A stretch of 64,000 bases of DNA from Herbidospora sakaeratensis (GTDB taxonomy: Bacteria; Actinomycetota; Actinomycetes; Streptosporangiales; Streptosporangiaceae): NCBI RefSeq assembly GCF_001570525.1, contig NZ_BBXC01000008.1, positions 248,001 to 312,000 of the forward strand. Reading direction: 5' to 3'. Of this stretch, positions 1 through 64,000 are shown piece after piece. The notes under the pieces are model-generated. The model had not been told where the DNA came from. It was given only the letters and a program-made list of their open reading frames with translations, and did no database searches. How positions within the stretch are numbered: the first letter of the stretch is position 1; each line of letters starts with the position of its first letter. The translations under genes were made by a program, and so were the position numbers.

Positions 1-5
1 TCACG

Positions 6-1181
6 GTGGCGGCGCTCGCGGGGGCCGATCTGGCCGGGCGGCTGATCGGCCGTCTCGGGCTGCTGGCGGTCATGTCGGGCACGCTCGGCGTGGCGTGGTT
101 CGTGCTCGTGGTGCACTCCTACGTCGTCCTGCGGCCCGGGCGGTTGTCGATGCCGGGCCAGTTGGTCTCAGGGGTGCTGACCGGCGTGCTGGCGGTCGGG
201 TCGGCGCTGCCGTTCGGGCTGACCGCCCACTACGCGGCCGTCTCGCAGCGTACGCTCGACGGCCTGTTCAAGAGCTCGGGCGAGATGCCGACGGGCGAGC
301 CGTTCGGCGGCCGCGACCGGGTCAACATCCTGCTGCTGGGCGGTGACCTGGCCGGCAACCGGGTCGGCGTGCGGACCGACAGCATCAACGTGGCCAGCGT
401 CGACGTGCGCACCGGCCACACGGTCATGTTCGGGCTGCCGCGCAACCTCGAAGGGGTGCGGTTCCCGCAGGGCAGCCCGATGTACAACCACTTCCCCTTC
501 GGCTTCCGGCTGCCGAGCGGCCCCGACGGCGCGCGCGAGGACCTGCTGTTCTCGGTCTGGGAGTACGCCGACCAGCACCCCGAGGTCTTCGGCGGGCGCA
601 CCGGCATGGGCCCGGCCACCCTGAAGGAGACCGTCGGCGAGATCCTGGGGCTGCACGTCGACTGGTACACGCTGGTCAACATCGGCGGCTTCGCCAAGAT
701 CATCGACGCGATCGGCGGCCTGGAGCTGACCGTCGCCGACAACGTCGTCTACGGCCGCCGCAACGAGGGCCTCATCCCGGCGGGCACCCGCAGGCTGACC
801 GGCGAGCAGGCGTTGTGGTTCGCCCGCTCGCGCACCTTCTCCGACGACTACGCGCGGATGAAGCGGCAGAAGTGCGTGTTCGCGGCCCTGCTGGCCCAGG
901 CCGAACCCGCCACGGTACTGACCCGCTTCACCGAGATCGCGGGCGCGACCGAGGGGCTGCTGCAGACCGACATCCCCGCGCCGATGCTCGAACACCTGGT
1001 GCCGCTCGCGGCGAAGACCAAGAAGGCCGGGGTGACCAGCATCCAGTTCGTGCCGCCGATGATCAGCACCGCGTCGCCCGACTGGACCCTGATCAGGAAC
1101 ACCGTCGCCCGCGCCCTCACGGGCGGGGGCGGCGCCTCCAGCAGTTCACCGAAGGGCCCGAAACTGGCCGAAGGCTGCTAG
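6..1181 (+). CDS. LCP (LytR-CpsA-Psr) family cell-wall ligase, possibly 5'-truncated by the window edge
   Basis: LCP proteins transfer undecaprenyl-linked glycopolymers onto peptidoglycan or related acceptors outside the membrane. Two hydrophobic segments are visible near residues 10-40 and 52-75. They are followed from about residue 104 by the LCP core, with a RVNILLLGGD strand, an RTDS motif and an LPRNLEG motif, then LTGEQALWFARSR near residue 265. The GTG at position 6 is the first possible start, but the frame stays open to the window edge, so the true start may lie upstream. The stop codon TAG overlaps the stop of the convergent next gene within CTAG. The family call is firm; the transferred polymer is unknown. 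Confidence 0.88.
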   Translation: MAALAGADLAGRLIGRLGLLAVMSGTLGVAWFVLVVHSYVVLRPGRLSMPGQLVSGVLTGVLAVGSALPFGLTAHYAAVSQRTLDGLFKSSGEMPTGEPFGGRDRVNILLLGGDLAGNRVGVRTDSINVASVDVRTGHTVMFGLPRNLEGVRFPQGSPMYNHFPFGFRLPSGPDGAREDLLFSVWEYADQHPEVFGGRTGMGPATLKETVGEILGLHVDWYTLVNIGGFAKIIDAIGGLELTVADNVVYGRRNEGLIPAGTRRLTGEQALWFARSRTFSDDYARMKRQKCVFAALLAQAEPATVLTRFTEIAGATEGLLQTDIPAPMLEHLVPLAAKTKKAGVTSIQFVPPMISTASPDWTLIRNTVARALTGGGGASSSSPKGPKLAEGC

Positions 1182-2179
1182 CGCAGGGCGAAGCTGTCGC
1201 GGGCCATCCGCCTGACCCGCTCCTCGTCGACCGTGTGGCCGAGCCCCGGCTGGGTCAGCGGGATGGCCACCACTCCCCCCGACGCGCCGACCGGCGGGTC
1301 GACGATCTGGGCGTTCCTGGGCGGTTCGGTCACGTCGCTCGGCAGGGTGCAGCCCGGCAGGGCGGCCACGGCGACGGTGGCCGCGCGGGCGAGGCCGGCC
1401 CCCCGGCCGTCGGCGCAGGTGATGTCCCAGCCGGCCCGGCGGGCCCGGTCGTGGGCGGTCTTCACGGCGGCCAGCGAGCCGAAGAGCGAGGGCCGGAGCA
1501 TGAGGGCCCGCCCGGCCCGCGCCGCGATGGCCTCGTCGAGCTCGGCCAGCGACCGGGCCTCGACGACGACCGGGATGGTCAGCCGCGACTGCAGCTCGGC
1601 GCTCAGGTCGAGGTCGTCGCAGGGACGCTCGATGCCCGCCAGGTCGTATCCCGCCAGCGACTCCAACTGGCCGATCTCCGTGTACGCCCGCCGCGCGTCG
1701 ACCGTGATCGCCAGCGCCGGGTAGGCGGCCCGGATCGCGCGCAGCGGCTCGACATCCCAGCCCGGGTGGATCTCGACGGTGACGTGGCCGTAGCCGGCTC
1801 CGACGAACCGGTTGACGCCGTCGACCGCCGACTGCAGCGACCGTACGGCGGGCAGCCGGACGGTGGCCATGAGCGAGGTGCGGGTGCCGCCGATCGCGTG
1901 GGCCAGCGGCACGCCCGTCATCCGGGTCGCCAGGTCCCAGCAGGCCATGTCGGCCGCGGAGCCCAGCTCGGGCAGGTCGTGGGGGGTCTCCCAGTCGACC
2001 CCGATGAGGATCTGGGCGAGGGTCTCCTCCAGCGTGGACCAGACCTTGGGATCGGGGTGGACGACCTCGCCCCACCCGGCCATCCCGCCGTGATCGGTGA
2101 GCTTGACCAGGATGCTCTCCGGTCGCCTGCCGTAGGGCAGGACCAGCCGGAACACATCGACCTCACGGACACGCGGCAC
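1178..2179 (-). CDS. MenC/N-acylamino-acid-racemase-like enolase superfamily protein, probable pseudoenzyme
   Basis: At 333 aa it aligns from memory along its whole length with the OSBS/NAAAR branch of the enolase superfamily (HPGWDVEPLRAIRAAYPAL region, VDARRAY, IERP, LPSD near the end). The residues that make the family catalytic are mostly replaced. The KxK motif is TxE (VTVEI), the second lysine strand NIKP is MLRP, the LDES segment is VEAR, and VDAN is VDAR. This suggests a binding or regulatory role, or another chemistry. The GTG start has a strong AAGGAGG upstream. It lies 24 bases after the MFS gene on the same strand, so the two are probably cotranscribed. Confidence 0.75.
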   Translation of the reverse strand: MPRVREVDVFRLVLPYGRRPESILVKLTDHGGMAGWGEVVHPDPKVWSTLEETLAQILIGVDWETPHDLPELGSAADMACWDLATRMTGVPLAHAIGGTRTSLMATVRLPAVRSLQSAVDGVNRFVGAGYGHVTVEIHPGWDVEPLRAIRAAYPALAITVDARRAYTEIGQLESLAGYDLAGIERPCDDLDLSAELQSRLTIPVVVEARSLAELDEAIAARAGRALMLRPSLFGSLAAVKTAHDRARRAGWDITCADGRGAGLARAATVAVAALPGCTLPSDVTEPPRNAQIVDPPVGASGGVVAIPLTQPGLGHTVDEERVRRMARDSFALR

Positions 2180-2203
2180 GGACGGCTCCCCTCCTTCTCG
2201 CTC

Positions 2204-3550
2204 TCAGACCTCCATGGTGACACGCCGGGACAGCAGCGCCCCCGCCAGCGCCATCACCACGAGCAGACCGAAGCAGACGGCATAGGCCCCGGTCGAGGTG
2301 AGGATCGCGCCCGTGACGGCCACCGCGACCACGGTCACGCCCGACTCGCCGACGCTCAGCGAGGCGCTGTTCTTGCCCTCCTCGCCCGGCCTGGACAACT
2401 CCAGGACCAGCACCGACAGCGTCGGGTAGATCATCCCGATGCCGAGCCCGCAGACCACCCAGCCCAGGAACGCCACCCAGATCGGCACGGCGGGCAGGAA
2501 CGCCAGCGCGGTCACCGAGATCCCGGCCACGACCAGCAGGTGGCCGCCCCAGAGCCGGAGCACCCGCCCGCCGGGGTACCTGCCCTGCAACCACGACCCG
2601 GCCGACCAGGCCAGCGCGCCGCCGGTGAGGACGATGCCCGCCTGGGTCAGCGTCAGGCCGCGCTCCCGCACCAGCATCAGCGGCACGAGGACCTCGGCGG
2701 CGAAGAACGCGCCCATGCTCAGGCCGCGCAGCGCGACCACGGTCGGCAGGCCGCGGGAAGCCTTCATGGTCCCGCCCGGGACCAGCATCGGCAGGGCGAC
2801 CAGCAGCACGGCCAGGCCGACCGCCATCAACACGTAATTGGACTCACCGGAGCCGTACTGCAGCACCGCCGCGCCCACGGCCGCGCCGCCTCCCCAGGCG
2901 AGCCGCGCGGCGAACGGGCCGGTGTCGGCCCGTTCCTCCTGCTCCGTGTACGGCTCCCGGGAGGCCAGGCCGCGCCAGAAGATCGCCGCCGCCGGGAGCG
3001 CGATCACCGCGACGCCGAGGAAGACGGCCCGCCAGGTCCACGTCTCGGTGACCGTGCCGGTGATGGCCGGGCCGACCACCGACGGCAGCACCCAGGCGGC
3101 GGCCAGCAGCGAGAAGACCTTGGGGTGCATCGCGCCCGGGTAGACCCGCGCGACCAGGACGTAGATGGCCACGTTGAACAACCCGCCGCCCAGCCCCTGG
3201 AGCAGCCGCCCGGCGATGAAGACCTCCATCGTGGGGGCCAGCCCGGCGATGACCAGGCCGGTCACGAACAGGCCGAGGCCGGTCCAGAGGGGCTTGTCGG
3301 GGCCGGAGAGGTCACCCCAGCGGCCGCCGGCGACGGTGCCGACGAGGGTCGCGGCGACGGCGCCGCTGAAGGCCAGGCTGTAGAGGCCGAACCCCTGCAG
3401 TTCCTTGCCGATCTCGGGCATGGCTGTGGCGACCGCGAGGTATTCGAACGCGACCAGGACCATGAGCGCGGTGATACCGGTGCTCAGAGCGCGGTAGCGG
3501 GTCGAGAAGACCGCCGGCGGCGGTGAGGTTGATGTCATCAGGGAAGCCAT
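2204..3550 (-). CDS. MFS transporter
   Basis: This 448-aa integral membrane protein has about twelve or more hydrophobic segments. It carries the MFS loop between helices 2 and 3 (GGRWGDLSGPDKP) and opens with ALMVLVAFEYLAVATAMPEIGKEL, which is typical of drug/metabolite MFS exporters. The ATG at 3550 (MASLMTS) is preferred over an upstream in-frame start that would add a non-membrane basic extension; a second ATG four codons in is also possible. No clear ribosome-binding site precedes either. It is the first gene of a likely two-gene unit with the MenC-like protein, suggesting they act on the same small molecule. The substrate is unknown. Confidence 0.85.
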   Translation of the reverse strand: MASLMTSTSPPPAVFSTRYRALSTGITALMVLVAFEYLAVATAMPEIGKELQGFGLYSLAFSGAVAATLVGTVAGGRWGDLSGPDKPLWTGLGLFVTGLVIAGLAPTMEVFIAGRLLQGLGGGLFNVAIYVLVARVYPGAMHPKVFSLLAAAWVLPSVVGPAITGTVTETWTWRAVFLGVAVIALPAAAIFWRGLASREPYTEQEERADTGPFAARLAWGGGAAVGAAVLQYGSGESNYVLMAVGLAVLLVALPMLVPGGTMKASRGLPTVVALRGLSMGAFFAAEVLVPLMLVRERGLTLTQAGIVLTGGALAWSAGSWLQGRYPGGRVLRLWGGHLLVVAGISVTALAFLPAVPIWVAFLGWVVCGLGIGMIYPTLSVLVLELSRPGEEGKNSASLSVGESGVTVVAVAVTGAILTSTGAYAVCFGLLVVMALAGALLSRRVTMEV

Positions 3551-3656
3551 GTTTCGGACATTACGGAAGGAGAGCGTAGCGGGCATCGGGCCCTGGCCCG
3601 AGGAGGCGTGGGACCTTGGTCCGACGTCCTCGGGGCCGGTCTTCGTCGTCACGGGG

Positions 3657-3739
3657 CGGGGCGGGAGCGGGTGGTCGCCGCCGGATGCGGCGGGCGCCGG
3701 GGGCGGCGGTCGGGGCCGGGGTGGGCGGAGCCGTAACGG
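3657..3739 (-). repeat. dispersed 3'-flank repeat, copy A
   Basis: On the minus strand, one base after the VWA gene stop, lies CCGTTACGGCTCCGCCCAC (complement of 3721-3739), followed by a GC-rich tail ending in an ATCCGGCGGC stretch. The same core follows three other genes in this window at 13961, 16823 and 60896. Copy A shares its tail most closely with the copy at 16823. It sits between the end of the five-gene module and the MFS promoter region. Confidence 0.7.
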
Positions 3740-3740
3740 A

Positions 3741-4928
3741 TCAGCTGGTCTGTTTGCCTTCGCCCAGGTTGCGTTCGGCCCAGGCGGTGATGTCGCGGCG
3801 TTCGATCGCGGCGGCCATGAGGTCGGGGAAGGCGTCGGGGGTGCAGGCGAAGGCCGGCACGCCCATCGCCGCGAGGGCGGCCGCGTTCTCGTGGTCGTAG
3901 AAGGGCGCGCCCTCGTCGGACAGGGCCAGCAGGACGATCACCTGGACGCCGGCCGCCGTCATCGCCGCCACGCGTTTGAGCATCTCGGCCCTGACCCCGC
4001 CCTCGTAGAGGTCGCTGATCAGGATGAAGATCGAGTTGGCCGGGCGGGTGATGAGGCCCTGCGAGTAGGCGATGGCGCGGTTGATGTCGGTGCCGCCGCC
4101 GAGCTGGGTGCCGAACAGCAGCTCGACCGGGTCGTGGAGCTGGTCGGTGAGGTCGACGACGGCGGTGTCGAAGACGACCAGCGACGTCTTCAGCGACCGC
4201 ATCGAGGCCAATACCGCCCCGAACACGCTCGAATAGACCACCGAGGCGGCCATCGAACCGCTCTGGTCGATGCACAACACCACCTCGCGCTGCACCGACT
4301 GCTGCTTGCGGGCGTAGCCGACCAGGCGCGACGGCACGACCGTGTTGCGGTCGGGCAGGTAGTTCTTGAGGTTCGCCCGGATGGTCCGGTCCCAGTCGAT
4401 GTCGGCCGGTCGTCGCGGCCGGTTGGTGCGGGCGGCCCGGTTGAGCGCGCCGGTCACCGCCGCGCGGGTGCGGTGCTGGAGCTTCCTCTCGAGCTCGTGG
4501 ACGACCTTGCGGACCACCACCCGGGCCGACTCGCGGGCCTTCTCGGGCATCACCCGGTTCAGCGACAGCAGGGTGCCGACCAGGTGGACGTCGGGCTCCA
4601 CCGCCTCGAGCATCTCGGGCTCCAGCAGCAGGCGGCTCAGGTCGAGGCGGTCGATCGCGTCCTTCTGCATGACCTGGACGACCGTCGACGGGAAGTAGGT
4701 GCGGATGTCGCCCAGCCACCGGGACACCCGGGGCGCGGAACCGCCCAGCCCGGCCGAGCGGGGCGCGCGTTCGCCGTCGCCGTCGAGGTCGTAGAGGGCG
4801 GCCAGGGCGGCGTCCATGCCGGCGTCGTCGCCTGCCAGGCCGCCGAGGCCGCCGCCGGGCGCGTTCTCGGCCTCGCCGCCCAGGACCAGCCGCCAGCGGC
4901 GGGCCCGCTCGTCGTCGTGCACGTCCAT
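3741..4928 (-). CDS. VWA domain protein of the SWIM-DUF5691-MoxR-DUF5682-VWA module
   Basis: This 395-aa soluble protein has a Gly/Asp-rich N-terminal part and a basic helical middle (about 120-210). A C-terminal von Willebrand A domain carries an intact MIDAS: DQSGS at 221-225, then GGGTDIN and an ISD aspartate further on. VWA proteins paired with MoxR ATPases usually act as metal-dependent adaptors. The ATG overlaps the stop of the DUF5682 gene by one base (TGATG), showing translational coupling, and this fixes the start; a longer in-frame ORF upstream is only a shadow of DUF5682. It is last in the operon. The target is unknown. Confidence 0.88.
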   Translation of the reverse strand: MDVHDDERARRWRLVLGGEAENAPGGGLGGLAGDDAGMDAALAALYDLDGDGERAPRSAGLGGSAPRVSRWLGDIRTYFPSTVVQVMQKDAIDRLDLSRLLLEPEMLEAVEPDVHLVGTLLSLNRVMPEKARESARVVVRKVVHELERKLQHRTRAAVTGALNRAARTNRPRRPADIDWDRTIRANLKNYLPDRNTVVPSRLVGYARKQQSVQREVVLCIDQSGSMAASVVYSSVFGAVLASMRSLKTSLVVFDTAVVDLTDQLHDPVELLFGTQLGGGTDINRAIAYSQGLITRPANSIFILISDLYEGGVRAEMLKRVAAMTAAGVQVIVLLALSDEGAPFYDHENAAALAAMGVPAFACTPDAFPDLMAAAIERRDITAWAERNLGEGKQTS

Positions 4929-7156
4929 CAGCCGCTCCCCAGGATGCCCATGACGGTGCGCACGGCCGGGGCGGCGCGCTCGTCGTCGTACACGATGTCC
5001 TTCTCGGTGGCCGCGCCCGAGCGGACGCGGCTCGCGATCGAGCGCCGCTCGGGCGGCGCGAACGAGCCGAAGGTGCGCCGCAGCAGCGGCAGGACCTCCA
5101 CGAACGCGTCGCCGCGCAGGCCCACGAGCCAGTCGTCGACCATGGCCAGCAGGCGGGGGTCGTGCACCAGCAGCAGCCCGCCGCCCGACAGGAACCCCTC
5201 GATCCAGGCCGCCGCCCTCGCGGGCGGATGGGCCAGCGAGACGGCCCGCGACATGCGCGCGTCGGCGTCGCCGAGCCGGTCGCCGTCGAACAGGATCCGG
5301 ACGATCCGGCCCTCGATGATCCCGGGCAGGCCGGTCCGGTCGGCCAGGGCGCGCAGCGCGCCCAGCCAGCGTTCGCGGCCCTCGTCGAGCAGCGCCGACG
5401 CGCCGGTCACGGCGTCGATGTGGACGACCATGCCGCGCGCGTTCTCGTCGTCGAGCCCCGACACGGCGGCCGACAACCCGGCGCAGATCCGGGCCAGCAG
5501 CGACGTGGCGATCACGGCCAGCCCCTCGGCCGGGGTGCCCCGGACGTCGCCGTAACGCTGGGCCCGCACCAGCGCGGGCAGCGCGGCCATGAGGTGGCGG
5601 ATGTCGGTGTCGACGGCGGCCCGGTCGCCGATCGCGGCCAGCACGGCCGGCAGCGACCCCGGCAGGTCGGCGAGCAGCGCCCGCTCGACCAGCCCGGTCA
5701 GGTCGGCCAGCGCCGCGCCCTCGCGGCCGGCCACTTCGGCGATCTTCGCGGTCGCGGCGGCCGGCACGGTCACCCCGAGCGGCGCGGCCTCGATCAGGGA
5801 GATGTCGAACTCGGGCCGCCACTGGAGCGCCCACGCCTCCTTGAAGGTGCCCTTGCCCCGGGTGTGGCGGGGCTCGCCCCACGGGACGTTGAGCAGCCGG
5901 AGCCGGTGCAGCAGGCGGCTGCGGTCGAGGTCGAGCGGCTTGCGCAGGTCGAGTTCGAGTTCCCGGTCGAGCGCCTCGGGCTTGAGCCGGAGCCTCCGCT
6001 GCTCCTCACGCAGATGGCGCTGCAGCGGGACCATCGGCGTCGAGTCGGGCACGTGGCCGAGCCGCTCCCCCACCACCATGCGCCGCTGGATCAGCTCGAC
6101 GGGCAGTTCGTCGCCCTCGCACAACACGGCCCTGGCGGCCTCGGTGACCTCGGCGAGCCCGGCCAGCGGCCGGTCGCGGACGACCGCCAGGCTCTGGGCC
6201 AGCCGGACCGACTCGATGACGTGGGCCGAGGAGACCGGAATCCCCTCATCGCGCAGCACTCCGGCGGCGGCCGCCAGCCATCGCTCGACCGGGCGGTCGG
6301 GGGCGGCGAACAGGTGGGCGTACCAGCCCGGCGAGGTGACGCCCGCGCCGTACCCGCTCCAGTGGGCGAGCCGGCCGTGGGTCCACGGCACCCAGGTCAT
6401 CTCGGCCTTGACCTTCGGCAGGCCCTTGAGGATCCGATCGTCGGCGGCGGCCGGGCCGATCGTGGTCAGCGCCGGGACGTGCCACGCGCCGCACACGACC
6501 GCGATGTTCTCGAAGCCCTCCTTCATCGCGACCCGGACGGTCCGGCGCATGTACGCCTCCCGCCGGGCCTCCCGCTCGTCGGGGGTGTAACCCTCGCGGA
6601 CGGCGGCCATGGCCTCGGCGATGACCTCGAAGGGGGTGTCGCCGCGGTGCTCGACGGCGTCCTCCCACCAGCGCTCGGGGTCGTCGTAACCGGCGGCGGC
6701 GGCCAGCGAGGCGATCGGGTCGACCCGGACGGCCTGGGCCTGGGTGAGATCGGCGGCCGGATCGGGTGCGGCCCGGTCATCCGGAGCCTTGCCCGCCGGG
6801 GCGTCGTCATCCGGAGCGTCGTCGGGGGCGGCGTCCTTCTCCGCGAGCGAGTGGGCTGCCGGAAGGTCGCAGAAACGCGCCGGGATGCCGACCTCCGCCG
6901 CGTAGCGGAGGGCCTGCCATTCCGGGGAGAAGGTCGCGAAGGGCCAGAAGGCCGCCTTGGCCGGGTCGCCCGGCACGTGGGCCAGCAGCGCCACCGGCGG
7001 TTCCATGCCGGGGTCGGCCGCCAGGGCGACCAGGCCGTCGGCCTCGGGCGGGCCCTCGATCAGCACGAGGTCGGGTTTCAGTCGGGCGAGTTCGGCCACC
7101 ACGGCGCGTGCGGAACCAGGGCCGTGGTGGCGGACGCCCAGCAGGGTGATGGTCAT
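4928..7156 (-). CDS. DUF5682 family protein, TraB/TIKI-like N-terminal region
   Basis: This 742-aa cytoplasmic protein has no membrane segment. Its first 60 residues (LLGVRHHGPGSA, then PDLVLIEGPPEADG) and a later GAWHVPAL motif near residue 240 recall the GxxH / E / GxH pattern of the TraB/TIKI/ChaN hydrolase superfamily; that relation is my inference. A low-complexity Asp/Ala/Pro insert lies at about 110-145. The C-terminal half is helical with no recognised motif. It starts 3 bases after the MoxR stop and overlaps the VWA start. Position and coupling place it inside the MoxR/VWA module, perhaps as the effector. Confidence 0.8.
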   Translation of the reverse strand: MTITLLGVRHHGPGSARAVVAELARLKPDLVLIEGPPEADGLVALAADPGMEPPVALLAHVPGDPAKAAFWPFATFSPEWQALRYAAEVGIPARFCDLPAAHSLAEKDAAPDDAPDDDAPAGKAPDDRAAPDPAADLTQAQAVRVDPIASLAAAAGYDDPERWWEDAVEHRGDTPFEVIAEAMAAVREGYTPDEREARREAYMRRTVRVAMKEGFENIAVVCGAWHVPALTTIGPAAADDRILKGLPKVKAEMTWVPWTHGRLAHWSGYGAGVTSPGWYAHLFAAPDRPVERWLAAAAGVLRDEGIPVSSAHVIESVRLAQSLAVVRDRPLAGLAEVTEAARAVLCEGDELPVELIQRRMVVGERLGHVPDSTPMVPLQRHLREEQRRLRLKPEALDRELELDLRKPLDLDRSRLLHRLRLLNVPWGEPRHTRGKGTFKEAWALQWRPEFDISLIEAAPLGVTVPAAATAKIAEVAGREGAALADLTGLVERALLADLPGSLPAVLAAIGDRAAVDTDIRHLMAALPALVRAQRYGDVRGTPAEGLAVIATSLLARICAGLSAAVSGLDDENARGMVVHIDAVTGASALLDEGRERWLGALRALADRTGLPGIIEGRIVRILFDGDRLGDADARMSRAVSLAHPPARAAAWIEGFLSGGGLLLVHDPRLLAMVDDWLVGLRGDAFVEVLPLLRRTFGSFAPPERRSIASRVRSGAATEKDIVYDDERAAPAVRTVMGILGSG

Positions 7157-7159
7157 CGC

Positions 7160-8245
7160 TCAGCCGGCGTCCCGGCAGGCGCGGTAGAAGTCGCGCCACT
7201 CCTCGCGTTCCCGGACGACCGTCTCCAGGTATTCCTGCCAGACCACCCGGTCGGACACCGGGTCCTGCACGACCGCCCCGACGATCCCGGCCGCGACGTC
7301 GGAGGGCCGCAGCACCCCGTCGCCGAAGTGGGCCGCGAGGGCGATCCCGCTGGTCAGGACCGAGATCGCCTCGGCGGTCGACAGGGTGCCGCTGGGCGAC
7401 TTGACCTTGGTGCGGCCGTCGGAGGTCACCCCCGAGCGCAGCTCGCGGAAGACCGTGACGACGCGGCGGATCTCCTCCAGGCCCGCCGGGGTCTCGGGCA
7501 GTTCGAGCGACCGGCCGAGCTGGGCGACCCGGCGGGAGACGATCTCCACCTCCTCCTCGGCCGAGGCCGGGACCGGCAGCACCACCGTGTTGAACCGGCG
7601 GCGCAACGCGCTCGACAACTCGTTGACGCCCCGGTCGCGGTCGTTGGCGGTGGCGATCACGTTGAAGCCCTTGGACGCCTGCACCTCCTCGTTGAGCTCG
7701 GGGATCGGCAGCGTCTTCTCGGACAACACGGTGATCAGCGCGTCCTGCACGTCGGAGGGCATCCGGGTCAGCTCCTCGACCCGGGCCAGCCGCCCTTCGG
7801 ACATGGCCCGCATCACCGGGCTGGGCGTCAGTGCCTCCCGTGAGGGGCCCTCGGCGAGCAGGCGGGCGTAGTTCCAGCCGTAGCGGACGGCCTCTTCCGC
7901 CGTTCCGGCGGTGCCCTGGACCAGCAGGGTCGAGTCGCCGGAGACGGCGGCGGCCAGGTGCTCGGACAACCAGGTCTTGGCGGTCCCGGGCACGCCGAGC
8001 AGCAGCAGCGCCCGGTCGGTGGCCAGGGTGGCGACGGCGACCTCGACGATGCGGCGCGGGCCGATGTACTTGGGCGTGATCACCCCGCCGGGGTGGCTCG
8101 CGTCGCCCAGGATGTACGTGGTCACCGCCCAGGGCGACAACCGCCAGCCGGGCGGGCGGGGCCGGTCGTCGTGCTTGGCCAGGACGGCCAGTTCGTCGGC
8201 GTACTGGTCTTCCGCGTGGGGCCGCAGGACGGTGGGGGTCGTCAC
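7160..8245 (-). CDS. MoxR-type AAA+ ATPase
   Basis: This 361-aa AAA+ protein has Walker A GVPGTAKT (84-91), sensor 1 VIATAND (about 196-202) and an arginine-finger stretch ALRRRFN. The Walker B position reads RLARVEELTR (152-161) where MoxR proteins usually have a hydrophobic strand plus DEINR, so the aspartate is replaced by glutamate and the strand is unusually polar. MoxR ATPases are thought to act as chaperones that remodel or activate partners together with VWA proteins. The GTG start at 8245 has a good AAGGAG and overlaps the DUF5691 stop as GTGA. Confidence 0.9.
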   Translation of the reverse strand: MTTPTVLRPHAEDQYADELAVLAKHDDRPRPPGWRLSPWAVTTYILGDASHPGGVITPKYIGPRRIVEVAVATLATDRALLLLGVPGTAKTWLSEHLAAAVSGDSTLLVQGTAGTAEEAVRYGWNYARLLAEGPSREALTPSPVMRAMSEGRLARVEELTRMPSDVQDALITVLSEKTLPIPELNEEVQASKGFNVIATANDRDRGVNELSSALRRRFNTVVLPVPASAEEEVEIVSRRVAQLGRSLELPETPAGLEEIRRVVTVFRELRSGVTSDGRTKVKSPSGTLSTAEAISVLTSGIALAAHFGDGVLRPSDVAAGIVGAVVQDPVSDRVVWQEYLETVVREREEWRDFYRACRDAG

Positions 8246-9639
8246 GAGAACTCCTTGATCATGTCGGAACGGAAGCGGAGCAGGGCGGCGGCGGTCTGCA
8301 GTTCGCCGGTGTCGGGCAGTTGATCGAGGTCGTAGTCGCCGGCCGGATCGAGCCGCTCGCCCGCCAGGCGGGCCAGTTCGCCCGCGTTCCACGGCTGGCT
8401 GGAGGCGATGTCGGCGACCCGCTGGAGCACGGCCGCCGCGAGCGGCCCGCTCCACGGCCCGGGCACCCCGCCGAGCATCATGATCAGTTGGCCGTCGACG
8501 TTCCCGGCCCGGACGATCTCGGCGGCCCGCCACGACCGCTCGTCGGGCGGCAGGACCGCCAGCAGGTCGGTGAGCGGCTCGACGTCGAACAGGGCGCGGG
8601 CCCAGACGGGGTCGTCCTGCAGGATGGCGGCCCGGATCCAGCCCATGTGGATCTCCCGGGCCCAGTCGCCGATCGTCATGCGGACCAGCTCGGCGGGCTC
8701 GGCCCCGAGGTGGCCGGGCCAGAACCGCAGCGGCGTGTGCGCGATGACCTGCTGCAACCACCAGCTGCGCGGCCCGGTGCCGGCCGGCGGCCGCGACCGC
8801 ACGCCGTCGCGCTCCATGACGGAGTCGCAGGCCGTCGGCGCGACCGCGCTGAGCCGGGAGCCGTCGCGCACCAGCAGCGGCGCGGCCCGCGCGGCCATGC
8901 GCTGGCCGAGCCGGGAGTCGGGCAACTTGGTGAGCAGGTCGGCGGCGGCCTGCCGGACCTCGCGGCGGCGGTCGTCGAGCGCCTGCTCCAGGAACGGCTC
9001 GTCGGCCATGGTCAGCCCGTCGGCCAGGACCGCGACGAAGGCGGCCCGGTCGTCGGGGTTCTCCTTCGGCCAGGTCACTTCGAGCAGTTCTCTGGCCTCG
9101 TCGGCGGAGGCCGCCCGCAGCGCGGCGAGGAACGCCTGGCGGTCGCCGCGGGTGCCGAACTCCCACGGGCCGTGGTCGAGCCCGGCCGGCACGTCGCCGG
9201 AGCTCTCCTGGAGGAGGTAGCCCCACTCGGGGTTCAGCTGGGCCAGCCAGCGCCCCCGGGCGCCCGCCACGACCGCGAGGTCGGCCCGGATCGACCGGTC
9301 GCGCGCCCCGGCCGCCAGCAGCTGCGGCAGCAGCCGGGCCGGGACCCGCGACGACCGGCGGGCCGCCAGGCCCAGCCATTCGGGCAGCACCCGGGAGAAC
9401 TCCCCGGCGAGCAGCCGGGCCAGCCGGTCGGCGGCCTTGGCCGGCACCGGCGGCGCGCCGTCGCCGGGCGCCTCGGGGAGCGGGCTGCCGCCGCCGGGCC
9501 GCTCCCCGGCCCTGCGGGCGACCACCTGGGCGGCGGCCTGTTCGAGCAGGTCGAACGGGGAGTCGAGGCCCCGGCGCTCGGTCCCGACGAGAGCGGTGGA
9601 GACCAGTTCGTTCCACCCGTTGCGCCGATCGAGTCTCAC
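8242..9639 (-). CDS. DUF5691 family protein
   Basis: This 465-aa soluble, helix-rich protein recurs with SWIM, MoxR, DUF5682 and VWA genes. The central stretch (RRREVRQAAADLLTKLPDS) looks like a HEAT-type repeat, and other segments such as ADRLARLLAGEF and GELARLAGERLDP are similarly amphipathic, so a helical scaffold is likely. The GTG start overlaps the stop of the SWIM gene in a GTGA, and its own stop overlaps the MoxR start the same way, so the three are translationally coupled. No enzymatic motif is seen. Confidence 0.82.
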   Translation of the reverse strand: MRLDRRNGWNELVSTALVGTERRGLDSPFDLLEQAAAQVVARRAGERPGGGSPLPEAPGDGAPPVPAKAADRLARLLAGEFSRVLPEWLGLAARRSSRVPARLLPQLLAAGARDRSIRADLAVVAGARGRWLAQLNPEWGYLLQESSGDVPAGLDHGPWEFGTRGDRQAFLAALRAASADEARELLEVTWPKENPDDRAAFVAVLADGLTMADEPFLEQALDDRRREVRQAAADLLTKLPDSRLGQRMAARAAPLLVRDGSRLSAVAPTACDSVMERDGVRSRPPAGTGPRSWWLQQVIAHTPLRFWPGHLGAEPAELVRMTIGDWAREIHMGWIRAAILQDDPVWARALFDVEPLTDLLAVLPPDERSWRAAEIVRAGNVDGQLIMMLGGVPGPWSGPLAAAVLQRVADIASSQPWNAGELARLAGERLDPAGDYDLDQLPDTGELQTAAALLRFRSDMIKEFS

Positions 9640-10943
9640 AGGACCACCACCTCGTCGTTTTCGTCCCACGTCGTGAGAGGACGCAGGCCGTCGGGAGTCC
9701 ATTCCACGGCGGCCGTCACCGGGCGGCCGCCCGAGACGGCGACCAGCTTCCACGGGTCGCCCGCCGAGGGGTGGAGCCGCAGGCCCTGCCCCGAGTCGCC
9801 CACCAGGCACCACTCCTTGCCGTCGCGCCCGACCCGGGCGCCGGTGATCACCAGCGGCCACGATTCGGTCCACGGGTCGCGGGTCAGCACGTCGGCGACC
9901 AGCTGCGGCACGCCCTCGACGGCCACCCCCGAGGCCGGGGCCCTGGCGGGCACCGCCGCGCCGTAGCGGTCGGCGATCAGGGCCCGCAGCGGCGCCGCGC
10001 CCGGGTAGTAGGAGACGTCGGCGTCGACCCGGGTGCCGAGCACCAGCGACGCGTCGAGCGGCTGGCCGGGCGGCGCGAACGACAACACCAGGGCCACCCG
10101 GCCGGTCGCCCGGCCGTGGAGCCAGACCCGCCGCGACAGCAGCCGGTCGCGTTCTTCGTCGCGCAGCGCGATGACCTGCCATTCGTCGCGGATCGGCGGC
10201 AGGGCCAGCACGGTCTCCCTGGCCACCTGGTAGCCGACGCGCTGGCGTACGGTCTCGCGCAGGTCGCCGGGCAGCTCGGCGGCCCTCCGGTGGGCCACGG
10301 CCAGCAGGTGGACCATGGCGTACTCGCCGAGCAGCCGCCCCGGCCAGTTCTCGTCGCGGAAGACCCGCGTGAGGCCGGAGAAGGTGCCGGCCAGCCCGGG
10401 GGCCTGTGCGTCGACGAGCCGTTTGGCCAGGTCGCTCCACTCGGCCAGGCCGGTCTGGCGGGCGTCGGACAACCCGCTCGCGACCTGGTCGGACAACCAG
10501 CGTTCGAGCTCGGCCAGGCCGGCGGTCACGCGTTCTTCGCGCTGCCGGGCGCGGCCCTCGTCGGGCTTGCCGGCGGCGGGCTCGGCCTTCTTCTCCGCCG
10601 CCTTCTCGGCCTTCGCCGCACGCTGGGCGAACCACTCGGCCGCCCAGGGGGCGAGCTCGGCGGCGGGCGGCACCCCGTCGGCCGACCACAGCAGGAGCAG
10701 GCCCAGGGCGTGTTTGCACGGGAACTTGCGGCTGGGGCAACTGCACCGGTAGGCGGGCTCGGACAGGTCGACGCACGCCTGGTAGGGCTTCGACCCGGAC
10801 CCGGCGCACTCGCCCCACAACGCCGAACCGTTCACCCCCATGGCGGACCACTTCCTGGGCGCGCTCACCCCGCCGGCCGCCTTCTGCGAGGCGGCGTCGG
10901 GCGCGAGCGCCAGCACCTGGTCTCGACTCCATCGTTCGGTCAC
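9636..10943 (-). CDS. SWIM zinc-finger protein, first gene of the five-gene module
   Basis: This 435-aa protein has an early SWIM zinc motif CxCx6CxH (C67, C69, C76, H78), a fold that binds DNA or protein. An Ala/Lys/Glu-rich helical stretch follows, and then a long alpha/beta C-terminal part. The GTG at 10943 is preferred because a TAGGGT box lies exactly 7 bases upstream, as in a leaderless transcript. A longer upstream ORF would run antisense into the divergent regulator. It probably heads the operon running to 3741, and the LAL regulator gene diverges from the other side of the 91-base gap. Confidence 0.85.
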   Translation of the reverse strand: MTERWSRDQVLALAPDAASQKAAGGVSAPRKWSAMGVNGSALWGECAGSGSKPYQACVDLSEPAYRCSCPSRKFPCKHALGLLLLWSADGVPPAAELAPWAAEWFAQRAAKAEKAAEKKAEPAAGKPDEGRARQREERVTAGLAELERWLSDQVASGLSDARQTGLAEWSDLAKRLVDAQAPGLAGTFSGLTRVFRDENWPGRLLGEYAMVHLLAVAHRRAAELPGDLRETVRQRVGYQVARETVLALPPIRDEWQVIALRDEERDRLLSRRVWLHGRATGRVALVLSFAPPGQPLDASLVLGTRVDADVSYYPGAAPLRALIADRYGAAVPARAPASGVAVEGVPQLVADVLTRDPWTESWPLVITGARVGRDGKEWCLVGDSGQGLRLHPSAGDPWKLVAVSGGRPVTAAVEWTPDGLRPLTTWDENDEVVVL

Positions 10944-10956
10944 GCGCCGCACCCTA
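10944..10956 (-). promoter_or_regulatory. putative -10 box of a leaderless promoter for the five-gene module
   Basis: TAGGGT (complement of 10951-10956) is followed by 7 bases and then the GTG start of the SWIM gene. This matches TANNNT with transcription starting at or beside the start codon. No clear -35 was recognised. It is one of about a dozen similar arrangements in the window. Confidence 0.5.
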
Positions 10957-11034
10957 GCCGCGCCGGGCGACAAAACGTGCAAGATCACGAAGAGGGCCCG
11001 GGGTTCTGTCGGTGTGACGTGCCATACTCGCAGC

Positions 11035-13896
11035 GTGGTGGGCCGAAAGACACAAACCGGGCTTGTCGGGCGGGGGTTCCAGCTCGACCGGTTGTCCCGG
11101 GTGCTCGACGCCGCGATCGGCCGCATGGCCGGGGTGGCGCTCGTCGGCGGCGACGCCGGAATCGGGAAGACACGCATCGTCTGCGAGCTGAGCACGATCG
11201 CGCGGGAGCGCGGTTTCACCGTCCTGGTCGGGCAGTGCGCCGAGCTGGGCAACGCGCTGCCCTATCTCCCGCTCGCCGACGCGCTGCGCAGCGCCGATCT
11301 CCGGTCGGCGCTCGAATCGCGGCCGGTGCTGCGGAGGTTGCTGCCGGGGGCCGACCCCGACGGGTCCGACGCGCTCAGCGGGGCGCTGGCCCAGCAGCGG
11401 CTCTTCGGGGCGACGCTGAGCCTGCTGGGCGAGCTGGCCGACGAGCGGCCGGTGCTGATGGTCTTCGAAGACCTCCACTGGGCCGACCACTCGACGCGAG
11501 ACCTGCTGGTCTTCCTCACCCGCATGCTCCAGCGCGAGCGGGTGGTCCTGGTCGGCACCTACCGGACCGACGACCTGCACCGCCGCCATCCGCTGCGGCC
11601 GGTGCTCGCCGAGCTGCAGCGGTTGCCGCTGGTCGTGCCGGTCGAGCTGCCGCCGCTCGACGACGAGGCGATGGCGACCCACCTGACCGCCCTCGGCGGC
11701 GGGAACGCGGGCCTGATCGGCGGGGTCGTCGGGCGGGCCGGCGGGAACCCGTTCTTCGCCGAGGAGCTGCTCCAGGCGGCCTCGAGCGGCGACCGGCTGC
11801 CCGCGACGCTGGCCGACCTGCTGATGGCGCGGGTCGAGGGGCTGTCCGACACGGCCCAGCAGGTGCTCCGGGTGGCGGCCGTGGCCGGGCGGCGGGTCGA
11901 CCACGACATGCTGCGCGCGGCGGCGGGGCTGGCCGACCGGCCGCTCGAAGAGGCGCTGCGCGAGATCGTCTCGCGCGGGCTGCTCACCGTCGACCAGCAC
12001 ATCGGCTACGACTTCCGCCACGCCCTCCTCCAGGAGGCCGTCTACGACGACCTGCTGCCGGGCGAGCGCACCCGCCTGCACATGACCTTCGCGGCCCTGC
12101 TGACCGAGTCGGGCGGCCGGGCGGCCGAGCTGGCCCACCACTATTCGGCCGCCCACGACGTGCGGGGCGCGCTGATCACCTCGCTGGAGGCGGGCCTGCG
12201 GGCGACCCAGATGGGCGCCCCGGCCGAGGCCAACCGGCACTTCGACCGGGCGCTGGAGGTGTGGGAGCAGGTCCCCGACGCCGACACGCTCACCGGCACG
12301 ACCCGGGCCCGGCTGATCCTCGACAGCGCCGCGGCGGCGGCCGACAGCGGCGACAACCACCGGGCCATCGCCCACCTGCGGCGGCTGCGCCAGCTCGTCA
12401 CCGAGCCGCAGCTGGTCGCCGAGACCAACGAGCGGCTGGCCTGGTACCAGGCCGACGGCGACGACTTCCACGGCATGGCCGAGGCGGCCCAGGCGGCGGT
12501 CGACGCCGTCGGCGACGGCCCCGAGACCCCGATGCTGGCCCGCGCCCTGGCGACCCACGCCCGCACCTTGTGGATCGCCGAACGGGTGATCGACGCCCAG
12601 GAGGCCGCCGCCCGCGCGCTCGAGGTGGCCCGGCGCACCGGGTCGATCGAGGCCGAGTCGGCGGCGCTGGTGTCGCTGGGCATCCAGCAGGAGTCGCTCG
12701 GCGATCCCGACATGGCCGAGGAACTGCTGTCGATGGCGGCGGCCAAGACGTCGGGGTCGTTGTCGATGGACCTGCGGGCCCGGTTCAGCCTGGCCCGGCT
12801 GCAATACGAACGGGGCGACCTCGACGCGGCGGCCGAGTCGGCCGAGGCCGGGTTGCAGGTGGCCCGCGAGAACGGCCTGATGTGGAGCACGTTCGGCACC
12901 GACCTGCGGTTCCTGCGTTACCTGATCTCGTTCGCGGCCGGCGACTGGGACGCCGCCGAGAAACGGGCCGCGATGTTCGGCGTGCGGGTCGGCACCCCTC
13001 CCGAGGCGCTGCTGTCGTCGTTCGCCCTGTTCGTCGAGGTCGGCCGGGGGCGCGCGGTGGCCGCCGAGCGGCTGCGCTGGCTGGAGCCGTTCTGGGGCGC
13101 CGACGACCTGGTGACCTACATGACCCGCGGCATGGCGGCCGAACTCGCCCTCTGGCAGGGCGACCCGAAGGAGGCGCTCGGCCACGTCGACGCGGTCGTG
13201 AAGGTGCAGCAGCCCTACGACTCGGGCCTGATCCGCGTCTCGGCCATCGGCCTGGCCGCCCTCGCCGACCTGCCGCCGGGCGACCCGGCCCGCGAACGCG
13301 CCGACGAGTTCGTCGAACGGGCGCGTTACGCCGCCACCCACGGCCCCACCGGCCCGTGGAACACACTCGGCCCCGAGGGCCGAGGCTGGGCGGCCCGCGC
13401 CGAGGCCGAATGGCACCGGTTGTCCGGCACCGCCACCCCCGAGGTGTGGGAGCGCGCACTGGCCGCCTTCGACGGCGGCTTCCCCTACGAGCAGGCCCGC
13501 AACCGCTGGCGGCTGGCCGAGACCCTTCTTGAGACGGGCGACCGCGACCGGGCCCGCGCCGAGTGGCAGCAGGCCGTCGAGGTGGCCGACCGCCTGGGCG
13601 CCGCCCCCCTCCGCCACGCCCTCGACCTGCTGGGCCGCCGGGCCCGCTTCACCACGCCCGACTCGGCCGAGCCGGTCCGGGCGAGCGTGCTCGACGCCCT
13701 GACCGGGCGGGAACGCGAGGTCCTGGCCCAGGTGGCGGCGGGCCGCTCCAACCGCGAGATCGGCGAACGCCTCTTCATCAGCCAGAAGACGGCGAGCGTC
13801 CACGTGTCCAACATCCTGGCCAAACTCGGCGCTACCACCCGCACCCAGGCCGCCGCCATCGCCCATCAGGAAGGCGTGAGACCCCCCGCCGACTGA
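11035..13896 (+). CDS. LAL-type LuxR family transcriptional regulator
   Basis: At about 953 aa it has the large-ATP-binding LuxR layout. An N-terminal AAA-like NTPase carries Walker A GDAGIGKT near residue 40 and a Walker B region PVLMVFEDLHWAD. A long helical TPR-like middle follows, and then a C-terminal LuxR HTH (LTGREREVLAQVAAGRSN ... ISQKTASVHVSNILAKL). LAL proteins activate transcription after a ligand-driven switch. The start is GTG 11035 or the adjacent GTG 11038; a CATACT box 6 bases upstream suggests a leaderless mRNA. It diverges from the five-gene module and could control it, but that is only positional inference. Confidence 0.9.
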   Translation: MVGRKTQTGLVGRGFQLDRLSRVLDAAIGRMAGVALVGGDAGIGKTRIVCELSTIARERGFTVLVGQCAELGNALPYLPLADALRSADLRSALESRPVLRRLLPGADPDGSDALSGALAQQRLFGATLSLLGELADERPVLMVFEDLHWADHSTRDLLVFLTRMLQRERVVLVGTYRTDDLHRRHPLRPVLAELQRLPLVVPVELPPLDDEAMATHLTALGGGNAGLIGGVVGRAGGNPFFAEELLQAASSGDRLPATLADLLMARVEGLSDTAQQVLRVAAVAGRRVDHDMLRAAAGLADRPLEEALREIVSRGLLTVDQHIGYDFRHALLQEAVYDDLLPGERTRLHMTFAALLTESGGRAAELAHHYSAAHDVRGALITSLEAGLRATQMGAPAEANRHFDRALEVWEQVPDADTLTGTTRARLILDSAAAAADSGDNHRAIAHLRRLRQLVTEPQLVAETNERLAWYQADGDDFHGMAEAAQAAVDAVGDGPETPMLARALATHARTLWIAERVIDAQEAAARALEVARRTGSIEAESAALVSLGIQQESLGDPDMAEELLSMAAAKTSGSLSMDLRARFSLARLQYERGDLDAAAESAEAGLQVARENGLMWSTFGTDLRFLRYLISFAAGDWDAAEKRAAMFGVRVGTPPEALLSSFALFVEVGRGRAVAAERLRWLEPFWGADDLVTYMTRGMAAELALWQGDPKEALGHVDAVVKVQQPYDSGLIRVSAIGLAALADLPPGDPARERADEFVERARYAATHGPTGPWNTLGPEGRGWAARAEAEWHRLSGTATPEVWERALAAFDGGFPYEQARNRWRLAETLLETGDRDRARAEWQQAVEVADRLGAAPLRHALDLLGRRARFTTPDSAEPVRASVLDALTGREREVLAQVAAGRSNREIGERLFISQKTASVHVSNILAKLGATTRTQAAAIAHQEGVRPPAD

Positions 13897-13960
13897 AACC
13901 CCACGCCGCCGTCGTGGTGCCGGTCCGCTGAGCCGCCGAGGTCCCGCGCATGGTCGTTTT

Positions 13961-14031
13961 CGTTACGGCTCCCGCCCACCCCGAGACGCCACGACCACCC
14001 GGCACCCACATCGGGCCGGCACCGCGACCGC
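13961..14031 (+). repeat. dispersed 3'-flank repeat, copy C
   Basis: The core CGTTACGGCTCCCGCCCACC (13961-13980) follows the LAL regulator by about 65 bases in the same orientation, with one extra C relative to the other copies. The GC-rich tail is more diverged than in copies A and D. Confidence 0.6.
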
Positions 14032-14088
14032 CCGGCCGCCGGGAAGATCGATACTCTCGGCGTGCACGTGCCGCTGGAGGGAGCCGAC

Positions 14089-14520
14089 ATGCAGAAGCCG
14101 CCGCTGGCCGAGGAACTCGGGCTGGAGCCCCATCCCGAGGGTGGCTGGTTCAAGGAGACCTGGCGGTCGCCCGTGATGTTCTCCCCCGACGGTTACGACG
14201 GCCCGAGGCACAGTGCGACCGCCATCTACTTCCTCCTCGAACCCGGCGAGGAGTCGGCCTGGCACGTCGTCGCCTCGGCCGAACTCTGGTTCTGGCACCG
14301 CGGCGGCCCGCTGGTCCTCACCTTCGGCGGCGACGGCGACCACCCGGAGACCGGGGAGAGCGTCGTCCTCGGGCCCGACGTCGAGCGGGGCCACCGGCCC
14401 CAGGTGCTCATCCCGCCGGGCGTCTGGCAGGCGGCCCGGCCGGCGGGCGACGAGGGCGTGCTGGTCAGTTGCGTCGTCTCCCCCGGCTTCGAGTTCGCCG
14501 ACTTCCGGCTGGCCGACTAG
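14089..14520 (+). CDS. cupin domain protein (DUF985/Cupin_5 type)
   Basis: This 143-aa single-domain cupin shows the family signature LGLEPHPEGGWFKETWRS at the start, followed by SAWHVVASAELWFWHRGGPL and VLIPPGVWQAA, with histidines in the usual barrel positions. The family has no settled function; sugar or small-molecule binding is likely. The ATG at 14089 is chosen because GGAGG lies 8 bases upstream and family members start near this point. An in-frame GTG at 14062, preceded by GATACT, would add nine residues and could start a leaderless form. Confidence 0.85.
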   Translation: MQKPPLAEELGLEPHPEGGWFKETWRSPVMFSPDGYDGPRHSATAIYFLLEPGEESAWHVVASAELWFWHRGGPLVLTFGGDGDHPETGESVVLGPDVERGHRPQVLIPPGVWQAARPAGDEGVLVSCVVSPGFEFADFRLAD

Positions 14521-14624
14521 GCACACCCCACGTCGCCGGCCTGGCCTTCTTCCGGCCGGCCGGCAAAGCACACCGCACGTCGCCGATCCGGCCTCGGCCG
14601 AGGAGCACCCGAGGCGATGACCCG

Positions 14625-15215
14625 CTATCCGCGGGGGGAGGACGGGCGGCTCGTGATCTGGGCGTGCAGGTGCATGTCGTGCCAGCCGTTCGCGTGCAGC
14701 AGGGCGCTGTGCAGGATGCCCTCCAGCACGAAGCCCGCCCGTTCGGCCACGCGGCACGACGCCGGGTTGGCGATGGCGTGGCGGAGTTCGAGGCGGTGCA
14801 GGCCCAGGTCGTCGAGGGCCCAGCGGGTCACCTCGGAGACCGCCGCCGTGGTGCCGCCCCGGCCTCGGCCTTCGGGGAGGGTCCAGTAGGCGATCTCGCC
14901 CAGGCCCAGTTCGAGGTCGACCAGGCGAAGGGCCACCCGGCCCACGGGACGGCCGTCGCGTTCGACCACCCACGACGCGCCGGTCTCCAGGGTCCAGCGG
15001 GCGCGCCAGCGGGCGATCACGGTCGCGGCCCTGGCGGTGTCGGCCTCGTGTTCCAGGTTCCACAGGCGGATGTCGGGGTCGGCGAAGGCGGCCATGACGA
15101 TCGGCTCGTCGCCCGACTCGCGGAAGGGGCGCAGCAGCAGGTCTGCGGTGGTCAGCGACGGCTGGGGGCGGTCGCGCATGGAACCGGCGGGGACGACCTC
15201 GGGGATGACGTACAC
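14625..15215 (-). CDS. GNAT family N-acetyltransferase
   Basis: This 196-aa protein matches the RimJ/RimL-like acetyltransferases. LLLRPFRESGDE is near the start, VGRVALRLVD and LGEIAYWTLPEGRGRGG form the acetyl-CoA loop, and LHRLELRHAIANPASCRVAERAGFVLEGIL is the classic C-terminal motif. It probably transfers an acetyl group from acetyl-CoA to a protein N-terminus or small amine. The GTG at 15215 (VYVIPEVVPAG) is preferred over ATG 15179 because actinobacterial relatives keep a similar PAG-x-RPQP lead. It is divergent from the aldehyde dehydrogenase gene across a 60-base gap. Confidence 0.85.
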   Translation of the reverse strand: MYVIPEVVPAGSMRDRPQPSLTTADLLLRPFRESGDEPIVMAAFADPDIRLWNLEHEADTARAATVIARWRARWTLETGASWVVERDGRPVGRVALRLVDLELGLGEIAYWTLPEGRGRGGTTAAVSEVTRWALDDLGLHRLELRHAIANPASCRVAERAGFVLEGILHSALLHANGWHDMHLHAQITSRPSSPRG

Positions 15216-15275
15216 CCGCCCATCTTGCCGCCCGGAATAGGGTGAACAGCACGCGCACGACGAGGAGGTCGCACG

Positions 15276-16817
15276 ATGACCCGGCAGATCGTTTCCGTCA
15301 TCGGAGGGAAGGACGAGCCGACCGGCACGCCCTATCTGTCCCGGAACCCCGCCCGGTTGAAGGAGGTCGTCGCCGAGGTCGCCCTGGCCGACGCGGCGAC
15401 GTTCGCGGCGGCGTGCCGGAACGCCGCCGCCGCGCAGCATGACTGGGCGCGGGTGCCGGCGCCGGTGCGCGGGCGGGTGATCGCGTCGATCGGGCGGCTC
15501 GTGGAGGCCAACGCCGAGGCGCTGGCGCGGCTGGTCAGCGAGGAGATCGGCAAGCCCTACGCCGAGGCGCTGGGCGAGGTACGGGAGATCGTCGACACCT
15601 GCGACTTCTTCATCGGCGAGGGGCGGCGCCTCTACGGGCAGACCGTTCCGTCGGAGATGCCCGACAAGAACCTGTTCACGTTCCGCACCCCGGTCGGGGT
15701 CGCGGCGGTGATCACGGCGGGGAACTTCCCGGTGGCGGTGCCGTCGTGGTACCTGGTGCCGGCCCTGCTGTGCGGGAACGCGGTGGTGTGGAAGCCCGCC
15801 GAGTACGCCGCCGCCTCGGCCGCCGCGCTGCACCGGATCTTCTCGGCCGCCGGGCTGCCCGACGGGGTGTTCAACGTCGTCTTCGCCGACGGGGCGCAGA
15901 CCTTCGCCGGGCTGGAGACGGCGCTCGGCGAGGGCGTCGTCCACAAGGTGGGTTTCACCGGCTCCTCCGAGGTCGGGCGCACGATCGGCGAGTTGTGCGG
16001 GCGGCACCTGCAGTCGCCGTGCCTGGAGCTGGGCGGCAAGAACCCGATGGTCGTCATGCCCGACGCCGACCTGACCCTCGCCACCGAGGGCGCCCTGTTC
16101 GCCGGGTTCGGCACCGCCGGTCAGCGCTGCACCTCGCTCGGCACGGTGATCGTCCACGAGTCGATCCACAACGACTTCGTGGCCCGGTTCACGGCCGCCG
16201 CGCAGTCGGCGTATGTCGGCGATCCGGCCCGCAAGGTGCTGATGGGCCCGATGCTCGACCAGAAGTTCGCCGACCGTTACGAGGAGTTCCTGACCTGGAT
16301 CGGCGACCACCACACGGTCACCGGCCCGGTCGGCCGCATCACCGAGTCGAACCCGTGCGGCCACTTCCTCGGCGACGACCCGAACGAGGGCCTGTTCTAC
16401 CACCCGGTGATCGTCGACGGCGTCCGGCCGACCGACCGGCTGTTCCTGGAGGAGACGTTCGGCCCGATCGTCGGCGTGACCACCTTCTCCACCCTCGACG
16501 AGGCGATCGAGCTGGCCAACCTGCCCGGCTACGGCCTGTCGTCGTCGATCTACACCCGCGACCCGCAGGCGGCCTTCCGCTTCCGGGCCGGGGTGTCGGC
16601 CGGGATGGTCAGCGTCAACAACTCGACGTCGGGCGCGGAGGCGCACCTGCCGTTCGGCGGAAACGGCAAATCGGGCAACGGCAGCCGCCAGTCGGGCATG
16701 TGGGTGCTCGACCAGTTCACCCGCTGGCAGGCGATGAACTGGGACTATTCGGGCCGCCTGCAGAAGGCCCAGATGGACGTGGCGGAGATCGTCCCCGACC
16801 TCGAATACAAAATCTGA
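15276..16817 (+). CDS. aldehyde dehydrogenase, ALDH7/aminoadipate-semialdehyde type
   Basis: This 513-aa protein is a full-length NAD(P)-dependent aldehyde dehydrogenase. It has the cofactor segment ITAGNFPVAVPSWYLVPALLCGNAVVWKP, GFTGSSEVGR, the general-base motif LELGGKNP, and the catalytic cysteine in FGTAGQRCTSLG. The GTAGQRCTS form is typical of ALDH7/alpha-aminoadipic-semialdehyde (piperideine-6-carboxylate) dehydrogenases, suggesting a role in lysine catabolism or precursor supply. A substrate cannot be fixed from sequence alone. It stands alone between the GNAT gene and a terminator. Confidence 0.87.
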   Translation: MTRQIVSVIGGKDEPTGTPYLSRNPARLKEVVAEVALADAATFAAACRNAAAAQHDWARVPAPVRGRVIASIGRLVEANAEALARLVSEEIGKPYAEALGEVREIVDTCDFFIGEGRRLYGQTVPSEMPDKNLFTFRTPVGVAAVITAGNFPVAVPSWYLVPALLCGNAVVWKPAEYAAASAAALHRIFSAAGLPDGVFNVVFADGAQTFAGLETALGEGVVHKVGFTGSSEVGRTIGELCGRHLQSPCLELGGKNPMVVMPDADLTLATEGALFAGFGTAGQRCTSLGTVIVHESIHNDFVARFTAAAQSAYVGDPARKVLMGPMLDQKFADRYEEFLTWIGDHHTVTGPVGRITESNPCGHFLGDDPNEGLFYHPVIVDGVRPTDRLFLEETFGPIVGVTTFSTLDEAIELANLPGYGLSSSIYTRDPQAAFRFRAGVSAGMVSVNNSTSGAEAHLPFGGNGKSGNGSRQSGMWVLDQFTRWQAMNWDYSGRLQKAQMDVAEIVPDLEYKI

Positions 16818-16822
16818 TTTTT

Positions 16823-16897
16823 CCGTTACGGCTCCGCCCACCCCGGCGCCGCCCGCCGCTCCGGCCCCGCGCCGTATCCGGCGGCAACCAACCGCTC
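16823..16897 (+). repeat. dispersed 3'-flank repeat, copy D
   Basis: CCGTTACGGCTCCGCCCAC (16823-16841) begins six bases after the aldehyde dehydrogenase stop. Its tail (ATCCGGCGGC then ACCAACCGCTC) matches copy A over much of its length. It is followed by a strong hairpin terminator at 16918-16953, so the repeat itself is probably not the terminator. Confidence 0.7.
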
Positions 16898-16917
16898 AGC
16901 CAACTCGCCGCGACGTG

Positions 16918-16953
16918 AAAAGGTCCGGCCCCCACGCCGGAGCCGGACCTTTT
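16918..16953. terminator. bidirectional hairpin terminator
   Basis: AAAAGGTCCGGC (16918-16929) and GCCGGACCTTTT (16942-16953) form a perfect 12-bp inverted repeat with a 12-base loop. A-rich and T-rich outer arms serve both strands. It lies between the convergent aldehyde dehydrogenase and S8 peptidase genes. Confidence 0.88.
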
Positions 16954-16963
16954 CAGCCTGTGG

Positions 16964-18466
<1,503 letters not shown>

Positions 18467-18601
18467 CGGGGGTCCTTTCCTGGGTGGCGCACGCATACGA
18501 AAGGCCCGAATGAGGGCATGACGAAACGCCAGGTCAGATAGGGCGGAACTAATCGCCTGTGCTGAGCTTCCAGGAAATTTCCGGTCAAAACCGGCGGTAT
18601 A

Positions 18602-19039
18602 TCATTTCCGGTCTGAGGCCCTGAGGGCGCGCACGACTGCTAGTACAGTCGGCAGTTCGTCGTCGTCGAGGGCCTCGACGAGGTCGCGCAACTGCTGCCT
18701 GATCGCCAGTGGATCATGTGCCAGCCAGCGCCCCCGAGGCCGCCGCGGCCCGAGCAGGGCGACGAGCGAGTCGGCCGGCAACCCGAGGATCGACTCCAGC
18801 TCCCGCACCGCCGCAAGTGAGTGCGACCGCTCCGGACGGGAGCGGCCGCGCTGCCAGTTGCTGAGGCTGGCCAGGCTGACGTGCGCGCCGCGCTCGGCGA
18901 GGCGCACGTGCAGGCGTTCCAGCGACAGCCCCCGGGCCGCGATGGCGGCCCGGAGCGCACGTTCGAACGGGCCGGTGCGGAGCAGGACGGCGAGCTCCCG
19001 TTCGGGGCCCCGCGACCGGTCGTTAATCACACATGCCAC
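18602..19039 (-). CDS. helix-turn-helix (XRE-like) DNA-binding protein
   Basis: This 145-aa protein has an HTH near residues 34-66 (LSLERLHVRLAERGAHVSLASLSNWQRG), followed by a leucine-rich region and a C-terminal helix with acidic patches. A GTG at 19039 is the likely start, with another GTG three codons in. It sits between two genes for secreted peptidases, 28 bases after the M14 gene end and 135 bases before the S8 start, all on one strand. Control of the S8 peptidase is plausible but unproven. No ligand domain is recognised. Confidence 0.7.
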   Translation of the reverse strand: MACVINDRSRGPERELAVLLRTGPFERALRAAIAARGLSLERLHVRLAERGAHVSLASLSNWQRGRSRPERSHSLAAVRELESILGLPADSLVALLGPRRPRGRWLAHDPLAIRQQLRDLVEALDDDELPTVLAVVRALRASDRK

Positions 19040-19067
19040 GTTTACACCGGTAAGGGTAGCTAGTCCA

Positions 19068-20885
19068 TTACTGCCGGGTGATCTTCACATCATCGACGGC
19101 GGCCTCGACCAGTGAGGCGGTGCCGGTGTCGGCCGCGCTGACCGTGATCTGCACGTTCTGGCCCGCGAAGGCCGCCAGGTTCACCGAGGCCGTGGCCCAC
19201 GCGCCGTTCCGGTTGCTGGCCGCGCCCAACTGCTGGAAGACCTGGGTGCCGTTGACCGACACGCGCAGGTAGTCGGTGTTCGAGGAGTTGCTGCCGTGGG
19301 CTAAGTACCAGGAGAACGACAACGTCAGGGTGCCCGTGGCGGGCAGGGCGATCTGCGGGGAGCGGATCGAGGTGACGCCGCCGTCGAGGTCGTAGTCGCC
19401 CGCCGAGGCGCCCGCGAGCGGGCCGGTGACCAGGTCGAACGAGCCGCTGACGGTGGTGCCGAGCTGCTTGGCGCCGCTGGAGGTGGTGGCGTCGGGGTTG
19501 GCCCGGACGAACTGGCCGATGGTCGCGGTGTCGGTGCCGAGCGGGTTGGCGGTCCAGGAGGAGCCGGCCTCGAAGTCGTCGCTGTAGACGGTGGTGACGG
19601 GCGGGCCGCCGCCGCAGTACTGCGACTGCTTGCCGATCACCTTGTAGACGCAGTCGGCGTTCTCCAGGAGCAGCAGCGTGGCCTCGCGGTTGCGGGTGGT
19701 CTGCGGCACGATCGCCTCGTCGGGCGGGTAGAAGCCGGGGTTGGACGCCACCGGGTACATCTCGAACGTGTACGAGAAGATCTTGTACGCGCCCCACATC
19801 CAGTCGTCGATCGAGCCGTCGGTGATGTAGAGGTCGCTGGCCTGCTCGGGGGTGTAGTTGTTGGTGGCGGCCATCTGCTGGCCGAGCACGGCGTGCGCGT
19901 CGCGGTCGTCCTGGGTCAGGCCGGGGGCGGTGTTGGCGGTGGTGTAGCCGTAGGGCCACAGGATCAGCTCGCCGTAGGAGTGCCAGTCGATGTGCGCCTT
20001 GATCTGCTGCGTGCCGCCGACGACGCGGCCGCGGACGAAGTCGGCCACGGCCTTGACCTCGGGCGCCGACTCGGCCGACGGGCCGCGGTAGGTGTCGGAG
20101 GAGGTGGTGCCGGACGATCCGCCGCAGCAGCCCCAGTTGTAGGCCCAGTTGCGGTTCAGGTCGGTGCCGATCGCGCTCGACCCGCTGTTGGGCTGGCGGT
20201 TCTTGCGCCAGCTGCGGTAGGAGCCGGTGGCGATGTCGTACTCGCTGCCGTCGGGGTTCATGTTCGGGACGATCCAGATCTCGCGCGAGTCGACGATGTT
20301 CGTGATGCGCGAGTCGGATCCGTAGGAGTCGGTGAGCAGGTTCATCAGGTAGATCGCCATCTCGACGGTCAGGTGCTCACGCGCGTGCTGGCTGTGGGTG
20401 AACAGCACCTCGGGCTCGTTCTCGTCGGTGGCGACGTTGTCGCTGATCTTCAGCGCGAACAGCTCCCGGCCCTGGTACGACGTGCCGATCGACACCTTGC
20501 GGATGATCGACGGGTGGGCCGACAGGGCCGCGTTCACCACCGTGTTGAGCTCGGCGAAGTTGTGGTAGGCGCTGTCGGCGGGCGGGAAGTCGAGCGGCTG
20601 CGGCACGACGGGGGCGAGCCGGTTCGGGGCGGCGGTGACGGTGTGGCCCAGGGCCCTGATGGCCGCGACCTCCTCGGCCGACGCGGTGACGACGATCCGG
20701 TCGGCGGCGACCTCGTCGATGGCGGCGCCCGTCCGGGAGACGGCGGTGCGCTGCTCCTGGGTGCTCACTCCATCGACGGTGTACTGGCGGTTGGGCGGGG
20801 GTTCGGCCCCGGCTCCGGCGCTCGTCAGGCCCGTGGTCAGGACCAGGACGATCAGCGTGAGAACGACTGTCAGGCGCTGCTTCAT
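19068..20885 (-). CDS. secreted M14 zinc carboxypeptidase with C-terminal beta domain
   Basis: This 605-aa protein has a signal peptide (about 1-27) and a metallocarboxypeptidase domain. Zinc ligands are H167 and E170 (SQHARE) and H302 (IDWHSYGE), and the catalytic glutamate is E375 (SYTFEMYP). The C-terminal 150 residues form a beta-rich domain like those appended to other actinobacterial exopeptidases, probably for substrate or wall binding. It trims C-terminal residues from external peptides and may work with the S8 peptidase downstream. The ATG at 20885 (MKQRLTV) starts the signal peptide; upstream codons are not protein-like. Confidence 0.92.
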
Positions 20886-20999
20886 GTCGACAAAAGTGAA
20901 TCGGCCCCGCCACGGAGGCAAGGCCGACTCACGATCTTCCGGCAAGTCCGTCGTCCCGAGCGCTCGGGACGGCGGGGGCTTGCGGCAATTCTGTGTTTT

Positions 21000-23939
21000 C
21001 TACTTCTCCCGGCCGTCGTATCCGAGCAACCTCATGGCCACTTCGGGGTCCATCGCGGCGGCGAGGAGCTGGGCCCGTTCGTTCGCCCGGTCCCTGGCCT
21101 CCTCGGCACGCCGCCGGTTGGCCTGCTGGGCCCGGATCACCCCGACCACGATGGCCAGGATGGCGACGAACCCGAGCAGGATCAGGAAGAACACGATGAC
21201 CGTGCCGGTCGCCAGGCCCGGCACCACCTCGGTCGCGCCGTTCATGGAGCCGCCGGACACGGCGATCACCACGAGCACCAGCGCGGCCAGCGCGAGCGCC
21301 GCCCCGAACAGCCCCCAGAGCAGACCGCGTGACCGCGAGCTCTCGGGCCTGCCCGCCGCCGCGTCGGGCGGCGGCGGAGGCAGCGGCACGCCGTTGCCGT
21401 TCGTGCTCGCCCACGGGACGAAGTCGACCGACCCGTTCCCGTTGCCGTTGACCGGCACGACCTGGCCGGGCGTCGCCGGGGCGAAGACCGGGATCCCGGC
21501 GCCGCTGTGCATGAGCACCGCCGCCGGTTCGAGCGCCAGCACGCGGGACGCGGGCTGCGGCAGCGGAACCGTGACCTTGGTGTGTTCACGGTGGGCCGTG
21601 ACGGCCGCCTCGTGGTAGTCCTCGAGGTCGCGCTGGAAGTCCTCGTCGGCGTAGACGGTGCCGTCGATGAGCGGGCCCGCGGTCCGCTCGATGACGGCCA
21701 TCACGTCTTCGCCGTTGAGGGTCTTGTGGGTCTCCAGGGCGTGCGCGACGGCCAGCACCTCGGCGCGGTTCTCCTTGAGGAGTTCCTCGGTCTTCTCCAG
21801 CATCCTGGTGAGCAGGAACTCGATGCGGGTCGAGGCGCCGCCGGGTTCGATCTCGTTCTGCCGGTCGGACAGGTTGGGCGCGAGGAACCCGATCGTCCCG
21901 CCCGGCGACTTGCGCCGCTGGTCGGGGCTGCCGATGGAGGTGAGGCCGAGTTCCTGCAGCGCGGGCAGCGCGGAGACGCCGGCGCCCATGCCCCAGTGGG
22001 TCTCCATGAGGCCCGCGACGTAGGTCGCGCTCATCAGGTCGCCCGAGACGCCGGAGGAGTTGTCGTCGCCGAAGAACATGCGCTCACCGGCCAGCGAGGC
22101 GACCGACACCATGATGTCGCTCTCGTGCTCCGACCTCCATCGGGTGAACTGGTCCTCCGGTTTGATGCTGGAGACCATGCCCAGGTAGTCGGCGCCCTTC
22201 TCGATCGTCGCGATGTCGATCTCGAGGTGCTGGCGGGTGCGGTAGGCGACCACCGCGTGGCAGGCCTCGTGAACGGCGACCGCGTGCCGCTCGCGCTCGA
22301 TGTACTCGACGTCCTCGGGCGGGCCGAGTTGCTTGAGCCGCTTGGCCTTGGTGACGTCGGCCCAGGTGATCACCTCGCGCCCGTCGCGGATCGCGGTGAT
22401 CAGGGACTCGTTCACCAGGTCCTTGATGGTCGCGCCGGTGGCGTAGGGGGTGATCGTGGAGAGCTTGTCGATCTGCTCGTCGGTCAGCTCGTGCCGCACC
22501 TTGTCGAAGTAGCCCTGGTAGGTGCGGATGCGTCCGGGCTTGGACGGATAGCCGACCTTGTAGATGCGGTCGATGCGGCCGGGCCGCAGGAGCGCCTCGT
22601 CGAGCGCGTTGGGCATGTTCGTCGCCATCATGACGAGGATGCGGTACTTGGGCGGCGGCTTCGGGCGCATGCCGAGCAGTCGCCGGACGTGCCGGTTGAC
22701 GATGCCGCGCGGCTTCTTCAGACCCGACAACTCGGTGAGCAGGGCCTGCAGGGTGCCCATGTCACCGCCGCCGCCCATCATGTTGCCGCCCATCATGAAG
22801 CGGCTGCGGCGGCCCGTGTCGGGCGCCTCGGCCGCACGGGAGGCGGTGAACGACTGCTGGAACAGCGTGGTCTGGGCGCCTTCGGACAGGTAGGAGAAGC
22901 CGTGGCAGGCGTCGCCGAAGGCGGGGCTGAAGCCCCGGCCGGTCTGCGGGCCCTGCTGGGCGAGTGAACCGCGGCGGCCGAGCGAGTCGGCCTCGTCGAA
23001 GAAGACGATGACGCCGCCGTACCGGAGAGCCAGTTTGCGCAGCTTGCGGAACAGCGACTTGACCTTGAGGATGCCGATGCCCATGAACATGTTCGTGAAC
23101 GCGCCCGGGTCGACGAAGACGTAGGGCTTGCCGGTCTCGCCCGCGACGGCCTCGGCCATCAGGGTCTTGCCGGTGCCGGGCGGGCCCCACAGGAGGAGGC
23201 CGCTGGGCACGTAGCCGCCGCGCTGCTCGATCTCGTCGGGGCGCTCCAGGAAGACGATGTTCTCCTTGACGCGCTCGACCACGTGATCCTGGCCCCAGAC
23301 GTCGTCGAAGCGCGTCTTGATGTCGTCGGGGAAGTAGGTCTCGACGCCGCCTCGGGAGAGGAACCAGAAGAGGCCGATGAACTGGAACACGATGAAGAAG
23401 AACGCGAAGGCGAGCTGCGCGATCATCGGCATCGCCTGCCACAGCAGCGCCGGGGCCTGGAACAGCGCCATGATGGGCGACACGTCCCCTGGCAGGACCT
23501 CGGCGAGGATGAAGGCGATGAGCGTGATCCAGAAGACGACCTTGATCGCCCGCGACAGCCGGTAGCGGGTCCAGTCGCTGAACCTGCGGTGCACCCAGCG
23601 GTCGAAGCCGCCGAAGATGCCCTTGGTCCACAGGCGGTGGTAGCCGGCGGAGCGTTCGGAGATCAGGAAGTGGAGCTGGCGGAGCAGGTCGATGCCGATC
23701 AGCCAGAGGATCCAGCCGGTCGCGTCGGCCTGGTAGACCAGGGCGTCCCAGAAGGTCATGACGCCTTCGAACTCACCCATCGTCTTGACGGTGAGGATGA
23801 GGAAGGCCGAGACGAGGAAGATGATGATCTTGGAGCGATCCCAGAACGCCATCTTCTTGCGGGTGCGCGGGTCCCTGTCGTCGGGACCTGATCCGGGTGG
23901 CCGGAGGCCCTCGTATTGCGGCGGGGAAGCCGTCTTCAT
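21000..23939 (-). CDS. large FtsH-like membrane AAA protease
   Basis: At 979 aa it is far longer than a typical FtsH (about 650). About four membrane segments lie between residues 35 and 200. The AAA domain carries Walker A GPPGTGKT (252-259), Walker B FFDE (313-316), and an arginine-finger motif RPGRIDR. An M41-like domain follows with HEACH (557-561) and a SGDLMSAT segment suited to the third zinc ligand. An insert of about 70 residues, ending in a Met/Gly-rich run, interrupts the AAA domain after Walker B. A Pro-rich linker and two membrane segments close the protein. AAGGAG precedes the ATG. It lies 9 bases after the lipoprotein gene, so the two probably work together. Confidence 0.85.
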   Translation of the reverse strand: MKTASPPQYEGLRPPGSGPDDRDPRTRKKMAFWDRSKIIIFLVSAFLILTVKTMGEFEGVMTFWDALVYQADATGWILWLIGIDLLRQLHFLISERSAGYHRLWTKGIFGGFDRWVHRRFSDWTRYRLSRAIKVVFWITLIAFILAEVLPGDVSPIMALFQAPALLWQAMPMIAQLAFAFFFIVFQFIGLFWFLSRGGVETYFPDDIKTRFDDVWGQDHVVERVKENIVFLERPDEIEQRGGYVPSGLLLWGPPGTGKTLMAEAVAGETGKPYVFVDPGAFTNMFMGIGILKVKSLFRKLRKLALRYGGVIVFFDEADSLGRRGSLAQQGPQTGRGFSPAFGDACHGFSYLSEGAQTTLFQQSFTASRAAEAPDTGRRSRFMMGGNMMGGGGDMGTLQALLTELSGLKKPRGIVNRHVRRLLGMRPKPPPKYRILVMMATNMPNALDEALLRPGRIDRIYKVGYPSKPGRIRTYQGYFDKVRHELTDEQIDKLSTITPYATGATIKDLVNESLITAIRDGREVITWADVTKAKRLKQLGPPEDVEYIERERHAVAVHEACHAVVAYRTRQHLEIDIATIEKGADYLGMVSSIKPEDQFTRWRSEHESDIMVSVASLAGERMFFGDDNSSGVSGDLMSATYVAGLMETHWGMGAGVSALPALQELGLTSIGSPDQRRKSPGGTIGFLAPNLSDRQNEIEPGGASTRIEFLLTRMLEKTEELLKENRAEVLAVAHALETHKTLNGEDVMAVIERTAGPLIDGTVYADEDFQRDLEDYHEAAVTAHREHTKVTVPLPQPASRVLALEPAAVLMHSGAGIPVFAPATPGQVVPVNGNGNGSVDFVPWASTNGNGVPLPPPPPDAAAGRPESSRSRGLLWGLFGAALALAALVLVVIAVSGGSMNGATEVVPGLATGTVIVFFLILLGFVAILAIVVGVIRAQQANRRRAEEARDRANERAQLLAAAMDPEVAMRLLGYDGREK

Positions 23940-23948
23940 ATGGGCTCC

Positions 23949-24653
23949 TTACCCGAAGTTGTTCTTCACCTTGAACGACTGCGCGATCGAGTCGAGCTCG
24001 GTCTGGCGCTGCTGGAAGCAGGTCGCGGAGCACCGGATCAGGAGCGTCGAGACCTTGCCGCCGTCGGATGACACCCAGCTCGTCTGCTGGAAGGTCTGCA
24101 GGGGGCCGCCCATGTAGCGGAGGCTGAACTGCATCCGGACGCCCTTGGCGCCGTTGTCGCCTTCGAGCACGTCGTCGGCGGTGAGCTCGAAGTTCTTGTA
24201 CGGATACTGCTTGTTCTCCTCGTTCGCGGCGCGTTCGGCGGCCGTGGCCGTGACGGGGAAGTTCAGCAGGGTGCGCAGGGCGTTGAGCGACACGTCCTGC
24301 TGCTGGTCGTCGGTGAGGGTCTGCACGATCGCGAACGCGAACGGTTCGTCCGCGCCTCCCGGCCCGCCGGTCAGGAAGTGGTCGATCGACGGCTGGGTGT
24401 GGCCGTCGTAGGCGGCCGTCCAGATCCGCTGTTTCAGCACCTGGGAGGTGGCTGAGGCCGGATCGCCGAGGAACGCGGCGTCGACCGACTTCTGGTCGAC
24501 CTTCTGCCAGGTGTTCGGAACTTTGAAGTAGGTGCTGCCGCCCGAGTCACGGACGAATGTGTATTGCGAGCCGCCGCATCCGGCCAATCCGGCGATCATC
24601 GCGACGACCCCGAAGGCCGCCGCCGCGCCGGACCCCGCCCGCCATCTCTTCAC
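23949..24653 (-). CDS. lipoprotein paired with the FtsH-like protease
   Basis: This 234-aa protein has a lipoprotein signal peptide with lipobox LAGLAGC, so it should be anchored on the outer face of the membrane. The mature part is a mixed alpha/beta domain with two cysteines close together (IRCSATCFQQR), and no catalytic motif is recognised. It lies 9 bases upstream of the FtsH-like gene on the same strand, which suggests a sensor, adaptor or substrate of that protease. No family name can be given with confidence. Confidence 0.75.
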   Translation of the reverse strand: MKRWRAGSGAAAAFGVVAMIAGLAGCGGSQYTFVRDSGGSTYFKVPNTWQKVDQKSVDAAFLGDPASATSQVLKQRIWTAAYDGHTQPSIDHFLTGGPGGADEPFAFAIVQTLTDDQQQDVSLNALRTLLNFPVTATAAERAANEENKQYPYKNFELTADDVLEGDNGAKGVRMQFSLRYMGGPLQTFQQTSWVSSDGGKVSTLLIRCSATCFQQRQTELDSIAQSFKVKNNFG

Positions 24654-25165
24654 AGGGCCATACCTCCGCTTTGCGGGTCTACGAGGTAGTAGTGCCCGTT
24701 TTCCAAGTATCCCCTTACCGGGACTGTTGTTACATCTTGGAAAACTTGACCAAATCTTGCCCGGAGCTTAGCTGCATTTGTGACGTGATCATAGAGCGGC
24801 GGGGACCGCTGGCTCGAAAAGTCAACTTTTTGCGGCAGCGTAGGCTTCATGCCGTAAGCCAGGCGTAAGCGGCACTTTCCCCCAGATCGACCGTTGATGC
24901 ACGAACTGCCGAAGCCTACGTGATGCGAGCCGTCCGGACGAATCGGCACCCCCTCCGACCTGCGACGACCCGGAATCCCTGCTGATTATCGACGCCCGCT
25001 TATGCCTGCCATCTCACGATGCGGTCGACACCGGCAGCAGAAAGGCAATATCGGCCTTATCGAAAGGCAGGAATCGCGGCATACCGGAACCCCGGTAATC
25101 GACCGGCTGGGGGCGGCCGCGTAGCCCGCGAGCAGGGTGATCAGCGGGCGGCTAGGCTGCGGGCC
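24654..25165. other. 512-base intergenic region, AT-richer than its surroundings
   Basis: This gap separates the lipoprotein gene from the divergent SDR gene and must hold both promoters. Its left half is unusually AT-rich for the window. A minus-strand reading frame (ATG at 24850 or 24949, ending at 24650) overlaps the lipoprotein ATG as ATGA and would end in a plausible YLENGHYYLVDP peptide, but its third positions are not GC-biased. It is therefore noted here rather than called a gene. A TAGGCT box at 25153-25158 lies 7 bases before the SDR start. Confidence 0.4.
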
Positions 25166-25924
25166 ATGCCCACCGCACTCGTCACCGGCGCGACCGCCGG
25201 GATCGGCGCGGCGTTCACCCGCCGCCTGGCCGCCGACGGTTTCTCTCTCGTGCTGGTCGCCCGCGACCGCGACCGGCTGGCCGAGCAGGCCGCGTTCCTC
25301 GGCCGCCGCTACGGCGTGCGCGCCGAGGTGCTGCCCGCCGACCTGTCGGACGACGACGGCCTGAAGGTCGTCGAGGAGCGGCTGCGCGAGGGGGTCGACC
25401 TGCTGGTGAACAACGCCGGGTTCGGCAACCGGGCGATGTTCCTCAGCGCGCCCGTCGAAGACGAGCTCACCATGATGAAGGTGCACTGCGAGGCGGTGCT
25501 GCGGCTCACCTACGCGGCCCTGCCCCACATGCGGGCGAAGGGCCGGGGCGGGGTGATCAACGTGGCCTCGGTGGCGGCGTTCTTCACCCGGGGCACCTAC
25601 GGCGCGTCCAAGGCGTGGGTGGTCAACTTCAGCGGCGCGGTCGCCGCCGAGACCTCCGGCGACGGCGTGCGGGTGATGGCGTTGTGCCCCGGTTTCGTGC
25701 ACACCGAGTTCCACCAGCGGGCCGGCATGGACACCACCAGCATCCCGGAGTTCCTGTGGCTGGAGGCCGACCCCGTGGTGAAGGCCGCGATGCGCGACCT
25801 GGCCCTCGGCAAGGTGGTCAGCGTGCCCGACCTGCGCTACAAGCTGGTCGTCGGCGTGGGCCGGCTGCTCCCGCAGAACCTCACCGCGCGCATCTCCACC
25901 CAGATCGGCCGCCGGTTCAGGTAG
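25166..25924 (+). CDS. short-chain dehydrogenase/reductase
   Basis: This 252-aa classical SDR has the TGATAGIG cofactor loop near residue 7, NNAG near 88, and a catalytic Tyr/Lys in YGASK preceded by an active-site Ser in NVASVAAF. It oxidises or reduces an alcohol/ketone with NAD(P)(H). VARDRDRL after the second strand suggests NADP(H) preference. The ATG has TAGGCT 7 bases upstream, indicating a leaderless transcript. The upstream in-frame extension has no support. It converges on the GT4 gene with a 21-base gap. The substrate is unknown. Confidence 0.88.
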   Translation: MPTALVTGATAGIGAAFTRRLAADGFSLVLVARDRDRLAEQAAFLGRRYGVRAEVLPADLSDDDGLKVVEERLREGVDLLVNNAGFGNRAMFLSAPVEDELTMMKVHCEAVLRLTYAALPHMRAKGRGGVINVASVAAFFTRGTYGASKAWVVNFSGAVAAETSGDGVRVMALCPGFVHTEFHQRAGMDTTSIPEFLWLEADPVVKAAMRDLALGKVVSVPDLRYKLVVGVGRLLPQNLTARISTQIGRRFR

Positions 25925-25945
25925 CCGGGCCCACTGCCAGGGCGA

Positions 25946-26995
25946 TCATGACCGGGTCTCCTCGTGCAGGCGCAGGTAGAGGGCCGACACGTCGTCGACG
26001 AAGCGCGACTGCCCGAAGTAGAGCCCGGCCCGCTGGGCGGCGGCGTCGCCCAGGCGGCCCGCGTAGCCGGGGTCGCGCAGGACACGCACGACCGAGGCGG
26101 CCAGCAGCCCCGGGTCGGGGTCGGTGAGCAGCCCGGTCACCCGGTCCTCGACGACCTCGGGCACCCCGCCGACGCGCGTGGCGACCGCCGGGACCCCCGA
26201 GGCGGCGGCCCTGAGGAGGTCCAGCGGGATGCCCTCGTAGTCGCTGGTCAGCAGCATGACGTCGGCGGCGGCGTGGATGATCTCCAGGTCGGTGCGGCGG
26301 CTGAGCCAGGCGACGGCGTCGCCGAACCTGACCGCCTTGGCCCGCAGGTCGGCGGCCAGGTCGCCGCCGCCGCAGACGAGGATCTTCGTCATCGGCAGGC
26401 CGCGCAGCACCAGCGCGACGGTGTCGAGGAACCGGTCGGGCCGGCGGTTCTTGGTCACCTTCCCGACGAACGCCACCACGGGGAGGTCGGCCGGCAGCCC
26501 CAGCCGGGCCCGCGCCACCTCCCGGGCCGGCCGGCCGGCCATCCGCACGCCGGGGCGGATCACGGCGTACTGGCGCGACGTGCCGACCCCGGCGGCGAGC
26601 AGGTCGTCGCGGACGTGGGCGCAGTCGGCGATCAGCCGGTCGCTGACCCGGGCCAGCCGCCGCTCGACCGCGGCCCGGCGCGGCTGGACGTCGAAGGTGT
26701 GCACCCGCGCCGGGACCCGGGCCATCGTCGCGGCCAGCCGGCCGAGCGCGCCCGCCCTGGCGGTGTGGGTGTGCACGATGTCCGGCCGGAACCTGCGCAT
26801 CTCGGTGACCAGCCGGGCCAGCGCCCGGGGGCTGTCGTCCGGGATGGTGTGCGCGCGTTCGTGCATCGTCGTGGTGTAGAGGCGCTGCTCGAACCGGCCG
26901 GGATCGAGGTGGTCGAGCAGCGTGACGGCCTGGAGCGCGGGCCCGCCCGCGTCCAGTCCGGTGATCACCCGCATGACCCTGATGCGCTCGCCCAT
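25946..26995 (-). CDS. GT4-type (GT-B) glycosyltransferase
   Basis: This 349-aa protein has the N-terminal acceptor domain (RVITGLDAGGPALQAVTLLDHLDPGRF, DIVHTHTARAG) and the C-terminal nucleotide-sugar domain (VAFVGKVTKNRRPDRFLD, YEGIPLDLLRAAASGVPAVATRVGGVPEVV). It likely adds a sugar to a surface polysaccharide or lipid-linked precursor. In the EX7E motif the second glutamate appears to be arginine (EGIPLDLLR), which is unusual. The ATG at 26995 begins the typical Rossmann strand, with a weak GGGGGCC upstream. It is divergent from the epimerase/WecA/Wzz genes and probably belongs to the same pathway. Confidence 0.85.
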   Translation of the reverse strand: MGERIRVMRVITGLDAGGPALQAVTLLDHLDPGRFEQRLYTTTMHERAHTIPDDSPRALARLVTEMRRFRPDIVHTHTARAGALGRLAATMARVPARVHTFDVQPRRAAVERRLARVSDRLIADCAHVRDDLLAAGVGTSRQYAVIRPGVRMAGRPAREVARARLGLPADLPVVAFVGKVTKNRRPDRFLDTVALVLRGLPMTKILVCGGGDLAADLRAKAVRFGDAVAWLSRRTDLEIIHAAADVMLLTSDYEGIPLDLLRAAASGVPAVATRVGGVPEVVEDRVTGLLTDPDPGLLAASVVRVLRDPGYAGRLGDAAAQRAGLYFGQSRFVDDVSALYLRLHEETRS

Positions 26996-27303
26996 CACTG
27001 GCCCCCGTTTCGACCCTGTTCCGGTATGTCTGCCCGGCGGGCAGTCTCGTTGAGTTGAGGCCGCTTTGGCGGCTCTGAGCAGCGCGAATGTCATGCGCTT
27101 GCGAAGGGTTAGCGGCTCGTTTGCCATGGTGGGCCGGTTCGCCCCGATATGCGGCGGGCGGCCGGGCGCGCGACGCCCGTCCCGGGTATGTGCGCGGGTC
27201 GCCAATAATCCGCAAAAGGCGGCGCAAGCCCGCGCGTGGCTGCGCCGGCCGGTGTCGGCGTCGTCTCTACCGTCTCTCTCGCCCACTGACAGCGAGGAGC
27301 ACC
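26996..27303. other. 308-base divergent promoter region of the polysaccharide genes
   Basis: The region separates the minus-strand glycosyltransferase from the plus-strand epimerase. It should hold both promoters. Reading frames that cross it lack a ribosome-binding site and protein-like composition. GAGGAG at its right edge serves the epimerase start. No clear -35/-10 pair or operator palindrome was recognised. Confidence 0.4.
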
Positions 27304-28098
27304 GTGGCGCACCAACTGATCACCGGGGGCGGCGGCTTCGTCGGCTCGCACCTGACCGGGGCCCTGCTCGCCCGGGGCGACACGGTCACCGTCCTGGACG
27401 ATCTGTCCACCGGGTCCCCCGCCAACCTGCGGCACCTGCGCGGGCATCCGGCGTTGCGGTTCGTCCAGGGGTCGGCGCTGGACGCCCCGCTGGTCGGCGA
27501 CCTGGTCGGGGGGTGCGACGCGGTCGTCCACCTGGCCGGGGGCGAGGTGGTGCTCGACGCGGCCCGGCGGCACGACCGCAAGGTGCTGGTGGCCACCGAC
27601 GACCACGCCGCGGCCTTCTCCACCGGGGAGGCGCCGCGCGGGGCGACGTACCGGACGGAGAAGGACCTGCTCGTCGTGGTGGCCCGGCTGTTCGACGTGG
27701 CCGGGCCGCGGCAGCGCGACGAGCACCTGGTGCCGAGGCTGGTCCGGCAGGCGCTCGCGGGCGTCGACCTGGTGCTGCCCGGCGACGGGTCGCAACCACG
27801 CTGCCTCACCCACGTCCGCGACGTCGTGGCGGCGCTGACGCTGCTGCTCGACGAGCCGTTCGCCCTCGGCGGCATCTTCGACGTGGGCGCCGACGACGCG
27901 GTCAGCGTGCTGGAACTCGCCAAGGCGATCGTCGAACTGGCCGGGAGCGCCTCGGGCGTCACCTTCCACGGCGGCCCGCCCGAGCCCGGCTTCCGGGTCG
28001 CCGACGCCTCGCGGCTGCGGGCGCTGACCGGCTGGCGGCCCCGGCGGAGCCTCGACGAGATCCTGCTCGACACGATCAGCGAGGCCCGCGTCCGGTGA
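27304..28098 (+). CDS. NAD-dependent epimerase/dehydratase, shortened form
   Basis: This 264-aa extended-SDR nucleotide-sugar enzyme shows the NAD loop GGGGFVGSHL at the start and LDDLSTGSPANL. A Tyr/Lys pair is in YRTEK, and RLFDVAGPRQ corresponds to the usual RxFNVYGP. Relatives are about 310-340 aa; here the segments before and after the Tyr/Lys motif are shortened, so part of the substrate pocket is missing and activity is uncertain. The GTG start follows GAGGAG. Its stop overlaps the start of the WecA-like gene as GTGA, showing coupling in a surface-polysaccharide operon. Confidence 0.8.
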   Translation: MAHQLITGGGGFVGSHLTGALLARGDTVTVLDDLSTGSPANLRHLRGHPALRFVQGSALDAPLVGDLVGGCDAVVHLAGGEVVLDAARRHDRKVLVATDDHAAAFSTGEAPRGATYRTEKDLLVVVARLFDVAGPRQRDEHLVPRLVRQALAGVDLVLPGDGSQPRCLTHVRDVVAALTLLLDEPFALGGIFDVGADDAVSVLELAKAIVELAGSASGVTFHGGPPEPGFRVADASRLRALTGWRPRRSLDEILLDTISEARVR

Positions 28099-29087
28099 AC
28101 CCCGCGATCGTGCTCGGCACGGCCGTCTCCGCGACCGTCGTGGGCGCCCTGGCCGTCGAGCCGCTGCGCCGCCTGGCCCTGCGGGTCGGGCTGGTCGACC
28201 ATCCCGGCGGGCACAAGGCGCACCGCGCCCCGACCCCGTGCCTGGGCGGCCCGGCCATCATCCTCGGCACCGCCGTCGCCGGCGTGGCCGACGACCCCCG
28301 CGTGCCCGCCCTGTTCTTCGGCGGCCTGGTGTTCGCCCTGGTCGGCCTGGTCGACGACGCCCGCCCGCTGGGCCGGCTGCCGCGCCTGGCCGTGGAGACC
28401 CCGACCGCCCTGCTGGTCGCGGTCAACGGGGTGCGGGCCGACCTGACCGGCGTGCCGTGGCTCGACGTGACGCTGACGGCGACCTGGCTGGTGTTCGCCG
28501 CCAACGCCTTCAACCTGCTCGACAACATGGACGGCGCGCTCGGCGCGGTGACGGCGGCGACCGGCCTGACCCTGGGCGCCGCCGCGCTGGCCGCCGGGAG
28601 CGGGCCGGTCGCCCTGGTGCCGTTCGCGCTGGCCGGGGCGGCGGCCGGGTTCCTCCTCCACAACTGGACCCCGGCGCGGGTCTTCATGGGCGACTGCGGG
28701 TCGCTCTTCGTCGGCTTCATGGTCGCCGGGTGCGCGCTGCTGATCTTCGACGGTCCTTTCCACGCCCCGGCCGGGGCGCTGCTGACCACGTTCACCGCGA
28801 CCGTCGACACCGGCGTCGTGCTGCTCGCCCGCGCCCTCCACCACCGGCCGCTGACGCGCGGCGGCACCGACCACGTGGCCCACCGGCTGCGGCGGGTCGG
28901 GCTGCCGACGACGGTGATCGTCGGCGCGCTCGCGACCGGCGCGGCGGTGAGCGGCGCGCTCGCGGTGGCCATGACACTCGGCGTCTTGTCGCCCCTGGTC
29001 GCCCTGTTCGGCGCCGGGGCCGCGGCGGTCGCCGGGGTGCTCGCGTTCCAGCAGGTGGACGTCTACCGGACGGCGGTGACGGTATGA
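28095..29087 (+). CDS. WecA/TagO/MraY-family phospho-sugar transferase
   Basis: This 330-aa polytopic membrane protein has the signature motifs of the polyprenyl-phosphate N-acetylhexosamine-1-phosphate transferases: HPGGHKAH near the start, GLVDDA, NAFNLLDNMDGALG, FMGDCGSLFVGF and a basic HHRPLTRGG loop. It should start a polysaccharide repeat unit by loading a sugar-1-phosphate onto undecaprenyl phosphate on the cytoplasmic face. The GTG start overlaps the epimerase stop, and its stop overlaps the next ATG as ATGA. The exact sugar is not readable from sequence. Confidence 0.88.
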   Translation: MNPAIVLGTAVSATVVGALAVEPLRRLALRVGLVDHPGGHKAHRAPTPCLGGPAIILGTAVAGVADDPRVPALFFGGLVFALVGLVDDARPLGRLPRLAVETPTALLVAVNGVRADLTGVPWLDVTLTATWLVFAANAFNLLDNMDGALGAVTAATGLTLGAAALAAGSGPVALVPFALAGAAAGFLLHNWTPARVFMGDCGSLFVGFMVAGCALLIFDGPFHAPAGALLTTFTATVDTGVVLLARALHHRPLTRGGTDHVAHRLRRVGLPTTVIVGALATGAAVSGALAVAMTLGVLSPLVALFGAGAAAVAGVLAFQQVDVYRTAVTV

Positions 29088-30343
29088 GGGAACATCTCCG
29101 GCTCGTCCGCCGGGGCTGGTGGATCCTGCTCCTGGCGGCCGTCGGCGGCGCGGCGGGCGGGCTGCTGGTGACCGGCCACATGCCGGTCAGGTACGCGGCG
29201 GCGGTCTCGCTGATTGTCGACCAGAAGGGCTCGGCCGACCCGCTGTCACAGCAGCGGGTGAAGTCGTACGCCCGCCTCGTCACCAGCCGCCGGGTGCTCC
29301 AGGAGGTCGCGGCGGCCGAGCTCGTCGACCCGGCCACGCTCGACGTGCGGTCGGAGGTCGTGCCCGGCACGGTGCTGCTGCGCGCCATCGTCACCGACGG
29401 CGACCCGCTCCGGGCCGCCCGCGTCGCCAACCGCATCGGCGGCGAGCTCAGCGGCCTCATCCACACGCTGGAGAAACGCTCGGTGATCGGCGTCACCGTG
29501 GTCGACCGGGCGACCCCGCCGCTCCGCCCGGTCTCGCCGCGTCCCCCGCTCAACGTGGCCGCCGGGATCCTGCTGGCCCTGGTCTTCGCCTACGGCTTCC
29601 TCATGCTGCGCTCCCGCCTCGACACCACGATCGCCGACAGCGACGACCTCGCCGCGGTCACCGGCGCGCCCACGCTGGGCGTCATCGGGCGTGGCCGCCC
29701 CCTGATCGCGACCGGCCACCGGGCCGAGGCCTACCGCGCCCTGCGCACGAACCTGCAGTTCGTGGGCGTCGACGGCCGCCCCCGCTCGCTGCTGGTCACC
29801 AGCTGCGGCACGGGCGAGGGCAAGTCGACCCTGGCCGTCAACCTGGCCCTGGCGGCGGCCCAGACGGGCTGGCGGGTCGCCCTGGTGGACGCCGACCTGC
29901 GGCGACCCTCCCTGGCCCGCTACCTGGACCTGACCGCGCCGATGGGCCTGGCCGACGTGCTCGCCGGCTCGGCACGGCTGCCCGAGGCGCTGCGGCGCTG
30001 GCGCGACGTCGACGTGCTGACGAGCGGCCGGGTGCCCACCGACCCGGGCGGGCTGGCCGGCTCGCCCGCGATGCGCCGCGTGGTGGCCGACCTCACGGCC
30101 GACCACGACCTGGTGATCGTGGACGCGCCCCCGATCCTGCCCGTCACCGACGCCGTGGCGCTCGCGACGGCGTGCGACGGGGTGCTGCTGGCCGGCCGCG
30201 CCGGCCGGACCCGCCGCGAATCGCTCGCCCAGGCGGTGGGGCAGCTCACGCGGGTGCGGGCCCGGGTGGTGGGCGGCGTGCTGACCTTCGCCCGCGTCCG
30301 CCCCCGCTCGCCGTATCCGGAGAACCGGATGACGTTCCAGTAG
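29084..30343 (+). CDS. Wzz-type chain-length regulator fused to BY-kinase ATPase
   Basis: This 419-aa protein has a first membrane segment at about 12-30, an extracytoplasmic Wzz domain, and a second membrane segment after the PPLRPVSPRPPLN motif (about 150-185). A cytoplasmic P-loop tyrosine kinase domain follows with Walker A GTGEGKST, Walker A' VALVDADLRRP and Walker B LVIVDAPP. Such proteins control polysaccharide polymerisation and export. The tail has a single tyrosine (PYPENRMTFQ) instead of a Tyr cluster, so autophosphorylation may be limited. It is the last gene of the coupled trio and is followed by a hairpin terminator. Confidence 0.9.
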   Translation: MREHLRLVRRGWWILLLAAVGGAAGGLLVTGHMPVRYAAAVSLIVDQKGSADPLSQQRVKSYARLVTSRRVLQEVAAAELVDPATLDVRSEVVPGTVLLRAIVTDGDPLRAARVANRIGGELSGLIHTLEKRSVIGVTVVDRATPPLRPVSPRPPLNVAAGILLALVFAYGFLMLRSRLDTTIADSDDLAAVTGAPTLGVIGRGRPLIATGHRAEAYRALRTNLQFVGVDGRPRSLLVTSCGTGEGKSTLAVNLALAAAQTGWRVALVDADLRRPSLARYLDLTAPMGLADVLAGSARLPEALRRWRDVDVLTSGRVPTDPGGLAGSPAMRRVVADLTADHDLVIVDAPPILPVTDAVALATACDGVLLAGRAGRTRRESLAQAVGQLTRVRARVVGGVLTFARVRPRSPYPENRMTFQ

Positions 30344-30362
30344 GCGCGACCGTTCACCGTCA

Positions 30363-30384
30363 GCCGACCCCAGAAAGGGTCGGC
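30363..30384 (+). terminator. hairpin terminator after the Wzz/BY-kinase gene
   Basis: GCCGACCC (30363-30370) and GGGTCGGC (30377-30384) form a perfect 8-bp stem with a six-base loop. It starts 20 bases after the stop codon; no U-run follows. Confidence 0.7.
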
Positions 30385-30514
30385 GGCAGGAAGTCCGTGC
30401 CCAGCCGATGAATTGTCCGCACCGGAGGAAACATCGCCGCAAGGCCCGGCCGTTTTGACGAAAAGCGCATGCGTCGGCGTGACGAATGCATTCCCGATGG
30501 AAATCAACGGCGCA

Positions 30515-30547
30515 TTCGCCGGCCGGGGGGGCGCCGCGGCCGGCGAA
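30515..30547. terminator. inverted repeat, probable terminator for the metzincin-like gene
   Basis: TTCGCCGGCC (30515-30524) and GGCCGGCGAA (30538-30547) are perfect 10-bp arms around a 13-base G-rich loop. It lies 36 bases beyond the stop of the minus-strand gene ending at 30583 and could also stop readthrough from the plus strand. Confidence 0.6.
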
Positions 30548-30582
30548 CGTCTTCATGGTGCGCCCGCCGGGGACGCCTGCCG

Positions 30583-31950
30583 TCAGGGAGTGGCCAGGCC
30601 GCTGTCGAGCCTGCACCCGTCGGGCGTGCGGCCGTTGTCGCACCTGTTGAGCTGGAGAGCGTCCAGCGTGTAGGCGAACGACTGCCCCGCCGGGCTCACC
30701 ACCGAGGCCTGCACCCTCGCCGCCCCGGCCGGCGCGACCGCCGACACGTTGTACTCGGCCCAGTCGGGGGTCAGGGCGCTGAGCGTGCCGTCACTGCTCG
30801 ACAGCGCCACGCCGGACGCGCTGTACCAGGTCAGCCGTAACCTGACCGAGCCGGAGCCCGTCGTCGTCAGCCGGGCGAAGAACTTGTATCGCAGCCCGGG
30901 CGTCACCGCCGGCCTGCGGGTGACCGACAGCACCCCCTCGGCCCACGACTGGACGTTCATCGTCAGGGACCGCCGCCCGTCGTAGTAGCGGGCCGACACC
31001 GCGTTCTCCGGTCCGGGCGGGGTGACCTGCATCCATCCGCCGCCGGACACGCCGAACCCGGCCGGGTAGGCGTAGGGAGCGTCCGCCTCGATCGTGCGCT
31101 CCTGCGCGGTCAGCAGGTCGTTGCTGTAGCCGACGTCGCAGCAGACCGGCGCGGTGAGCATGGACCAGGTGGCCAGGTTGGCCCTGCGCTGGTGCGGATA
31201 GGCGCTGGTGTAGAACAGCGCGGTGAGCTCGCTCGGGTCGTAGTAGTTGTTGAACTCCTGGTCCACCGACCAGGTGTGCCAGGGCGTGGACATGACGTCG
31301 GCGTCCTCGTGCAGGACCGCCTCGGTCACCTTGGCGTGGTCGACGTCGAACAGGTGGATGAACTCGTGCAGCATGGCGGCGCTGTCCCATTCGTCGGTGA
31401 CCGCCACGCAGAGCACGTCGCAGTGGGCGACCGCCCCGCCCTGGAAGTCCTCGAACACCATGTAGGTCCGGTTGCCGGGGTCGTAGCCCGCCGCCACCAG
31501 GTCCTGTTCGATGACGTGGGCGGGGGTGTCGCCGCCGATCACGGCGTTCTCGATCTTCTCGGCGACGACGAGGGACCGGGCGAAGTCCGCCTGGCCCGAC
31601 CGGCAGCTCAGCCTGACGTGCTGGTCGTAGTCGGTCGACTGGTCCAGCGACCAGTCGACGCGGTCGACGATCGTGGCGATCCGGTCGGCGAACTGCTCAT
31701 AGCGGTTCCCGAACTCCTCGCTCCAGGCGTAGACGACCTGGACCGCCGGGGTGCTCCCGGTGGCGTCGGCCGGATTGGACAGGGTGGTGACACAGCCCTG
31801 CCGGGGCACCTGCGCGTCGGCCGGCTGGGTGTGGGGGACGAAGGGCTCGTCGGTGACGGGGCTGAATTCGGCATGCGCCGGATTCGCCGTCGATGTGATG
31901 GAAATCACCGCAAGGAATGCAACGATCAAATGCATGGATCGTGCGCGCAC
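30583..31950 (-). CDS. secreted metzincin-like zinc protease with C-terminal beta domain
   Basis: This 455-aa exported protein has a signal peptide ending near PAHA (residue 27). Its core contains HEFIHLFDVDH (195-205), an HExxHxxxxxH zinc motif, and a downstream VMSTP that could be the Met-turn. The glycine usual in metzincins is aspartate here. Six or more cysteines suggest disulfides. The last 130 residues form a carbohydrate-binding-like beta domain. The GTG start has GGAGG 5 bases upstream; ATG 31935 is an alternative. It is divergent from another secreted protein gene. I do not recognise a named family. Confidence 0.72.
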   Translation of the reverse strand: MRARSMHLIVAFLAVISITSTANPAHAEFSPVTDEPFVPHTQPADAQVPRQGCVTTLSNPADATGSTPAVQVVYAWSEEFGNRYEQFADRIATIVDRVDWSLDQSTDYDQHVRLSCRSGQADFARSLVVAEKIENAVIGGDTPAHVIEQDLVAAGYDPGNRTYMVFEDFQGGAVAHCDVLCVAVTDEWDSAAMLHEFIHLFDVDHAKVTEAVLHEDADVMSTPWHTWSVDQEFNNYYDPSELTALFYTSAYPHQRRANLATWSMLTAPVCCDVGYSNDLLTAQERTIEADAPYAYPAGFGVSGGGWMQVTPPGPENAVSARYYDGRRSLTMNVQSWAEGVLSVTRRPAVTPGLRYKFFARLTTTGSGSVRLRLTWYSASGVALSSSDGTLSALTPDWAEYNVSAVAPAGAARVQASVVSPAGQSFAYTLDALQLNRCDNGRTPDGCRLDSGLATP

Positions 31951-32199
31951 AGTTTCCTCCCATAACGGAATCGAAGCGCCTCGAAATGAAAGGAAAACAG
32001 GCTCCGGTTTCGGCGTCATTGCGCGCCGATCCTTCGGTTCATTGCGTACCGGCAACCGTGCCGTCCGGGCGTTAAAGGGAAATGACGAAACATGTCCACG
32101 TACGACTACGGACAACCGGTGGGTAAAAGGGCGCGGTACCGGGCTCCGTCAGGGGTGACCGTGCGGGAATGGGGGCGCCGCTCCCGCCATGGAGGCACC

Positions 32200-33027
32200 G
32201 TGAACACCAGATTCAGATCCGTCTCGCTCGTCGTCGCCCTGGCCGCCGGGCTCGTCCTCGCCGGGGCGGGACCGTCGTCGGCCGACGTCCCCGGCCGCGT
32301 CGTGGTCAGCGAGGTCAGCGACAGGAACTCCGACGACAAGGGCGCCGAGGTGCGCTGCCCGGACGGCACCCGCGTGCTCGGCACCGGGGCCGAGATCACC
32401 ACCGGTGGCGGCGCCGTCATCATCGACGAGGTCATCCCGACCTCGTACACGGTCAGCGCCTACGGCGTCGAGACGCCGGCCGGCACGACCGCGGAGTGGA
32501 CCATCCGGGTGTGGGCCGTGTGCGGGAACCCGCGCACGGCCACCTACATCCGCTACCAGACGACCGCGTCGCACCCCAACCCGAAGACGCTCGGGCTCGC
32601 CTGCCACGAGGGCGACTGGCTGCTCGGCTCCGGCTACCAGATGGAGGGGGCGCGGGGCAACGTGAGCGTCACCGGGCTGATCCCCACCCTCGACGACGTC
32701 TTCGTGGAGACGAAGGAGAACCACCGGGGCTACGGCGGCAACTACTACCTGCGGGTGTTCGTGATCTGCGCCGAGGACGCGCCCTCGGGGCTGCAGGTCG
32801 TGTCCGAGGAGAGCGACGAGAACTCCGAGGACAAGGGCGCCGTCAGGCCCTGTCCCGAGGGGAAGCAGACACTGGGCGCGGGCTTCTCGATCCCCGGCGC
32901 GGCCGGCGAGACCATCCTCACCTACTTCATCCCGACCAACGAGACCGCCATCGCGTACGCGCACGAGATGAGCACCACCGGCCGTGAATGGAGCGTCCGG
33001 TCGTACGCGACCTGCGCGAACGAGTGA
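32200..33027 (+). CDS. secreted protein with three internal repeats
   Basis: This 275-aa protein has a signal peptide of about 28 residues. The mature part is built almost only of three related units of about 75 residues (about 34-108, 116-190, 199-272). Each unit has a Cys early and a Cys at the end, an LG-x-G core, an IPT motif and a closing W/Y-x-(L/V)-R-V-(W/F/Y)-(A/V)-x-C. Units 1 and 3 share VVSExSDxNSxDKGA. Three disulfides, one per unit, are likely. GGAGG precedes the GTG. No catalytic motif is visible; a binding or structural wall-associated role is possible. A strong terminator follows. Confidence 0.78.
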   Translation: MNTRFRSVSLVVALAAGLVLAGAGPSSADVPGRVVVSEVSDRNSDDKGAEVRCPDGTRVLGTGAEITTGGGAVIIDEVIPTSYTVSAYGVETPAGTTAEWTIRVWAVCGNPRTATYIRYQTTASHPNPKTLGLACHEGDWLLGSGYQMEGARGNVSVTGLIPTLDDVFVETKENHRGYGGNYYLRVFVICAEDAPSGLQVVSEESDENSEDKGAVRPCPEGKQTLGAGFSIPGAAGETILTYFIPTNETAIAYAHEMSTTGREWSVRSYATCANE

Positions 33028-33031
33028 AAAG

Positions 33032-33085
33032 GGCAGAGCCCGCCCGGCCGAACGGAGGGGGGAAGTCGGCGGGGCGGGCTCTGCC
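33032..33085. terminator. long-stem terminator
   Basis: GGCAGAGCCCGCCC (33032-33045) and GGGCGGGCTCTGCC (33072-33085) are perfect 14-bp arms with a 26-base loop. It lies between the convergent triple-repeat secreted protein gene and msiK-like gene and can serve both. Confidence 0.82.
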
Positions 33086-33101
33086 GGTGAAGGGGATGCC
33101 G

Positions 33102-34325
<1,224 letters not shown>

Positions 34326-34390
34326 GCCAGTCCTTCGCGCTCCGGAAGGCACGCGCGGACCCCGGCGCCGCCTTCCCCTTGAGGGAAAAG

Positions 34391-34404
34391 TGGATACGTT
34401 TTCA
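34391..34404. promoter_or_regulatory. LacI-type operator candidate, msiK-proximal
   Basis: TGGATACGTTTTCA is an imperfect palindrome with central CG, matching the LacI/GalR operator form. It lies 66 bases upstream of the msiK-like start and resembles the site at 34513 in both arms. Confidence 0.6.
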
Positions 34405-34512
34405 TGCATCTCACCCGAACCGGACATCCGTGTCAAGCGACTCGCCCGGTTTCACCTTGTCATCGCATGTCGCGTTATGGCGTAAAGACTGGCGGTGACG
34501 ATGGAATGATGA

Positions 34513-34526
34513 TGGAATCGTTTCCA
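34513..34526. promoter_or_regulatory. LacI-type operator candidate overlapping the lacI-family start
   Basis: TGGAATCGTTTCCA is a near-perfect palindrome with central CG and one mismatch between arms. Its last base is the first base of the regulator's ATG, so binding would block the regulator's own expression (autoregulation). Confidence 0.65.
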
Positions 34527-35533
34527 TGAGCACTCCTGGACCCCGCCGCACCACCATCAAGGACGTCGCCGAACTGGCGGGAGTCGGGGTGGCCACGGTG
34601 TCGCGGGTGTTGTCGGGCGGGTCGGCGAGCGCGGAGACCCGGGAGCGGGTGCTCGACGCGGCGACCAAGCTCGACTACCGGCCGAGCGCCCTCGGCCGCA
34701 ATCTACGTCAGCAGCGCAGCGGCGGGGTCGCCCTGCTGGTGCCCGACATCACCGACGGGTTCTACGCGCGCCTGTGCGACGGGGTGCTCTCGTGCGCGCG
34801 GTCCTACCGCGAACCGGTGACCATCGGGGTGACCGGCGACGACGCCGAGCAGGAGGCCGACCTGGTCGGCGGGCTGCTGGAGCAGAGCATGGACCGCATC
34901 ATCGCGGTGCCCACCGGCGACGGCGAGATGTGGGCCAGCGCCGTGCGCGCCGGGCTGAACGTCGTGTTCGCCGACCGCCGCGTGTGGTCGCCCGGCCAGC
35001 ACGCCCGCGCGCTCGACGAGGTGCCGGCCGTGCTGACCGACGACCGGGCGGGGCTGCGTACCGCGATCGAATACCTGACCGGGCTCGGCCACCGCAAGAT
35101 CGGCTTCCTGGCCCGCCAGGGCATGTCCCACCGGGTCGCCGCGTTCCGCGAGGTCATGGGCGACCTGCTCGACGACGACCTGGTCGTGTTCGCGCGGGCC
35201 AGCCGCGACTCGGCCTACGCCGCCGCGGCCGGGCTGTTCCAGCGGCGGGCCGACCTGACGGCCGTGATCGCCGGGGGGAACATGCTCGGCGAGGCGGCCG
35301 TGCTGGCCGCCCGCGAGCTCTATGTACGCATCCCGCGCGACCTGTCGCTGATCATGTTCGACGACGTCCCGTGGGCCGAACTCTGCTCGCCCCCGCTGAC
35401 CGTGATCGCGCAGCCCGCCTCCGACGTGGGCTACCGCGCGGCCGAGCTGGTCCTGCGCCACGGGCGGCGGCCGCGGACGGTGTCGCTGCCGACCGAGTTG
35501 ATCGTCAGGAGCAGCTGCGCTCCCCGGCGGTGA
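34526..35533 (+). CDS. LacI family transcriptional regulator
   Basis: This 335-aa protein has the LacI HTH and hinge at the start (TIKDVAELAGVGVATVSRVLSG, then YRPSALGRNLRQ), followed by a periplasmic-binding-protein-like sugar domain (VALLVPDITDGFYARLCDGV, GLGHRKIGFL, FDDVPWAEL). It likely represses sugar-uptake genes and responds to a sugar. Two LacI-type palindromes lie in the 200-base region shared with the divergent msiK-like gene. Its 3' end overlaps the convergent DUF4012 gene by 29 bases. Confidence 0.9.
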   Translation: MSTPGPRRTTIKDVAELAGVGVATVSRVLSGGSASAETRERVLDAATKLDYRPSALGRNLRQQRSGGVALLVPDITDGFYARLCDGVLSCARSYREPVTIGVTGDDAEQEADLVGGLLEQSMDRIIAVPTGDGEMWASAVRAGLNVVFADRRVWSPGQHARALDEVPAVLTDDRAGLRTAIEYLTGLGHRKIGFLARQGMSHRVAAFREVMGDLLDDDLVVFARASRDSAYAAAAGLFQRRADLTAVIAGGNMLGEAAVLAARELYVRIPRDLSLIMFDDVPWAELCSPPLTVIAQPASDVGYRAAELVLRHGRRPRTVSLPTELIVRSSCAPRR

Positions 35534-36869
35534 CGACGGTCCGCTGCGGCTTGGCCATCGGCTGCTCCGGCACGACCGGCGCGGCGGCCGACGCCGGTTC
35601 GACCAGCCGTAGTTCCAGGGTCCGGGTCTCCCCGGCGGCCAGGTCGAGCGTCGTGGAGAACACCGGGTGGCCGTGCTCGGTCTCCTGCCGCAACCCGGTC
35701 ACCTTCCCGTCGAGGTAGGCCCGCTCCAGCCGCGACCCGGCCGAGGTGAACACCGACACCCACACCCGGCCGTCGCGGTCGCCGTTGCGCAGCGTCGCCG
35801 ACACCGTGCTGCCGCACTCCGGGGACACCCGGTATTCGACGGTACGGTCGAGGTTGCGCCCGATCCCGTCGCCGCCCGCGTCGTTGACGACCAGGTAGGC
35901 GAAGGGCCCCGGCGCGGGCGTGAGCACCCCGGCGAGCGGGGTGCGTTCCAGCCGCCGCTGCTCCTCGGGGTCGGCCGACCAGATCCGGAGGTTCCCCTGG
36001 TCGATGACCTTCATCAGGCCGGGCAGCCCGGCCAGGCCCGACAACCGCGCCAGCGTGGCCGCGTCGGCGCCGATCACCCCGTCGACGGGCCGGCCGTGCA
36101 GGGCGGCCCAGATGCGGGCGGCGTACGGGAAGTGCGGCGACCGGTTCGACGCCTCGGGCGTGCGGGTCGCGTCGGCGCCGTAGCGGGAGGCGTATCCCGC
36201 GCCGAGGTCGGCGACGGGCCCGGCGGCGGCCGGCACCTCGCGGACCGGTTCGACGGTCCAGCCGGTCGGCGCGATCGTCACCACGCCGAACCCGCGCACC
36301 ACTCCGCCGGTCGCCCGCGCCCGGTCGGGGCTCTGCACGGCGACCAGATAGCGGCCGCGCAGCCCGGCGAGCGCGGCCAGCGTGTCGACCCGCTGCAACG
36401 CGGTGACCTGCGGCAGCACCGCCCGCGCCGCCTGCAGGTGGCCGACCGCTCGCGGGATCTCGGCGCGGTTCTGCCGCAGCAGCAGTTCGAGGCCGGTGGC
36501 CAGGTCGAGCGCGGCCCGCGCGTAGTCGCGGACGGTCCGGGCCGGGCGGCCGGCGAAGGGCAGCGCGGCCAGCAGCGCCCAGTCACGGCCCGAGGTGTAG
36601 CGCATCGCGGCCTCGGCCCCGGCCCGCGCCTCGCCGAGCCGCGCCGCCACCTCGGGGCCGGGCGGGATCAGCCGGGTCGACCCGGCGAGCTCCTTGAACG
36701 CGTCGCGGGCGTCCGACAGATGGCGGGCGGCCGACACGCCCAGGTAGACGGGCCAGGCCACGCCCAGCGTGGTCGCCGTCAGCGCGGTCGCCACGACGGA
36801 GGTCCGCAACCAGCCCCGGCGTCTCCACGCGACGCGCGCCCAGCCGACCCGAGCCCACCGCACCCTCAC
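35505..36869 (-). CDS. DUF4012 domain membrane-anchored protein
   Basis: This 454-aa protein has a basic, Trp/Arg-rich N-terminus and one membrane segment (about 20-42), followed by a large extracytoplasmic DUF4012 region (RYLVAVQSPDRARATGGVVRGFGVVTI, NRSPHFPYAARIWAALHGRPVDGVIGAD) and a beta-rich C-terminal part. The LVAVQSPDRARATGG stretch corresponds to the family's usual N-x-E-xRxTGG motif. The function is unsettled; members often lie near surface-polysaccharide genes. Here it is translationally coupled (GTGA overlap) to a small LPXTG-type protein. The GTG at 36869 is chosen for that overlap; GTG 36863 is the alternative. Confidence 0.8.
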   Translation of the reverse strand: MRVRWARVGWARVAWRRRGWLRTSVVATALTATTLGVAWPVYLGVSAARHLSDARDAFKELAGSTRLIPPGPEVAARLGEARAGAEAAMRYTSGRDWALLAALPFAGRPARTVRDYARAALDLATGLELLLRQNRAEIPRAVGHLQAARAVLPQVTALQRVDTLAALAGLRGRYLVAVQSPDRARATGGVVRGFGVVTIAPTGWTVEPVREVPAAAGPVADLGAGYASRYGADATRTPEASNRSPHFPYAARIWAALHGRPVDGVIGADAATLARLSGLAGLPGLMKVIDQGNLRIWSADPEEQRRLERTPLAGVLTPAPGPFAYLVVNDAGGDGIGRNLDRTVEYRVSPECGSTVSATLRNGDRDGRVWVSVFTSAGSRLERAYLDGKVTGLRQETEHGHPVFSTTLDLAAGETRTLELRLVEPASAAAPVVPEQPMAKPQRTVVTAGERSCS

Positions 36870-37180
36870 GGGACGCGCCTCGCTTCGGCCCGCCTGCGCC
36901 GCCGGGCCCCGGCGGCCAGCAGCACGCCGGTCAGCGCCAGCCCCGCCGCGGCCACGGCCAGCGCCTCCAGCGGAGCCCCGGTGAACGGCAGGTCCTCGGC
37001 GACCGGACGGCGCGGATCGACGGCGGGCGACTCCCAGCCGTCGAGGAACTCGACGGTGGCCTGCTCCCCCGTCACAAAAGCGTCGGCGACGTCGTGGGAG
37101 ACCGGTCCTGTGATCGGCACGGCCGCGGCCAGGCAGGTCCACATCAGCCCCACGCAGGCGAGGGCACGCGCTGCGAGCAT
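36866..37180 (-). CDS. small exported LPXTG-type protein
   Basis: This 104-aa protein has a signal peptide-like N-terminus (MLAARALACVGLMWTCLAAA), a short mature segment, then LPFTG at about 64-68, a hydrophobic stretch and an Arg-rich tail. This is the layout of a sortase substrate attached to the cell wall. GGGGGAGG precedes the ATG closely. It overlaps the DUF4012 gene (GTGA), so the two are expressed together. No sortase gene is in the window. The mature part is too short to suggest a binding function. Confidence 0.75.
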   Translation of the reverse strand: MLAARALACVGLMWTCLAAAVPITGPVSHDVADAFVTGEQATVEFLDGWESPAVDPRRPVAEDLPFTGAPLEALAVAAAGLALTGVLLAAGARRRRRAEARRVP

Positions 37181-37301
37181 GGCCTCCCCCGGAAAGAGCA
37201 GCGGATTCCGGCCGCAATCGGGCCGGTGCTCCTTTCCTACGAGCGCGGTCGCGCGGGCCCGCCGAGCGGCGCGCCCGCATGACCGAAACTTGCCGCCGGC
37301 G

Positions 37302-37769
37302 TCAGAGATTCTTCTCGATCGCCGCCACGACCTCGGCCGACTCGGGCTCGATCTGCGGGGCGAACCGGGCGGTGACCTCGCCGTCGGCGTTGACGGTGAA
37401 CTTCTCGAAGTTCCACTTGACGTCCTCGCCGTCGCCGATCAGCGCGCGGTAGAGGGGGTGGCGGTCGTCGCCGTTGACGTCGGCCTTCTCCAGCAGCGGG
37501 AAGTCGACGCCGTAGGTGACCGAGCAGAACTCCTGGATCTCGTCGGCGGTGCCGGGCTCCTGGCCCATGAACTGGTTGCACGGCACGCCGATGACGGTGA
37601 AGCCACGCGGCGCGAAGGTGTCCTGGAGGCGGACCAGGCCGGTGTACTGCGGGGTCAGGCCGCACTTGGACGCCACGTTCACGACCAGTGCCGAACGCCC
37701 CTGGAGGAGGTCGCCGAGCGTGGTGGCCCGCCCGTCGAGGGTGGTCACGGGGATGTCGAGATTCGTCAT
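37302..37769 (-). CDS. glutathione peroxidase-family thiol peroxidase
   Basis: This 155-aa protein has the Gpx fold with the peroxidatic cysteine in NVASKCGLTPQY (about residue 36). The tetrad glutamine is in GVPCNQFMGQEPG, tryptophan in VKWNFEKF, and a likely resolving cysteine in EFCSVTYGV. It reduces hydrogen peroxide or lipid hydroperoxides, in bacteria usually with thioredoxin. The ATG at 37769 has TAGAGT 7 bases upstream (leaderless). The long N-terminal extension in the same frame lacks support. Confidence 0.92.
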   Translation of the reverse strand: MTNLDIPVTTLDGRATTLGDLLQGRSALVVNVASKCGLTPQYTGLVRLQDTFAPRGFTVIGVPCNQFMGQEPGTADEIQEFCSVTYGVDFPLLEKADVNGDDRHPLYRALIGDGEDVKWNFEKFTVNADGEVTARFAPQIEPESAEVVAAIEKNL

Positions 37770-38134
37770 GGGGCCGACTCTACCGAGCGTCACATTCGTC
37801 CCGCTCACCACGTTGTGACGACCTGAAACCCCAGGCGGGGGGCATTTCCGCGCCATCGGGACCTCTGCCGTCCGCCCCGCCCGGCCAGCGCCGGGCCGTG
37901 TGATCACCCCGGCTTGGCACGGGGTCGGCAAACAACCGTCCTCGGGGGGCCGAAGACGCGGCGGCGTGGTCGCCCCACGTACTTCAATCCGCGCTAGGAC
38001 ACGTCGCGGCGCCTCCTGGGGGTTGGTCTGGTTATTCCGGGAGGCCGCGCGGACCGGTGTGCGCGAGCCATGGGCGTACCGGACCCGGGGGTTTCTCCCC
38101 GGCGACCGCACGCGACCCGAGGACAAGGACCGAT
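37770..38134. other. 365-base intergenic region between Gpx and SLT genes
   Basis: It holds the leaderless-type promoter of the peroxidase gene at its left edge (box complement of 37777-37782). A small hairpin at 38085-38102 (CCGGGG/CCCCGG) lies in the likely leader of the SLT-type gene, and GAGGACAAGGA follows before its TTG start. I looked for a c-di-AMP riboswitch, which often precedes such wall-lytic genes in actinomycetes, and did not find its conserved blocks. No gene is visible. Confidence 0.45.
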
Positions 38135-38575
38135 TTGGACAGCATCAGCGCACGTCGCGGCACCGTCGCGGCCATGCTCGCGTTCGCCGCGCTCGCCGGG
38201 GCCACCCCCGCCTCCGCCTGCCAGGGCGAGCCCGAGGGCCACTCGTGGAAACGGCGGGCCGCACCCTCGATCAAGGTGAGCAGCAAGATGTACGCCCACC
38301 GCCTGATCCTCCGCCGCGACTGGGCGCGCCGGGAGTTCCGCTGCCTCGACAGCCTGTGGACGCGCGAGAGCAACTGGAACCACAAGGCGCGCAACCGCTG
38401 GTCGGGCGCGTACGGGATCCCGCAGGCGTTCCCCGGCGACAAGATGGCCCGGGCGGGCTGGGACTGGCGGGTGAACCCCAGAACGCAGATCCGCTGGGGC
38501 ATCGGCTACATCAAGGGCCGCTACGGCTCCCCGTGCGGGGCGTGGGGACACTTCCGGGCGCACAACTGGTACTGA
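38135..38575 (+). CDS. small secreted SLT/lytic transglycosylase-like protein
   Basis: This 146-aa protein has a signal peptide ending near ATPASA (about 27). Its catalytic-type domain holds LWTRESNWNHKARNRWSGAYGIPQAFPG, where the glutamate of RESNW is the likely catalytic residue, and WGIGYIKGRYGSPCGAW at the end. Such proteins cut the peptidoglycan glycan strand. The start is taken as TTG 38135 because AAGGA precedes it and the signal peptide begins there. Two cysteines (after the signal peptide and near the end) could form a disulfide. It is monocistronic. Confidence 0.82.
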   Translation: MDSISARRGTVAAMLAFAALAGATPASACQGEPEGHSWKRRAAPSIKVSSKMYAHRLILRRDWARREFRCLDSLWTRESNWNHKARNRWSGAYGIPQAFPGDKMARAGWDWRVNPRTQIRWGIGYIKGRYGSPCGAWGHFRAHNWY

Positions 38576-38625
38576 GGGGACAACCCCCTGGCAACACGGC
38601 GCGGTGACGGCGCACACTGCCGGGC

Positions 38626-40947
38626 ATGGACGGGATCGTCGCGGCGTGGCTGCGCCTGGAGGCACGGCGGCGCGGCCGCTCGCTGCTGATCCTGGCCCTC
38701 CTGGTGGCGTTCGGCACCGCCACCGTGCTGACCGCGGTGGCCGGGGCCCGGCGGGGCGGCGGCGCGGTCGACCGCCTGCTGGCCGTCACGGCCCCGGCGA
38801 CCGCCGTCGTCGTGCCCAACCGGGCCGGTTTCGACTGGGCGGGTCTGCGAGCGTTGCCGCAGGTCGAGGCGGCCACGACGTTCCCCGGCTACGTCTCGAC
38901 GGCGGTGGCGGAGGACCCGGACGACGACCCCTCGCCCTTCGTCGCCGCCGACGCCGAGGCGATGACCACGATCGAGCGCCCGGTCGTGCTGGCCGGGCGG
39001 CTGCCCGATCCGGCGAGCGCCCACGAGGCGGTGGTCACCCCGGCCTACGCGGCGCGGGGCTTCGGGGTGGGCCGCCGGGTGACCGTGCTGCTGCCCACGC
39101 CCGGCGACGCGGCGGCCGCGATCTCCGGGGCCCGCACCGGGCCGCCGCGCGGGCCGAAGGTGCCGGTCACGATCGTCGGGGTGGTGCGCTCGGCCTGGTA
39201 CGCCGACGAACCGGGCGGACGCGGCCACTTCATCCCGTCTCCGGGCCTGGTGGCGGCTTATCCGGACGAGATCCTGGGGCCCGGCCGGCAGGCCCCGCTG
39301 AACGGGCTGGTCCGGGTCGCCGAGGGCGGGCTGCCCGCGCTGCGGGCGTGGCTGGCCGCACGCGGCGATGTCGAGATCATCGAGCGCGCCGACCACCTGG
39401 CCCACCTGCGTCAGGTGATCGGGTTCGAGACCGGCTGCCTGCTGGTCTTCGCCGTCGCGGCGTTCCTCACCGCCGTGGTGCTGGTCGGCCAGGCCGTCTT
39501 CCGGTACGCCACCGCGTCGGCCGCCGACCTGCGCCCGCTGACCCTGGTGGGCATGACCCGGCGGCAGGCCGCCACGGCGACGGCGGGAGCCGTGCTGCCG
39601 GCGGCGTTCCTGGGCGCGGGAGCGGGCGTGCTCGGCGCGGTCGCCGCCTCGGCGTGGTTGCCCTACGGCACCGCCGCCCTCTACGAACCCTCCCCCGGCG
39701 TCCACGCCGACCTGCCGGTGCTGCCGGCGGGCTGGGCGGCGGTCACCGCGCTGGTCACGGCGGGCGCGGCGGTCACCGCGCTGCTCCCCCGGGCCCGTCC
39801 GGCGGTACGGCGGTCGGCGCTGACCCGGCTCGCCCTGCCGGTGCCGGTGACGACCGGGCTCCGGTTCGCGCTCGAACCGGGCAACGGGGTGGCCCTGTTC
39901 GGGGCCGTGACGGGGGTGCTCGGGGTCGTGGCGGCGGCCGTCTTCGCCGCCGGGGTGGCCGACGCGGCGGCCCGGCCCGAGCGGTTCGGCCAGCGCTACG
40001 CGCTGATGGTGGTGTTCGGCTTCGACGGCCGCGCGTTCACGCCGCCGCGCCCGGCGCTGGAGTCGATCGCGGCGCTGCCGGGGGTCGCCGGGGTGCTCGA
40101 CCTGCGGGTGGCGGCGGGCCGGTCGGGCCGGGTCAGCGTGGTGACCCACACCTACGACCCGGTGGGGCCGCCGGTGCCGCTCGTGCTGACCGAGGGGGCC
40201 GGGCCCGTCTCCGGCGACGAGGTGGTGCTGGCCCTGACGACGGCCCGCGACCTCGGGGTGGGCGTCGGCGACCGGATCCCGCTGACCGGCGACGCGGGCA
40301 CCCGGGAGCTGCGCGTCAGCGGCCTGGGTTTCGCGGTCGAGAGCAGCACGACCCGCTACGACACCGGCGCGTGGGTCACTCCGGCGGCCTACGACACGAT
40401 CTTCACCGGCTTCAAGGAGCACGGCGGCCTGGTCGCGCTCGACCCGGGCCGCGATCCCTCGGCGATGGCGGCCCGCATCTCCGACGGCTCCGGCGGCCGG
40501 TTGCTGGTCTTCCCGCCGTTCGTGCCGCCCCAGCGAGGCGAGATCCGCAACGTCGCGGTGCTGCCGGTCGCGCTCGGCGTGTTCCTGACGGTGCTGGCGC
40601 TGGGCGCGACGGCGCACGCCCTGTTCACGGCGGTCCGCCGCCGGGCCCGCGAGCTGGCGGTGCTGCGCGCGCTGGGCCTGACCCCGGGCCAGACGCGCGC
40701 CGTCGTGGTGGTCCAGGGCGGGGTCACCGCGCTGATCGGCCTGGTCGCCGGGGCGCCGCTGGGGCTGGCCCTCGGCCGGATGGTGTGGCGGGTCACGGCC
40801 GGGATCATGCCGCTGCAGTACGTGCCGCCGTCGGCGCCGCTGGTGTGGCTCGCCCCGGTGGCGCTGCTCGCGGTCGTCGGGCTGGCGCTGTCGCCCGGCC
40901 GCCGCGCCGCCCGGTTGCCCCTGGGCGCGGCGCTCCGGGCGGAGTGA
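38626..40947 (+). CDS. FtsX/MacB-like ABC transporter permease
   Basis: This 773-aa membrane protein has two FtsX-type halves. The first membrane segment (about 19-41) is followed by a large extracytoplasmic domain. Membrane clusters follow at about 270-400, then a second outer domain, and a C-terminal cluster with RRRARELAVLRALGLTPGQTRAVVVVQG, the typical FtsX coupling loop. It would move lipids, lipoproteins or peptides with an ATPase, but no ATPase gene is adjacent. CACACT lies 7 bases before the ATG. Its TGA abuts the convergent TetR stop as TGATCA. Confidence 0.87.
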   Translation: MDGIVAAWLRLEARRRGRSLLILALLVAFGTATVLTAVAGARRGGGAVDRLLAVTAPATAVVVPNRAGFDWAGLRALPQVEAATTFPGYVSTAVAEDPDDDPSPFVAADAEAMTTIERPVVLAGRLPDPASAHEAVVTPAYAARGFGVGRRVTVLLPTPGDAAAAISGARTGPPRGPKVPVTIVGVVRSAWYADEPGGRGHFIPSPGLVAAYPDEILGPGRQAPLNGLVRVAEGGLPALRAWLAARGDVEIIERADHLAHLRQVIGFETGCLLVFAVAAFLTAVVLVGQAVFRYATASAADLRPLTLVGMTRRQAATATAGAVLPAAFLGAGAGVLGAVAASAWLPYGTAALYEPSPGVHADLPVLPAGWAAVTALVTAGAAVTALLPRARPAVRRSALTRLALPVPVTTGLRFALEPGNGVALFGAVTGVLGVVAAAVFAAGVADAAARPERFGQRYALMVVFGFDGRAFTPPRPALESIAALPGVAGVLDLRVAAGRSGRVSVVTHTYDPVGPPVPLVLTEGAGPVSGDEVVLALTTARDLGVGVGDRIPLTGDAGTRELRVSGLGFAVESSTTRYDTGAWVTPAAYDTIFTGFKEHGGLVALDPGRDPSAMAARISDGSGGRLLVFPPFVPPQRGEIRNVAVLPVALGVFLTVLALGATAHALFTAVRRRARELAVLRALGLTPGQTRAVVVVQGGVTALIGLVAGAPLGLALGRMVWRVTAGIMPLQYVPPSAPLVWLAPVALLAVVGLALSPGRRAARLPLGAALRAE

Positions 40948-41580
40948 TCACGCCGTGCGCTGGGCGAGGCGGCCGGCGATGGCCTCGATCATCAGGTCGA
41001 GGCCGAAGTCGAACTCGGCCTCGTGGTCGCACGCCGACAGGTGCGGAGCCAGCGCGCCGATCTCGGGGAACAACTCGGGGTCGACGTCGGCCGGCCTGAT
41101 GGCCCCGTGGACGGGGGCGAACGTGGGGGTGACCCCGACCTCGCGCAGGAGCGAGCCGATGACGTACGCGATGAAGACCCGGAAGATCTGCACCGCCTCG
41201 CGCTCGCCGAACCCCGCCTCGCGCAGCGTCGACAACGCCCGCTCGACCGGCAGCATGCCAGCGGCCGACTTCAGCTGGCGGCTCACCACGACCATGGTCG
41301 AGCGGGGGTGGGTGTGCGCGATCTGCCGGAACGCGCGGGCCTGCATGCGCACCCGGCCGGTCCAGGGCGCGGCGGGGTCGTCGGTGAACTCGACCTCCGA
41401 GAGGATCGCCTCGGACACCGCGTCGAGCAGGGCCGACTTGTTCGGCACGTGGTTGTAGAGCGACATCACGCCGACCTCGAGCTCGGCGGCGATCCGGCGC
41501 ATGGAGACGGCGTCGGCGCCCTCGCGCTCGATCAGGTCGATGGCGGCGGCGACGATCCGGCCGCGGTTCAACGGTGGCAC
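40948..41580 (-). CDS. TetR family transcriptional regulator
   Basis: This 210-aa protein has a TetR HTH at the N-terminus (GRIVAAAIDLIEREGADAVSMRRIAAELEVGVMSLYNHVPNKSALLDAV), followed by a helical ligand domain of the TetR_C type. The GTG at 41580 has AATACT 6 bases upstream. It is divergent from the diiron ferritin-like gene, and a perfect ACGTAC-AGC-GTACGT palindrome lies in the 73-base gap. Repression of that gene and itself is likely. The ligand is unknown. Confidence 0.9.
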   Translation of the reverse strand: MPPLNRGRIVAAAIDLIEREGADAVSMRRIAAELEVGVMSLYNHVPNKSALLDAVSEAILSEVEFTDDPAAPWTGRVRMQARAFRQIAHTHPRSTMVVVSRQLKSAAGMLPVERALSTLREAGFGEREAVQIFRVFIAYVIGSLLREVGVTPTFAPVHGAIRPADVDPELFPEIGALAPHLSACDHEAEFDFGLDLMIEAIAGRLAQRTA

Positions 41581-41623
41581 GCGACCAGTATTGACCGGCG
41601 GTAAGCTGCGTGTCACTGTCGAG

Positions 41624-41638
41624 ACGTACAGCGTACGT
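41624..41638. promoter_or_regulatory. TetR operator candidate
   Basis: ACGTAC AGC GTACGT is a perfect palindrome with 6-bp arms and a 3-base centre in the divergent TetR/ferritin-like promoter region, just upstream of the GGGAGG ribosome-binding site of the ferritin-like gene. Confidence 0.6.
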
Positions 41639-41653
41639 ACGGGAGGCCCACAC

Positions 41654-42769
41654 GTGTCCACGCACGAGCTCTACACCATCCCCGCGGACATGCGGACCTG
41701 GGACGTCCAGATGGCCGGCTCGGCCCGGTTCACCTGGGAGTACGACGACGGGCGCGACCGCATGCTGGCCCTTTACCAGAAGGGCAAGGACAAGCAGTGG
41801 GACTCGGTGAAGCGGGTCGACTGGGGCCTGGAGGTCGACCCCTACGACGTGCTCGGCATCCCCGACGAGACCATCGCGATCTACGACTCGCCGCTGTGGC
41901 ACCGCATGGACGACCAGACCCGCAAGGAGGTCCGCCGCCACGGGGCCGCCTGGCAGTTCTCCCAGTTCCTCCATGGGGAACAGGGCGCGATGATCTGCTC
42001 GGCGCGCATCGTGGAGTCCGTACCGGACCTCGACTCGAAGTTCTACGCGGCCACCCAGACCATGGACGAGGCCCGCCACGCCGAGACCTACGCCCGCTTC
42101 CTCCAGGAGAAGGTGGGCCTGGCCTACCCGATCAACCCCTACCTGAAGTCGCTGCTCGACTCGACCCTGAGCGACTCGCGCTGGGACATGCCCTACCTGG
42201 GCATGCAGGTGCTGATCGAGGGCCTGGCCCTGGCCGCCTTCGGCGTCATGCGCGACATCACCACCAAGCCGCTGCCGAAGCAGATCCTCGCGTACGTCAT
42301 GCAGGACGAGGCCCGCCACGTCGCCTTCGGCCGCATGGCGCTGCGCGACTACTACGCCGGCCTGTCGGAGGCCGAACGCCGCGAGCGCGAGGACTTCGTG
42401 ATCGAGGGCTGCTGGCTGATGCGCGACCGGCTGCGCGGCCGCGAGCAGTGGGAGGCCCTGGGCCTGTCGAAGACCGAGGTCGAAGAGGCCCACAAGCTGG
42501 TCGACGAGTCGCGCTACCTGCGACTGTTCCGCTCGTTGTTGTTCAGCCGCATCGTGCCGTGCGTGAAGGACATCGGCCTGTGGAGCCCGCGTCTCCAGCA
42601 GGCCTACGTCGACATGGGCGTGCTCGACATGGCCGGCCAGAACCTCGACGACCTGATGCGCCAGGACGAGGAGATCGCCGAGAGGCTCGACGCCGAGCGC
42701 TTCGCCCAGGAGGAGGCCGAACGCGCCGTCGAGGTCGCCGAGACCATCGCCGCCGCCACGAGCGACTAG
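41654..42769 (+). CDS. diiron ferritin-like (R2-like) oxygenase family protein
   Basis: This 371-aa all-helical protein has two DEARH motifs (TMDEARHAETYARF near residue 136 and MQDEARHVAFGRMALRDYY near 216). Upstream glutamates (FLHGEQGAM and VLIEGLAL) complete a four-helix diiron site as in ribonucleotide-reductase R2-like and AurF-like proteins. It could be an oxygenase or N-oxygenase, but no substrate is evident. The GTG follows GGGAGG with 7-base spacing. It is divergent from a TetR gene, so an inducer probably controls it. Its stop overlaps the convergent quinone reductase stop within CTAG. Confidence 0.82.
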   Translation: MSTHELYTIPADMRTWDVQMAGSARFTWEYDDGRDRMLALYQKGKDKQWDSVKRVDWGLEVDPYDVLGIPDETIAIYDSPLWHRMDDQTRKEVRRHGAAWQFSQFLHGEQGAMICSARIVESVPDLDSKFYAATQTMDEARHAETYARFLQEKVGLAYPINPYLKSLLDSTLSDSRWDMPYLGMQVLIEGLALAAFGVMRDITTKPLPKQILAYVMQDEARHVAFGRMALRDYYAGLSEAERREREDFVIEGCWLMRDRLRGREQWEALGLSKTEVEEAHKLVDESRYLRLFRSLLFSRIVPCVKDIGLWSPRLQQAYVDMGVLDMAGQNLDDLMRQDEEIAERLDAERFAQEEAERAVEVAETIAAATSD

Positions 42770-43728
42770 CGCCGCACGACCACCTTGCCGATCGTCGAGC
42801 CCGAGGCGACGGTCGCGTGCGCCCGGCGCAGCCCGGCGGCGGTGAAGTCGTCGATCTCGGTGGTCAGCGTCGAGCGCAGGCGGCCCGCGTCGAAGTGGGC
42901 GGCGGCCTCGTCGAGCAGGCGTCCCTGGCTGCCCATGTCGGGGGTCTGGAACATGGCGTGGGTGAACATGAACTCCCAGTGCCAGGCGATGCTCTTCGCC
43001 TTGAGCGGGAACAGGTCGGGGTGGTGGTCGTCGATGGCCACGACGTGCCCGAACGGCTTGACGATCTCGGCATAGGCCTCGATGTTGCCCTCGGAGAACG
43101 GCGAGAACACCGCCTCGACCCCGTCGGGCGCGAGCGCCCTGACCGACTCCACCAGCGTGTGGCGGTCGACGGTCGCGTCGGCCCCCAGGCGCGTCACCCA
43201 GTCGTGGGTCTCGCCGCGCGCGGCGGTGCCGATCACCCGGAGCGAGGTCAGCTGCTTGGCGAGCTGCACCAGCATCGACCCCACCCCGCCGGGCGCGCCG
43301 ACGACGAGCAGCGTGCCCGTGGTGCCCGAATGGGCCCCCAGGTGGGTGAAGAGCGACTCCCAGGCGGTGATCGTGGTCAGCGGCACGGCCGCCGACTGGG
43401 CCACCGACAGGGTGCGGGGCCGGTGGCCGACGATCCGCGCGTCGACGGCGTGCAGGTCGGCGTTCGCGCCCGGCCGGGTGACGTCGCCGGCGTAGTAGAC
43501 CTCGTCGCCGGCCTGGAACCCGGTGACCTCCGGGCCGGTCCGCACGACGGTCCCGGCGGCGTCGAAACCCAGGATGCGCTGGTTCTCGTCCGCGCCGGCG
43601 GCGATCTTCACGTCGACGGGGTTGACCGAGACGGCCTCGACCCGGACGAGCAGGTCGTGCGGGCGGAGCTCGGGCTCGGGAACCTCGACGTCGACGAGCC
43701 CGGCCGCGCTGGTGGCGATGGCACGCAT
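42766..43728 (-). CDS. NADPH:quinone reductase-like MDR oxidoreductase
   Basis: This 320-aa protein is a medium-chain dehydrogenase/reductase of the zinc-free quinone reductase type. The N-terminal GroES-like part carries RVEAVSVNPVDVKIAAG and GFDAAGTVVRTG, the NADPH loop is VGAPGGVGSMLVQLAK, and the C-terminal part has the usual RRAHATVASGSTIGKVVV. It reduces quinones or enones. The ATG at 43728 has TAACCT exactly 7 bases upstream (leaderless). Convergent with the ferritin-like gene; shared regulation is not implied. Confidence 0.88.
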   Translation of the reverse strand: MRAIATSAAGLVDVEVPEPELRPHDLLVRVEAVSVNPVDVKIAAGADENQRILGFDAAGTVVRTGPEVTGFQAGDEVYYAGDVTRPGANADLHAVDARIVGHRPRTLSVAQSAAVPLTTITAWESLFTHLGAHSGTTGTLLVVGAPGGVGSMLVQLAKQLTSLRVIGTAARGETHDWVTRLGADATVDRHTLVESVRALAPDGVEAVFSPFSEGNIEAYAEIVKPFGHVVAIDDHHPDLFPLKAKSIAWHWEFMFTHAMFQTPDMGSQGRLLDEAAAHFDAGRLRSTLTTEIDDFTAAGLRRAHATVASGSTIGKVVVRR

Positions 43729-43773
43729 ACCCAGCAGGTTATGGACCGGACGGTCACCGCCCGGCAAAAGGGG

Positions 43774-44097
43774 TCAGAAGACCACGAAAACGAAGCCGCC
43801 CACCACCGCCGCGAGCACCCCGAACCACAGGGTCAGGGCGTCGCCGCCGTGCTCGAACGGGCGCTGCTGGTGCAGCGCCTCCTGCACCTGCCGGAACCGC
43901 CGTCCGGTACGAAGGAGCGTGACCGCCCCCATCAGCGCGGCGATCCCGAAGAACACGATCGCCGCGACGTGCCCCGACGACCGGGCCGTCACGCCCGCCC
44001 CGCCGAGCCCGAAGGTCGCCAGCGCGGTGGCGGTGCGGACCCACGCCAGCCGGGTCCGTTCGCTCTGCAGGCCGGGGTCCCAGCTCTCAGCCGACAA
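43774..44097 (-). CDS. DUF202 family small membrane protein (second of a pair)
   Basis: This 107-aa protein has the DUF202 signature ERTRLAWVRTATALATFGLGG followed by three membrane segments. The family's function is unknown. It overlaps the preceding DUF202 gene by 11 bases, so the pair is translated together and may form a heteromeric membrane complex. Confidence 0.8.
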   Translation of the reverse strand: MSAESWDPGLQSERTRLAWVRTATALATFGLGGAGVTARSSGHVAAIVFFGIAALMGAVTLLRTGRRFRQVQEALHQQRPFEHGGDALTLWFGVLAAVVGGFVFVVF

Positions 44098-44419
44098 GGA
44101 TCAGCACCAGCGCCAGCACGGCGACCCCCGCCACGCCGTACCCGAACAGGGGCGCGAGCCTCGGCGGCGGGAGCGGTTCCGCGCGGCGCAGGGCCGTCTG
44201 GACCTTGCGCCAGCGCGGATAGGCGAACGCCGCCGCCATGGCCGAGAGCAGCACCAGGACGACGGCGAGGGTGGTGCGGACCCAGGGGACGAAGAGTTCG
44301 GGGGGCACCGCCGCCATGGCGACTCCCCCGGCGCACAGCGCGAGGGAGGTGCTCAGCCACGTGAGGTAGGTGCGTTCGTTCGCCAGGGTGAACCGGGGGT
44401 CCGGTTCTTCTCCGTCCAT
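44087..44419 (-). CDS. DUF202/YidH-like small membrane protein (first of a pair)
   Basis: This 110-aa protein has NERTYLTWLSTSLALCAGGVAM, the DUF202 motif, with three membrane segments and a basic loop RWRKVQTALRRAEPL between the second and third. The two DUF202 proteins are clearly related but not identical. Start at ATG 44419. Confidence 0.82.
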   Translation of the reverse strand: MDGEEPDPRFTLANERTYLTWLSTSLALCAGGVAMAAVPPELFVPWVRTTLAVVLVLLSAMAAAFAYPRWRKVQTALRRAEPLPPPRLAPLFGYGVAGVAVLALVLILVG

Positions 44420-44468
44420 ACCGAAAAGGATATTTCACCGCAATTCCGGCATGGCTTGCCGGAATAAG

Positions 44469-44858
44469 CTACTCCCCGGCGCAGGCGGACGTGAGGGTCT
44501 CGACCCACCCGACGGAGTCGGCGGCGAGCTTCTGGAGGGCGTCGACGGCGTCGTTGGCGTCCTGCACGTTGAACGCGTCGAGCTTGCCCGCGATGTCGTT
44601 GGCCGCCTCGGACAGGGTCGTGTTGGCCGCGTCGTTGGCCAGGTTCTCCAGCTTGCTCGCGCCGTCGGCGAGAGCGGTCTCGACGGCCTGCGGGTCGCTC
44701 GCGAGGCCGGTCACCTTCTGCACGGTCTCGGTCACGATGCCGGCGGCCTGGATACACTGCTGCGTCTTGTCGATCGCCCCCGTGATCTCGTTGAGCTCAC
44801 CGCAACCGGTGAGCAGAACGAGCGACAGCGGAACGGCGGCAAGAGGGAGGAGTCGCAT
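44469..44858 (-). CDS. small lipoprotein
   Basis: This 129-aa protein has a lipoprotein signal with lipobox LLTGC at about 15-19. A largely helical Ala/Asp-rich mature domain follows, with one Cys in QQCIQ and one near the C-terminus that could pair. No family is recognised. TAGGCT lies 7 bases before the ATG, as in a leaderless transcript. It is divergent from the UBP zinc-finger gene; a CCTGCCC/GGGCAGG inverted repeat (44884-44890, 44909-44915) lies between them. Confidence 0.75.
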   Translation of the reverse strand: MRLLPLAAVPLSLVLLTGCGELNEITGAIDKTQQCIQAAGIVTETVQKVTGLASDPQAVETALADGASKLENLANDAANTTLSEAANDIAGKLDAFNVQDANDAVDALQKLAADSVGWVETLTSACAGE

Positions 44859-44953
44859 GGCCTGGAGCCTAATGCACGCGAACCTGCCCTAAGCGCCCCG
44901 TCGCAAAGGGGCAGGTCGGAATGTGCCGGATGCGGCGTCGTACGATCAATTAC

Positions 44954-45211
44954 ATGGGAATGTGCGAACATCTGCAGGTCGCCGGGGACCCGAAGCCGAC
45001 CTCCCCGCAGGGGTGCGAGGAGTGCCTGCGCGAGGGCACCCGGTGGGTCCACCTGCGCAAGTGTCTTGACTGCGGGCATATCGGCTGCTGCGACTCCTCG
45101 CCCCGCCGGCATGCCACCGCCCACTACAAGAACTCCGATCACCCGGTCATGCAGTCGTTCGAACCGGGTGAGGCGTGGAAGTGGTGCTTCATCGACAACG
45201 TGATGGGCTAG
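44954..45211 (+). CDS. UBP-type zinc finger protein
   Basis: This 85-aa single-domain protein keeps the usual ligands of the ZnF-UBP fold: C4, H6, C21, C24, C37, C40, C45, H53, H57 and H63 (CEHL, GCEECL, CLDCGHIGCCDSS, HATAHYKNSDHPV). In eukaryotes this fold binds ubiquitin's C-terminus; in bacteria its target is unclear. TACGAT lies 7 bases before the ATG; the upstream in-frame codons are unlikely to be used. Its stop overlaps the stop of the convergent Na+/H+ antiporter gene in CTAG, a neighbour with which it often occurs. Confidence 0.88.
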   Translation: MGMCEHLQVAGDPKPTSPQGCEECLREGTRWVHLRKCLDCGHIGCCDSSPRRHATAHYKNSDHPVMQSFEPGEAWKWCFIDNVMG

Positions 45212-46794
45212 TCGCGTTCCAGGGTGGCCTCTTCGAAGTCGAGTTCCGCCATGATCCGGCGCAGCACCTCGTCGTCGATGCGGCGCTGGTCGCGGAGCCT
45301 GATGAAGACCGCCCGCTCGGCGGCGAGCATCTCCCGGCGCAACCGCCGGTAGACACTCGCGGGCGTCTCCTCGCCCTCGGGCCCGGTGCCGCCGCCGAGC
45401 CGCTCCCAGGCCATGCGGGCCACCCGCTCCGACCGGTCGCGGAGGCCCTGCACGACCTCCTCGTGGATGTCGAGCACCCCTTCGGCCACCAGCTCGTCGA
45501 GCCGGGCCGTGGCCGCCGCCGCCGCGGCCTGCTGCGCGGCCGCCTCGGACAGGTCGTCCTCGAACCGCTCGCGCTCGTTGGAGATCCCCAGCTTGCGGAT
45601 CAGCCAGGGGAACGAGAGCCCCTGGACGACCAGCGTGCCGATCACCACGGCGAAGGTCAGGAACAGCAGCAGATCGCGCTGCGGGACGTCGGCCGGCAGC
45701 GCGAAGGCCGCCGCCAGTGACACCACGCCCCGCATCCCGGCCCAGCTGAGCGTGGCCACGTTCTGCCATGGCACCTTGGGCTCCCGGGCCCGGACCTTCT
45801 TCGACAGGATCCGCGGCAGGTAGGCGCTGGGCACCATCCAGAGCACCCGGCTCAGCACGGTCACGCCGAACAGCACCAGGGCGTACATGGCGACCGTGGC
45901 GGGGTCGTAGCCCTCCAGCCCGGCGATCAGCGGGAGCAGCTGGAGCCCGATCAGGGCGAAGACGATGCCCTCCAGCAGGAAGTCCATCACCTGCCACACC
46001 GCGGCCGACAACAACCGGGTGCCGTAGGAGGTGCGGCTCATCTGGTGGCCGAGGTAGATGCCGACCACGACCACGGAGATCACGCCCGAGGCGTGCACGA
46101 CCTCGGCCGCCAGGTAGGCGCCCCAGGGCACCAGCAGCGAGATCGAGTTGGCCACCAGGGCGTCGGAGACGCGGGTCAGGATGTAACCCGCGACGTAGGC
46201 GATGGCCAGGCCGATGGCCAGGCCGACGCCGGCGGCGAACAGGAACTGCCCGCCCGCCGCCAGGAAGCTCACCCCGCCGCCCGCGATCACCCCGATCGCG
46301 ACCCGGTAGGCGGTCAGCGCGGTCGCGTCGTTGAACAGGCTCTCGCCGATCAGCACGGTCATCACCCGGCGGGGCAGGCCGAGCTTGCGCCCGACGGCCA
46401 CGGCCGCCACGGCGTCGGGAGGGGCCACGATCGCGCCGAAGGCGATCGCCGCCGGGATGGTCAGCTCGGGCACCAGCAGGTAGGTCACCGAGGCGACCAC
46501 GGCGGTGGAGAACAGCACGAGCCCGATCGACAGCAGCATGACGGGCCGCTTGACGTCGCGGAGCCGCAGGTAGGAGCTGTCGAGGGCGGCGGAGTAGAGG
46601 AGCGGGGGGAGGAATACGAAGAGCACCATTTCCGGGCTCAGTTCGTATTCGGGCACGAAGGGGAGGATCGACGCGATCAACCCGGCGAGTACGAGAAGCA
46701 GAGGGACATTCCAGTCCATCCGCCGGGCGAGCGCGGAGACCGCGAGCGCCCCGGCGGGAAGGGCCAGCAACTGGAGAATTGTGATCGCTTCCAT
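45208..46794 (-). CDS. Na+/H+ antiporter, CPA1 (NhaP-type)
   Basis: This 528-aa protein has 12 or so membrane segments in its first 400 residues, with the CPA1 ion site in LIGESLFNDATALTAYRV (the ND motif) and AFGAIVAPPDAVAAVAVGRKLGLPRR. A long charged cytoplasmic C-terminal tail (about 400-528) follows. It exchanges Na+ or K+ for H+ for pH and salt balance. ATG 46794 is preferred; TTG 46797 is one codon upstream, and a TACGAT box lies 6-9 bases before these starts. Confidence 0.9.
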   Translation of the reverse strand: MEAITILQLLALPAGALAVSALARRMDWNVPLLLVLAGLIASILPFVPEYELSPEMVLFVFLPPLLYSAALDSSYLRLRDVKRPVMLLSIGLVLFSTAVVASVTYLLVPELTIPAAIAFGAIVAPPDAVAAVAVGRKLGLPRRVMTVLIGESLFNDATALTAYRVAIGVIAGGGVSFLAAGGQFLFAAGVGLAIGLAIAYVAGYILTRVSDALVANSISLLVPWGAYLAAEVVHASGVISVVVVGIYLGHQMSRTSYGTRLLSAAVWQVMDFLLEGIVFALIGLQLLPLIAGLEGYDPATVAMYALVLFGVTVLSRVLWMVPSAYLPRILSKKVRAREPKVPWQNVATLSWAGMRGVVSLAAAFALPADVPQRDLLLFLTFAVVIGTLVVQGLSFPWLIRKLGISNERERFEDDLSEAAAQQAAAAAATARLDELVAEGVLDIHEEVVQGLRDRSERVARMAWERLGGGTGPEGEETPASVYRRLRREMLAAERAVFIRLRDQRRIDDEVLRRIMAELDFEEATLERD

Positions 46795-46822
46795 CAAGCG
46801 GTCATCGTATGTCCCTCAGCGA

Positions 46823-48046
46823 CTAGCTCCAGTCACGCCTCTCGTCGGCGCCCTCGGGACGGACCCGCTCGCCCGTGGAGTACATGGGGGGCTGCTGCCC
46901 CTCCACGTAGGGCCGCGAGACCGGGCCGAGGCCCAGCGGGTCGTTGGGGTCGACGCCCTGCTGCGGCTGCTGCTGCTGGTAACGGGGGTCGGCGTACTGC
47001 TGCGGCGGATACTGCTGCTGCCCCGGCGGCACCTGGAACGACGGGTCGGTCGAGTAGACCGCGCCCTGGGCGTACCCCTGCGGGTAGCCCTGGGGGTCGC
47101 CCTGGCCGAACGGCTCCGGCGGGAACGGCGGCGGCGCCTGCACCAGGTGGGGGCGCTGCGGCTCCGGCGGGAAGGGCGGGTAGCCCTGCTGCGGCGGCAT
47201 CTGCTGCTGCGGGGGCATCTGCGGGGCCATCTGCGGCGGCATCGGCGGCTGCTGGACCTGCGGAGGCTGGTAGCTGCCGGTCTGGTAGACCGTCGCGTCG
47301 GCCTGGTAGACGTCGCCGGCGAAGGGCTGCTGCTGGTGCTGGGCCGCCTCGGGCTCGGGCTCGGGGTCGAACTGGTAGGCCGGACGGCCGGGGATCGGCG
47401 ACGGGAACTGGTAGACCGGCTCGGCCGGGACCTGCCCGTCGAACGGCGGGAAGTCCTGCGGCGGCGGGGCCGCGCGGCGCGGCCGCTCACGCGGCGGGGC
47501 CTGCTGGTCGACGGCGACGAGGCGGTCGCGGGTCGGGGCGCCCCGGGCGACCAGCACGTCGTTGGGGCCCAGCGCGGCCGGGGCCGCCGGGGCGGGCTGG
47601 CCGTAGGCGGGGGTGGCCTCGGGGTAGGGGCCCGGGTCCCAGCCGGCCGGCATCGGCTGCTGCTCCTGCGGGAAGGGCGGGAACGGCTGCTGCGGCGCCA
47701 TCGGCGGCTGCTCGGGGGCGGGCGGGCGCGAGTACTGCCCCGTGCCGGGGTATTCGCCCGGATAGTCGGCCAGGTCGGGCGCCGGGAACGGGCCCGTGCC
47801 GGGCTGCTCGGGGCCGCCCGCGGCCTGCCCGGTGGCCTCGGCGTAGCCGACCTGGAGGGTCTCCAGGAGACGGCCGACGTCGTCCATGGGCATGCGGAAA
47901 CTGGCGGTGCACATCTCGCCCCGCCACAGGCTGAGGACCAGGGTGCCCTCGTGCCAGGTCACCCGCAGAACGCGGTCCTGACCTCGGGCGTCAAAGAAAA
48001 CCTCGCCGAAGGATGGCAGCGGGACGACTTCCGACATGACAGACAT
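46823..48046 (-). CDS. small N-terminal domain with a long Pro/Gln-rich disordered tail
   Basis: This 407-aa protein has a compact N-terminal domain of about 75 residues (GEVFFDARGQDRVLRVTWHEGTLVLSLWRGEMCTASFRMPMDDVGRLL) that looks like a beta sandwich. About 330 residues of Pro/Gln/Tyr-rich low-complexity sequence follow (PPMPPQM, QQQYPPQQYA and similar runs). Such tails often drive condensates or multivalent binding. The ATG at 48046 follows AAAGG; ATG 48037 is an alternative. It is divergent from the helicase gene, with 237 bases between. The domain family is not named here. Confidence 0.75.
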   Translation of the reverse strand: MSVMSEVVPLPSFGEVFFDARGQDRVLRVTWHEGTLVLSLWRGEMCTASFRMPMDDVGRLLETLQVGYAEATGQAAGGPEQPGTGPFPAPDLADYPGEYPGTGQYSRPPAPEQPPMAPQQPFPPFPQEQQPMPAGWDPGPYPEATPAYGQPAPAAPAALGPNDVLVARGAPTRDRLVAVDQQAPPRERPRRAAPPPQDFPPFDGQVPAEPVYQFPSPIPGRPAYQFDPEPEPEAAQHQQQPFAGDVYQADATVYQTGSYQPPQVQQPPMPPQMAPQMPPQQQMPPQQGYPPFPPEPQRPHLVQAPPPFPPEPFGQGDPQGYPQGYAQGAVYSTDPSFQVPPGQQQYPPQQYADPRYQQQQPQQGVDPNDPLGLGPVSRPYVEGQQPPMYSTGERVRPEGADERRDWS

Positions 48047-48283
48047 AGTGCCTTTACCTGCCCTTATCCGTCCACTCGACCTCAAGAAACCCTACAGAAA
48101 CGCCCGTCTCGGATTGATCGGGTCTCCCCTTTTGCCCGAGGTAGATCGTCTTTGACCCAGCGCCCCGTGTGGCCAGTGTGCCATGGGAACTCCCCTTCGC
48201 ACCCCCGAACTCCGGGATGTGGTCCGGCGGTCACGGTCCGATAACAGCACGCTGTTGTCGGTGGCGGGCGCTAGCCTTTCGGG

Positions 48284-50248
48284 GTGCCGAAATCCGACCT
48301 GCCAACTGTAGAAGAGCTGCTCACGATCGCCGTCAGGGAGCTCGGCGGCGCCGAGAGACCGGGGCAGGTCACGATGGCCACGGCGGTCCAGAAGGCGCTC
48401 GACAAGCGCGACCATCTCGCAGTTCAGGCGGGCACCGGCACCGGCAAGTCGCTGGCCTATCTGGTGCCCGCGATCCGCCACGCGGCGATCTCCGACAGCG
48501 CCGTCGTGGTGTCCACGGCGACCATCGCGCTGCAGCGCCAGCTCGTCGACCGCGATCTTCCCCGGCTCGCCGACGCCCTCGAAAAAGAACTCCCGCATCG
48601 ACCGGAATTCGCCATTCTTAAGGGCCGTCGCAACTATCTGTGCCGATACAAGTCAACTGTCGGCATGCCCGAAGACGAAGCCGATCAGCTTTTCGACCCC
48701 CGCGAAGTGAGCGCCACGGGCCGCATGGTCCAGCGCATCCAGGAATGGGCCGAGGAGACCGAGACCGGCGACCGCGACGAGCTGGTGCCTGGGGTGAGCG
48801 AGATCGCCTGGCGCCAGTTCTCGGTGTCGGCGCGCGAGTGCCTGGGCGCCCAGCGCTGCCCCAGCGGCGGCGAGTGCTTCGCCGAACTGGCCCGCGAACG
48901 GGCCGGCCTGTCCGACGTGGTGGTGACCAACCACGCCCTGCTCGCCATCGACGCGATGGAGGACTTCCAGGTCCTCCCCGAACACGACGTCGTGGTCGTC
49001 GACGAGGCCCACGAGCTGGTCGACCGCGTGACGTCGGTGGTCACCGACGAGTTGTCCGAGTCGACGGCCGGGCTGGCCGCCCGCCGCGCCGGCCGCCTCA
49101 TCGAGCAGGGCCTCGCCGACCGGCTCCAGGAGGCGGCCGAAGACCTCGGCTCCCTCCTCACCGCCGCGCCCGCCGGCCGCGTCGACGAGCTGCCGCAGTC
49201 GCTCGGGCTGACCCTGGCGCTGCTGCGCGACGCCGCCTTCGCCTGCATCACCGCCCTGGGCTCCCGCAACGCCGACAAGGACGACCCCGAGGGCGCCGGC
49301 GCGAAGAAGGCGGCGTTCACCGCGCTCGACGAGGTCCACGACACCGCGCAGCGCATGCTCGACGCGTTCGGCGCCGAGTCGGAGGTCGACCGGGCCGAGG
49401 TGGTGTGGCTGGAGGAGGGTTCCGGCCGGGTCCCGCCGACCCTGCGGGTCGCGCCGCTGTCGGTGGGCGGCATGCTCCGCGACAAGCTGTTCGGCGACCG
49501 GACCGTCGTGCTGACCTCGGCCACCCTCGCGCTCGGCGGCACCTTCGACGGCATGGCGGCCCAGTGGGGCCTGGGCAAGAACGACGACTGGAGCGGCCTC
49601 GACGTCGGCTCCCCGTTCGACCACGCCCGCGCCGGCATCCTCTACGTCGCCAAGCACCTCCCCCAGCCGGGCCGCGACGGCCTGCCCGACGCCTACATCC
49701 AGGAGATGGTCGAGCTCGTCGAGGCCGCCGGCGGCCGCACCCTCGGCCTGTTCTCCTCGATGCGCGCCGCCAAGGCGGCGACCGAGGCGCTGCGCGACCG
49801 GCTGTCGGTGCCGTTGTTGTGCCAGGGCGACGACTCCACCTCGCTCCTGATCAAGCAGTTCGCCGCCGACCCCGAGACCTGCCTGTTCGGCACCCTGTCG
49901 TTGTGGCAGGGCGTCGACGTGCCCGGCCCGTCGCTGACCTGCGTCATCATCGACCGCATCCCGTTCCCCCGCCCCGACGACCCGCTGACCTCCTCGCGGC
50001 AGCGCCACGTGGCGGCCAAGGGCGGCAACGGCTTCATGTCGGTCGCGGCCACCCACGCCGCACTGCTGCTGGCCCAGGGCGCCGGCCGACTGCTGCGCTC
50101 GATGGACGACCGGGGCGTCATCGCCGTCCTCGACCCCCGCCTGGCGACCGCGCGCTACAGCGGCTTCCTGCTGAACTCGCTGCCGCCCTACTGGCGCACG
50201 ACCGACCCGGCGGTGGTCCGGGCCGCGCTGAAGCGGCTCACGTCCTGA
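48284..50248 (+). CDS. XPD/DinG-type ATP-dependent DNA helicase
   Basis: This 654-aa superfamily 2 helicase has Walker A AGTGTGKS (49-56) and motif II VVVVDEAH. An iron-sulfur domain is marked by four cysteines (C120, C186, C192, C198) between them, and late motifs include LWQGVDVPG and QGAGRLLRS. It unwinds DNA 5'-3', with roles in repair or R-loop/replication-fork clearance. The GTG at 48284 has TAGCCT 6 bases upstream (leaderless). Its last 11 bases overlap the convergent MOSC gene. Confidence 0.92.
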   Translation: MPKSDLPTVEELLTIAVRELGGAERPGQVTMATAVQKALDKRDHLAVQAGTGTGKSLAYLVPAIRHAAISDSAVVVSTATIALQRQLVDRDLPRLADALEKELPHRPEFAILKGRRNYLCRYKSTVGMPEDEADQLFDPREVSATGRMVQRIQEWAEETETGDRDELVPGVSEIAWRQFSVSARECLGAQRCPSGGECFAELARERAGLSDVVVTNHALLAIDAMEDFQVLPEHDVVVVDEAHELVDRVTSVVTDELSESTAGLAARRAGRLIEQGLADRLQEAAEDLGSLLTAAPAGRVDELPQSLGLTLALLRDAAFACITALGSRNADKDDPEGAGAKKAAFTALDEVHDTAQRMLDAFGAESEVDRAEVVWLEEGSGRVPPTLRVAPLSVGGMLRDKLFGDRTVVLTSATLALGGTFDGMAAQWGLGKNDDWSGLDVGSPFDHARAGILYVAKHLPQPGRDGLPDAYIQEMVELVEAAGGRTLGLFSSMRAAKAATEALRDRLSVPLLCQGDDSTSLLIKQFAADPETCLFGTLSLWQGVDVPGPSLTCVIIDRIPFPRPDDPLTSSRQRHVAAKGGNGFMSVAATHAALLLAQGAGRLLRSMDDRGVIAVLDPRLATARYSGFLLNSLPPYWRTTDPAVVRAALKRLTS

Positions 50249-51056
50249 CGACCGGGTCGCCGATCGCGATCTCGCCGAGGTTCTTCGGCACGAGCCGGAT
50301 GCCGAACCAGGTCTTGCCGTCCCACCGGCGATGCTTGGCCAGCGTGCGAAGGGGTTCCTTGCCGCGCTCCCGGGTGTCGGGGTCCCAGAGGGTGACGAAG
50401 CAGCGGTCGCACAACTCGGAGACCCGGAAGTCGACCTCGCCGATGCGGACCGACGTCCAGGTGTCCTCTTCGAACGGTTCGAACCCCTCGACCACCACAC
50501 TCGGCCGGAACCGGGCGACGTCGAGCGGCCCGGGGGTCTCCTCCTGCCGCTCGATGGCGCCCTCGGCGATCCAGTCGTCGAGACGCCGCAGCGAGTCGCG
50601 GGTGACCAGCAGCAGCGGGGCGTCCCAGGCGAAACTGACCACCTCGCCCGGCAGCCCGCCGTGGTAGTCGACGATGTGCCGGCGGTTGGGGTCGTCGAGA
50701 TAGACAAGTCTGGCCGGTTTGCCCAGGAGCCGGGTGAACCATTCATGCGCGTCGTCGTGCGCGAGCATGGCCTCGTCGAGCCCGTGGAAGTAGACGGGCA
50801 CGAGCGGCCCGTCGGCGGGCGGCACTTCGAGCTCGTCGAGCCCCGGCGCGGTGAGCACCAGCCCGCCCTCCGGGGTGTTCACGGCCCGCACGGCGAGGTA
50901 TTCGGGGTTCTCACCTGACCAGTAGCCGTCCCCCTTGTCGTCCACGACGGCCCACCGGCGGTCGCCGTCGAGGCCCCACGGGAGGACCTTGGCGTGGTCG
51001 ACCCGGATACCGGTCGTCGACTTGACGGGATAGATCCGGATATCGGAGAGCTTCAT
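50238..51056 (-). CDS. MOSC domain protein (mARC/YcbX-like)
   Basis: This 272-aa protein has the MOSC N-terminal beta barrel (IRIYPVKSTTGIRVDHAKVLPWGLDGDRRWAVVDD) and the MOSC domain with LCDRCFVTLWDP, whose cysteine would bind the molybdenum cofactor, then EPLRTLAKHRRWDGKTWFGI. It likely reduces N-hydroxylated compounds or transfers sulfur. No Fe-S domain is attached. ATG 51056 begins the first strand. It lies 42 bases downstream of the hendecad operon and may be read from it. Confidence 0.87.
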   Translation of the reverse strand: MKLSDIRIYPVKSTTGIRVDHAKVLPWGLDGDRRWAVVDDKGDGYWSGENPEYLAVRAVNTPEGGLVLTAPGLDELEVPPADGPLVPVYFHGLDEAMLAHDDAHEWFTRLLGKPARLVYLDDPNRRHIVDYHGGLPGEVVSFAWDAPLLLVTRDSLRRLDDWIAEGAIERQEETPGPLDVARFRPSVVVEGFEPFEEDTWTSVRIGEVDFRVSELCDRCFVTLWDPDTRERGKEPLRTLAKHRRWDGKTWFGIRLVPKNLGEIAIGDPVVRT

Positions 51057-51098
51057 CAGTCGACTGTACGAGAAAGCGCTCTCTCGATCACGCGGGAA

Positions 51099-51350
51099 TC
51101 AGCCGGGGTCGGCGTGGCGGGCGGCGCGGGCTTCGAGGGCGTAGCCGATACGGACGGAACGATATCGCTGACCCTCCGTGACATTTTCGGGGAGATTCTC
51201 CCGGTTGGTGCCGGAGGCGGCTTGATCGTCACCGTGGAACTCGACGTGGTTCTCAGGCGCGACCCTGACATCGAGCTCGTCGGCCTCGATGTCGGCGGCG
51301 ACCACGATGTCGGCCCGGGCGATCTCCTCGTCGCTGGGACGCCCGCTCAC
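51099..51350 (-). CDS. small acidic protein at the end of the hendecad operon
   Basis: This 83-aa hypothetical protein is acidic at its start (DEEIARADIVVAADIEADELDVRV) and has a polar second half (TNRENLPENVTEGQRYRSVRIGYALEARAARH). A GTG start overlaps the stop of the large repeat gene as GTGA, supporting real translation. I recall similar short proteins in streptomycetes but cannot name a family. Confidence 0.6.
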   Translation of the reverse strand: MSGRPSDEEIARADIVVAADIEADELDVRVAPENHVEFHGDDQAASGTNRENLPENVTEGQRYRSVRIGYALEARAARHADPG

Positions 51351-53935
51351 GGCGGTCTCCCCAACTTGCCGAGGCGGCGCATTCCGGCGAGCAGCGCGGC
51401 GTGGCGAAGTTCCTTCAACGCCCCGCCGAGCGTCTGGCCGGCCCGGTCGGGGCGTTCCCGCCGCCAGTGGTCGGCTTTCTCTTGGGCGTGGTCCTTGCCC
51501 TTTGGCTTTCCGGCTTGGCCCTCATCCGTGGGTTTGCCCGTCTCGGGCTCACCTTCAGGCTTCCGCGCCTGGCTCTCGTCTTCGGGCTTCGGGGTCTGGC
51601 CTTCCTCGTGCCGCTTACCGGTCTGGCCCCCTGTTGCCGGGGCTCGGCCTTCCCGCTGCGACTGGTCGCTTTCCCCGTCATCCTGCGGCTTCTCGGCGTC
51701 GCCCTCACCTTGCGGCTTCTCGGCATCGCCCTCACCCTGCAACTGTTCGGTCTCGCCTTCGCCCTGCGGCTCGGTCTCCCCTTTCTGCGGCTTCTCGGCG
51801 TCGCCCTCACCTTGCGGCTTCTCGGCATCGCCCTCACCCTGCAACTGCTCGGTCTCGCCTTCGCCCTGCGGCTCGGTCTCCCCTTTCTGCGGCTGCTCTG
51901 CATCGGCCGCATCGGTCAGGTTTTCGGGCGGGCCCGCATCTGGCGTCTTTTCAGCCTGGTCTCCTGGTCGTGGCGTCTCATCCACGCCTTCTGCTCCTGG
52001 CTGATCAGCCTGGCCTCCGCCTTGCCGCCTCTCAGTTCCGCCTTCTCCTTTCGGCGTCGCAGGTCGGCTTTCTGCGCCTGGATCCGCCGTCTGGCTGCGG
52101 CTTTTGGGCTCTCCGGCGTAGTCCTCTTCTTCGGAGTCCCCGGGTCGGCCTTCCACGCTTGGTCTGTCGGCATCGCCCACGCTTTTGGACAGCTCGCCTG
52201 AGCCTTCTCCGGTCCGGTCTTCTGCCTTTGGGCTCCCCCGCTGGCCACCGGTTTTCGACCCCTCGGCACGGTTGTCCTCTGCGGAAATCTCCGCCTGGCT
52301 TTCCGCGCTGGGCTGCTGGTCGCCCTCGCCTTCCTCGGCCCGGTCTCCTGGCAACGCCTCTGCCGGTTCATCACCGGCGCGGTCACCGGTTTCCGGCCGG
52401 TCGGTCCGGCCTTCTTCTGTCGTTTCCCCTGACCCCGCCTCATTCGGCGAGCGGCCTGATGGGGTTTCGGAGTCGGCTTGCCGAGACCCGTCGCTTGGGA
52501 CATCACCCTGGGCTGATGCAGGTGACATATGGTCTGTCCGCTCGCCATGACCGGGATCTGCCCGCGCCACACGCCTCACCGGCGGGCGGGAAACGCTCTC
52601 TTGGCCAGGCCCCTTCTCACGACCGGACTGGGCGCCGACAGAAGGCTGCTGGTCTCCGACGACAGTGCCGGTGAGCACGTCCTTTTCGTCCCCGCCGACA
52701 CCGGGCTGACCAGCTTGATCGGCCCCTTCTTCGGTCGGCTGTTCCGCTTCCTCCGGTCCGGCATCATGCACCTGGTCGGCTTCTGTGCCTTTGTCGAGAT
52801 GGTCGGTGCCCCTCGAAGCCTCGCCTCCATGCGAGTCTCCGCGGTCGGCATCCACACCAGCCTGACCTGCTTCTTCGCCGACCTGGCTGACACCGGCCGC
52901 AGTTCCGGCGCTCTCACCGGCCTGGGTTGCGGTCCGGCCTGTTTCCTCGGTCGCCTCACCGGCGAGCTCGCCGACACCGGCGGCGGTTCCGGCGCTCCGA
53001 CCGGCCTCCGTTGCGGTCCGGCCTGCCTCCTTGGTGGCCTCACCGGCAACCTCGCCGACTTCACCCGTGGCCTGGCCCGCTCCCGAGCCGACCGTTTCGG
53101 TCGCTTTCCCCGCACCCGCGCCGACCCTGCTGACCGCTCCACCGGCACCTTCACCGATCTCGCCAGCTGCGTGACCCGCTCCCGAACCAACGTCGCCGAC
53201 CGCCTCACTCGCGCCCGCGCCGACGTCGCTGACCGCATGACCTGCGCCCGATCCAACGTCGCTGACCGCTTCGCCCGCACCCGAACCGACATCGCTCACC
53301 GCGCGACCCGCACCCGAACCGACGTCACTGACCGCCTCGCCCGCACCCGAACCGACATCGCTCACCGCGTGGCCCGCGCCCGAACCCACGTCACTCACCG
53401 CGCGACCCGCACCCGAACCCACGTCACTCACCGCGTGGCCCGCGCCCGAACCCACGTCACTCACCGCGCGACCCGCACCCGAACCCACGTCACTCACCGC
53501 GCGACCCGCGCCCGATCCAACGTCGCGGACCGCGTCTCGTGCTCCCGAGCCCACGTCGCTGACGGCGCTGCTGGCTCCCTTGCCCAGCTCGCCGACCGCC
53601 TGGCCCGCGCCGCTGCCGATCGATTCGGTCGCGTTGCCCAGGCCTCTGGTCAGGTTCTCCAGGATCTGCGGGTTGTGGTCCAGAGTCTGCAGGACGTCGC
53701 CGACGATTCTGGCGACGTTGTCCAGGCGGACCTTCAGCGTCGCCTGCGCCTGGACGCCCTTGATGCCCAGGTCGACCTCGCCCAGGCTCACGTCGGCGCC
53801 GACGTTGAGTTTCAGCAGGTCCAGCACCTCGGCGCTGACGCTGACGCGGGCTTTGAGGTCGGCCACCCGGAGGGTGATCTCGTCGACGCTGAGGTTCGGT
53901 ACGTCGAGGTAGACGTCGGGGTCCTCGTCAGCCAC
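51347..53935 (-). CDS. large low-complexity protein with a hendecad-repeat region
   Basis: This 862-aa protein has three parts. Residues 1-100 form an ordered domain (PNLSVDEITLRVADLKARVSVSAEVLDLL ... VARIVGDVLQTLD). Residues 102-310 consist of about 19 units of 11 residues close to AVSDVGSGAGx, which should form a long amphipathic helix. Residues 310-810 are a charged, Gly/Glu/Gln-rich disordered tail with a 34-residue tandem duplication, and a basic C-terminus (WRRERPDRAGQTLGG ... MRRLGKLGRPP) ends it. The GTG start overlaps the SRPBCC gene by 8 bases. It is unlike any enzyme; a membrane-, polymer- or gas-vesicle-associated structural role is possible. Confidence 0.78.
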   Translation of the reverse strand: MADEDPDVYLDVPNLSVDEITLRVADLKARVSVSAEVLDLLKLNVGADVSLGEVDLGIKGVQAQATLKVRLDNVARIVGDVLQTLDHNPQILENLTRGLGNATESIGSGAGQAVGELGKGASSAVSDVGSGARDAVRDVGSGAGRAVSDVGSGAGRAVSDVGSGAGHAVSDVGSGAGRAVSDVGSGAGHAVSDVGSGAGEAVSDVGSGAGRAVSDVGSGAGEAVSDVGSGAGHAVSDVGAGASEAVGDVGSGAGHAAGEIGEGAGGAVSRVGAGAGKATETVGSGAGQATGEVGEVAGEATKEAGRTATEAGRSAGTAAGVGELAGEATEETGRTATQAGESAGTAAGVSQVGEEAGQAGVDADRGDSHGGEASRGTDHLDKGTEADQVHDAGPEEAEQPTEEGADQAGQPGVGGDEKDVLTGTVVGDQQPSVGAQSGREKGPGQESVSRPPVRRVARADPGHGERTDHMSPASAQGDVPSDGSRQADSETPSGRSPNEAGSGETTEEGRTDRPETGDRAGDEPAEALPGDRAEEGEGDQQPSAESQAEISAEDNRAEGSKTGGQRGSPKAEDRTGEGSGELSKSVGDADRPSVEGRPGDSEEEDYAGEPKSRSQTADPGAESRPATPKGEGGTERRQGGGQADQPGAEGVDETPRPGDQAEKTPDAGPPENLTDAADAEQPQKGETEPQGEGETEQLQGEGDAEKPQGEGDAEKPQKGETEPQGEGETEQLQGEGDAEKPQGEGDAEKPQDDGESDQSQREGRAPATGGQTGKRHEEGQTPKPEDESQARKPEGEPETGKPTDEGQAGKPKGKDHAQEKADHWRRERPDRAGQTLGGALKELRHAALLAGMRRLGKLGRPP
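51683..51886 (-). repeat. 102-bp tandem duplication inside the repeat gene
   Basis: Units 51683-51784 and 51785-51886 are nearly identical at DNA level and encode 34 residues each (GETEPQGEGETEQLQGEGD region). The period is a multiple of three, so the frame is kept. High identity suggests a recent duplication or ongoing slippage. Confidence 0.8.
53006..53632 (-). repeat. 33-bp in-frame repeats encoding 11-residue units
   Basis: This stretch encodes about 19 hendecads (consensus AVSDVGSGAGx, with x mostly H, R or E). The central units are nearly identical in DNA, while the outer ones diverge, consistent with expansion from the middle. Confidence 0.85.
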
Positions 53936-54935
53936 GTGCGCTCACCTGGCCCTCGGGGACTCTCTCCTCCTGGTCCTCCGGCTCCTCCTCGGGCTCTGCT
54001 GATTCTTCTCCCTCCTTCGGCGCCTCGGGTTCCTCTCCCGATCCGGGCGGGGGCGCCTCGGGGGCTTCGGTGTCCTGCTCCTCGGCTCGCTGGTCTTCGG
54101 TCGGCGCCTCCGAGGTGACCTCGCCGTCGTGGATCTCGCCGCGCCAGCCCTGTACGTCGTCGGCGTGCAGGAGGGTCTGGTTCATCACCTGGCGGCGGAA
54201 GTGCTTGAGTTCCAGCCGGGCGCGGCGGCCCTGGGCGCGCCAGATGTTGCCCGTCTTCTCGAACAGGCCCTGCGGGTGGTATTCCAGCACGACCAGGACC
54301 CGGGTCAGGTTCGGCGCCAGGCCGCTGAAGGTGACCGCGCCGTCGACGTGGCCCTTGGCTCCGTGGGAGCGCCAGACGATGTGCTCGTCGGGGACCTGTT
54401 CGATGATGTCGGCCTGCCAGGTGCGGTGCGACCAGAAGACCTGGGCCTTCCACGTCAGTTTGGTGTCCTCGTCCTGGCTGACGCGTTCGACCTTCTTCAT
54501 GAACGACGGGAACTCCTCGAACTGCGTCCACTGGTTGTAGACGACCTCGAGGGGCGCGCCGATGTCGATCGACTCGACGATGTTGGTGACCTTCCGGTTG
54601 CCCTTGCCCTTGCCGCCCTTGCCGGTGAAGGCCTTGAACAGTTCGGTGACGCCCTTCACGCCGTGGCCGAGGCGCTTGAAGAAGCCCTCCTTCTTCTCCT
54701 CGCCGCCGTCGCCCCGGTCCTTCTTCTCGGCGCCGAAGCCGAGGTCGCTGAGGCCGCTCTTCTCCCCGGTGGCGTATTCGGTGAGGCGGTCGGTGAGGTC
54801 GCCGACCTTGCCCTTGATCTTGCCGGTGACCTTCCCGGTCAGCTTGGAGGCGCCGCGCTTGCCGGCCGCGCCGATGATGCCGCCGACCTCTCTGCCGAGC
54901 CGGCCGAGGGGTGACGCCGTCTTGGTGTCCGTCAT
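53928..54935 (-). CDS. SRPBCC (cyclase/dehydrase-type) protein, GvpZ-like in context
   Basis: This 335-aa protein has a Gly/Lys-rich N-terminal part, then a START/SRPBCC domain (about 120-260; VTNIVESIDIGAPLEVVYNQWTQFEEFPSFMKKVERV, TWQADIIEQVPDEHIVWRS, RVLVVLEYHPQGLFE). A Pro/Glu acidic tail follows. The SRPBCC fold binds hydrophobic ligands. Paired with a YtxH-like short protein, it resembles the accessory gvpY/gvpZ-type pair of streptomycete gas-vesicle-like clusters; that comparison is from memory. No GvpA-like gene is in the window. ATG overlaps the upstream stop as ATGA. Confidence 0.75.
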   Translation of the reverse strand: MTDTKTASPLGRLGREVGGIIGAAGKRGASKLTGKVTGKIKGKVGDLTDRLTEYATGEKSGLSDLGFGAEKKDRGDGGEEKKEGFFKRLGHGVKGVTELFKAFTGKGGKGKGNRKVTNIVESIDIGAPLEVVYNQWTQFEEFPSFMKKVERVSQDEDTKLTWKAQVFWSHRTWQADIIEQVPDEHIVWRSHGAKGHVDGAVTFSGLAPNLTRVLVVLEYHPQGLFEKTGNIWRAQGRRARLELKHFRRQVMNQTLLHADDVQGWRGEIHDGEVTSEAPTEDQRAEEQDTEAPEAPPPGSGEEPEAPKEGEESAEPEEEPEDQEERVPEGQVSARG

Positions 54936-55303
54936 GAGTCCTCCCCATTGGAGGTCGTCTCCGTGGAGGTCTTCTCGGCGGTCTTCGTCTTGGTGCCGAG
55001 CGGGCTGCGCAGCCGCTCCGCCTTGTCGTGGATGCGGTCGCTCAGCTGGTTGATCGGGCCGGTGGTCGCCGCGGTGGCGGCGGCGCGGCCGGCCTCCATG
55101 AGGTCGGTCTGCAGCTTCCCGGCGAGTTCTTCCAGCTCGGGCGAGCCGAGGCTCTTGAGGCCCTTGCCCAGCAGGCTCTTGGGCCGGAGCGCTCCGGCGA
55201 GGCCCCCGACGGCGACGGCGGTCGCGAGCGCGAGTTTGTGGTTGCGGCCGAAGTAGTAGCCGAGGGCGATGCCCACCGCGAGTTTGGCCTGACTTGGCTT
55301 CAT
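54932..55303 (-). CDS. small YtxH/GvpY-like membrane-associated protein, first gene of the operon
   Basis: This 123-aa protein has a hydrophobic N-terminal stretch (KLAVGIALGYYFGRNHKLALATAVAVGGLAGAL). A basic helical middle (LLGKGLKSLGSPELEELAGKLQTDLMEAGRAAAT) and a Thr/Ser/Lys tail follow. The GxxxG-type glycine spacing suggests membrane helix packing. AAGGGGG precedes the ATG. It is coupled to the SRPBCC gene. Resemblance to gas-vesicle-cluster accessory proteins is only by layout. Confidence 0.68.
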   Translation of the reverse strand: MKPSQAKLAVGIALGYYFGRNHKLALATAVAVGGLAGALRPKSLLGKGLKSLGSPELEELAGKLQTDLMEAGRAAATAATTGPINQLSDRIHDKAERLRSPLGTKTKTAEKTSTETTSNGEDS

Positions 55304-55368
55304 CACTGTCCCCCTTCCGGAATTCCCCTCCCCGGAAAGCGGACAGCGCATCTCAAGAGCAGGCCAAA

Positions 55369-56121
55369 TTAGTCGAAAGGCGACAAATCGGGGCGCTTGG
55401 CGGTGACGTTGTCGCCCGACGACGTGCCGCGCAGCCGCCGCAGCAACCACGGGGCCAGGTGTTCGCGCAGCCACTCGGCGTCTTCGCGGCGCTTCACCCG
55501 GGGGTCGATCTTGTCGCGGGGCGGCCAGGTGTACCGCCATTCCTGTCCCGGTACGCCCAGCACGTCGAGCACCTTGGCGGCGACCAGACGGTGGCCGTGC
55601 TCGTTCATGTGGAGCCGGTCGTCGCTCCAGGCCCGCCAGTCGCGCAGGCCCTGCATCGACCACTGGTCGACCAGGCGGCAGCCGTGGAGGTCGGCGATCG
55701 AGCGGACGTGCAGGTAGAAGGTGGCGAACGTGCCGCGGGCGCGGCGCATGATCGGGGTGTCGCGCGGGTCGACTCCGGTGAAGACGACCACCTCGGCGCC
55801 GGTCTCGCGCAGCGCCCTGACCGCCCCGGCGAAGGTCTTGGCCATCTGGTCGGGGTCGCTGCCGGGGCGCAGCAGGTCGTTGCCGCCGGCGCAGAAGCTG
55901 ACCAGGTCGGGACGCATCTCGATGGCCCTCGGCACCTGTTCGGCCACCACCTGGTCGAGCAGGCGGCCGCGGACCGCGAGGTTGGCGTACCCGAAAGAGG
56001 GGTTCTGGAGAGCCAGGGTCTCGGCGACCCGGTCGGCCCAGCCACGATAGGAACCGTTCACGCCCGGGTCGTTGAGGCCCTCGGTGAAACTGTCGCCGAG
56101 GGCGACGAACGACCCGTACAT
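55369..56121 (-). CDS. SGNH/GDSL hydrolase
   Basis: This 250-aa protein has all SGNH blocks: block I VALGDSFTEGL (Ser near residue 9), Gly in NLAVRGRL, Asn in AGGNDLL, and the catalytic pair in DRLHMNEHGH. No signal peptide is present, so it should be a cytoplasmic esterase or acyl hydrolase. ATG 56121 starts one base after the aroQ stop on the same strand, so it is probably the last gene of the aro operon. The substrate is unknown. Confidence 0.88.
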   Translation of the reverse strand: MYGSFVALGDSFTEGLNDPGVNGSYRGWADRVAETLALQNPSFGYANLAVRGRLLDQVVAEQVPRAIEMRPDLVSFCAGGNDLLRPGSDPDQMAKTFAGAVRALRETGAEVVVFTGVDPRDTPIMRRARGTFATFYLHVRSIADLHGCRLVDQWSMQGLRDWRAWSDDRLHMNEHGHRLVAAKVLDVLGVPGQEWRYTWPPRDKIDPRVKRREDAEWLREHLAPWLLRRLRGTSSGDNVTAKRPDLSPFD

Positions 56122-56122
56122 C

Positions 56123-56551
56123 TCACATCTCCGCGATGGCCCGCAGGGCAAGGACATAGGACTGGACGCCGAAACCGGCGATCGTGCCGTTGGCGACGGC
56201 CGCCACGACCGAGGTGTGGCGGAACTCCTCCCGGGCGGCCGGGTTGGAGATGTGCACCTCGATCAGCGGCGCGGTGCGCTGGGCGAGCGCGTCGCGCAGC
56301 GCGTAGCTGTAGTGGGTGAACGCCGCCGGGTTGAGGATCACGGGGGTGCGGGAGTCGGCCGCGCCGTGGATCCAGCGCACCATCTCGGCCTCGTCGTCGG
56401 TCTGCCGGACCTCGACCGACAGGCCCAGGTCACGACCAGCGGTCTCGCAGATCAGCACCAGGTCCTTGAACGTCGTGGCGCCGTAGACGTCGGGTTCGCG
56501 GGTGCCCAGCCGGCCCAGGTTGGGGCCGTTCAGCACCAGGACGTCACGCAT
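56123..56551 (-). CDS. aroQ: type II 3-dehydroquinate dehydratase
   Basis: This 142-aa protein catalyses the third shikimate step, 3-dehydroquinate to 3-dehydroshikimate. Motifs seen are [18 protein letters not shown] (the usual second Asn of NLN is Gly here), [17 protein letters not shown] and [19 protein letters not shown] with the catalytic His. Its start overlaps the aroB end by 8 bases, showing coupling in an aroC-aroK-aroB-aroQ operon. Confidence 0.92.
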
Positions 56552-57626
56552 GGGGGCCTCCGCTCACCGCCTGGTAGGCGGCCTCCAGCAACTCCTCGGA
56601 CGGATCTTCGAGCCGGGACGGCTCGGCCAGCCCGTCGAGCACGACGAACCGGAGCTTGGCCCCCCGGGCCTTCTTGTCGATCTTCATGTGCTCACGCAAC
56701 CGGGGCCAGGCGTCTTCACGGTAAACCGTGGGCAGACCGACCGAGGTCAGAATGGAACGGGTGCGCGCCACCAGGTCGGCCCGCCCGGCCAGACGGCCGA
56801 GTTCGGCGGCGTAGACCAGGCCGATCGAGACCGCCTCGCCGTGGCGGATGGTGTAGTTCTCGACCCGCTCGATGGCGTGGGCCAGGGTGTGGCCGTAGTT
56901 GAGGATCTCGCGCAGCCCGCTCTCCTTCAGGTCGGCGCCGACGACGTCGGCCTTGACCTGGATCTTGCGCTCGATCAGCTCGCGGGTGTGGGCGCCCTCG
57001 GGGTGGCGGGCGGCCTCGGGGTCGGCCTCGACCAGCCGGAGGATCTCGGGGTCGGCGATGAACCCGCCCTTGATCGTCTCGGCCAGACCGGCGACGTAGT
57101 CGTCGCGCGGCACGCCCACCAGCGTCGCCAGGTCGCAGAGCACGCCCGCCGGGGGGTGGAACGACCCGACGAGGTTCTTGCCCTCGGGGGTGTTGATGCC
57201 GGTCTTGCCGCCGACGGCGGCGTCGACCATGGCCAGCAGCGTGGTCGGGACCTGGACGACCCGCACCCCGCGCAACCACGTGGCGGCCGCGAAGCCGGCC
57301 AGGTCGGTGGTGGCCCCGCCGCCGACGCCGACGACGACGTCGGTGCGGGTCATGCCGTGGCGGCCGAACGCCGACCAGAGCGACGAGAGCACGTGGACGT
57401 CCTTGGCCGCCTCGGCGTCGGGCACCGGGATGGCCAGCACGTCGTATCCGGCCTTCTCCAGCACGCCCGTGACCGGGCCCGCGAGCTCGGGCAGGGTGAC
57501 CGGGTGGACGACGGCGACCGTGCGGGCCTGCTCGCCGACCAGGCCGGGCAGCTCACCCAGCACGCCGGTGCCGACGACGACGTCGTAGGGGCTGTCGCCG
57601 AAGACGGGGATGCGGGTGACGGTCAC
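56544..57626 (-). CDS. aroB: 3-dehydroquinate synthase
   Basis: This 360-aa NAD- and metal-dependent enzyme converts DAHP to 3-dehydroquinate. Seen are [21 protein letters not shown] and [19 protein letters not shown] for NAD/substrate binding, and the metal-site segments [15 protein letters not shown] and [12 protein letters not shown]. The GTG start overlaps the aroK stop as GTGA. It is full length. Confidence 0.95.
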
Positions 57627-58132
57627 TCGGCCTCCGGCTTGAGCTCGGCCACGATGTGGTCGGCCACCACGTCGGGTTCCAGGTCGTCGGTGGGGACGGT
57701 GAGGACCGCGAGGGTTTCGTACAGGGGACGGCGTTCTTCCATCAGCTTGCGGAGCTGGCTGCGGGGGTTGAGCACCAGCAGCGGGCGGGCCGAGGCCAGG
57801 CCGACGCGCTTGACCGCCTGGTCGAGGCCGACCTTCAGGTAGACCACGGTGTGCCCGGCGAGCAGCTCGCGGGTGGCGGGGTCGAGGATCGAGCCGCCGC
57901 CGAGCGACAACACGCCCTCGTGCTCGGCCAGCGCGGTGGCGACCGCCGCCGCTTCGAGCGCGCGGAACGCCTCTTCGCCGTCTTCGACGAAGATGTCGCC
58001 GATCGGCTTGCCGGCGACCTGCTCGACGTCGGCGTCGGTGTCGCGGAAGCCGACGCCGAGGCGTTCGGCCAGGAACTCGCCGGTGGTCGACTTGCCGGAC
58101 CCCGGCGGGCCGATCAGCACCACGACAGGCAT
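57623..58132 (-). CDS. aroK: shikimate kinase
   Basis: This 169-aa P-loop kinase phosphorylates shikimate at O3. Walker A is GPPGSGKST at the N-terminus, shikimate-binding residues are in FRDTDADVE and LSLGGGSI, and the lid is near [23 protein letters not shown]. It starts 11 bases after the aroC stop. An upstream in-frame extension overlaps aroC and is not likely used. Confidence 0.94.
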
Positions 58133-58143
58133 GGTCGCTCCCC

Positions 58144-59322
58144 CTACTTGATGATCAGCGAGGACAGGTAGCCGGAGACGTTGCGGGCCACCTCCTCGAC
58201 GGAGTCGCCGCCGAACTTCTCGGCGGCGGCGTCGGCCAGCACCAGCGCGACCATCGCCTCGGCGACGATCGCGGCGGCCGGCACGGCGCACACGTCGGAG
58301 CGCTCGTGGTGGGCCTTGGCGGCCTCTCCGGTGACCACGTCGATGGTGGCCAGCGCCCTCGGCACGGTCGAGATCGGCTTCATCGCGGCGCTGACCCGCA
58401 GCGGCTCGCCGTTGGTCATGCCGCCCTCGACGCCGCCGGCCCGGTTGGTGATGCGCCGGACGCCGTTCTCGGTGTTCTCGATCTCGTCGTGGGCGCGCGA
58501 CCCGGGACGGCGGGCGGTCTCGAAGCCGTCGCCGACGCCGACGCCCTTGATCGCCTGGATGCCCATGAGGGCGGCGGCGAGGCGCGCGTCGAGGCGGCGG
58601 TCCCAGTGGGTGTAGCTGCCCAGGCCCGGCGGCAGGCCGTAGGCGACGACCTCGACGACGCCGCCGAGGGTGTCGCCCTCCTTGTGGGCCTTGTCGATCT
58701 CGGCGACCATCGCGGCGCTGCCCTCGGGGTCGAAGCAGCGGACCGGGTCGTCGTCGATGCGGGCCAGGTCGGCGGGGGCCGGCAGCTCGGCCGACGGGGT
58801 CACGGCCGACCCGATCGACACGACGTGGCTGACGATCTCGACGCCGAGGGCCTGCTTCAGGAAGTTCTTGGCGACCTGGCCGAGCGCGACGCGGGCGGCC
58901 GTCTCACGGGCGCTGGCCCGGTCGAGGACCGGCCGGGCGTCGTCGAAGCCGTACTTCTGCATGCCGGCGAGGTCGGCGTGGCCGGGACGGGGCCGCGACC
59001 GGGGCGCGTTGCGGGCGAGCCCTTCGAGGACGGCGGGGTCGACCGGGTCGGCCGCCATGACCTGCTCCCACTTGGGCCACTCGGTGTTGCCGACGCGGAT
59101 GGCGACCGGCGAGCCGAGCGTGCGGCCGTGGCGGACACCGCCCGAGATGGTCAGTTCGTCCTGCTCGAACTTCATGCGGGCGCCGCGCCCGTAGCCGAGA
59201 CGCCGACGGCGCAGCGCCTCCTCGAGCTCGGATGTGGTGATCTCCACCCCGGCGGGCAGGCCCTCGAGGATCGCGATGAGTTCGGGGCCGTGGGACTCCC
59301 CGGCGGTCAACCAGCGCAGCAT
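58144..59322 (-). CDS. aroC: chorismate synthase
   Basis: This 392-aa FMN-dependent enzyme makes chorismate from EPSP. Motifs are [11 protein letters not shown] at the N-terminus, [23 protein letters not shown], and [11 protein letters not shown] plus [12 protein letters not shown] near the end. It is the first aro gene of the operon, 25 bases after the prepilin peptidase stop. Full length. Confidence 0.96.
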
Positions 59323-59347
59323 GGGACCAAGTCTTTCAGATGTGCGG

Positions 59348-60007
59348 TTAAGCTCCCGCCAGCAGTGCCGCCAGCGCGCCCGCGATCATAGCCGGGCCAA
59401 AGGGGAACTCGCTGGTCCGGGTGCCTTTTCGGGTGATAAGCAGCCCTAATGCCCAGAGCCCGCCGAGCAGTTGCCCGCCCACGCCGGCGATGATGGCGGC
59501 GTCGACGCTGACCGCCCCGGCGACCAGCCCGACGAGCCCGGCGAGCTTCACGTCGCCGAACCCGATTCCCGAGGGCCGCCCGAACCACAGGATCAGATAG
59601 ATCCCGGCCATCGCCAGCCCGCACGCGGTGGCGACCAGCAACCGCCCGGTGGGGACCAGCGCGAGCAGCAACACCGGATAGGCGGGCAGCGTGACGACGT
59701 CGGGCAGCCGCCAGGTCCGCAGATCGGTGATCGTGAGCACGACCCCGGCCCAGGCGGCCAGCAGCAGCGCCGGGATCAGCGCGGACGTGTCGGCGTATCG
59801 CCAGGCGAGGACCCCGAACAGCAGGCCCGTGACCGCTTCGACGACGAAGGGCCTTCGCGGGACCGGCACGACCGCGACGGCGTGGCGTAACGCGGCCAGG
59901 GCCTCTTTGCGCGTGTCGTCGGGCTCGGGCACGAAACCCGCGGCGAGCTCACGCGCGTAACGCCCGGCGACCACGCCGAGCAGCGCGAGCAGCCCCCAAG
60001 ACAACAC
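59348..60007 (-). CDS. A24-type prepilin peptidase
   Basis: This 219-aa polytopic aspartic protease has the two catalytic aspartates in [10 protein letters not shown] and GFGDVKL, and about six membrane segments. The N-terminal methylase region is reduced. It cleaves prepilin-like leaders in the membrane. GTG 60007 has TAGGGT exactly 7 bases upstream (leaderless) and is the likely operon start, since placing a prepilin peptidase just before aroC is common in actinomycetes. No pilin genes are in the window. Confidence 0.88.
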
Positions 60008-60071
60008 GCGGCCGACCCTAACCCGTCATCGGGCCGCGCGGTCCCGATGCGTGTTACGGGTGTGGAAATCC

Positions 60072-60620
60072 CTACCGGCGCCACCAGCTCTTCTTCTTCG
60101 GCGGCGCGGTCGCCTCGAAGCGGGCCACCGTCACCCCCGGCACGTCGACGTCGAGGTTCTTGCGCGCGGCCACGTCCTCGATCGCGGCCATGGCGTGCAG
60201 CATCGACCCCTCGACCGCGAACGGCGCCGGGCCCGCGACGTCGATGACGACGGCCGCCGCCTGCTCATGCACGGCCGCCTTGCAGACCTGCGGCGCGGAC
60301 GCCTGGATGGGCCGCGCGTCGGCCCGCCACCGCGCGAGCGCCTCGACGCCGGTGAAGGCGAGCACGGCCATCCGGCCGTCCTGCCCGACGAGCTTGGGCA
60401 GGGCCATCTCGCTCTCCTTCTCCCGCTTGAGCCCGTCGTCGCCGACCTCGGCCTCGGTGAGGAGCGCCACGACGGGCACGAGCAGCCGGGCGGGCCCGAG
60501 TGCGGTCAGCACGTCGGCGACGGTGGCGGCCCCGGTCTGGAAGCCGGCCAGCGTCTCGGCCAGCGCGGCGTCGGCCCGCCCGTCGTCGTCGGGCACCAGG
60601 GGCTGCGGAATCGAAGGCAC
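60072..60620 (-). CDS. SseB family protein
   Basis: This 182-aa protein has an SseB N-terminal domain (LAETLAGFQTGAATVADVLTALGPARLLVPVVALLTE, GQDGRMAVLAFTGVEALARW). A second alpha/beta part follows, ending in a basic PPKKKSWWRR tail. The family's role is unclear. GTG 60620 has TATCCT 8 bases upstream. It is separated from the prepilin peptidase by 64 bases on the same strand, which holds the latter's own promoter. Confidence 0.78.
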   Translation of the reverse strand: MPSIPQPLVPDDDGRADAALAETLAGFQTGAATVADVLTALGPARLLVPVVALLTEAEVGDDGLKREKESEMALPKLVGQDGRMAVLAFTGVEALARWRADARPIQASAPQVCKAAVHEQAAAVVIDVAGPAPFAVEGSMLHAMAAIEDVAARKNLDVDVPGVTVARFEATAPPKKKSWWRR

Positions 60621-60802
60621 GAAGGGCGAGGATACCCGCCCGGCCACGGCCGCCGCCCTGCCCGGACGCGGTTTTCCACAGGGCACGGGCATGGAGACGA
60701 AGAACGTCAGCCGCAGGGGCGACCATGAGACCGACCCGGGTGGGTGGGCCGTCGCCGACCGCCAGGCGCGGGATCGGCTGGTGAAGCCGCCGGGCATCGG
60801 CC

Positions 60803-60896
60803 GTGGCGGCGCCCGGCCGCAGCGGGTGCGGAGCGCCGGGCGGCCGCCCGCCATCGGTTGCGGCGGGCGGTGCCAGGGTGGGCGGAGCCGTAACGG
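60803..60896 (-). repeat. dispersed 3'-flank repeat, copy E
   Basis: The core CCGTTACGGCTCCGCCCAC (complement of 60878-60896) lies 46 bases beyond the stop of the ring-opening amidohydrolase gene and in its orientation, with a long GC-rich tail. It fills much of the 322-base gap 60621-60942; no gene is seen there. Confidence 0.65.
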
Positions 60897-60942
60897 AGCG
60901 CAATCCCAGGCGGATCGGAGTGGAACCCGGTCAGAGCGGAGA

Positions 60943-62040
60943 TCAGCCCAGGTCGGCGATGGCGATGACCGGCCCGCCGCCGCTCGGCCCCTGGTGGACC
61001 GCCGCCACGCTGACGAAAACCGCCGGGTCCCCCGTCACGCTGGCCGCCACCCCGCCCACCGTCGCCTTGATCTGGCGGTGCCAGTGGACGTCGCTGTCGT
61101 CGAGCATGATGTTCCGCCGCCCGCGCACGCTGCCGGTCGGGTCGGCCTCGCACTTCATGAACAGGTTGACCAGACGCCCGCCCAGGTCGCTCGGGTGGGG
61201 GCGCTCGGGCAGGTCGATGCCCGCGTCGCGGATGGCCTCCCAGATGCCGTCGGTGTCGAGGGCGTCCTTCATGACCGAGTGGCCGGCGCGGTAGCGGCCG
61301 CCGATGCCGCGCACGTTGCCCACGACCACGATCTGGGCCACGTCGAGCTCCACGCCGCTGGAGCACGACGCCACCGAGGAGTAGAGCGACAGGTCGCGGT
61401 GGATCTGGTCGGCCGTCGGCATCTCGATCTCGCCGAGCGCCACGGCGATGCCGAGGGCGGTCGTGGAGTTGGAGATGTCCATCGACGGGCCGGTGTCCTC
61501 GGTGATCACGTCGTGGCCGCGCGACTTGGCGTCGTTGATGGTCGACAGGGTCAGCAGCGGGGTCTTGGTCTGCACGTAGTGGACGTCGCGGGGGTCGTCG
61601 ATGCCGGCGATCTTCATCGCCTCGCGGACGCCGGCCGCGACCTTCTCGACCATGGCCGGGCGGCCGATGTCCTCGGGGAGGATGACCTCGCTCATCGCGA
61701 TGCCGACGCTCAGCCTGGGCTCGTCGCTCTGCGGCGCGGACGCGGGGTCGACCGTGGCGAAGATCGTCGCGTGGGGCGACAGGACGCCGTCGGTGCCGCC
61801 CGACCAGACCAGCGGCACGCTCTCGGGCGACGGGTGGCCCCTGCCCGCCAGGACCTCGCGGAAGGCGCGGTCGGCCAGGATGCGCGTGTAGTCGTTGACG
61901 CCGCCGTTGCCCTCGGTCTTGCCGATGACGGCCAGCACGCGGGCGGCCTCGATCACGCCGTCGTCGATCAGCTTCGCGAGCCCGGACGCGTCGGTCACGC
62001 TCTCGATGGCGACCTTGCGAACCTCGATGGGGTCCGGCAT
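60943..62040 (-). CDS. ring-opening amidohydrolase (barbiturase/cyanuric acid hydrolase family)
   Basis: This 365-aa protein is the size of AtzD/TrzD/barbiturase enzymes and has their three-fold repeated layout. Conserved serine-containing segments are [25 protein letters not shown] and [17 protein letters not shown], together with [18 protein letters not shown]. It opens a cyclic amide ring such as barbiturate or cyanuric acid; the exact substrate cannot be read. GGGAGA precedes the ATG, which directly follows the carbamate kinase TAG. The pair suggests nitrogen recovery from pyrimidine- or triazine-like compounds. Confidence 0.88.
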
Positions 62041-62961
62041 CTAACTCTCCCGGTTAACCGTTGTACCGATATTTCCTGAAATGGCGGCGGCGATGTTGTC
62101 CAGCGACGTGATCACCGACGTCGTGCCGCCCTCTTCCACAAAACGCAGCGCGGCCTCGACCTTCGGGCCCATGCTGCCGCTGGCGAAGTGCCCCTCGGCC
62201 TGCAGCACCCGCATCTCCTTCGGCGTCACGTTCCCGATCGGGCGGGCCTCGGGGGTGCCGTATCCGGCGATGGCGTGCGGGACGTCGGTCGCGATGACCA
62301 GGATGTCCGCCCCCACCGCCTGAGCCAGCGCACAGGCGGCGTGGTCCTTGTCGATCACCGCCTCGACGCCGTGGAGCCGGCCGTCGGCGTCGCGCACGAC
62401 CGGCACTCCCCCGCCGCCGGCCGCGACGACCGTGTACCCGGCCTCCATCAGCGCCACGGCGGGGGCCGCGTCGAGGATCTCCACCGGCCGCGGCGAGGCC
62501 ACCACCCGCCGCCAGCCGCGCTCGAACTCCCGCCAGGTCTGGCCGAGCGCCTGGAAACGCCGGGCCTCCACGACCGAGAAGTACTGCCCGATCGGCTTGA
62601 CCGGGTCGCCGAAGGCGGGGTCGCCGGGGTCGACGAGGGTGCGGGTGACCACGGTCGCCGACGGGATCGGGTCGAGGGCGTTCATGATCAGGGCGCCCAG
62701 GGTCCCCTGGGTCTGGGCGCCGCACCAGTCGAGCGGCACCGGGGGGACCACGTGGGCGGTGAGCTGGTTCTTCAGCAGGATGTTGCCGACCTGCGGGCCG
62801 TTGCCGTGGGTGATCGCCACCCGGTGGCCCTGGCCGATCAGGTCGGCGACGTGGGTCATGGCGCGCTCGATCGCGCGCTTCTGGTCGGCCGGGGCGGCGG
62901 AGCCGTCCGGCGCGGTCATCGCGTTGCCGCCGAGGGCGATCAGGACACGCTCACCCGTCAC
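62041..62961 (-). CDS. carbamate kinase
   Basis: This 306-aa amino-acid-kinase-fold enzyme shows IALGGNAM at the start, THGNGPQVGNI, VAAGGGGVPVV, EAVIDKDHAACALA and GSMGPKVEAAL. It forms ATP from carbamoyl phosphate and ADP, or the reverse. Lying directly upstream of the ring-opening amidohydrolase with no gap, it probably harvests energy or carbamate from ring breakdown rather than from arginine. TAGTTT lies 6 bases before its GTG. Confidence 0.92.
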   Translation of the reverse strand: MTGERVLIALGGNAMTAPDGSAAPADQKRAIERAMTHVADLIGQGHRVAITHGNGPQVGNILLKNQLTAHVVPPVPLDWCGAQTQGTLGALIMNALDPIPSATVVTRTLVDPGDPAFGDPVKPIGQYFSVVEARRFQALGQTWREFERGWRRVVASPRPVEILDAAPAVALMEAGYTVVAAGGGGVPVVRDADGRLHGVEAVIDKDHAACALAQAVGADILVIATDVPHAIAGYGTPEARPIGNVTPKEMRVLQAEGHFASGSMGPKVEAALRFVEEGGTTSVITSLDNIAAAISGNIGTTVNRES

Positions 62962-63037
62962 ACGGCGAAACTATCCGCCGGTCATCTCCCCGGCATTGGC
63001 GACTCTCGCCGTCGAAGGTCATGACCCTGGGCAAGAT

Positions 63038-64000
63038 TCACCAAGTGCGCCGGCCGCACGGCCCGCCCTCGGTGGCCCGCACCTCGCCGTTCTTCAGGTC
63101 GAGCTCGACCGTCGCCAGCGTGATGTGGTCGTCGTCGTGGCCGGGCTCGGTGTGGTGGCAGACGCCGCCCGCGTGCCGGGCCATCACCTTGCGGACCGTG
63201 GTCGCGTCGGGCCGCGACGTGTGCCTGCGCAGGCCGCGCCGGAGCTGGTCGCGCCGGATCAGGGTGCCCGGGTGGAGGCGCGGATAGGGGTCGCTGGGCA
63301 CCACGCGGGGGTCGAGGAAGTGGTTGGTGTGGACCAGCATGCCGTCGTCCTCGGGAACGGTCCACCCGGGCCCGCCCGGGTGGAGTTCGCAGGTCACGGC
63401 CGCGTTTCCGGCGGGACCGTGGGCGACGAGGTTGAGCGAGGAGGAGGCGGTGACGGGGGCCGTGGTGAGGGTGTAGGCGGCCGAGGTGACCGAGTCGCAC
63501 TCGTCGAGGACGCGGCGGGCGGCCACGTGGACCGGCAGGCCGATCCCGTCGGCGCCGTCGTCGTCGTGGTGGAGGCGGGTGAACAGCAGGCCCAGGCCGC
63601 TGCGGTTGACGCCGATCTTGCCGACGACGCCGTATTCGGTGAGGGTCGTGGTCACCCGGCCGTCGGGGAACGGGATCGTCCAGACGAGCCAGCCGGCCGC
63701 CATCTGGCGCATCCAGTCCCACGTCTGCACCGCCACGGGCGGGGCGTCCTCGTCGTCGCCGAGCAGGACCACGGCCGAGCACTCGCTCTCCCGCACGCCG
63801 CCCAGGTAGGACAGGATCTCGGTCCGGGCGTTGATCGCGGCGAGGTCGGTCACGGGCAGGCGGGCGCCTTCCGCCATTCCCGTGATCTCTTCGGCGAGGT
63901 CGGGCGCCCACGCCTCGATCGCCTTCATCCCGAGCTTGCCGAGTTCGGTCAGATCGGGCTGCCGCCCCCCTGCCTTGTGCCGGAACACCTCGGTGTAAAT
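63038..64000 (-). CDS. C45-type autoproteolytic acyltransferase/peptidase, N-terminus cut by the window edge
   Basis: At least 316 aa are present. The pattern fits the isopenicillin-N-acyltransferase-like (C45, Ntn hydrolase) family: TDLAAINARTEIL, then SECSAVVLL with the likely N-terminal nucleophile Cys after self-cleavage, WDWM, GKIGVNRSGLGL and VHTNHFLDP. A GTG at 63988 could start it, but the frame is open to the edge and relatives have more sequence before this point, so the start is probably outside. It lies 76 bases upstream of carbamate kinase and may act in the same amide-handling pathway. Confidence 0.75.
   Translation of the reverse strand: MYTEVFRHKAGGRQPDLTELGKLGMKAIEAWAPDLAEEITGMAEGARLPVTDLAAINARTEILSYLGGVRESECSAVVLLGDDEDAPPVAVQTWDWMRQMAAGWLVWTIPFPDGRVTTTLTEYGVVGKIGVNRSGLGLLFTRLHHDDDGADGIGLPVHVAARRVLDECDSVTSAAYTLTTAPVTASSSLNLVAHGPAGNAAVTCELHPGGPGWTVPEDDGMLVHTNHFLDPRVVPSDPYPRLHPGTLIRRDQLRRGLRRHTSRPDATTVRKVMARHAGGVCHHTEPGHDDDHITLATVELDLKNGEVRATEGGPCGRRTW

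What the first reader, a model, noticed from the sequence alone, without database searches (positions are those of the whole stretch)
3741..10943. Five-gene SWIM - DUF5691 - MoxR - DUF5682 - VWA module, fully coupled and uncharacterised
Five genes with no housekeeping role overlap or nearly touch (GTGA, GTGA, 3-base gap, TGATG), so they are made in fixed order as one machine. Known family facts: MoxR ATPases act with VWA proteins to remodel partners. Here they come with a zinc-finger protein, a HEAT-like scaffold and DUF5682, whose motifs recall TraB/TIKI-type hydrolases. The composition suggests an ATP-driven switch that senses something via SWIM/DUF5691 and releases a DUF5682 activity, as in conflict or stress systems. 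Function is inference.
Basis: partly seen in the sequence, partly recalled or inferred. Interest (0 to 1): 0.78.

Follow-up and report, generated by a model that had tools for sequence, protein, structure and literature searches.

The report
DNA-damage-controlled five-gene AAA+ operon (ddrTUVWX)
Five neighbouring genes in a soil actinobacterium match a little-studied radiation-induced operon of Deinococcus and sit behind a DNA-damage switch of a different type, which suggests a widespread bacterial machine, of unknown task, for coping with damaged DNA.

Summary
The five genes are real, on the minus strand at 3741-10943: SWIM, DUF5691, MoxR-type ATPase, DUF5682, VWA, coupled as described. The host is Herbidospora-like. 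The set is not orphan: it is the five-gene operon named ddrTUVWX in Deinococcus, published as radiation-induced and IrrE/DdrO-controlled, function unknown. MoxR, DUF5682 and VWA are also homologous to E. coli YehL, YehM and YehP. New here: before the first gene lies the published PafBC-type DNA-damage promoter, tTGTCRgtg-N8-TAnnnT (the window copy lacks gtg). The window has two matches (0.02 expected); the other precedes a DinG-like helicase. In 35 fresh relatives 32 carry it upstream of the SWIM gene, against 1 of 2476 control windows. Three other architectures built on the MoxR-DUF5682-VWA core carry it in 9 of 11 evaluable loci. How it works is inferred: SWIM and a HEAT-like solenoid target it, MoxR/VWA drive it, and DUF5682, with invariant His/Glu/Arg, may be a metal-dependent hydrolase. 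Its proposed TraB/TIKI kinship stayed inconclusive.

The parts
10951..10973 (-). PafBC-type (RecA-independent) DNA-damage promoter element, TTGTCG-CCC-N8-TAGGGT, 7 bases upstream of the SWIM start codon; the gtg triplet of the consensus is replaced by CCC
   Evidence: 2 matches in 64 kb, 0.02 expected; consensus from PMC5656591; present at the same distance in 5 of 5 congeners whose SWIM gene could be read, of 6 fetched
9636..10943 (-). SWIM zinc-finger protein, 435 aa; counterpart of DdrT
   Evidence: Pfam SWIM E 6e-6; 35% identity over 442 aa to the D. taeanensis SWIM protein
8242..9639 (-). DUF5691 protein, 465 aa, HEAT-like helical solenoid; counterpart of DdrU
   Evidence: Pfam DUF5691 E 1.7e-137, HEAT_2 0.008 below cut-off; model and Foldseek; only a 69-aa stretch, E 5e-4, aligns to the D. 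taeanensis protein
7160..8245 (-). MoxR-type AAA+ ATPase of the YehL kind, 361 aa; counterpart of DdrV
   Evidence: AAA_5 E 6e-38; 42% to YehL; 70% to D. taeanensis; Walker A pattern in 76 of 76 loci
4928..7156 (-). DUF5682 protein, 742 aa: alpha/beta N-terminal part with invariant His/Glu/Arg plus a helical remainder; counterpart of DdrW
   Evidence: Pfam DUF5682 E 1.5e-275; 26% to YehM; 43% to D. taeanensis; invariant residues; model pLDDT 84
3741..4928 (-). VWA (CoxE-type) protein with intact MIDAS motif, 395 aa; counterpart of DdrX
   Evidence: VWA_CoxE E 7e-54; 37% to YehP; 53% to D. taeanensis; DQSGS motif in 73 of 75 loci

Best explanation
This is the actinobacterial counterpart of the Deinococcus radiation-response operon ddrTUVWX, expressed from a PafBC-type DNA-damage promoter. 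Identity of the operon is shown by sequence and synteny; control by DNA damage is strongly indicated by promoter sequence but not measured here. Proposed working, inferred: after damage the SWIM protein and its HEAT-like partner bind damaged DNA or a protein on it, and recruit a MoxR-type AAA+ ring with its VWA adaptor; the ring uses ATP to remodel the target or to activate DUF5682, which then acts as a metal-dependent hydrolase. The targeting part is exchangeable (SWIM+DUF5691, DUF4132+SWIM, others); MoxR-DUF5682-VWA is the constant core. The confidence given covers identity plus damage control; I put the working model at about 0.3.
For: Identity: D. taeanensis plasmid NZ_CP083457 carries SWIM, DUF5691, AAA ATPase, a 78-aa protein, DUF5682, VWA, and PMC9510100 states that this strain has ddrTUVWX with a 78-residue protein between ddrV and ddrW (passage seen). 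D. deserti ddrTUVWX has an RDRM motif and is radiation-induced, IrrE-dependent (PMC5552922, passages and section 17 seen). Promoter: 2 matches in the window, 0.02 expected; 33 of 67 loci strict and 47 of 67 with a relaxed form, against 4 and 10 of 12,272 control windows; replication in 37 readable loci of 40 further regions, 34 strict and 36 with the relaxed form, against 1 and 2 of 2476 control windows; two of the 37 proved to be sequences already seen, which leaves 32 and 34 of 35. Other architectures: 9 of 11 evaluable loci. The motif marks repair genes in this genome: 17 sites against 1 for the reversed pattern, among them sites in front of UvrB and helicase genes (10 of the 17 downstream frames scanned with Pfam) and of frames that I read by eye as UvrA and an SbcD-like nuclease. 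recA has the relaxed form in 15 of the 17 recA loci examined, own genome included. A PafC-type HTH protein is in 9 of 9 genomes searched.
Against: The window's own copy lacks the gtg triplet, as do its congeners' copies. 20 of 67 loci lack both forms, 3 of them non-actinobacterial, and 6 of 13 anchored loci of the phylum draw lack it, 5 of these outside the streptomycete-like genus. In the divergent arrangement only the SWIM side has the motif; the MoxR side has it in 0 of 26 loci, so the motor half may not be damage-induced there. I found no LexA box near the E. coli yeh genes and no clear RDRM before the D. taeanensis operon, using a consensus from memory. The PafC model also rings in 5 of 14 control genomes (over the cut-off in 3), so it is not a specific proof of PafBC. 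PMC9380542 reports that an initial search did not find the M. smegmatis PafBC motif conserved in S. venezuelae (passage). I saw no expression, binding or phenotype data for the actinobacterial genes, and nothing here tests the biochemical roles.
Confidence: 0.8

Rival explanations
1. A MoxR/VWA metallo-enzyme maturation system, like NorQ/NorD or CoxD/CoxE, that inserts a metal into or activates DUF5682 or another enzyme; the damage promoter only times its production.
For: The VWA is CoxE-type; the closest solved relatives of the ATPase include NorQ (E 4e-10); MoxR proteins act in metal-enzyme maturation (PMC3893208, passages). DUF5682 has invariant His and Glu.
Against: The usual partners SWIM, DUF5691 and DUF4132 have no counterpart in those systems as far as I recall. 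Genes outside the module were not surveyed, so a conserved enzyme target nearby is not excluded.
Confidence: 0.3
2. An anti-phage or conflict system related to the MoxR-vWA ternary systems.
For: Shared MoxR and VWA parts; a bpMoxR hit below the cut-off (E 1e-4); DNA damage can accompany infection.
Against: PADLOC shows only an AAA hit at E 0.003. SWIM, YehL, DUF5682 and TraB do not occur in the main text of the ternary-systems paper (PMC7159879). A DUF5682 gene is in 7 of 7 genomes of the own genus, 117 of 121 of a streptomycete-like genus (any class), and the yeh stretch in 5301 of 5426 E. coli, which is core-like. Variable effectors or defence islands around the loci were not surveyed.
Confidence: 0.08
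3. The motif belongs to a general stress or housekeeping promoter and says nothing of DNA damage.
For: No expression was measured here; the -10 part resembles ordinary actinobacterial promoters (recalled).
Against: Only 17 strict sites in 8.6 Mb, several before repair genes, and the independent damage control of the orthologous operon in Deinococcus.
Confidence: 0.1

Closest known systems
ddrTUVWX of Deinococcus (Deide_18730 to Deide_18690)
   Same: Same five families in the same order in D. taeanensis, linked to the name through PMC9510100; damage response
   Different: Controlled by IrrE/DdrO and an RDRM motif in D. deserti; here a PafBC-type promoter; Streptomyces loci split it into two divergent units; a 78-aa extra gene in D. 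taeanensis
E. coli yehL-yehM-yehP-yehQ (with yehI)
   Same: MoxR, DUF5682 and VWA are homologous (42, 26 and 37% identity); a SWIM gene is present
   Different: DUF4132 gene instead of DUF5691; SWIM protein not alignable by BLASTP and placed last; no LexA box found. The window's genome has such a second copy (L032), with a damage motif that begins 47 bp before the first listed start of its first gene
MoxR-vWA ternary conflict systems (PMC7159879)
   Same: MoxR plus VWA plus a third component
   Different: Third component is not VMAP, iSTAND, FtsH or beta-propeller by Pfam; bpMoxR below cut-off
NorQ/NorD, RavA/ViaA, midasin
   Same: AAA+ with VWA/MIDAS partner (recalled for midasin); midasin and NorQ are the solved chains that the ATPase matches
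   Different: Different subfamily and partners; no known substrate here

Membership tests
ddrTUVWX operon | Five genes SWIM, DUF5691, AAA, DUF5682, VWA in this order | tested here: met
   the DUF5691 pair is joined by Pfam family and place, the direct alignment being weak
ddrTUVWX operon | RDRM motif and DdrO control | tested here: inconclusive
   The window was not scanned for RDRM; the actinobacterial operon has a PafBC-type element. In D. taeanensis a recalled RDRM consensus fits only with 5 mismatches, no better than elsewhere in the locus
ddrTUVWX operon | Induction by radiation | not testable with these tools
   Published for D. deserti: the first gene more than tenfold, three others more than fivefold, the fifth not in the table; no expression data for this host
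PafBC regulon | tTGTCRgtg-N8-TAnnnT in front of the gene | tested here: met
   the window copy lacks gtg
PafBC regulon | PafC regulator in the genome | tested here: met
   PF19187 E 7e-39 in G000, 9 of 9 genomes over the cut-off; the model also rings in 5 of 14 controls. PafB and linkage to pafA not checked
PafBC regulon | PafBC-dependent induction by DNA damage | not testable with these tools
   Needs RNA-seq or reporter
YehL subfamily of MoxR ATPases | Homology to YehL with VWA partner gene adjacent | tested here: met
   42% over 356 aa, E 2e-83; VWA homologous to YehP; no subfamily tree built
TraB/TIKI/EreA-like hydrolases | Recognisable fold or profile similarity | tested here: inconclusive
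   Foldseek on the full model: no hit at E<=1e-3, helical hits dominate; hhalign to Erythro_esteras 0.8% probability, aligned at the R[ED]xxM...H motif; no PDB sequence relative; TraB itself not compared
MoxR-vWA ternary conflict systems | bpMoxR over cut-off or one of the four published third components | tested here: not met
   21.5 bits against cut-off 27; no such component among the five genes by Pfam
Anti-phage defence system | Match to known defence models | tested here: not met
   PADLOC 2023: nothing but one AAA hit at E 0.003

The most novel reading that the evidence does not exclude
All MoxR-DUF5682-VWA systems, E. coli yehLMPQ included, are one ancient DNA-damage-response machine. 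Its AAA+ core clears or processes protein-blocked DNA through a DUF5682 metallo-hydrolase, different targeting subunits are bolted on, and different lineages have wired it to whichever damage regulator they own (PafBC, DdrO).
Probability: 0.2. Interest if true: 0.9.

Novelty: new variant of a known kind. Interest (0 to 1): 0.72.

Why it matters
A conserved AAA+ operon, present in nearly all genomes drawn from a streptomycete-like genus and with no assigned task, gets a testable physiological role. Two unrelated damage regulators, DdrO in Deinococcus and apparently PafBC in actinobacteria, control the same five genes, which is strong evidence that the product serves damaged DNA. It also bears on an open question stated in print, whether streptomycetes have a PafBC-type response (PMC9380542, passage): the motif stands before recA and this operon there. 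And it ties the E. coli K-12 yeh genes to a damage-linked family that can be studied in laboratory strains.

Tried and rejected
Conflict system: dropped for core-like distribution and lack of phage or PADLOC links. Molybdate regulation through MolR/DUF4132: the passages seen offer only old, indirect links. LexA control: two half-type boxes in 66 anchored loci, no box near the E. coli yeh genes; one near-match to a recalled cyanobacterial box before L092 is too little to use. GTTC-N7-GTTC boxes (recalled alphaproteobacterial LexA) were not found in L205, L206, L208. TraB/TIKI fold: inconclusive. One TraB-family locus turned up in 60 genomes, and L171 gave no readable translation, so TraB was not compared. 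Solved-structure sequence searches with DUF5682 gave nothing specific, and with SWIM-DUF5691 little but designed helical repeats and one HEAT-repeat protein. The two E. coli yehQ papers opened (passages) give no DNA-damage link there.

On what is in print: the searches were 8, 9, 12, 13, 49, 50, 58, 59, 86 and 104, of an open-access library only. In one search (34 papers held a term, 31 listed) DUF5682 and DUF5691 occur in none of those listed. In one search (462 papers held a term, 30 listed) ddrTUVWX occurs in two of those listed, PMC5552922 and PMC9510100. No search combined PafBC with MoxR and Streptomyces (cap reached), so I cannot say that the link is absent from print.

Dropped rows: 8 of 74 SWIM loci could not be anchored, and 4 of 17, 3 of 40 regions had no SWIM gene found and were left out, and 67 of the 80 loci L061-L140 were usable. 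Of the 37 counted, L214 and L245 are the same sequences as L061 and L101; the control windows were not recounted without them. The 34 streptomycete-like regions were picked from the top of the list, not at random. For recA I took L141-L157 and left out fragments, extra copies and weak hits (L158-L170). In the class B-D count, E. coli (L001) was not counted and L050 and L060 were left out because the stretch lacks the operon start.
Full report
OBSERVATION. The set is not chance: 64 of 66 related loci with enough flank, of 80 fetched, hold all five families, among them the cyanobacteria L092 and L129 and the gammaproteobacterium L095 (class of L095 recalled). The 80 are the best of 515 confirmed relatives, so they lean to close kin. 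Plasmid copies in Deinococcus, Rhizobium and Hymenobacter also hold the set (in Hymenobacter sp. HDW8 the SWIM match lies inside the DUF5691 gene). The annotated Methylosinus copy shows four of the five, no VWA being listed in an incomplete gene table.

IDENTITY. The E. coli K-12 genes yehL, yehM and yehP are homologous to the MoxR, DUF5682 and VWA genes (42, 26 and 37% identity); yehQ is a SWIM gene not alignable by BLASTP to the window SWIM protein. In Deinococcus taeanensis a plasmid bears SWIM, DUF5691, AAA ATPase, a 78-aa protein, DUF5682 and VWA (identities 35%, a weak 69-aa stretch, 70, 43 and 53%). PMC9510100 (passage seen) says that this very strain has ddrTUVWX with a 78-residue protein between ddrV and ddrW. 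PMC5552922 (passages and section 17 seen) reports for D. deserti that this five-gene operon, first gene a SWIM protein and last a CoxE-like VWA protein, has an RDRM motif and is induced by radiation in an IrrE-dependent way: the first gene more than tenfold, three others more than fivefold, the fifth not in the table of strongest genes. Its function is given as unknown. I did not see the D. deserti sequence itself. The window operon is therefore the actinobacterial counterpart of ddrTUVWX.

ARCHITECTURES. Class A, 17 loci, is the window type. Class B, 4 loci, is the yeh type with a DUF4132/YehI gene and a YehQ-like SWIM gene; one is a second copy in the window's own genome (L032). Class C, 6 loci, has DUF5682 fused to VWA and a DUF4132 gene in front. 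Class D, 4 loci, has VWA-MoxR-DUF5682 behind two genes without a Pfam match (read in L057-L059; L060 is put here by score only). SWIM and DUF5691 hits fall on one open frame in L041 and L048 and in L082, L102, L103 and L124; the L102 frame lacks the zinc motif. Such fusions suggest physical contact.

DNA-DAMAGE PROMOTER. I noticed the element from a recalled consensus and then found the published one, tTGTCRgtg-8 nt-TannnT (PMC5656591, passage); the pattern was the same before and after. In the window, TTGTCR-N11-TANNNT matches twice, with 0.02 expected from shuffles: at 10951-10973, 7 bases before the SWIM start codon, and at 48255-48277, before a frame that I call DinG-like (48284-50248). 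In L061-L140, 33 of 67 usable loci have it within 200 bp upstream of a conserved codon near the SWIM start, 47 of 67 with a relaxed form, against 4 and 10 of 12,272 control windows. In 40 further regions 37 had a readable SWIM gene: 34 strict, 36 with the relaxed form, against 1 and 2 of 2476 control windows. Two of the 37 are sequences already seen; without them it is 32 and 34 of 35. Five of the 37 are of the host's genus, 5 of 5 strict. The other 32 are of one streptomycete-like genus (29 strict, 31 with the relaxed form), so the counts are not independent by descent; the L061-L140 hits, however, spread over several genera (Streptosporangium, Sphaerisporangium, Microbispora, Nonomuraea, Nocardiopsis, Catellatospora, Streptomyces and others). 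Some loci scored as missing show near-forms by eye, for example a CATGCT -10 in Kribbella and Amycolatopsis; they were not counted. The other architectures carry the relaxed motif in front of their first gene in 9 of 11 evaluable loci: 2 of 2 class B, 5 of 6 class C, 2 of 3 class D. Eleven such sites exist in the 13 stretches (498 kb counting both strands).

THE MOTIF IS A DAMAGE MOTIF IN THIS HOST. The stricter form TTGTCRGNG-N8-TANNNT has 17 sites in the 8.6-Mb genome against 1 for the reversed pattern. I scanned 10 of the 17 downstream frames with Pfam: UvrB, two DEAD-box-type helicases (one DinG-like by eye), a tyrosine recombinase, a WYL regulator, a second SWIM protein, one DUF6493-like protein, and three without a match. 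Among the rest I read UvrA and an SbcD-like nuclease by eye, and also an ABC transporter and a transposase-like protein; a few sites have no convincing gene behind them. recA has the relaxed form in 15 of 17 loci examined, the host's own included. A PafC-type protein is present in 9 of 9 genomes, though the model also rings in 5 of 14 control genomes.

RESULTS AGAINST. The window's copy has CCC in place of gtg. 20 of 67 loci lack both forms, and 6 of 13 anchored loci in the phylum draw do. In 26 divergent loci the MoxR side never has the motif: there only the SWIM-DUF5691 pair is directly under it. That could mean that the targeting pair is the inducible, limiting part; this is inference. E. 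coli shows no LexA box, and I saw no clear RDRM before the D. taeanensis copy (recalled consensus). PMC9380542 found no conserved PafBC motif in S. venezuelae by an initial search; my result disagrees for other streptomycetes.

MECHANISM (inferred). The ATPase has Walker A in 76 of 76 loci and a conserved LRRRF element in 75 of 76; the Walker B-like pattern I wrote fits only 50 of 76 and not YehL. The VWA protein has a MIDAS DQSGS in 73 of 75, and the SWIM motif pattern is in 68 of 74. DUF5682 keeps His10, His11, Glu34, Glu79, Asp97, Arg199, Glu200, Met203, Gly223 and His226 invariant across all classes (15 sequences down to 19% identity), which looks like an active site. Its model (pLDDT 84) has an alpha/beta N-terminal part with several of these residues just after strands and a long helical remainder. 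The SWIM-DUF5691 fusion of L103 folds with pLDDT 91.5; its best Foldseek hits are mostly HEAT/ARM solenoids, none at E<=1e-3. I propose a damage-induced AAA+ remodeller with exchangeable targeting subunits and a hydrolase. The TraB/TIKI idea remains a lead: RExxM and GxxH motifs recur (recalled for those families), but no profile or fold search confirmed it.

DISTRIBUTION. DUF5682 is in 7 of 7 genomes of the own genus, the host included, 117 of 121 genomes of a streptomycete-like genus, whatever the class, but 19 of 246 across the phylum: core in some lineages, absent in most. In E. coli 5301 of 5426 genomes match and 5162 hold at least 80% of the yehL-Q stretch. On plasmids 36 of 72,556 records match, 27 of them called non-mobilizable and 4 conjugative; some of these records are chromosome-sized. 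This speaks against a mobile defence system.

VERDICT. A real, conserved operon already named in Deinococcus, here shown to stand behind a different DNA-damage promoter in actinobacteria and to belong to a wider family of MoxR-DUF5682-VWA systems that carry the same element. Task at the molecular level unknown.

Noticed in passing
window 48255-48277 (+) and 48284-50248 (+): A PafBC-type site matching the published consensus directly before a DEAD-box helicase gene (DinG-like by eye), a likely second damage-regulon member in the same window.
   Followed up: partly
L032 (G000:C7:894000-913000), 3478-13399: The same genome has a second, yeh-type operon (DUF4132/YehI-like, MoxR, DUF5682, VWA, YehQ-like SWIM) with a damage motif that begins 47 bp before the first listed start of its first gene.
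   Followed up: yes
L255 1010 and 4855 (+); also L256, L257, L258: Other proteins of unknown function behind strict damage sites: a SWIM protein next to a long protein without Pfam match, and DUF6493-like proteins, possibly a separate SWIM-based damage system.
   Followed up: partly
L133 (Acaryochloris) and L112 (Nostocaceae): DUF5682 stands without its partners in these cyanobacterial contigs; in L133 about 9 kb upstream was readable, L112 lies near a contig end.
   Followed up: no
window 10840-13896 (+): The neighbour divergent from the operon is a large AAA_16/TPR/LuxR-type regulator; its listed first start overlaps the SWIM gene and the true start is probably further in.
   Followed up: no
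MT835988.1 (L207): The only phage-collection record with a DUF5682 relative is an unverified 14-kb faecal scaffold without annotation, perhaps bacterial DNA.
   Followed up: no
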